From Burkholderiaceae bacterium (GTDB lineage Bacteria > Pseudomonadota > Gammaproteobacteria > Burkholderiales > Burkholderiaceae_E): a stretch of DNA of 32,052 bases. The position numbers were made by a program, and so were the translations under genes. How positions within the stretch are numbered: the stretch's first letter is position 1; each line of letters opens with the position of its first letter. The stretch spans positions 1-32,052 of the forward strand of contig JAJTYR010000041.1 of NCBI GenBank assembly GCA_021463505.1. Reading direction: 5' to 3'. This document shows positions 1 to 32,052 of this stretch, in pieces. A model generated the notes under the pieces. That model saw nothing but the letters and a program-made list of their open reading frames with translations, was not told where the DNA came from and searched no databases.

Positions 1-21
1 GCTGCTCGGCGGGCAGGCGCC

Positions 22-2496
22 TTACCCCCGCTCCCCGCCGTACCCGTACTTCCCGCGGTAATACCCGTACCGCGCGCCATACCCGTAGCGGATGCGCGAC
101 GGCCGGAAGCAGTTGAAGACGAAGCCGGTCACCTCGGCGCCGCTCAGGCGGTACTGCTGCACCGCGTCCACCACGTCGGCGAGCGCGGCGCGCTTGTGAC
201 GCACGACGAAGCCGGTCACGTCGGCAAAGCGCCCGAGCACCACGGCGTCGGACACCGGCAGGATCGGCGGGGCGTCGACGATGATCGCGTCGTGGTGCGC
301 GCTCGCCCATTCGAACACGGCGTGCAGCCGCTCCTCGGTGAGCAGGTCGCCGGGGTTGTCCACGCCGGGACCGGACGGCAGCAACGAGAGGTTTGGCGCC
401 AGGTCGGGCTTGACGAACGCAGCCGGGTCGAGCCGCTCGCGCAGGATGTCCGACAGTCCGCCCCCGGTGGCTGCCGGCAGGTAGCGGCTCATCGACGAGC
501 GCCGGATGTCGGCGTCGATCAGCAGCACGCGCTGGCCGGCGCTGGCCATCAGCCAGGCAAGGTTCGCTGAGACGAAGCTCTTGCCCTGCGCGGGCACCGC
601 CGAGGTGAGCAGGATCGTGCGCCCGCCTTCGGTGTCGGCGAGCGCCAGTTGCAGGTTCAGGCGCAGCGTGCGCAGCGCCTCGATCGCAGGCGCGGTCGGC
701 CGCGTGCGTGCCAGCAGGTGGGGCGGATGCGCGCGGCGCCGGTCGACCTGCATCTGCTCGGGTGAAACCGGGATCGTGGCCGAGACGTGCACGCCGGTGG
801 CGTTCTCCAGTTCCTGCGGGTCGCGCACCGGTCCGCGCAGCGCGGCGAGCAACTGCACGAGCAGGAAGCCGCCGGCGAGTCCGCCGAGCAGGCCGACGGC
901 GGCCACCAGCGCGCGGCGCGGCCTCGTCGGTGTCTCGGGCGCCACCGCGCGATCGACGATCGAGACGTTGGCGATCGTGCCGGCGCGCGCCACGCGCAAT
1001 TGCTGCGCGTTGTTCAGCAGGCTCACGTACAGCTGCGAGTTGACCTCGACGTCGCGCGCCAGGCGCAGGTAGTCCTGCTGCACCTGCGGCAGGGCGCGGA
1101 TACGCTCGCTGATGCGCTTTTGCTGCGTGCCGATGCTCGCCGCCTGCTCGCGCAGCGCGCGCATCACCGGGTGCGCCGGCTCGTAGCGCGCGGCGCCTTC
1201 CCTGAGCTTCAACTCGAGTTCGAGCCGACTCTTCTCCAGCTCGACCGCCTGCGACAGCAGGCCAGTGATCTCGCCGGGAATGTCGATCGTCTGCTGCCGG
1301 TTGCGGAAGGTGTTCAACTCGGCTTCGGAGGCCTCCACCTGCCTGCGCAACTGCGGCAGCTGCTCTTCGAGGAACTGCAGGCTCTTCTCGGCCTCGGCCG
1401 CGCGGCGCTGCGCGTTCTGCTGCACGTAGGCGTCGGCGATCGCGTTCACCAGCCGCGCTGCGGCCAGCGCGTCGGTGCCCGGATACTCGATGCGCATGAT
1501 CCCCGACTGGCGCTTGGTTTCGCTCACGCGCAGATCGTCACGGATCTGCTCGACGCGCGCGGCCACCGAATAGCGGCGCAGCGTGAACCGCGTGCCTGGT
1601 CGCGCGACCAGTTCGGCGATGCGCAGCGCGTAGCCGAGCCCGGCGTTCTCGCTGCGCGCGCCGATGCGTCCCTGCAGCACCAGTTCGCCGTCGGGGTCGA
1701 GCAGCCGCCACGCCCCGTCGTCGCCCGTTGCGAGCGTGTGTTCGAGACCGAGCCGCTCGGGCGGCACGTCGAATTCGGCCAGCAGCAGCCGCTCGCCACC
1801 CCAGGCCCAGTTCGCCGGGTCGACCAGTGGCAGTCGCGGCGCAATCGCCAGGCCGTGTTCGTCGCGCTCGAGCCTGCGCGCAAGCCAGTTGCCGAGCAGT
1901 GGCAGCCGGTTCTCGACCTCGGCGTCGCTTTGCAGGCGCAGCGCCTCGACCGCGCGCGTCACGTTGCTGCGCGAGCGCAGGATTTCGATCTCGCCTTCCA
2001 CCGGCGAGCCGCTGACGTCGAGCGCCTGCGCCACCGCCGACAACCCGCCGAGCGCGCCGCTCTTCTTGTCTTCCACCTGGATCAGCGAGTCGACGGTGTA
2101 GACCGGCGTGGCCAGCAGCGCGTAAGCGATGGCCGCCAGCGTGGCGAGCGCGGTGACGAAGACGAACAGCCACCGGTGGTCGAGGAGGTTCTCCAGGATG
2201 TCGGCGATCGAGATCGTGTCGTCGTCGTCGAGGGTCGAGCGCGAGGCCATGCGTGACGACGATGGCGATGGATGCGTCGATGAGGACGAGCGCGACGACG
2301 ACGAACCCGGCGACGAACCCGGCGACGAGCGCGCGGACGATCGCGGCAGCGAGCGCGACGATGACGCGGGCGACGATGACGCGGGCGACGATGACGCGGG
2401 CGACGATGACGCGGGCGACGATGACGACGACGGCGGCAGCGTCGGCGCGCTGTCGTCGTCGTCCGGAGAGCCGGGGCTGCGCGGGGTGCTGGTCAT
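22..2496 (-). CDS. Wzc/GumC-type polysaccharide co-polymerase and tyrosine autokinase
   Basis: This is an inner-membrane BY-kinase that controls chain length and export of a capsule or exopolysaccharide together with the Wza channel. A Wzz domain starts near residue 93 (SIADILENLLDHRW) with a first membrane segment at about 108-130. A long periplasmic coiled-coil region follows. A second membrane segment lies near 535-560 after a PxxPxxP-type stretch. The cytoplasmic kinase has Walker A around 631-639 (SAVPAQGKS), Walker A' near 658-666 (LLIDADIRR) and Walker B near 738-745 (IIVDAPPIL). The C-terminus is a tyrosine cluster (seven Tyr in about 20 residues), the usual autophosphorylation site. 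The first 82 residues are an odd Ser/Pro-rich tail with four PASSS repeats. An internal ATG at 2250 would give a more typical 742-residue protein, and neither start has a clear ribosome binding site. The gene lies 21 bp after the Wza-type gene, last in the operon within view. Confidence 0.9.
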   Translation of the reverse strand: MTSTPRSPGSPDDDDSAPTLPPSSSSSPASSSPASSSPASSSPASSSRSLPRSSARSSPGSSPGSSSSRSSSSTHPSPSSSRMASRSTLDDDDTISIADILENLLDHRWLFVFVTALATLAAIAYALLATPVYTVDSLIQVEDKKSGALGGLSAVAQALDVSGSPVEGEIEILRSRSNVTRAVEALRLQSDAEVENRLPLLGNWLARRLERDEHGLAIAPRLPLVDPANWAWGGERLLLAEFDVPPERLGLEHTLATGDDGAWRLLDPDGELVLQGRIGARSENAGLGYALRIAELVARPGTRFTLRRYSVAARVEQIRDDLRVSETKRQSGIMRIEYPGTDALAAARLVNAIADAYVQQNAQRRAAEAEKSLQFLEEQLPQLRRQVEASEAELNTFRNRQQTIDIPGEITGLLSQAVELEKSRLELELKLREGAARYEPAHPVMRALREQAASIGTQQKRISERIRALPQVQQDYLRLARDVEVNSQLYVSLLNNAQQLRVARAGTIANVSIVDRAVAPETPTRPRRALVAAVGLLGGLAGGFLLVQLLAALRGPVRDPQELENATGVHVSATIPVSPEQMQVDRRRAHPPHLLARTRPTAPAIEALRTLRLNLQLALADTEGGRTILLTSAVPAQGKSFVSANLAWLMASAGQRVLLIDADIRRSSMSRYLPAATGGGLSDILRERLDPAAFVKPDLAPNLSLLPSGPGVDNPGDLLTEERLHAVFEWASAHHDAIIVDAPPILPVSDAVVLGRFADVTGFVVRHKRAALADVVDAVQQYRLSGAEVTGFVFNCFRPSRIRYGYGARYGYYRGKYGYGGERG
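2357..2416. repeat. Four perfect 15-bp tandem repeats in the Wzc N-terminal coding region
   Basis: The unit GACGATGACGCGGGC occurs four times head to tail, followed by a degenerate fifth copy. On the minus strand it encodes PASSS repeats in the Ser-rich tail of the tyrosine kinase, if the upstream start is used. The unit is a multiple of three, so copy-number change would alter length but not frame. Confidence 0.9.
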
Positions 2497-2517
2497 GGGG
2501 CGGGCGCGACCGGCGGC

Positions 2518-3633
2518 TTACTCGACCGTCTGGCGCGTCTGGTTCGCGCCCTGCAGCCACGGCATCAACTGGGCCATCACGCGGCCGGCGCGCGCCAGTT
2601 GCGTCGGGTCGACGTAGACGACGTCGCGCGGGCGCAGCACGAATCGGTCGGCGAGGATCAGCGCTTCGGGCGAGCGTGCATCGAGGTGATAGATCACCGG
2701 CTTGTCGTCGGCGCCCGCGCGCAGCACGTAGAGCTGGCCGGCGTGCGCCGACAGCGGGTTCGGCCCGCCGGCGTCCGACAGCGCCTCGGCCAGCGAGGTG
2801 CGCCCGCGCTGCAGCAGGTACGACCGGGGCTGCATCACCTCGCCGAGCACGAAGATCTTGCGTTGCCGGCGATCGGGCACGGTGACGACGTCGCCGTGGC
2901 GCAGCTGCATGTTCAGCGACAGGTCGCCTTCGTAATAGAGCCGTTCGAGATCGACGTTCCAGGTCTTGTCGCCGCGCGCGACGGTGACCGCCGACAGGTC
3001 GGCGTTGGGCGTGACGCCGCCCGCCTGGCCGATCGCGTCGGCGATCGGCATCGGCAGGTCGGTGATGACGAGGTTGCCCGGGGTCTTCACCTCGCCCACC
3101 ATGAACACGCGCTGGCTGCGGAAGGCGGCGATCTCCACTTCCACCTGCGGATCCTTCACGAAGCGCGACAGTTGCCGCGCGATCTGGCTGCGCAGCTCGG
3201 GCACCGTGCGCCCCGTGGCCGGCACCCGGCCGGCCAGCGGAAAGTAGATCGCGCCGTCACGGTCGACCACGCGATACGGCACCACGTTGCTGGCCACTGA
3301 CGCGCTGCCGCTGGTGAGCGAGGACGGCGTCACCGCGAGGTTCGGCGGCTGGTTCAGGTCAGGGTGATTCCAGACGTTGACGCGGATCGCGTCGCCCGGG
3401 CCGATGCGGTAGGCCCCGGCCTCGGCAGTGGGCACCTGTGGCACCGGTGTGCGTGCCGTGGCGTCCATCTCGTGGATCAGGCCCCAGTCGATCGCCACCG
3501 GCGTGACCGTGTCGGCTTCGCGCTGCGTCGCGCTGCGCTCGGGTGCGCTGCGGCCGAGCCACAGGCCGGGTGCCCAGGCGCAGCCGGCGAGGGTGGTGAC
3601 GAACACCGCGGCGGCGACGCTGCGCGCACTCAC
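2518..3633 (-). CDS. Wza-type outer-membrane polysaccharide export lipoprotein
   Basis: This is an export channel subunit for capsule/exopolysaccharide, partner of the Wzc-type kinase downstream. I chose the GTG at 3631-3633, giving 371 residues. It overlaps the phosphatase stop codon in a GTGA arrangement and places a lipoprotein signal at the very N-terminus, with lipobox LAGC and the acylated Cys at about residue 18. A longer reading frame to 3702 would bury this signal. The polysaccharide export domain follows (YRIGPGDAIRVNVWNHPDLN), then SLBB-type repeats (ITDLPMPIADAIGQAGGVTP; IFVLGEVMQPRSYLL). The C-terminus has an amphipathic Trp-containing helix (MAQLMPWLQG), as expected for the membrane-spanning helix of Wza. 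The gene is translationally coupled to the phosphatase gene. Confidence 0.9.
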   Translation of the reverse strand: MSARSVAAAVFVTTLAGCAWAPGLWLGRSAPERSATQREADTVTPVAIDWGLIHEMDATARTPVPQVPTAEAGAYRIGPGDAIRVNVWNHPDLNQPPNLAVTPSSLTSGSASVASNVVPYRVVDRDGAIYFPLAGRVPATGRTVPELRSQIARQLSRFVKDPQVEVEIAAFRSQRVFMVGEVKTPGNLVITDLPMPIADAIGQAGGVTPNADLSAVTVARGDKTWNVDLERLYYEGDLSLNMQLRHGDVVTVPDRRQRKIFVLGEVMQPRSYLLQRGRTSLAEALSDAGGPNPLSAHAGQLYVLRAGADDKPVIYHLDARSPEALILADRFVLRPRDVVYVDPTQLARAGRVMAQLMPWLQGANQTRQTVE

Positions 3634-4085
3634 TGCAGCAGTCCCTGTCGCGACAGCCGGTCGAGCCACTGATCGACGCACTCCGTGATCAATTGCAGGC
3701 ATTGCCGGTGCTCATGCGCGGGCCCGCCCACCGGGTCGACGATCTCCACGCTCTGCCAATGGCCGAGCAACCGCACCCGTCCTGCCGCTTCGGGCGCGCG
3801 CGCGACGACCGAACTGCGGTGCAGCGACGCCATGCACAGCACCAGGTCGGCGTTGCGCACCATCAGCGGCGACAGCGGCCGACTGCGATGCAACGACAGG
3901 TCGCCGATTCCAGCCTGCGCAACGGCCTGCATCGACAGCGGGTGCGCCGGTTCGCCGGTCAGTGCGTCGATTCCCGCCGATCCGACGTCGGGTCGCAGGC
4001 CGCGCGCTGTCAGCGCATGGCGCATCGCCGCTTCGGCCATCGGGCTGCGGCAGACGTTGGCGGTGCAGACGACCAGGAATCTCAA
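3630..4085 (-). CDS. Low-molecular-weight protein-tyrosine phosphatase (Wzb type)
   Basis: This cytoplasmic phosphatase is expected to dephosphorylate the C-terminal tyrosine cluster of the Wzc-type kinase and so allow its cycling during polysaccharide export. At 151 residues it has the family's usual length. The P-loop CTANVCRSP gives nucleophile C7 and R13. The general-acid loop is DPVGG with D117. Family members usually carry Tyr after DP, here replaced by Val. It sits between the WecA-like gene (39-bp gap) and the Wza-type gene (4-bp overlap), the classic position in Wza-Wzb-Wzc systems. Confidence 0.93.
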   Translation of the reverse strand: MRFLVVCTANVCRSPMAEAAMRHALTARGLRPDVGSAGIDALTGEPAHPLSMQAVAQAGIGDLSLHRSRPLSPLMVRNADLVLCMASLHRSSVVARAPEAAGRVRLLGHWQSVEIVDPVGGPAHEHRQCLQLITECVDQWLDRLSRQGLLQ

Positions 4086-4124
4086 GACGGCAAACCTCGT
4101 CGGCGGGCCGATCGGCGGCCGGCA

Positions 4125-5267
4125 TCATGGCTGTGATTCGGGGTGTGCCGGCGCGGGGAGCGGCGCGATGCGCGGCGCGTCGGCCTGCGATGGTACAAGC
4201 TGCGACTGGATGGCGGCCGACACCAGCACGGTGACCGCTGCCTCGCGGGCACGCAGGTCGAGCCAGGCGATGCGACAACCCCGCTGATAGGCCAGGCCGA
4301 CCGCGACGAACGAGGCGAACATGATCCAGTCGGGGACGCCTTTTCGCCATCCTGCCACGCCCACGAGACCCAGCGCCGCGGCGATCACCGTCTCGGTGAG
4401 CGTCACCTTGCCCACCGACAGGCCGTGCGCGCGCAGCAGGTGGTGCAGGTGATCGCGGCCCGCGGCCATCGGCGGTCGCCCCTCGCGGATGCGCTGTGCC
4501 ACCACCGACAGCGTGTCGAGGATCGGCAACGCGCAGATCCACAGCGCGGTGACCGGCGGGATGCCGGCGCTGCGCTGCGTGGCCTCGATCGCCGCGATCG
4601 CGACCAGGTAGCCGAGCAGCATGCTGCCGGCATCACCCATGAACACCAGCGCGCGCGGGCGGCCCGGAAAGCGGGCATTGAACAGCAGGAACACCGAGAG
4701 GGCGCCGATGATCGCCAGGTTGGCGGCGAGGCGGTTCGAGCCGCCGACCGTCCACATGGACGCGGCGAGCCAGCCGAACGCGGCCAGCATGACCTTGCCG
4801 GCCAGCCCGTCGAGCCCGTCGAGCATGTTGACTGCGTTGATCAGGCCCAGCACCGCGAAGACGGTGAACGGCAGCGCCAGCACGGCCAGGCGCAGCTCGA
4901 TGCCCGGCCAGAGCTCTCCGAGCGTGTAGAGCAGGTTGCCTTCGTACGCCACGGCGCCCGTGACGATGGCCGCCTGGGCCAGGAACTTCGTGCGTGCGGG
5001 CAGCGGGTCCCGGTCGTCGCGCACGCCAAGCCACACCAGCCCGAGCGCGCCCAGCATGCTGGCCGTGCCCGGCTCGACCGTGTTGGGCGCCAGCCAGGTG
5101 ACCAACAGGCCGGTTGCGATGCCGAGGCCGCCGACCACCGGCGTGGGCAGGTCGTGGGTGCGGTGACCGTGCGGGCGCTCGACCAGGCGCAGGCGGGGTG
5201 CGTGCCGCTTCAGGCAGATGAGCGCGACCAGCGTGGTCGCCATGCAAAGCAGGATCGCCGACAGCAT
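4125..5267 (-). CDS. WecA/MraY-family undecaprenyl-phosphate sugar-1-phosphate transferase
   Basis: This integral membrane enzyme of glycosyltransferase family 4 would transfer a UDP-sugar-1-phosphate (often GlcNAc-1-P) to undecaprenyl phosphate and so start repeat-unit synthesis. Evidence is about ten hydrophobic segments and the family motifs: RTHDLPTPVVGGLGI near the N-terminus, NAVNMLDGLDGLAG (the Asp-rich catalytic loop), VFMGDAGSMLLGYL, and GRDHLHHLLRAHGLS for the C-terminal His motif. I start at the ATG ending at 5267, just before the first membrane segment, giving 380 residues, close to WecA. The frame stays open to an ATG at 5327 and a TTG at 5339, and those starts cannot be excluded. 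It is the first gene of the operon; sugar specificity is not readable. Confidence 0.88.
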   Translation of the reverse strand: MLSAILLCMATTLVALICLKRHAPRLRLVERPHGHRTHDLPTPVVGGLGIATGLLVTWLAPNTVEPGTASMLGALGLVWLGVRDDRDPLPARTKFLAQAAIVTGAVAYEGNLLYTLGELWPGIELRLAVLALPFTVFAVLGLINAVNMLDGLDGLAGKVMLAAFGWLAASMWTVGGSNRLAANLAIIGALSVFLLFNARFPGRPRALVFMGDAGSMLLGYLVAIAAIEATQRSAGIPPVTALWICALPILDTLSVVAQRIREGRPPMAAGRDHLHHLLRAHGLSVGKVTLTETVIAAALGLVGVAGWRKGVPDWIMFASFVAVGLAYQRGCRIAWLDLRAREAAVTVLVSAAIQSQLVPSQADAPRIAPLPAPAHPESQP

Positions 5268-5370
5268 TCGGGAGGCACCGGATGCAGACAACCAAGGGGG
5301 GGTAGCCGAAATATAGCCGCCATGCATCTTTACGGCCAAGCCGCGGCAACCTGGGAACAGGCCGATCGTT

Positions 5371-5416
5371 GCTAATTTGCCTAATTCATTTGGCTTTTTG
5401 AATTCATGGCATTAGC
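5371..5416. promoter_or_regulatory. AT-rich imperfect dyad between wecA-like gene and metH
   Basis: The 310-bp gap between the two divergent genes (5268-5577) holds one AT-rich island. Nested arms GCTAAT (5371-5376) with ATTAGC (5411-5416) and AATTCA (5383-5388) with TGAATT (5399-5404) form an imperfect 46-bp dyad. A T-run lies in the centre. It is placed to be an operator or promoter region for the polysaccharide operon, metH or both. No confident -35/-10 pair was recognised in it. Confidence 0.4.
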
Positions 5417-5525
5417 TCGAAGTGTTCGATCGGTTTCGCAGGATCGGATCGGGTGCAATCGGGAGCCCGGCGCCGCTGGCGCGCACCGGCAGGTATTTGT
5501 GCACACGGCCGCGGTCGGCCCCGGC

Positions 5526-5531
5526 TATACT
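5526..5531 (+). promoter_or_regulatory. Possible -10 element of metH
   Basis: TATACT lies 46 bp before the metH ATG. No good -35 hexamer is seen at 16-18 bp upstream, so this is a weak call. It would give a leader of roughly 40 nt that contains the four TCCCAC motifs. Confidence 0.25.
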
Positions 5532-5536
5532 GGTCG

Positions 5537-5572
5537 TCCCACTCGCGTCCCACGGATCCCACTCGATCCCAC
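5537..5572 (+). repeat. Four TCCCAC motifs in the metH leader
   Basis: TCCCAC occurs at 5537-5542, 5548-5553, 5557-5562 and 5567-5572, starting 11, 9 and 10 bp apart. The last lies just before the start codon, where a Shine-Dalgarno sequence would be expected but none is present. Confidence 0.7.
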
Positions 5573-5577
5573 CTGCC

Positions 5578-9366
<3,789 letters not shown>

Positions 9367-9371
9367 CGTTG

Positions 9372-9684
9372 GCGAGCCATCTCGCGCGCGACCATTCCCG
9401 TCGGCACCGCGTGATGCAGGTTCAGCGGTCCCACCCGGCCGCCGCCTCGAACTTCGCGAGCGCATCGGCAACCTGCGCGGCGTCGGCGATGTCGACCACG
9501 AAGGACCGGGCCCGTCCGCCGGCGGCGGCGATCGACTCACCTGCGGCCGCGTCCGCTTCGGCCGACCGATCGAAGCTGCCGACGCGGCCGCGACGAGTTC
9601 GGGTGACGCATGGGGCGCGCCCGCACGGGTCGATCACCGGGCCACGAACCCGGCCCTGGCGATCCCTATGGCCATGACGTCCGC
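9372..9684 (-). pseudogene. Decayed short-chain dehydrogenase/reductase remnant
   Basis: This 360-bp gap between metH and the aldehyde dehydrogenase has no intact gene. On the minus strand, 9422-9597 encodes a stretch typical of the second beta-alpha-beta unit of a classical SDR (VGSFDRSAEADAA, AAAGGRARSFVVDIADAAQV), then stops at 9422 before the expected NNAG motif. About 40 bp upstream, in another frame and ending in a stop, 9635-9675 reads AIGIARAGFVAR, which resembles a worn SDR N-terminus (GIG...IARAFVARG). Downstream of the stop a third frame reads VGPLNL. This suggests at least two frameshifts. The remnant lies directly downstream of the ALDH gene in the same direction, so the two may once have been co-transcribed. 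Confidence 0.45.
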
Positions 9685-9726
9685 ACGGTACCCGAGGCAA
9701 CGGAGGCGCATCGATGGCGAGCAAGA

Positions 9727-11181
9727 TCACCCGTAGTTGATCACCAGATGCCGGATCTCGCTCATCTCCTTCATCGCGTATCGCGTTCCCTCGCGCCCGA
9801 ATCCCGACTCCTTCCATCCGCCGAAGGGCATGTTATCGATCCGGTAGATCGGCACGTCGTTGATCATCAGCCCTCCAACCTCCCATTCGTCGATCGCACG
9901 GAAGGCGCGGCGCAAGTCGTGCGTGAAGATACCTCCCTGGAGCCCGTATCGCGAGTCGGCCGCGCGCGCTACCGCCTCGTCGAAATCATCGTAGGCGTTC
10001 ACGGTAAGCACTGGCCCGAATATCTCGTCGTCCTCGACCTTCATTCCCGGGCGCGTGTTCGTCAGCACCGTCGGCTGTACGATCGTGCGTTCGCGGCGAC
10101 CCCCGACGAGCACGTGTGCGCCGAGCGAGACTGCTTCGTCGACCCACGCCTGGATCCGCGTGGCTGCGGTCTCGTCGATCACGGGTCCGACGTCGACTCC
10201 TTCCTCCAGCGGGTTGCCGACGCGGCATGCCCGGACTTTCGCAAGCAGTTTCCCGATGAAGGCACTCTCGACACTCCGGTGCACCAGGATACGCTGGACA
10301 CCGATGCAGTATTGGCCGCCATAGACGACTCCGCCGCGGACGCAACGCGCCGCCGCATGGTCGAGGTCGGCGTCTTCGGCGACGATCACAGCGCCGTTGC
10401 CGCCGAGTTCGAGCGCAACTTTCTTGCGTCCCGCGATGTTCTTGATATGCCATCCAACCTGCGCGCTGCCGGTGAAGCTCACCATCGCGAAGCGCTCGTC
10501 GCGAACCATCTTCTCGGCCAGCGGCACCGGGCAGTGACATACCTCGAACGCACCCTCTGGCAGGCCTGTTTCATGAAGTACTTCCTGGAGCAGACGCGCA
10601 GTGAGCGGCGTCTGCGGTGCGGGTTTGAGCACGACGGTGTTGCCGACAGCAAGCGCCGGCGCTACCTTGTGAAGCACCAGATTCAGCGGGAAATTGAACG
10701 GCGCAATCGCGAGCACGAGACCGATCGGATAGCGGCGCGCGAGTCCGACGCGCCGCCGCATCGACGCGAGTGCGTCGACGTCGAGTGCATCGAGCGACAA
10801 CGCCTGCCCGCCCGCGCCGGTCGTCTGATATTCGAAGACGCCGGCGTCCATGTCTAGAGGAACTTCCACGCCGCCGAAGCGGCGCGCCTCCGCGGCGGCG
10901 TTGGCCAGATTGAAGATGGCGCGTGATACCTCGCCACGCGCGTCGTACAGTGGCTTGCCGGCCTCCGCGGCGATCAGTTTCACGAACTCGTCGCGCCGAT
11001 TGCGCAGCATTACGGAGGCGCGGTCGAGCACGTCGCCGCGCGCAAAGCGCGGCAACCTCTTGAACGTGGTGAATGCGCGCTGCGCTCGCGTGATCGCGGC
11101 TTCGATCCCGGCTTCGTCGGATATCGGCATGTGTCCGACTACGGACCCGTCGTACGGGGAGCGGATGGCGTCGTCCTGCAT
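9727..11181 (-). CDS. NAD(P)-dependent aldehyde dehydrogenase
   Basis: This 484-residue member of the aldehyde dehydrogenase superfamily oxidises an aldehyde to the acid. Catalytic features are present: oxyanion Asn N163 (PFNFP), general base E258 (ALELGG), nucleophile C292 (GGQYCIGVQR), the cofactor loop FTGSAQVG and the C-terminal EEIFGPV-like motif (DEIFGPVLTV). An unusual insertion of about 20-25 residues (around 122-145) precedes the Rossmann entry. The ATG at 11179-11181 has GAGG 6-7 nt upstream. It is divergent from a LysR gene and next to an ABC importer operon, so it probably acts on a product of the imported compound. Lactaldehyde, phosphonoacetaldehyde or muconic-type semialdehyde dehydrogenases are possible relatives. 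Substrate is not determinable here. Confidence 0.88.
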   Translation of the reverse strand: MQDDAIRSPYDGSVVGHMPISDEAGIEAAITRAQRAFTTFKRLPRFARGDVLDRASVMLRNRRDEFVKLIAAEAGKPLYDARGEVSRAIFNLANAAAEARRFGGVEVPLDMDAGVFEYQTTGAGGQALSLDALDVDALASMRRRVGLARRYPIGLVLAIAPFNFPLNLVLHKVAPALAVGNTVVLKPAPQTPLTARLLQEVLHETGLPEGAFEVCHCPVPLAEKMVRDERFAMVSFTGSAQVGWHIKNIAGRKKVALELGGNGAVIVAEDADLDHAAARCVRGGVVYGGQYCIGVQRILVHRSVESAFIGKLLAKVRACRVGNPLEEGVDVGPVIDETAATRIQAWVDEAVSLGAHVLVGGRRERTIVQPTVLTNTRPGMKVEDDEIFGPVLTVNAYDDFDEAVARAADSRYGLQGGIFTHDLRRAFRAIDEWEVGGLMINDVPIYRIDNMPFGGWKESGFGREGTRYAMKEMSEIRHLVINYG

Positions 11182-11259
11182 GTGGGCCTCGTGAATTCCT
11201 TCCGTCTCCGACCCGGGCGCGCACGTTGGCTCGGGCGCCGCCTCGAAACGGCACTTCCT

Positions 11260-11272
11260 TCGGGAGCCCCGA
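11260..11272. promoter_or_regulatory. Candidate LysR-type T-N11-A box
   Basis: TCGGG-AGC-CCCGA is a 13-bp dyad that fits the T-N11-A rule for LysR-type regulators. It lies in the 128-bp gap between the divergent ALDH and lysR genes, 38 bp before the lysR start. This position suits autoregulation and control of the ALDH gene. Confidence 0.45.
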
Positions 11273-11309
11273 TCGGTACCATTGCGTCGTTGAACGGGGA
11301 GGTGGCAGA

Positions 11310-12272
11310 TTGATCGAGACGGCGAGTCTAAGGTACTTTCGGGAAGTCGTGCGCCAGGGCTCGCTGCGTCGCGCGGCCGAGCGGCTGTTCGTCGCGCAGA
11401 GTGCGGTCAGTCGCCAGATGACGGCGCTCGAGGAGGAGCTTGGCGTGCAGCTCTTCGAGCGCCGCGCGCGCGGCATGGTGCCCACTGCAGCCGGTCGTCT
11501 CCTCCTGGAATTCGCCGACGAGACACGAGGGCGCCTTGATGGGCTGCGCGCGCAGTTCCACGAATACGAGGGGCTGCATCGCGGGCACGTCGATATCGCC
11601 TGCGTCGAGGGCCTGCTCACCGGGCTGATGCCGCTCTTCGCCGGACAATTCCTCGCCGCACACCCCGGACTCGGCCTCACTGTCTCGGCCTACGGCTCGC
11701 GCCGCGTTGCCGATTCGGTTGCCGAGCACGAAGTCGATTTCGGTATCGTCTTTGGAGGCTCGCCGCGCCGCGACCTGATCGAACTCGCGTACATGAACCA
11801 GCCGCTATGCGCGATCGTTCGCCCTTCGCATCCGCTGGCACGCAGACGTAAATGCTCCCTCGCAGACGTCGCGCCGTGGCCGGTAGTGCTGCCGAGCCGG
11901 TCGTTCGGCATCCGCCAGCTGATCGATCGCGTGCGCGCGACGCAGCGGCTCGACCTGCGCGCCGTCGTCGAGACGAATGTCCTCGCCTTCGCCTGGCGTC
12001 TGGCGGTCGCTATCGATTGCGTCACGTTTCTTCCGCTTGATTCGGTGCGGGCTGAAGTCGCGGACGGGCGCCTCGCCGCGATCCCGCTCGCCGAGCCAAT
12101 GCTCGGCGCCACGCGGGTGACCCTGGTCGTGAGCGCAGCCCGATCGTTGTCACCGGCTGCCGTGGCCGCGATCGACACGCTGAAGGAAATGATGGCGGCG
12201 GGCGCGAAGGCCGCAACGCGCGCGCCCCCGGCCGCGCACGGGCGCAGGCGCGCAGGAAGTCACCACAGCTGA
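11310..12272 (+). CDS. LysR-family transcriptional regulator
   Basis: This 320-residue LysR-type regulator probably senses the substrate of the neighbouring catabolic genes. The N-terminal winged helix-turn-helix is clear (LRYFREVVRQGSLRRAAERL, then AQSAVSRQMTALEEELGVQLFERRARG). A type 2 periplasmic-binding-like effector domain occupies about residues 90-295. I chose the TTG at 11310-11312 because GGGGAGG lies about 7 nt before it and translation then begins LIETASLRYF, the usual LysR beginning. The frame extends to 11226, but the added residues look non-coding. The last 25 residues are a basic, low-complexity tail. It is divergent from the ALDH gene and upstream of the ABC importer. Confidence 0.9.
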   Translation: MIETASLRYFREVVRQGSLRRAAERLFVAQSAVSRQMTALEEELGVQLFERRARGMVPTAAGRLLLEFADETRGRLDGLRAQFHEYEGLHRGHVDIACVEGLLTGLMPLFAGQFLAAHPGLGLTVSAYGSRRVADSVAEHEVDFGIVFGGSPRRDLIELAYMNQPLCAIVRPSHPLARRRKCSLADVAPWPVVLPSRSFGIRQLIDRVRATQRLDLRAVVETNVLAFAWRLAVAIDCVTFLPLDSVRAEVADGRLAAIPLAEPMLGATRVTLVVSAARSLSPAAVAAIDTLKEMMAAGAKAATRAPPAAHGRRRAGSHHS

Positions 12273-12287
12273 TGCAACGACCATCGT

Positions 12288-12345
12288 CACCAAACGTGTG
12301 TAGTAACACGGGTGATCCAATTTCGAGAACTGTCCGGTCGAAATT
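12288..12345. promoter_or_regulatory. Two tandem dyads upstream of the binding-protein gene
   Basis: In the 161-bp gap after lysR there are two inverted repeats. The first is CGTGT (12295-12299) with ACACG (12306-12310), extended by CACC (12288-12291) and GGTG (12311-12314) across a bulge. The second is a perfect AATTTCGA (12319-12326) / TCGAAATT (12338-12345) pair with an 11-bp spacer. Neither is followed by a T-run, so operators are more likely than a terminator. A weak -10-like TAGACT lies at 12375-12380. Confidence 0.45.
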
Positions 12346-12433
12346 CGGTGTTTCCCGACAAGCGGTGGCGACATTAGACTCCCCGGGGCAATCGTCAGGT
12401 GCCAGCCCCCAACGAACCCGATCCGGAGACATC

Positions 12434-13651
12434 ATGAACGCCCGCTCGTTTTGCCGCGCCTTCTTCTGCGCCGCCGTCGCAGCCGCACCGTTCGCATTTC
12501 CCCCGAATGCAGCCGCCCAGGAAACCATCCGCTTCGGTGCGCCGCTGCCGCTCACTGGTGCGCTCGCTCCGGAGGCGTTGAAGCAACAGCAGGGCTACGA
12601 TCTCTGGGCCGAGCAGGTCAACAAGGCTGGCGGCATCACTGTCGGCGGCAAGAAGATGAAGGTCGAGATCGTCTACACCGACTACCAGTCGAATACGCCG
12701 CGTGCGGTTCAGGCAGCCGAGCAGCTGATCACGCAAGGAAAGGTGGATTTCCTGTTCTCGCCGTTCGGTTCGGGCGCAGCAAAGGCGGCGAGCACCGTCA
12801 GCGAGAAATACAGGATGCCGACGATCGCCTCCACGGCATCGTCGGCCCAGGTGTACGACCAGGGCTACAAATATCTCTTCGGCACGTTCACGCCGAACGA
12901 CACGCTGACAACGCCACTCACGCAGATCGTCGCGCAGACGGCGCCGAACGTGAAGCGCGTCGCGATCATCGCGCGAAACGACCTCTTCCCGCTGGCGATC
13001 GCGCAGGAGATGGAGAAGTCGGCGAAGAATCGCGGCCTCGAGGTCGCCATGTTCGAAAAGTACGCGATCAACACGATGGATCATTCGTCTGCGCTCGCGC
13101 AGGTGAAGGCTGCCAATGCCGACTGGATCTTCGTGACGGGCTACATCAACGACCTCGTGCTGATCCGCAAGCAGATGTCCGACCAGCGCATCGGGGCGCC
13201 GGTGGTCACGATGATCGCAGGGCCGGCCTACCAGGAGTTCATCGACGCTGCGGGCGCTGGTGCCGAGAACATCAGCAGCGCCGCGTGGTGGCACCCTGCG
13301 GTGCGCTACCAGGGCAAGGATCTTTTCGGCACGGCCGACAACTTCGTGAAACTGTTCCGCGCGAAATACAACTCGACTCCCGATTACGCGCAGGCATCGT
13401 CCGCCGTGTCCGGAGCGTTGTTCCAGATGGCGATCGAGAAGGCCGGATCGCTCGACCGGGAGAAGGTGCGCGACGCGCTCGCCGGCATGAACGTCGTCAC
13501 GTTCTGGGGACCGGTGCATTTCGGCCCCAACGGACAGATCGACTCGCTCGAGCCGCCGGTGTTCCAGATCCAGGGCCGCAAGGCGGTGGTCGTGCATCCG
13601 CCCGAGATCAAGCAGGGTGAGCTCCAGCTCGGCGTCGGCATGCAGAAATGA
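12434..13651 (+). CDS. Branched-chain amino acid-type ABC transporter substrate-binding protein
   Basis: This 405-residue periplasmic binding protein of the LivK/type 1 family captures the imported ligand for the permease pair encoded downstream. A signal peptide covers residues 1-28, with a hydrophobic core and likely cleavage after AAA before QETIRFG. The mature N-terminus IRFGAPLPLTGALAPEA is typical of the family, as is the later LVNKAGGI-like WAEQVNKAGGITVGGKKM. The ATG follows GGAG by 6 nt; the frame is open upstream without family resemblance. The ligand could be an amino acid, an aromatic acid or another carboxylate. LivK-like proteins in this group often bind aromatic or dicarboxylic compounds, so amino acid specificity should not be assumed. 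Confidence 0.92.
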   Translation: MNARSFCRAFFCAAVAAAPFAFPPNAAAQETIRFGAPLPLTGALAPEALKQQQGYDLWAEQVNKAGGITVGGKKMKVEIVYTDYQSNTPRAVQAAEQLITQGKVDFLFSPFGSGAAKAASTVSEKYRMPTIASTASSAQVYDQGYKYLFGTFTPNDTLTTPLTQIVAQTAPNVKRVAIIARNDLFPLAIAQEMEKSAKNRGLEVAMFEKYAINTMDHSSALAQVKAANADWIFVTGYINDLVLIRKQMSDQRIGAPVVTMIAGPAYQEFIDAAGAGAENISSAAWWHPAVRYQGKDLFGTADNFVKLFRAKYNSTPDYAQASSAVSGALFQMAIEKAGSLDREKVRDALAGMNVVTFWGPVHFGPNGQIDSLEPPVFQIQGRKAVVVHPPEIKQGELQLGVGMQK

Positions 13652-13687
13652 GTCGGGGGGGCACGAGCTGGTAGGCCAGGTCACGCG

Positions 13688-14551
13688 ATGTTCCTGCAGA
13701 TCCTCGTCAACGGCGTCGTGCTCGGCTGCCTTTACGCCTGCATCGCGGCCGGTTTCTCGCTGGTATGGGGCGTGCTCAACGTGATAAACCTGATGCACGG
13801 TTCGTTCATCGTGCTCGGGTCGTATCTCGCGTGGGGTGCATATCACTCGATGGGGGTCAGCCCATGGGTGACGATCGCAATCGCCGCGCCGCTGTTCTAC
13901 CTGACGGGCTATCTCGTGCAGCGCGGCGTGCTCAACCGGGTGATGGCGGCGCCGGTGCTCGTCACTCTCACGCTCACTTTCGGGATGGACCTCATCCTGA
14001 ACAACGCGATGATCCTCGCGTTCAAGGCCGACTACCGCAAGCTGATTCTCGATCCGCCGCTGGGCACGGTCGCCTGGGGTTCGGTCGTCGTGCCGGTCGA
14101 CCGCCTCGTCGCCACGGTCTTCGCACTCGTGCTCACCGGCGCGCTGTACGTGCTGCTGCGGCGGACACGGATGGGGCGCGCGATCATCGCCGTTCGGCTG
14201 GATCGCGACGCGGCGCGGCTGATGGGCGTCGACGTGCCGGTGACCTACGCGGCGGCGTTCGGACTCGGCGCCGCGATGGCCGGCTGTGCCGGCGTGCTGC
14301 TCGCGCTCATCTTCCCGATCTCTCCACTGTCGTCGATCCCCTATCTCGGAAAGGCCTTCGTGGTGTGCGTGCTCGGCGGGTTGGGCAGCGTGCCGGGTGC
14401 CGTCCTGGGCGGACTCGTGCTGGGACTCGTCGAAAGTTTCGGCGCGATGGCGATCGGTCCCGAGCACGCGGTGACGCTGTCGTTTGCGCTGCTGATCGGC
14501 TTCCTGGTCTTCCGGCCGCAGGGTCTGCTCGGAAAGCGGGGTTTCGAATGA
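13688..14551 (+). CDS. ABC transporter permease, LivH family
   Basis: This 287-residue inner-membrane permease is one half of the transport channel. It has about eight hydrophobic segments and the family beginning (LVNGVVLGCLYACIAAGFSLVWGVLNVINLMHGSF). The cytoplasmic ATPase-contact loop includes RTRMGRAIIAVRLDRDAARLMGVDV. The C-terminus VFRPQGLLGKRGFE is typical. It starts 36 bp after the binding-protein gene, with only a weak AGG before the ATG. It belongs to one operon with the binding protein, LivM, LivG and LivF homologues. Confidence 0.93.
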   Translation: MFLQILVNGVVLGCLYACIAAGFSLVWGVLNVINLMHGSFIVLGSYLAWGAYHSMGVSPWVTIAIAAPLFYLTGYLVQRGVLNRVMAAPVLVTLTLTFGMDLILNNAMILAFKADYRKLILDPPLGTVAWGSVVVPVDRLVATVFALVLTGALYVLLRRTRMGRAIIAVRLDRDAARLMGVDVPVTYAAAFGLGAAMAGCAGVLLALIFPISPLSSIPYLGKAFVVCVLGGLGSVPGAVLGGLVLGLVESFGAMAIGPEHAVTLSFALLIGFLVFRPQGLLGKRGFE

Positions 14552-14588
14552 GGCCGCGTTCCGCTGCACGATGGGCGCGGAGCGCCGC

Positions 14589-15599
14589 ATGACCGGGCAC
14601 GTGAAGCGGGCTCCCTCGGCTGCGTTGCTGGTCGCCCTCGTCGCGCTGGCGGCACTTCCGTGGTTCGGCGAGTCGTACACGCTGCGGCTCGGCACGATTG
14701 CCTGCATGTACGCGATTCTCGCGGTCTCGTGGAACGTGATCGGCGGCATGGCGGGCTACCCGTCCTTTGCGACTGCCGCGTTCTTCGGCCTGGGGGCCTA
14801 TACCGGAGGCGTGCTGCTCGCAAGGGGCGTGCCGCTCGTCCTCGCGATTGCCACGGCTGGCGCCGTGTCCTTCGCAGCGGCGATGCTGCTCGGCTGGGTT
14901 CTGCTGCGCCTGCGCGGGCACTATTTCGCGATAGCGAGCCTGGCGGTGGCCGAAGTGCTGCGCGAGTTGACGAATTCTGCGACCGAGCTCACCGGCGGCG
15001 GCATGGGTCTGAACATTCCGCTCGAACTCGGCGGTGGCGCGAGCGTCGCATACGAGGCGTCGTTCTTCTTCCTCGCGATGTGGGCGCTGCTTCTCGTTTG
15101 CGTGCTCGCTGTCCTCGCCGTCGAACGATCACGCCTCGGATTCGGGCTGGCGTGCATCCGGCAGAACGAGTCGGCCGCCGACATGATCGGTGTCCATGCG
15201 ACGCTGTACAAGTCTCTGGCGTTCGCGCTTTCCGGCGTGTTCGTTGCAATGGCCGGGACTCTGTATGCTGGTTGGGTTCACTACATCGAGCCGCCCGATG
15301 TCTACGACATCCTCCTCGCGGTCAAGCCGATCGTCATGGTTCTGCTCGGTGGCCTGGGCTCCATCATTGGCGCCGTGATCGGCGCGTTCGTGTTCCTCGG
15401 AATCGAGGAGTTCGTCTGGCGTAACTGGCTCCAGGTGCACAGCGGTGTCCTTGGCTTCCTGATCGTCGTGTTGTTGCTGTTCATGCCCCACGGGATGGTC
15501 TCCGTCGGCAAGCGCCTGCGACGCACGCCATCGGTGCCCGCTGCCGGTGCGGCTGCGCAGCTGCGCGCGGATTCGGTGCGCGGTGCGGGCCATGGGTGA
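14589..15599 (+). CDS. ABC transporter permease, LivM family
   Basis: This 336-residue inner-membrane permease is the partner of the LivH homologue. Hydrophobic segments run throughout, with the family's [20 protein letters not shown] motif near residue 40 and a cytoplasmic loop [23 protein letters not shown] that contacts the ATPases. I chose the ATG at 14589 because GGAG lies 6 nt upstream; an ATG at 14571 in frame is an alternative (342 residues). The end overlaps the next gene by 8 bp, showing tight operon packing. The C-terminal tail after KRLRR is an Ala/Arg-rich extension. Confidence 0.92.
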
Positions 15600-16356
15600 G
15601 CTTCTGCGTCTCGAATCGGTGTCGCGCAGGTTCGGTGGCCTGCAGGCACTCGCCGACGTCTCGTTGTCGATCGGCACCGGTGAGGTGCTCGGGCTGATCG
15701 GCCCGAACGGCGCCGGCAAGACGACGCTGGTGAATGTCATCACCGGCGTGCATCGCGCAAGCGCCGGACGCGTGCTCTTCGAGGGGCGCGACATCACGCG
15801 GCTGCGGCCGTACCGGACGGCGCGCGTCGGCCTGGCGCGCACCTTCCAGGTCGTGCAGCCGTTCCCGGAGTTGTCGGTGCTCGACAACGTGCGTGCAGCG
15901 GCGCTCTTCTCTGCAGGCGGCTCGATGCGTGAAGCGCAGCGCGTCGCCGAGGAAAAGCTCGCCTTCGCCGGCCTCTCCGACATGATGGCGCTGCCGGCGG
16001 CGAACCTGACGCTCGCAATGCGCAAACGCCTGGAGCTGGCGAAGGCGCTGGCGATGCACCCGAAGCTGCTGTTCCTCGACGAGGTGAACGCCGGGCTGAA
16101 CTCCGCGGAGGTGGAGCAGGCGATGGCGCTCATTCGGCAGATCGCCGGGTCCGGCGTGACGATCGTCTTGATCGAGCATCTGATGAAAGTCGTGCTGTCG
16201 GTGTCCTCCCGTGTGGTGGTGCTGCACAACGGCGCGCTGATCGCCGACGGCGCACCCGCGGAGATCGTTGCCGACCCGCAGGTGGTCGAGGCCTATCTCG
16301 GCAAGAGATACGCGCAGCGCGCGGTCGAGGCGGCGCAATCCGGGACAACGCGATGA
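15592..16356 (+). CDS. ABC transporter ATP-binding protein, LivG family
   Basis: This 254-residue cytoplasmic ATPase energises the importer. Walker [10 protein letters not shown] is at about 37-45, the Q-loop is [11 protein letters not shown], Walker B is [11 protein letters not shown], and the switch His is in LIEHLMKVV. The ABC signature is atypical: where LSxGQ is expected the protein reads [16 protein letters not shown] believe this variant also occurs in other proteobacterial LivG-like proteins. With it, the composite ATP site would depend mainly on the LivF partner's canonical motif. The start ATG lies inside the end of the LivM gene; an upstream extension to 15547 is open but overlaps LivM more deeply and has no family match. 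Confidence 0.93.
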
Positions 16357-17162
16357 ACACGGCCGGCGAACGTGCGGCCGCCATGCCGGCCGAGGGCAGT
16401 GGCGAGTTGCTGCGCATCGAAGGGCTGCATTCGGGCTACGGACCGGTCACCGTTCTCTGGGGCGTCGACCTGTCGGTGCGCGAGGGCGGGATCACCGCTC
16501 TGATTGGTTCGAATGGCGCTGGCAAGTCGACGTTGATGCGCACCGTATCCGGACTCGTGCCGGCGCGCGCCGGCCGCATATTCTGGCGCGGCGCCGAACT
16601 GCGAGACGCCACTCCGGCGCGCGTGCTCGGGCTGGGCATCGCGCATGTTCCGGAGGGGCGGCGTCTCTTCGGTGCGATGAGCGTCGAGGAGAACCTCCTG
16701 ATGGGTGCGTACCTGCGCAGGAACGATGCGGCAGGCGTCGCACGCGACCTCGGGCGCGTCTACACGATCTTTCCGAAGCTGAAGGAGCGGCGTCGCCAGG
16801 CCGCAGGCACGATGTCGGGCGGGGAGCAGCAGATGTGCGCGATCGGCCGCGGACTGATGAGCGCGCCGCGCCTGCTGATGATCGACGAACTGTCGCTCGG
16901 TCTGTCGCCCCTGCTTGTCGAGCAGCTGGTGGACGCATTACTCGCGCTGAATCGTGAGGGATTGACGATACTCGTCGTCGAGCAGGATGTGGTCGCCGCG
17001 CTGGAAGTCTCGGGCACGGCCTACGTGATGGACACCGGCCGCGTGACGCAGCACGGCGAGAGCAGTGCCCTGCTTGCCGACCCGGCGGTGCGCCGTGCGT
17101 ATCTCGGCGCCTTCGAGAGCCAGGGCGTGTCCACACCACGATCGGGGACGAGCGTGGTGTGA
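16353..17162 (+). CDS. ABC transporter ATP-binding protein, LivF family
   Basis: This 269-residue ATPase is the second nucleotide-binding subunit of the importer. It has Walker A GSNGAGKST, Q-loop/LivF hallmark HVPEGRRLFGAMSVEENLLMG, canonical signature MSGGEQQM, Walker B LLMIDELSLGL and switch region VVEQDV (the usual His is Asp here). The start overlaps the LivG stop in an ATGA arrangement. The first 18 residues are a non-conserved extension, and a later start at the ATG for MPAEGSGELL is possible. The last codons lie inside a 54-bp inverted repeat that spans the stop. Confidence 0.93.
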   Translation: MNTAGERAAAMPAEGSGELLRIEGLHSGYGPVTVLWGVDLSVREGGITALIGSNGAGKSTLMRTVSGLVPARAGRIFWRGAELRDATPARVLGLGIAHVPEGRRLFGAMSVEENLLMGAYLRRNDAAGVARDLGRVYTIFPKLKERRRQAAGTMSGGEQQMCAIGRGLMSAPRLLMIDELSLGLSPLLVEQLVDALLALNREGLTILVVEQDVVAALEVSGTAYVMDTGRVTQHGESSALLADPAVRRAYLGAFESQGVSTPRSGTSVV

Positions 17163-17173
17163 ACACGCCCTGG
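17120..17173 (+). repeat. Long perfect-stem hairpin spanning the livF stop codon
   Basis: The left arm 17120-17140 (CCAGGGCGTGT, C, CACACCACG) pairs with 17153-17173 (CGTGGTGTG, A, ACACGCCCTGG). The stem is 21 positions with a single C/A mismatch and a 12-nt loop. The livF stop codon lies in the right arm. No T-run follows directly (the nearest is 17222-17226), so it is not a standard intrinsic terminator. An mRNA-stabilising or processing hairpin within the operon is more likely. Confidence 0.85.
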
Positions 17174-17246
17174 ACTCGCACACACCCGCAGGCCCCGGTC
17201 TTCACTGGCTTCGACAGCGGTTTTTCTTCTCATGGAGGTGGATGCA

Positions 17247-17996
17247 ATGAGCACTCGGATCCTCGTCGGAGGTGGCTATCGCTACATTCCGGCCGTCTCG
17301 CAGTACTCGGCGGGGGTGGCTGCGGAAGCAGGGTCGCGTATCGAGCGTGCGTGCTTCTCCCGCGTCGTGCCTCTGCGCGAAGGGTTCGAGCGGATCGAAC
17401 AGCACCTGAAATCGATCGGTCGCCCGAACCTGGCGTTCTGCGCCTGTGAACTTCGCTCGCCGGCGCCGTTCACCGAAGCGGGATTCCGCGAGTTCAACGA
17501 GATCTACACCGGCACACTGAAGCGCTGGGGGATCATCGGGGAGGCAAATCCGGTTGCGCGCAGCAACGTCTGTCCAGAGCTCGACCCGCCCCCGGAGCCT
17601 GGGTTCTTCGCGTTCAGCTACACGGTGCCCGACACGGGCGCGACGCCGTCCTTCGTCGTTGCCGGAAGCGCCGAGGCGCCCGAGGGCAAGGGCGATTATC
17701 GCGATCATGCCATTGCGCGCGGAGACGTCTCGCCCGAAGGCATACGCACCAAGGCGCGCTGGGTGATCGGCGAGATGGAGAACAGGATGCGCACGCTCGG
17801 CTTCGACTGGCGTGCGGCGACGGCAACGCAGGTGTACACGGTGCATGACATCCACCCGTTTCTGGGCGACGAACTCGTTCGTCGCGGTGCGATGCGTGCC
17901 GGTGTCACCTGGCACTTCAACCGTCCACCGATCGTCGGTCTCGAATACGAGATGGATTGCCGCGGCGTGGCGATCGAGCACGTGCTTGCGGCCTGA
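17247..17996 (+). CDS. CnbZ/RidA-like protein, possible aminomuconate-type deaminase
   Basis: This 249-residue soluble protein has no signal peptide or membrane segment. I start at the ATG at 17247 because GGAGGTG lies 6 nt upstream. The beginning MSTRILVGGGYRYIPAVSQYSAGVAAE, the central CACELRSPAPFTEAGFREFN and the C-terminal ATQVYTVHDIHPFL...GVTWHFNRPPIVGLEYEMD resemble, from memory, the 2-amino-5-chloromuconate deaminase (CnbZ) family, distantly related to RidA/YjgF. I cannot verify this by search. If correct it would deaminate an enamine/imine intermediate. It lies 84 bp after livF and 11 bp before the FAH-family gene. A role in the degradation pathway served by the importer is inferred from position only. 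Confidence 0.6.
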   Translation: MSTRILVGGGYRYIPAVSQYSAGVAAEAGSRIERACFSRVVPLREGFERIEQHLKSIGRPNLAFCACELRSPAPFTEAGFREFNEIYTGTLKRWGIIGEANPVARSNVCPELDPPPEPGFFAFSYTVPDTGATPSFVVAGSAEAPEGKGDYRDHAIARGDVSPEGIRTKARWVIGEMENRMRTLGFDWRAATATQVYTVHDIHPFLGDELVRRGAMRAGVTWHFNRPPIVGLEYEMDCRGVAIEHVLAA

Positions 17997-18007
17997 GGGG
18001 AACGCTC

Positions 18008-21382
<3,375 letters not shown>

Positions 21383-22759
21383 ATGGCTGCGCGCGTGATC
21401 AAGGTGCCCGACATCGGCGAGGGCATCGCCGAGGTCGAGCTGGTCGAGTGGCTGGTCAAGGACGGCGATGCGGTCGCCGAAGACCAGCCGCTGGCGGTGG
21501 TGATGACCGACAAGGCGAGCGTGGAGGTCCCGTCGCCGCTGGCGGGCACCGTGATCGCGCGCGCCGGCGAGCCGGGGAAGGTGCTGGCGGTCGGCGCCGA
21601 GCTGATTCGTATCGAGCCGCTGACGCCCGGCCATGGGGCAGCGGCGATCGACGAAACGAGCAACGCCGTGGGTGGCGCGGCGAGCGGCGCGGCAACCAGT
21701 GCCGCGAACAGCGCGGCGAACAGCGCGCCGGGCGATGCAGCATTGGCGGCGCACGCCGGCCTCGACAAGCCGCTCGCATCGCCGTCGGTGCGCAGGCACG
21801 CGCGCGATCGCGGTATCGATCTGTGGCAGGTGCCGGGCAGCGGGCCGGCGGGCCGCGTGCGCCACGAGGACGTCGAGCGCTTTGCCGCGCAGGCGACGGC
21901 GACAGGACCGGCGGATGCGGCCGCGCCGGCGCGTACGAGAGCGTCCGCGGTCGAGTCGGCGCGCGCCGTCGCGAGCACGGTTGCGCGCACGGCCACCGGC
22001 ACGGCCGCTGCCGCTTCCGCCATCGCGCGCACCTTCGCCGGGCCACGCTATGGCGAGCGCCACGACGAGCAGGCGATTCCGGTCATCGGCCTGCGGCGTC
22101 GCATCGCCGAGAAGATGCAGCAGGCCAAGCGCCACATCCCGCACTTCAGCTACGTCGAGGAGGTCGACGTCACCGAACTGGAGGCGCTGCGCGCGCAGCT
22201 GAACGCGAAGCGCGGCGCCGGGCGCGGGCGGCTGACACTGCTGCCGTTCGTGCTGCGAGCGATCGTGCTGGCGGTGCGCGAGTTCCCGCAGGTCAACGCG
22301 CGCTACGACGACGAGGCCAACGTGGTGACGCGCTACGGCGCGGTGCACGTGGGCATCGCCACGCAGACCGACGCCGGGCTGATGGTGCCAGTGCTGCGCC
22401 ACGCCGAGGCGCTTGACCTGTGGGCGACGGCGGCGCAGATCGCGCGGCTCGCGCAGGCGGCGCGCGACGGCAAGGCGCTGCGCGAGGAGCTGTCGGGTTC
22501 GACGATCACCGTCACCAGCCTGGGCGCGCTCGGCGGCATCGCGTCGACGCCGGTGATCAACCACCCGGAAGTGGCGATCGTCGGCGTCAACCGCATCGTC
22601 GAGCGACCGGTCGTCCTCGGCGGCGCGATCGTGGCGCGCCGGATGATGAACCTGTCGTCATCGTTCGATCACCGCGTGGTCGATGGCATGCACGGCGCCG
22701 AATTCGTGCAGGCCCTGCGCGGCTATCTCGGGTGTCCGGCGACGATGTTCGTCGATTGA
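21383..22759 (+). CDS. bkdB: Branched-chain 2-oxoacid dehydrogenase E2 (lipoamide acyltransferase)
   Basis: This is the core of the Bkd complex, moving the acyl group from E1 to CoA. The lipoyl domain has the modified lysine K44 (TDKAS). The peripheral subunit-binding domain is at about 131-168 (LASPSVRRHARDRGIDLWQVPGSGPAGRV). The catalytic domain runs from about 230 to 458 and ends with HRVVDG (H430, D434). Two Ala-rich linkers separate the domains. The second (about 169-220) is unusually long and rich in Ala, Thr and Arg. The ATG directly follows the E1 beta stop. No E3 (lipoamide dehydrogenase) gene follows: the next gene is convergent, so E3 must be supplied elsewhere. Confidence 0.94.
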   Translation: MAARVIKVPDIGEGIAEVELVEWLVKDGDAVAEDQPLAVVMTDKASVEVPSPLAGTVIARAGEPGKVLAVGAELIRIEPLTPGHGAAAIDETSNAVGGAASGAATSAANSAANSAPGDAALAAHAGLDKPLASPSVRRHARDRGIDLWQVPGSGPAGRVRHEDVERFAAQATATGPADAAAPARTRASAVESARAVASTVARTATGTAAAASAIARTFAGPRYGERHDEQAIPVIGLRRRIAEKMQQAKRHIPHFSYVEEVDVTELEALRAQLNAKRGAGRGRLTLLPFVLRAIVLAVREFPQVNARYDDEANVVTRYGAVHVGIATQTDAGLMVPVLRHAEALDLWATAAQIARLAQAARDGKALREELSGSTITVTSLGALGGIASTPVINHPEVAIVGVNRIVERPVVLGGAIVARRMMNLSSSFDHRVVDGMHGAEFVQALRGYLGCPATMFVD

Positions 22760-22799
22760 TCCGCAGGTTCGGACAGATGCGCGTGCGGCCGTCCGCGTG

Positions 22800-23933
22800 T
22801 CACGACGCGAATCGATAGCTGGCTGCCAGCCCGGTGCGCGTCGGCATGCGCGCCGCCGGCACGATCACGACCTCCCCGCCGGTGCGGACGACCTGCTCGC
22901 CGATGTCGTCGAGCAGGTCGTCCACGTCGGGATCGTCGAGGTCGCCTTCGACGATGCTGCCGTCGGCGACGTGGAAGCGCCCCGGAATGATGCGGTCGGC
23001 TTCGATCAGCAGCGTGGCCACCTGGCCGGCGGCGGCCGCCTTTGCGACCTCGGCGAGGTCGTCGCCGCCGAGGCGCTTCGCGCGGTTCGCCTCGAAGCTG
23101 TCGACCAGGCCGGCGAGGCGTGCGAGGTACCACGGCTCGACGAGCGTCCAGGCCCGCGCGCGCAGCTGCTCGAGCGACAGGTCGTCCGGGTGCACGTCGA
23201 TGGCCTCGGCGGCCAGCATCGGGTTGCGGCTGATGCGGCTGAACTGGTGGTGATGCTCGGGAAGCGCCGCCAGCAGCAGCGGCAGCCCGGTGGGGCGCGA
23301 GTAGTGTTCGAGCACGCCGGCATCGATCGTGCGGAAGAACCGCTCGGCCTCCTTGTCGCGCATCGCCTGTTTCACGTCGGTGCCGTGTCGCGTGGTCGCG
23401 CCCAGCGCGCCCGAGCCGTAGACGCGCGTGGCGCGCTCGCGCGCCTCGGGCGGCGCGGTTGCGGCGTCGACGGCCAGGTCGACTTCGTCGATGGCGTCGC
23501 GGTTGCCCTCGAAGAGCCGGGCCTCGTGGCGATTCAGCCCGAGGATGTGGTAACGGTCGGCCGACTGCAGGATGCGCAGCAGCGGCTTGGTGTGAAAGCT
23601 GTCGGCCACCACCGTCAGCGCGGCCACCGGCCGCTGCAGCCGCCAGGCGCGAAAGAAGCCCGGCGCTGCCAGAACCGCGAGCCCGTCGCGGGTGTGGTTC
23701 CAGAACTCGCGATCGGCGGCCAGCGCCTCGAACGGCGCCAGCAGCGGGGCCGATTCGCGCGCTGGATACCTGCGATGCAGCGAGTCGGCCAGTGCCTTCA
23801 CCAGGTTGCGAAAGCGGATCGGATCCTGCTGGTTGTCGGGGTGGCTGCGGTGCGTCGGCTGGTAGAGCGACAGGCACGGCGCTTCGTGCCGGCCCGACAG
23901 CAGGCCAGCGTAGTCACCGTCGTGGGTAGACAT
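22800..23933 (-). CDS. baeRF3-like protein (bacterial archaeo-eukaryotic release factor family)
   Basis: This 377-residue soluble protein has no signal or membrane segment. The pattern CLSLYQPTHR (residues 20-29), QDPIRFRNLVKAL, REFWNHTRDGLAVLAAPGFFR, a central VLEHYSRPTGLPLLLAALPEH and the C-terminal GEVVIVPAARMP matches my recollection of the baeRF3 family. These are bacterial relatives of eukaryotic release factor 1, predicted to act on ribosomes or peptidyl-tRNA in stress. The biochemical role is not established. AGGA lies about 10 nt before the ATG. It is on the same strand as the antitoxin, toxin and dodecin genes and 155 bp downstream of dodecin. That gap holds a GC palindrome at 24001-24017. 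Its 3' end faces the bkd operon, 40 bp away. Confidence 0.7.
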   Translation of the reverse strand: MSTHDGDYAGLLSGRHEAPCLSLYQPTHRSHPDNQQDPIRFRNLVKALADSLHRRYPARESAPLLAPFEALAADREFWNHTRDGLAVLAAPGFFRAWRLQRPVAALTVVADSFHTKPLLRILQSADRYHILGLNRHEARLFEGNRDAIDEVDLAVDAATAPPEARERATRVYGSGALGATTRHGTDVKQAMRDKEAERFFRTIDAGVLEHYSRPTGLPLLLAALPEHHHQFSRISRNPMLAAEAIDVHPDDLSLEQLRARAWTLVEPWYLARLAGLVDSFEANRAKRLGGDDLAEVAKAAAAGQVATLLIEADRIIPGRFHVADGSIVEGDLDDPDVDDLLDDIGEQVVRTGGEVVIVPAARMPTRTGLAASYRFAS

Positions 23934-24000
23934 GGCGCAAGTTCCTGAAAGGAAAAGGAAAAATCATCCGTCAGGCCGAGGATACCAGAGCGCCCGGGCA

Positions 24001-24017
24001 CGCGCCCCGGGGGCGCG
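24001..24017. repeat. 17-bp GC palindrome between dodecin and baeRF genes
   Basis: CGCGCCCC and GGGGCGCG are separated by one G. It may be part of a terminator or a processing site after dodecin on the minus strand. No clean T-run follows it directly in that direction, although a pyrimidine-rich stretch lies nearer the baeRF start. Confidence 0.4.
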
Positions 24018-24088
24018 GCCCGTGCGTTCAGCGATGCGTGCTGCGCGTGCGGCACTCGCAGGACGTGGCAGCGCAGCGCGCCTGCGCA

Positions 24089-24295
24089 TCACTCCAGCGT
24101 GAACCCGACGTTGATCGTCACCTGCCAGTGCGCGACCTTGCCGTCGACCACGTGGCCGCGCGTCTCGACGACGCGAAACCACTGGATGTTGCGCAGCGTC
24201 GCGTGTGCCTTGGCGAGCGCGTTGCGGATCGCGTCGTCGGTGCCGGACTTCGACGAGCCGGTGAGCTCGATGTGCTTGTAGACGTGGTTCGTCAT
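24089..24295 (-). CDS. Dodecin (flavin-binding dodecamer)
   Basis: This 68-residue protein of the dodecin family forms hollow dodecamers that store or sequester flavins (or CoA) and limit flavin photochemistry. The whole chain matches: [26 protein letters not shown], the flavin-stacking Trp W39 ([12 protein letters not shown]) and the C-terminal [15 protein letters not shown] with W57/Q58. GAGGAG lies 8-9 nt upstream of the ATG. The ATG overlaps the stop of the PIN toxin gene in an ATGA arrangement, so dodecin translation is probably coupled to the toxin-antitoxin mRNA, an unusual context. Confidence 0.93.
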
Positions 24296-24807
24296 GATCG
24301 GTCTCCTCGGGGTTTGCGCCGGTGTCCCTGGCGGTGTCCCTCATCGTGCGCGTGCCCGTACGTCTCGGTGCCTGCCTGCTGAACGGAGTACGAGAACGGA
24401 CTGCGCACGCGCACCCCATCGATGAGGGCGCCGTCCTGCAGGTCTTCGGTGAGCAGCACCGGGCAACCCTGCTCGCGCGCTGCCGCGACCACGAGCGCGT
24501 CCCGCCACGACAGCCGGTGCCGTGCCTGGATGGTGCGCGCGCGCTGCATCGTCGGGAGGTCGACCGGTTGCGGTTGCCAGTGCATCAGCGCCTCGACGTC
24601 GTCCCAGGCCTGCTCTTCGGGCAGGCCCGGCTTCAGCCTGCGGGTGACGGTGACGTAGTACTCGGAGAGCACCTGCGTGCCGGTGCGGCCGAGCCGCTCG
24701 GCCCACAGCCATTCGAGCCACGCCCGGGCGAGCGGCTGGCGCCGGGCATCGCCCGCGTCGCGGGCATACACCAGCACGTTCGTGTCAACGAAGATCGGCG
24801 CGCTCAT
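24292..24807 (-). CDS. PIN-domain ribonuclease toxin (VapC-like)
   Basis: This is a 171-residue PIN domain, a magnesium-dependent RNase fold used by type II toxins. Conserved acidic residues are D8 ([13 protein letters not shown]), E49 (LSEYYVTV), D103 ([11 protein letters not shown]) and D122 (LLTEDLQDG). It overlaps the upstream antitoxin gene by 23 bp and the downstream dodecin gene by 4 bp. The last 25 residues (from about 147) are an extra tail rich in His, Gly, Arg and Lys beyond the usual PIN end. This is probably a consequence of the frame running on to the dodecin start. RNA target unknown. Confidence 0.88.
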
Positions 24808-25027
24808 GGAGTTCGTCGCGCGTGGGCCGTTTCGATCGCGTCCTGTCGAGGTGCGCGGGCTGGCGATCGAGGAAGCGGCGCATCGCGTTTGCGTAGTCGC
24901 GCGAGTCGCGCATGCGCTTTTCGAGCATCCCGGCGATGTAGCGCGAGACGCTCAGGTCTTCGCGCGCCGCCGCCACGCGCACCCAGGCGGCGGTCTTTTC
25001 GTCGAGCGTGATGGTGACGTTCTTCAT
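24785..25027 (-). CDS. Ribbon-helix-helix antitoxin
   Basis: This 80-residue protein begins MKNVTITLDEKTAAWVRVAAAREDLSVSRYIAGMLEKRM, a beta strand followed by two helices as in CopG/Arc-type DNA-binding antitoxins. The basic C-terminal half (RRFLDRQPAHLDRTRSKRP) probably wraps the PIN toxin. The frame is open far upstream, but the ATG at 25027 gives the natural beginning and lies just inside a palindromic promoter. It overlaps the toxin by 23 bp. It should neutralise the toxin and repress the operon from the palindrome at 25043-25071. Confidence 0.85.
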   Translation of the reverse strand: MKNVTITLDEKTAAWVRVAAAREDLSVSRYIAGMLEKRMRDSRDYANAMRRFLDRQPAHLDRTRSKRPTRDELHERADLR

Positions 25028-25042
25028 GGCCGGACAACCTGG

Positions 25043-25071
25043 CACGGAATCAGTGTAACACGGATTCCGTG
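25043..25071. promoter_or_regulatory. Palindromic operator with embedded promoter of the toxin-antitoxin operon
   Basis: CACGGAATC (25043-25051) and GATTCCGTG (25063-25071) are perfect arms. Between them GTGT (25053-25056) and ACAC (25058-25061) continue the symmetry around 25057, so 13 of 14 pairs match. On the minus strand an extended -10, TGTTACACT, lies at the centre. TTGACA overlaps the outer edge but is only 12 bp from that -10. The site is 16 bp upstream of the antitoxin ATG, as expected for antitoxin autoregulation, and touches the boxD stop codon. Confidence 0.75.
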
Positions 25072-26652
25072 TCAACCGGTGCCGCCCTGCCACGGCGCCG
25101 CCCCCTCGGCCAGTTTCGCCAGCACCTCGGGCGGCGCCTGCACGGCGCTGCGCTGGTGATAGAACGCGAGCGCGCGCAATCCGCCGAGTTCCTCGCCGCC
25201 GCCGGCGCGGCCCGGGCCGCCGTGCAGCGACATCGGCATCACGTTGCCGTGACCGGTGTGGGTCTTGCCAACGGCCGGTGTCACGACGTGCAGCCGCCCG
25301 TGCGCGTGCGCCATCTGCGCTGCCGCGCGCGCGGCGAACGCAGCGTCGTCGGTGAACAGCGACGCCACGAGCGAGCCGTAGCCACGGCGCGCGAGCGTGA
25401 ACGCGTGCCCGGCATCGCGATAGGGCACGACGGTGGCTACCGGTCCGAAGACCTCGACGTCGTGCACGAGCTTCGAGGCGTCGCCGTCGTCGACCTTCAG
25501 CAGGTGCGGCATCACGCAGGCCGCGACCTTCGGGTCGGCGTCGACCAGGTCGGCGTCGTCGCCGGCCCACGCGAGCTGCGCCTCGCTCTGCAATGCGGCG
25601 AGCCCTGCGCGCACCGCCGCAAGCTGCGCGCGGCTGGCGAGCGCGCCCATGCGCACCGCGTCGTTGCGCGGGTTGCCGACTTTCACCGCGGCGAGCGCGG
25701 CCGCGATCGCCTCGGTAGCGGCCGCGGCACGCTCGCGCGGCACCAGCACGCGGCGGATCGCGGTGCACTTCTGCCCCGACTTGACCGTCATCTCGCGCAC
25801 CACTTCCTTCACCATCAGGGCGAACGCGTCGCTGCCGGGTGCCGCATCGGGGCCGAGCAGCGCGCTGTTCAGGCTGTCGGTCTCGGCGTTCACGCGGATC
25901 GCGTGGCGCAGGACGTTCTCGTGCGCGCAGATCGCGCGCGCGGTGTCGGCCGAGCCGGTGAACGAGACCAGGTCGAACGGCGCGAGCGCCTCGATCAGCC
26001 CGTCCGGGCGGCCGCAGACGATCGACAGCGCGCCGGGCGGCAGCACGCCGGCCTCGATCACCGCGGCCACCATCTGCTGCGTGAGCCAGGCGGTGGCCGT
26101 GGCTGGCTTGACCACCACCGGCACACCGGAGAGCAGCGCCGGCGCGGCCTTCTCCCAGAGACCCCACGCCGGAAAGTTGAAGGCGTTGACGAGCAGCGCA
26201 ATGCCGCGCTGCGGCACGAGGAAGTGGCCGCTCTGGAAGCTGCCGTCCCTGCCGAGCTTCACGGGGTCGCCATCGGCGAGGCAACGCGCCGCGCCGAGTT
26301 TCGCGCCCCAGCGCGCGTACTGCCCGAGCGTGTAGATCGCGCCATCGATGTCCACCGCCGAATCGTTGCGGGTGGTGCCCGAGTTTTGCAGCGCAATGTC
26401 GTACCAGGCGTCGCGCTTTTCCTGCAGCACTTCGGCGATGCGCGCAAGCTGTGCCGAGCGCTGCGCGTAGGTGAGCGCGCGCAGTGCGTCGCCGCCCTGC
26501 GCACGCGCGAACGCGTAGCCCTCGGCGAGGTCGAGCCCTGCGCCCGAGACGCGTGCGAGTTCGGTGCCCAGCACCGGGTCGAAGAGCGGCGCGCCGGCGT
26601 CGTGGCCGGCCTGCCAGCGGCCCGCGAGATGGTTGTCGAGCAGTCGAGTCAT
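25072..26652 (-). CDS. boxD: 3,4-dehydroadipyl-CoA semialdehyde dehydrogenase
   Basis: This 526-residue aldehyde dehydrogenase resembles the N-terminal ALDH domain of PaaZ and the BoxD enzymes. In the box pathway it oxidises the ring-cleavage semialdehyde made by BoxC to 3,4-dehydroadipyl-CoA, typically with NADP. Catalytic residues are N159 (NAFNFP), E257 (VNAETDSLNSALL) and C296 (KSGQKCTAIRR). HGRLHVVTPAVGKTHTGHGNVMPMSLHGGPGRAGGGEELGG-type residues near the C-terminus (about 450-490) are diagnostic of this group. It is divergent from boxC and shares its promoter region, and its stop codon lies at the edge of the toxin-antitoxin promoter. Confidence 0.93.
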   Translation of the reverse strand: MTRLLDNHLAGRWQAGHDAGAPLFDPVLGTELARVSGAGLDLAEGYAFARAQGGDALRALTYAQRSAQLARIAEVLQEKRDAWYDIALQNSGTTRNDSAVDIDGAIYTLGQYARWGAKLGAARCLADGDPVKLGRDGSFQSGHFLVPQRGIALLVNAFNFPAWGLWEKAAPALLSGVPVVVKPATATAWLTQQMVAAVIEAGVLPPGALSIVCGRPDGLIEALAPFDLVSFTGSADTARAICAHENVLRHAIRVNAETDSLNSALLGPDAAPGSDAFALMVKEVVREMTVKSGQKCTAIRRVLVPRERAAAATEAIAAALAAVKVGNPRNDAVRMGALASRAQLAAVRAGLAALQSEAQLAWAGDDADLVDADPKVAACVMPHLLKVDDGDASKLVHDVEVFGPVATVVPYRDAGHAFTLARRGYGSLVASLFTDDAAFAARAAAQMAHAHGRLHVVTPAVGKTHTGHGNVMPMSLHGGPGRAGGGEELGGLRALAFYHQRSAVQAPPEVLAKLAEGAAPWQGGTG

Positions 26653-26728
26653 GTCCGGATCCTCACGATCGAATCGCCCCGGGAAAGTCCCTGCGAAGGC
26701 TGGCGCGGGGGTTGACGCACGTCGCAGT

Positions 26729-26775
26729 ATGCATCATTATGCATTGATACAGATCAAAACGGCAATATAATGCAT
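26729..26775. promoter_or_regulatory. Overlapping divergent boxD/boxC promoters with three ATGCAT operators
   Basis: For boxC, TTGATA (26744-26749) and TATAAT (26766-26771) are separated by 16 bp. For boxD on the minus strand, TTGCCG (complement of 26760-26765) and CATAAT (complement of 26736-26741) are separated by 18 bp, so the two promoters interlock. ATGCAT occurs at 26729-26734, 26739-26744 and 26770-26775, at 10- and 31-bp steps. The second copy touches the boxC -35 and the third overlaps its -10. TGCA repeats are the known target of BzdR/BoxR-type benzoyl-CoA-responsive repressors in Azoarcus, so this is the likely operator. Confidence 0.75.
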
Positions 26776-26798
26776 TTTTTCTCCGGAAGGAGCCCCGC

Positions 26799-28453
<1,655 letters not shown>

Positions 28454-28457
<4 letters not shown>

Positions 28458-28619
28458 GAAGCTGTGAACCAATTACCCATGCCCGTCTTGCGCGCCCAGA
28501 TGCGCCCGCTCTTCGTTGCAAATGCTCGCCATATCCCCGATATGGCTGCGCTTTGCGCCTCGATCGGACGCATCTGGGCGCGCCTTCCGGGCACGGCCGA
28601 TTGATTCACAGCTTCTGAG
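28454..28619. mobile_element. 156-bp MITE-like palindromic element between boxC and boxB
   Basis: The element 28459-28614 has perfect 10-bp terminal inverted repeats AAGCTGTGAA / TTCACAGCTT, flanked on both sides by the 5-bp direct repeat CTGAG (28454-28458, 28615-28619). Inside, a perfect 15-bp pair (28490-28504 with 28569-28583) and a central pair GCCATAT / ATATGGC (28528-28534, 28540-28546) share the same centre near 28536.5, so the whole element folds as one long stem. Imperfect pairing also joins the outer and 15-bp arms (CCCG/CGGG regions). It has no coding capacity. A non-autonomous mobile element or structured intergenic repeat fits, and I cannot name a family. It fills most of the 206-bp gap between boxC and boxB. 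Confidence 0.7.
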
Positions 28620-28663
28620 AACGCACCAACGTTCCGGCGTCATCCGAATTGCGGAGCCCTCCC

Positions 28664-30091
<1,428 letters not shown>

Positions 30092-30104
30092 CTGGACCCG
30101 TTCC

Positions 30105-31376
30105 GTGGGCGCCGCGTCGAAAGTGCTCGAGCAGCACCTGATCGATCCCGAGATCTGCATCCGCTGCAACACCTGCGAGGAGGCGTGCCCGGTCAACGCG
30201 ATCACGCACGACTCGCGCAACTACGTGGTCGATCCGGCGATCTGCAGGCAGTGCAAGGCCTGCGTGCCGCCGTGCCCCACGGGGGCGATCGACAACTGGC
30301 GCAGGGTGCTCGGGACGGCCGCCTACCCGCTCAGCGCACAGTTCGAGTGGGACGAACTGCCGCCCGAGGTGCCGCTGCCCGCTGGCGTTGCAGCCGAGGC
30401 CGCTGCCGTGATCGAGGAGGCGGGCGCGCCGGCTGCGGCTGCAGCCGCGGTGGCGCTCGACGCCTCGGGCTTCGAGACTGCGGTGACCGCCACGGCGTTC
30501 GGCGCGACGCTGCCGCCGTGGTCGGCCGCGCACGCCTACACCAACCTGTACGGGCCGAAGAACCCGACCGCCGCGACGGTGGTCGGCAACCACCGCGTCA
30601 CCGACGCCGGCACCGAGAGCGACACGCACCACATCGTGCTCGACTTCGGGACGATGCCGTTTCCGGTGCTCGAAGGCCAGTCGATCGGCATCCTGCCGCC
30701 GGGCGTGGACGCGCGCGGCAAGCCGCACGTGGCGCGCCAGTACTCGATCGCCAGTCCGCGCAACGGCGAGCGCCCGGGCTACAACAACCTGTCACTGACG
30801 GTGAAGCGCGTCACCGTCGACTACGACGGCCAGCCGGTGCGCGGCGTCTGTTCGAATTACCTGTGCGACCTGAAGAAGGGCGACACGGTGAAGGTGATCG
30901 GCCCGTTCGGCGCCTCGTTCCTGATGCCGAACCACCCGCGCTCGAACATCGTCATGATCTGCACCGGCACCGGCAGCGCGCCGATGCGCGCGATGACCGA
31001 GTACCGGCGCCGGCTGCGCGGCAAGTTCGACGGCGGCCGCCTGATGCTGTTCTTCGGCGCGCGCACGCAGAAGGAGCTGCCGTATTTCGGTCCGCTCACG
31101 AACCTGCCGCGCGACTTCATCGACGTGAATTTCGCGTTCTCGCGCGTCCCCGGTTCCCCGAAGCGCTACGTGCAGGACGTGATGCGCGAGCGCGCCGCCG
31201 ACCTGGCCGCGCTGCTGCTCGACGGCGACACCTTCGTCTACGTCTGCGGCCTGAAGAGCATGGAGACGGGCGTGCTCGAGGCATTGCGCGAGGTGGCCAC
31301 GCAGACCGGCACGCAGTGGGACGAACTGGCGGGCCGGCTCAGGCGCGAGGGGCGGCTGCACCTCGAGACTTACTGA
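30105..31376 (+). CDS. boxA: Benzoyl-CoA 2,3-epoxidase, reductase subunit
   Basis: This 423-residue iron-sulfur flavoprotein passes electrons from NADPH to BoxB. The N-terminal ferredoxin domain has two [4Fe-4S] motifs, C18-C21-C24-C28 ([12 protein letters not shown]) and C47-C50-C53-C57 ([12 protein letters not shown]). An Ala-rich linker (about 90-120) follows. The FNR-type part has FAD-binding [19 protein letters not shown] and the NADPH site [14 protein letters not shown], and ends with [17 protein letters not shown]. The start is a GTG at 30105-30107. Its end overlaps the convergent transporter gene by 38 bp. Confidence 0.95.
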
Positions 31377-32052
31377 GTCTCGCGCGGCCGGATTGCCGCA
31401 GCATCATGACGCCGGCGGCGACCGGCAGCAGCGCGAGCGTCGCGTAGGCGCCCGCGTAGCTGCCGCCGTGGCGGACGATCTCGGCGAACACCACCGGGCC
31501 GGACATGCTGCCGCAGAAGGTGAAGAACTGCGACGCGCCGGCCATCGCGGCGACCTCCTCGGGCTTCGAGAGCCGCGCCAGTTCGGCGAAGTAGACGCCG
31601 TTCCAGCCCATGGCCGTCGCCGCGCAGGCGGTGGCCGCCAGCACGATGGTCACGTCGCCGGCCGACGCGGGCAGCAGCGCCAGTCCGACGCCAGCGGCGC
31701 CCATGGCCAGGCCGAGGCCACCGAGCAGCACGGACGGGTCGATCCAGCGATCGCCGACCACGCCCCAGACGATCCGCGCGATGGTGCTGATCACCTGCAC
31801 GCCGGCGAGGATCGCGGCCGCCAGCGCGAGCGAGCGTCCGAGCGACAGGTTCAGATACGAGACGAGGAACGTCACGAAGCACAGTTGCGTGAAGCCGAAC
31901 GTGAACGACATCATGCTCAGGCGCAGCACCGGCCGGTTGCGCAGCACCGCGCGCAGGCCGGGGCCGGACGCGCTGCCCGGCTCGGCCACGGCTGCTCGCG
32001 TTGGCGTCGTGCCGTCGGCTGCCGGCGCGGACCGGGCCTGCGCGGGCGCCGC
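31339..32052 (-). CDS. Major facilitator superfamily transporter, C-terminal half (cut by window edge)
   Basis: The visible part has six hydrophobic segments, matching transmembrane helices 7-12 of a 12-helix MFS carrier: [49 protein letters not shown] (with the MFS-like loop motif GVVGDR), [19 protein letters not shown], and others up to [15 protein letters not shown]. The frame remains open to the right edge without a start, so the N-terminal half lies outside. The edge itself is an Ala/Pro-rich cytoplasmic linker. Position next to boxA makes uptake of benzoate or a related acid plausible, but this is inference. Confidence 0.82.

Follow-up and report, generated by a model that had tools for sequence, protein, structure and literature searches.

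RESULTS

A mobile palindrome inside the boxC stop codon

The long palindrome that separates boxC from boxB in this Burkholderiaceae genome is a mobile repeat and not a fixed RNA element. Its insertion inside the boxC stop codon rebuilt the TGA exactly, and most of the intact relatives that we examined at other genes had done the same. Since the element starts with GA and ends with CT, the stop codon is restored and the next gene remains intact. The window, i.e., the whole stretch of 32,052 nucleotides that was analyzed, contains the following features at this junction (a slash marks the insertion point in a target).

26799..28457, plus strand: boxC, 2,3-epoxybenzoyl-CoA dihydrolase (TIGR03222, 992 bits)
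28454..28455, plus strand: native CT that precedes the insertion point and forms the left half of the target CT/GA (clean boxC ends of relatives read GTCTGA; left bases 1-2 are native at L074)
28455..28457, plus strand: boxC stop codon TGA, made of a native T and the first GA of the element (boxC frame)
28456..28616, plus strand: inserted element, GAG...TTCT, 161 bp (copies elsewhere; break set by empty sites)
28456..28473, plus strand: left terminal arm, family form GAGAA(nn)TGTGAACNAAT (alignment A1)
28503..28573, plus strand: core hairpin module, common to other palindromic repeats (R1 match of 89.4 bits, E 4.6e-24, R1 being built from alignment A2 with this copy among its aligned members)
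28600..28616, plus strand: right terminal arm, family form ATTNNTTCACA(nn)TTCT (alignment A1)
28617..28619, plus strand: native GAG that follows the insertion point and forms the right half of the target (by analogy with L137, L158, L308, L318, and L337, where right bases 3-5 are native)
28664..30091, plus strand: boxB, benzoyl-CoA 2,3-epoxidase subunit (TIGR03225, 900 bits)

A preliminary description of this DNA had reported a palindrome with nested inverted repeats, flanked on both sides by CTGAG, one of them containing the boxC stop codon. Both statements were confirmed, the first by the sequence, the arm complementarity, and the fold energy, the second by the sequence and the boxC and boxB profile matches, the TGA lying in the left CTGAG. 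Symmetric arms of 59 nt at 28453-28511 and 28562-28620 are 80% complementary, and a perfect 8-bp arm pair at 28528-28546 encloses the loop. The folding energy was -101.3 kcal/mol, compared with -52.8 ± 3.8 kcal/mol for shuffled sequences (z = -12.9), a value equalled by none of 200 shuffles. Complementary bases occupied 52 of 83 symmetric positions, the top value of 2,000 shuffles being 35. The extent given to the element fared less well: the palindrome stands, but the empty sites described below set its bounds at 28456-28616 (161 bp), and the CTGAG pair is not a duplicated target.

The boxB gene was present in 17 of the 18 genomes of the genus, and 18 boxB loci yielded 17 boxC-boxB junctions, with none recovered from the second boxB of G011. 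As judged by the core string, the element occupies one of these 17 junctions, that of the source genome. In the other 16, the intergenic distance was 15 to 96 nt, except for G012, where it was 186 nt without a core. Clean boxC ends in G005, G002, G003, and G013 read GTCTGA. The search for empty junctions in relatives, as proposed in the preliminary description, thus showed this copy to be private to the source genome among the 17 junctions. At the same boxC stop, G006 (L085) and G015 (L086) have a short hairpin or half hairpin that resembles the two ends of the element joined together. It is perhaps the remnant of an earlier insertion, and these two genomes were therefore excluded from the clean empty sites. 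In the boxC-boxB mRNA, the element would fold into a long stem, which could undergo processing or protect the boxC end.

Copies in the source genome and in other Burkholderiales

A second full copy lies on contig C66 of the source genome (93%, opposite strand), partial copies occur at the ends of contigs C41 and C64 or close to them, and other places in this genome hold fragments. Among the source genome and 60 relatives, 17 of 61 genomes matched at an E value of 0.001. Full or nearly full copies were found in 8 of the 60 relatives (G005, G009, G012, G014, G016, G017, G022, and G023), and the remaining matching relatives contained mostly the core or fragments. When the GTDB genome collection was scanned with a pattern for the left end, 76 stretches matched, from Variovorax, Acidovorax, Paenacidovorax, Ramlibacter, Xenophilus, Ideonella, Rubrivivax, Lautropia, Thiomonas, and other Burkholderiaceae; as this pattern fixes the left CTGAG, left-end variety is under-counted in these stretches, and source-genome records may be left out. 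One of the 76 records is labelled as a planctomycete, yet its flanks are those of a Burkholderiales record (L119, L172). Six plasmid records matched, none of them covering 80% of the query, and the phages searched with the element gave no match. The proposal that a mobile structured repeat had landed at the end of boxC, together with the suggested check for further copies, was thereby borne out: copies with different flanks occur at unrelated sites in the source genome and in other Burkholderiales, and orthologous sites lack the element.

Counted with both pentamers, 61 of 73 intact copies measure 167 bp, and forms that keep both ends span about 64 to 362 bp. At the lower limit, L099, L129, L173, and close end pairs represent short forms of approximately 64 to 88 bp that have both ends and lack the core, which suggests repeated internal deletion. 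Forms of approximately 360 bp with the same ends were seen at L133 (363-724), the interior of which is other GC-rich sequence, and twice in G005 (C1:335382-335731 and 2064367-2064720). Solitary left ends of approximately 32 bp stand directly before genes, including the likely ATG start, at L111 (3948, minus strand) and L148 (6141); by eye, one of these genes resembles xerC and the other a sigma factor gene.

The literature searched, which covered few subscription journals and in which four core strings matched no paper, named this palindrome family in no title or abstract start among the matches listed. The general kind, namely, dispersed palindromes that lie close to the 3' ends of genes and from which stop codons may be supplied, is already known from GTAG REPs (PMC3733652).

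Empty sites place the insertion point between YT and RA

To locate empty sites, we joined the flanks of insertion sites and looked for the resulting sequences in relatives. Uninterrupted orthologs were obtained for 8 of 10 Variovorax sites queried (L108 and L126 being the same site from two species), for 12 of the 38 sites from the genus and family (20 regions read; alignment was partial for L073 and the box site and not clean for L019), and for 7 of 14 further Variovorax sites (20 regions read, picked as informative). The 64-bp short form L173 was left out of this test, and L139 had no empty ortholog among those read. Six sites were informative.

L137: filled CTGAG...CTAAG; empty CTAAG in 3 genomes
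L158: filled CTGAG...CTGAC; empty CTGAC in 2 genomes and CTGAT in 1
L308: filled TTAAG...CTGAC; empty CTGAA in 2 and TTGAA in 2
L318: filled CTAAG...CTGAA; empty CTGAA in 1 and CTGAG in 2
L337: filled CTGAG...CTAAT; empty TTAAG in 2, TCAAG in 1, and CCAAG in 1
L074: filled GTGAG...CTGAG; empty GTGAG in 3

At the first five sites, right bases 3-5 are native and the left GAG or AAG derives from the element; at L074, left base 1 is native and the right CT derives from the element. The break at these six sites lies between YT and RA (YT/RA), with left bases 1-2 and right bases 3-5 native. Nothing is duplicated at insertion, the left GAG (or AAG) and the right CT being the element's own. Two sites are discordant: L306, with CTAAG on the right and CTGAG in two relatives, and L073, with CCGAG on both sides and CTGAG in two partly aligned relatives. 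This tally of six against two counts L031, L315, and L324 on neither side.

Other arrangements of the target were considered and rejected. Duplication of a 5-bp CTGAG target is ruled out by L158 and L137, where left and right differ and one side alone matches the empty site. Insertions of the IS5/IS1031-like kind generate a 3-bp TNA target duplication; a TGA duplication of this type is ruled out by L137, L308, L318, and L337, and L073 is the sole site that favours it. A break after YTRA, with the target entirely 5' of the cut, fits L306 and fails at the same four sites. The flanking pentamers had initially been taken for a duplicated target that would differ from copy to copy. This idea had to be abandoned: the pentamer is nearly constant, and the six empty sites assign both the left GAG and the right CT to the element.

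Copies have one orientation and lie mostly at stop codons

We fetched 40 copies regardless of their pentamers, a set without pentamer bias that partly overlaps the 73 intact copies. Right bases 1-2 were CT in 40/40, right base 4 was A in all 40, and right base 5 was G in 19, C in 14, T in 5, and A in 2. Orientation relative to the cut strand was constant (40/40), with no reversed copy. Among the 73 intact copies, right bases 1-2 were CT in 69 and not CT in 4, and about five target positions were conserved, in a set in which left base 5 is forced to G, one copy was detected twice in L128, and some site pairs are orthologous. Dropped before this count were copies with fewer than 15 flank bases on a side, 28 detections without a readable core orientation, and reverse detections, 3 of which were not also seen forward.

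In 54 of the 73 intact copies, the left TGA is the in-frame stop codon of the upstream gene, as judged from 60 upstream codons that form an open frame with high third-position GC and not from annotation. The remaining copies lay in another forward frame (6), in reverse coding sequence (4), or in no coding sequence (9). Control CTGA motifs from the same loci (n = 1,186 scored, with 65 of 1,251 unscored) comprised 111 in-frame stops, 694 in another forward frame, 225 in reverse coding sequence, and 156 in none. The difference between 54/73 and 111/1,186 is highly significant (Fisher p = 1e-35), and control CTGAG motifs gave 30/167 (9 of 176 unscored). When only positions outside other coding frames were compared, the values were 54/63 for the copies, 111/267 for CTGA (p = 1.4e-10), and 30/56 for CTGAG (p = 2e-4). 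Selection against gene damage must account for part of this excess. Since GA stands to the right of the break in 17 of the 19 copies that are not at a stop codon, the short target itself is probably intrinsic, with stop codons being the places at which copies are retained. In a match from a Variovorax plasmid (71% of the query covered), an annotated acyl-CoA dehydrogenase gene ends at base 4, and its TGA spans the left boundary.

The stem is conserved and the core is common to other repeats

In an alignment of 24 diverse copies (A1), 96.8% of 1,200 cells were in standard pairs, whereas slid structures paired only 26-37%. Both sides had changed in 20 of 50 pairs (114 cells), a figure as high being reached in 0 of 500 shuffles, with the structure derived from the same alignment and related sequences able to exceed such shuffles. 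The C66 copy (L006, 1039-1204) is a near-perfect palindrome that includes the outer pentamers, the right one being CTCAG, which suggests that one arm was copied from the other. Such arm conversion can mimic covariation and may explain part of the stem changes. The inner core, which is better conserved than any other part of the element, has retained unequal internal loops. The preliminary description had named conservation at the same place, with covariation, as the mark of a fixed RNA element; covariation is present across the family, but the place is not conserved (1 of 17 junctions).

The core at 28503-28573 also matches repeats with other outer ends in the source genome, on contigs C35 and C56 and, truncated, on C13. 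The model R1, which comprises 18 cores, was matched at an E value of 1e-5 in 24 of 80 genomes sampled from the order, among them the source genome. A single genome had as many as 39 matches, several of which were close inverted pairs. One pair was flipped from G-C to C-G in 3 of the 18 members. The outer ends around the core include GGGCCTGTTCACAC, CTAGTGTAGTGCTTCG, AGTGTCCTGAGTTG, and GGGAAACGCTGAACAAGTC. That repeats with unrelated ends have one core in common points to a module for which a binding partner is worth seeking.

Several further observations concern these repeats. A second palindromic family of approximately 270 bp has the same core and inverted ends near GGGCCTGTTCACACTACGATCGTCCC at L021, L036, L037, and L039 (approximately 1340-1620, core orientation), its left end not being found by pattern at L021. 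At L299 to L305, loci from further genomes of the order, the same core sits within repeats that have different inverted ends, and by eye some of these ends are like those of IS families. In G072 (L381, 1297-1356 and 2864-2968), an IS110-family element has split a copy of the palindrome within the palindrome core, and in G005 (L383 and L385, 313-2084), an IS110-family element directly adjoins the second palindrome family twice, with an identical junction in both cases.

DISCUSSION

Possible mode of movement

We give an even chance to the reading that this is a non-autonomous, one-hairpin element of about 161-162 bp that enters an oriented YT/RA strand without duplication, through HUH/RAYT-like single-strand transposition in trans. 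The element would move as folded single-stranded DNA, would be cut after CT at both ends, and would be joined after YT in the target. What the copies themselves show is mobility, entry between T and R of YT/RA at the six informative sites, one orientation, a location mostly within TGA stop codons, and a conserved stem. The enzyme, an HUH tyrosine transposase of the IS200/IS605 or RAYT type, would be supplied in trans, and copies would persist mainly at gene 3' ends because other landings would damage genes. We also put forward, more tentatively, the possibility of a mobile hairpin aimed at stop codons, in which the whole element is a single-strand transposon whose GA...CT design cuts and heals T/GA, and whose portable core has been adopted by several Burkholderiales palindrome families with unrelated ends.

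The targets of IS200/IS605 elements are conserved 5' of the cut; in the palindrome family, unlike these, the RA 3' of the cut is conserved as well. The available part of one study reports that TnpA-REP cuts REP hairpins at CT in vitro (PMC8266576), and entry of the element after CT, on one strand and without duplication, agrees with this. Searches for the Y1 transposase (PF01797) gave no match in the source genome (G000) or in the copy-bearing genomes G005, G009, G014, G016, G023, G067, and G072, several of which are drafts (G016 is 65% complete). Outside the genus, a Y1 gene was present in 11 of 14 copy-bearing genomes searched. A pattern search of 41 Y1 loci from other genomes revealed no element end, an R1 scan of 34 of them gave only two weak matches (E 0.03 and 0.09), and no RAYT-type gene was found beside copies. 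Neither Y1 nor IS110 genes track the copies, so that the mode of movement is something that we infer.

A classic MITE, mobilized by a DDE insertion sequence that duplicates a short target (either the 5-bp CTGAG or, in the TNA manner, the 3-bp TGA), would account for the long, nearly perfect inverted ends, for their retention in forms of about 64 to 362 bp, and for CGA on both sides at L073. We consider this unlikely, since the 5-bp duplication fails at L158 and L137 and the 3-bp duplication at L137, L308, L318, and L337, and since the orientation, constant in 40/40, is unlike that of a symmetric-ended MITE. In a search of 7 genomes for a parent insertion sequence with the same ends, the distance between neighbouring facing ends did not exceed about 340 bp, bar two pairs of 6.4 kb (G017 C79, the second end being a separate copy) and 29 kb (G009 C25). 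No facing pair lay between about 0.4 and 6 kb in these 7 genomes, nor did any of 20 loci examined, each of at most 8 kb, have a right end beyond 362 bp. The element is short and non-coding and has terminal inverted repeats, as MITEs do, but it has no target duplication (L073 and L306 discordant), and no parent insertion sequence was found in these searches. The early wording "MITE or mobile structured repeat" is therefore retained in its second half; with a nearly constant pentamer and six empty sites showing element-borne ends, the element falls outside the strict sense of MITE (DDE transposase, target duplication, and parent insertion sequence).

Movement of the palindrome by another site-specific enzyme, such as an IS607-kind serine recombinase, a tyrosine recombinase, or a host factor, appears quite improbable. 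Oriented, sequence-specific entry without duplication would fit several of these, and neither Y1 nor IS110 genes track the copies, but conservation of a folded strand is not expected of double-strand recombinases. Somewhat less probable still is mobilization in trans by an IS110-type recombinase acting around a CT core without target duplication. The constant orientation and the lack of duplication fit, the source genome has one IS110 gene, and IS621 is reported to recombine around a CT core dinucleotide and to insert into REP palindromes (PMC11208160, available part). However, PF01548 was not found in the copy-bearing genomes G014, G009, G017, G023, and G067 and was present in G006 and G015, both without long copies; 20 IS110 loci showed no intact element end by pattern, three of them holding a core; and IS621 has nine programmable non-core target positions (same source), compared with about five conserved positions here. 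A structured RNA fixed in the box operon, where it would tune boxC and boxB, is very improbable. Its location within the operon, its very stable fold, and the family-wide covariation speak for it, whereas the absence from the other 16 junctions recovered in the genus, the presence of the same family at unrelated genes, and the lack of any Rfam match in the window at the gathering score speak against it. A conserved box-operon RNA is refuted by these 16 junctions; a regulatory effect private to the source genome is still conceivable.

Significance and comparison with known systems

The ends of the element and its target fit together in such a way that the protein is left without a scar when insertion occurs in a stop codon; this would explain how operons can receive long hairpins harmlessly. 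The many insertions with empty sites provide material with which to address the long-standing question of how REP-like repeats spread.

The comparisons that follow draw on the available parts of the papers cited. Bacterial MITEs such as ERIC, NEMIS, Nezha, and RU-2 are similar in their size of 70-300 bp, inverted ends, location beside genes, and RNA fold (PMC3733652), RU-2 measuring 168 bp (PMC2759123); the element differs in its lack of target duplication, constant orientation, and stop-codon target, and no parent insertion sequence was found. With IS110/IS621 it shares the CT core and insertion into palindromic repeats (PMC11208160), but it has about five conserved target positions, and the IS110 gene does not track copies. 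The TIR repeats of TIRtrons are likewise families of long inverted repeats, proposed to be moved by RAYT-like enzymes (PMC3733652), whereas our element was not found beside a RAYT-like gene. Strand-specific entry by a short sequence without duplication (L306 and L073 discordant), hairpins, and constant orientation are features in common with IS200/IS605 (PMC8266576, and in part general background), in contrast to which the whole element is one hairpin without a gene and its target is conserved on both sides of the cut. The REP/RAYT (TnpA-REP) system also comprises dispersed, non-autonomous palindromes near gene 3' ends and involves cutting at CT (PMC3733652, PMC8266576). It differs in that the source genome has no Y1 match and none was found next to copies, and in that REPs of the GTAG type measure 20-40 bp and start with GTAG, as opposed to about 161 bp and a 5' GAG here. 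GTAG REP ends often supply the TAG stop codon to the flanking ORF (PMC3733652), much as this element supplies the GA of the boxC TGA.
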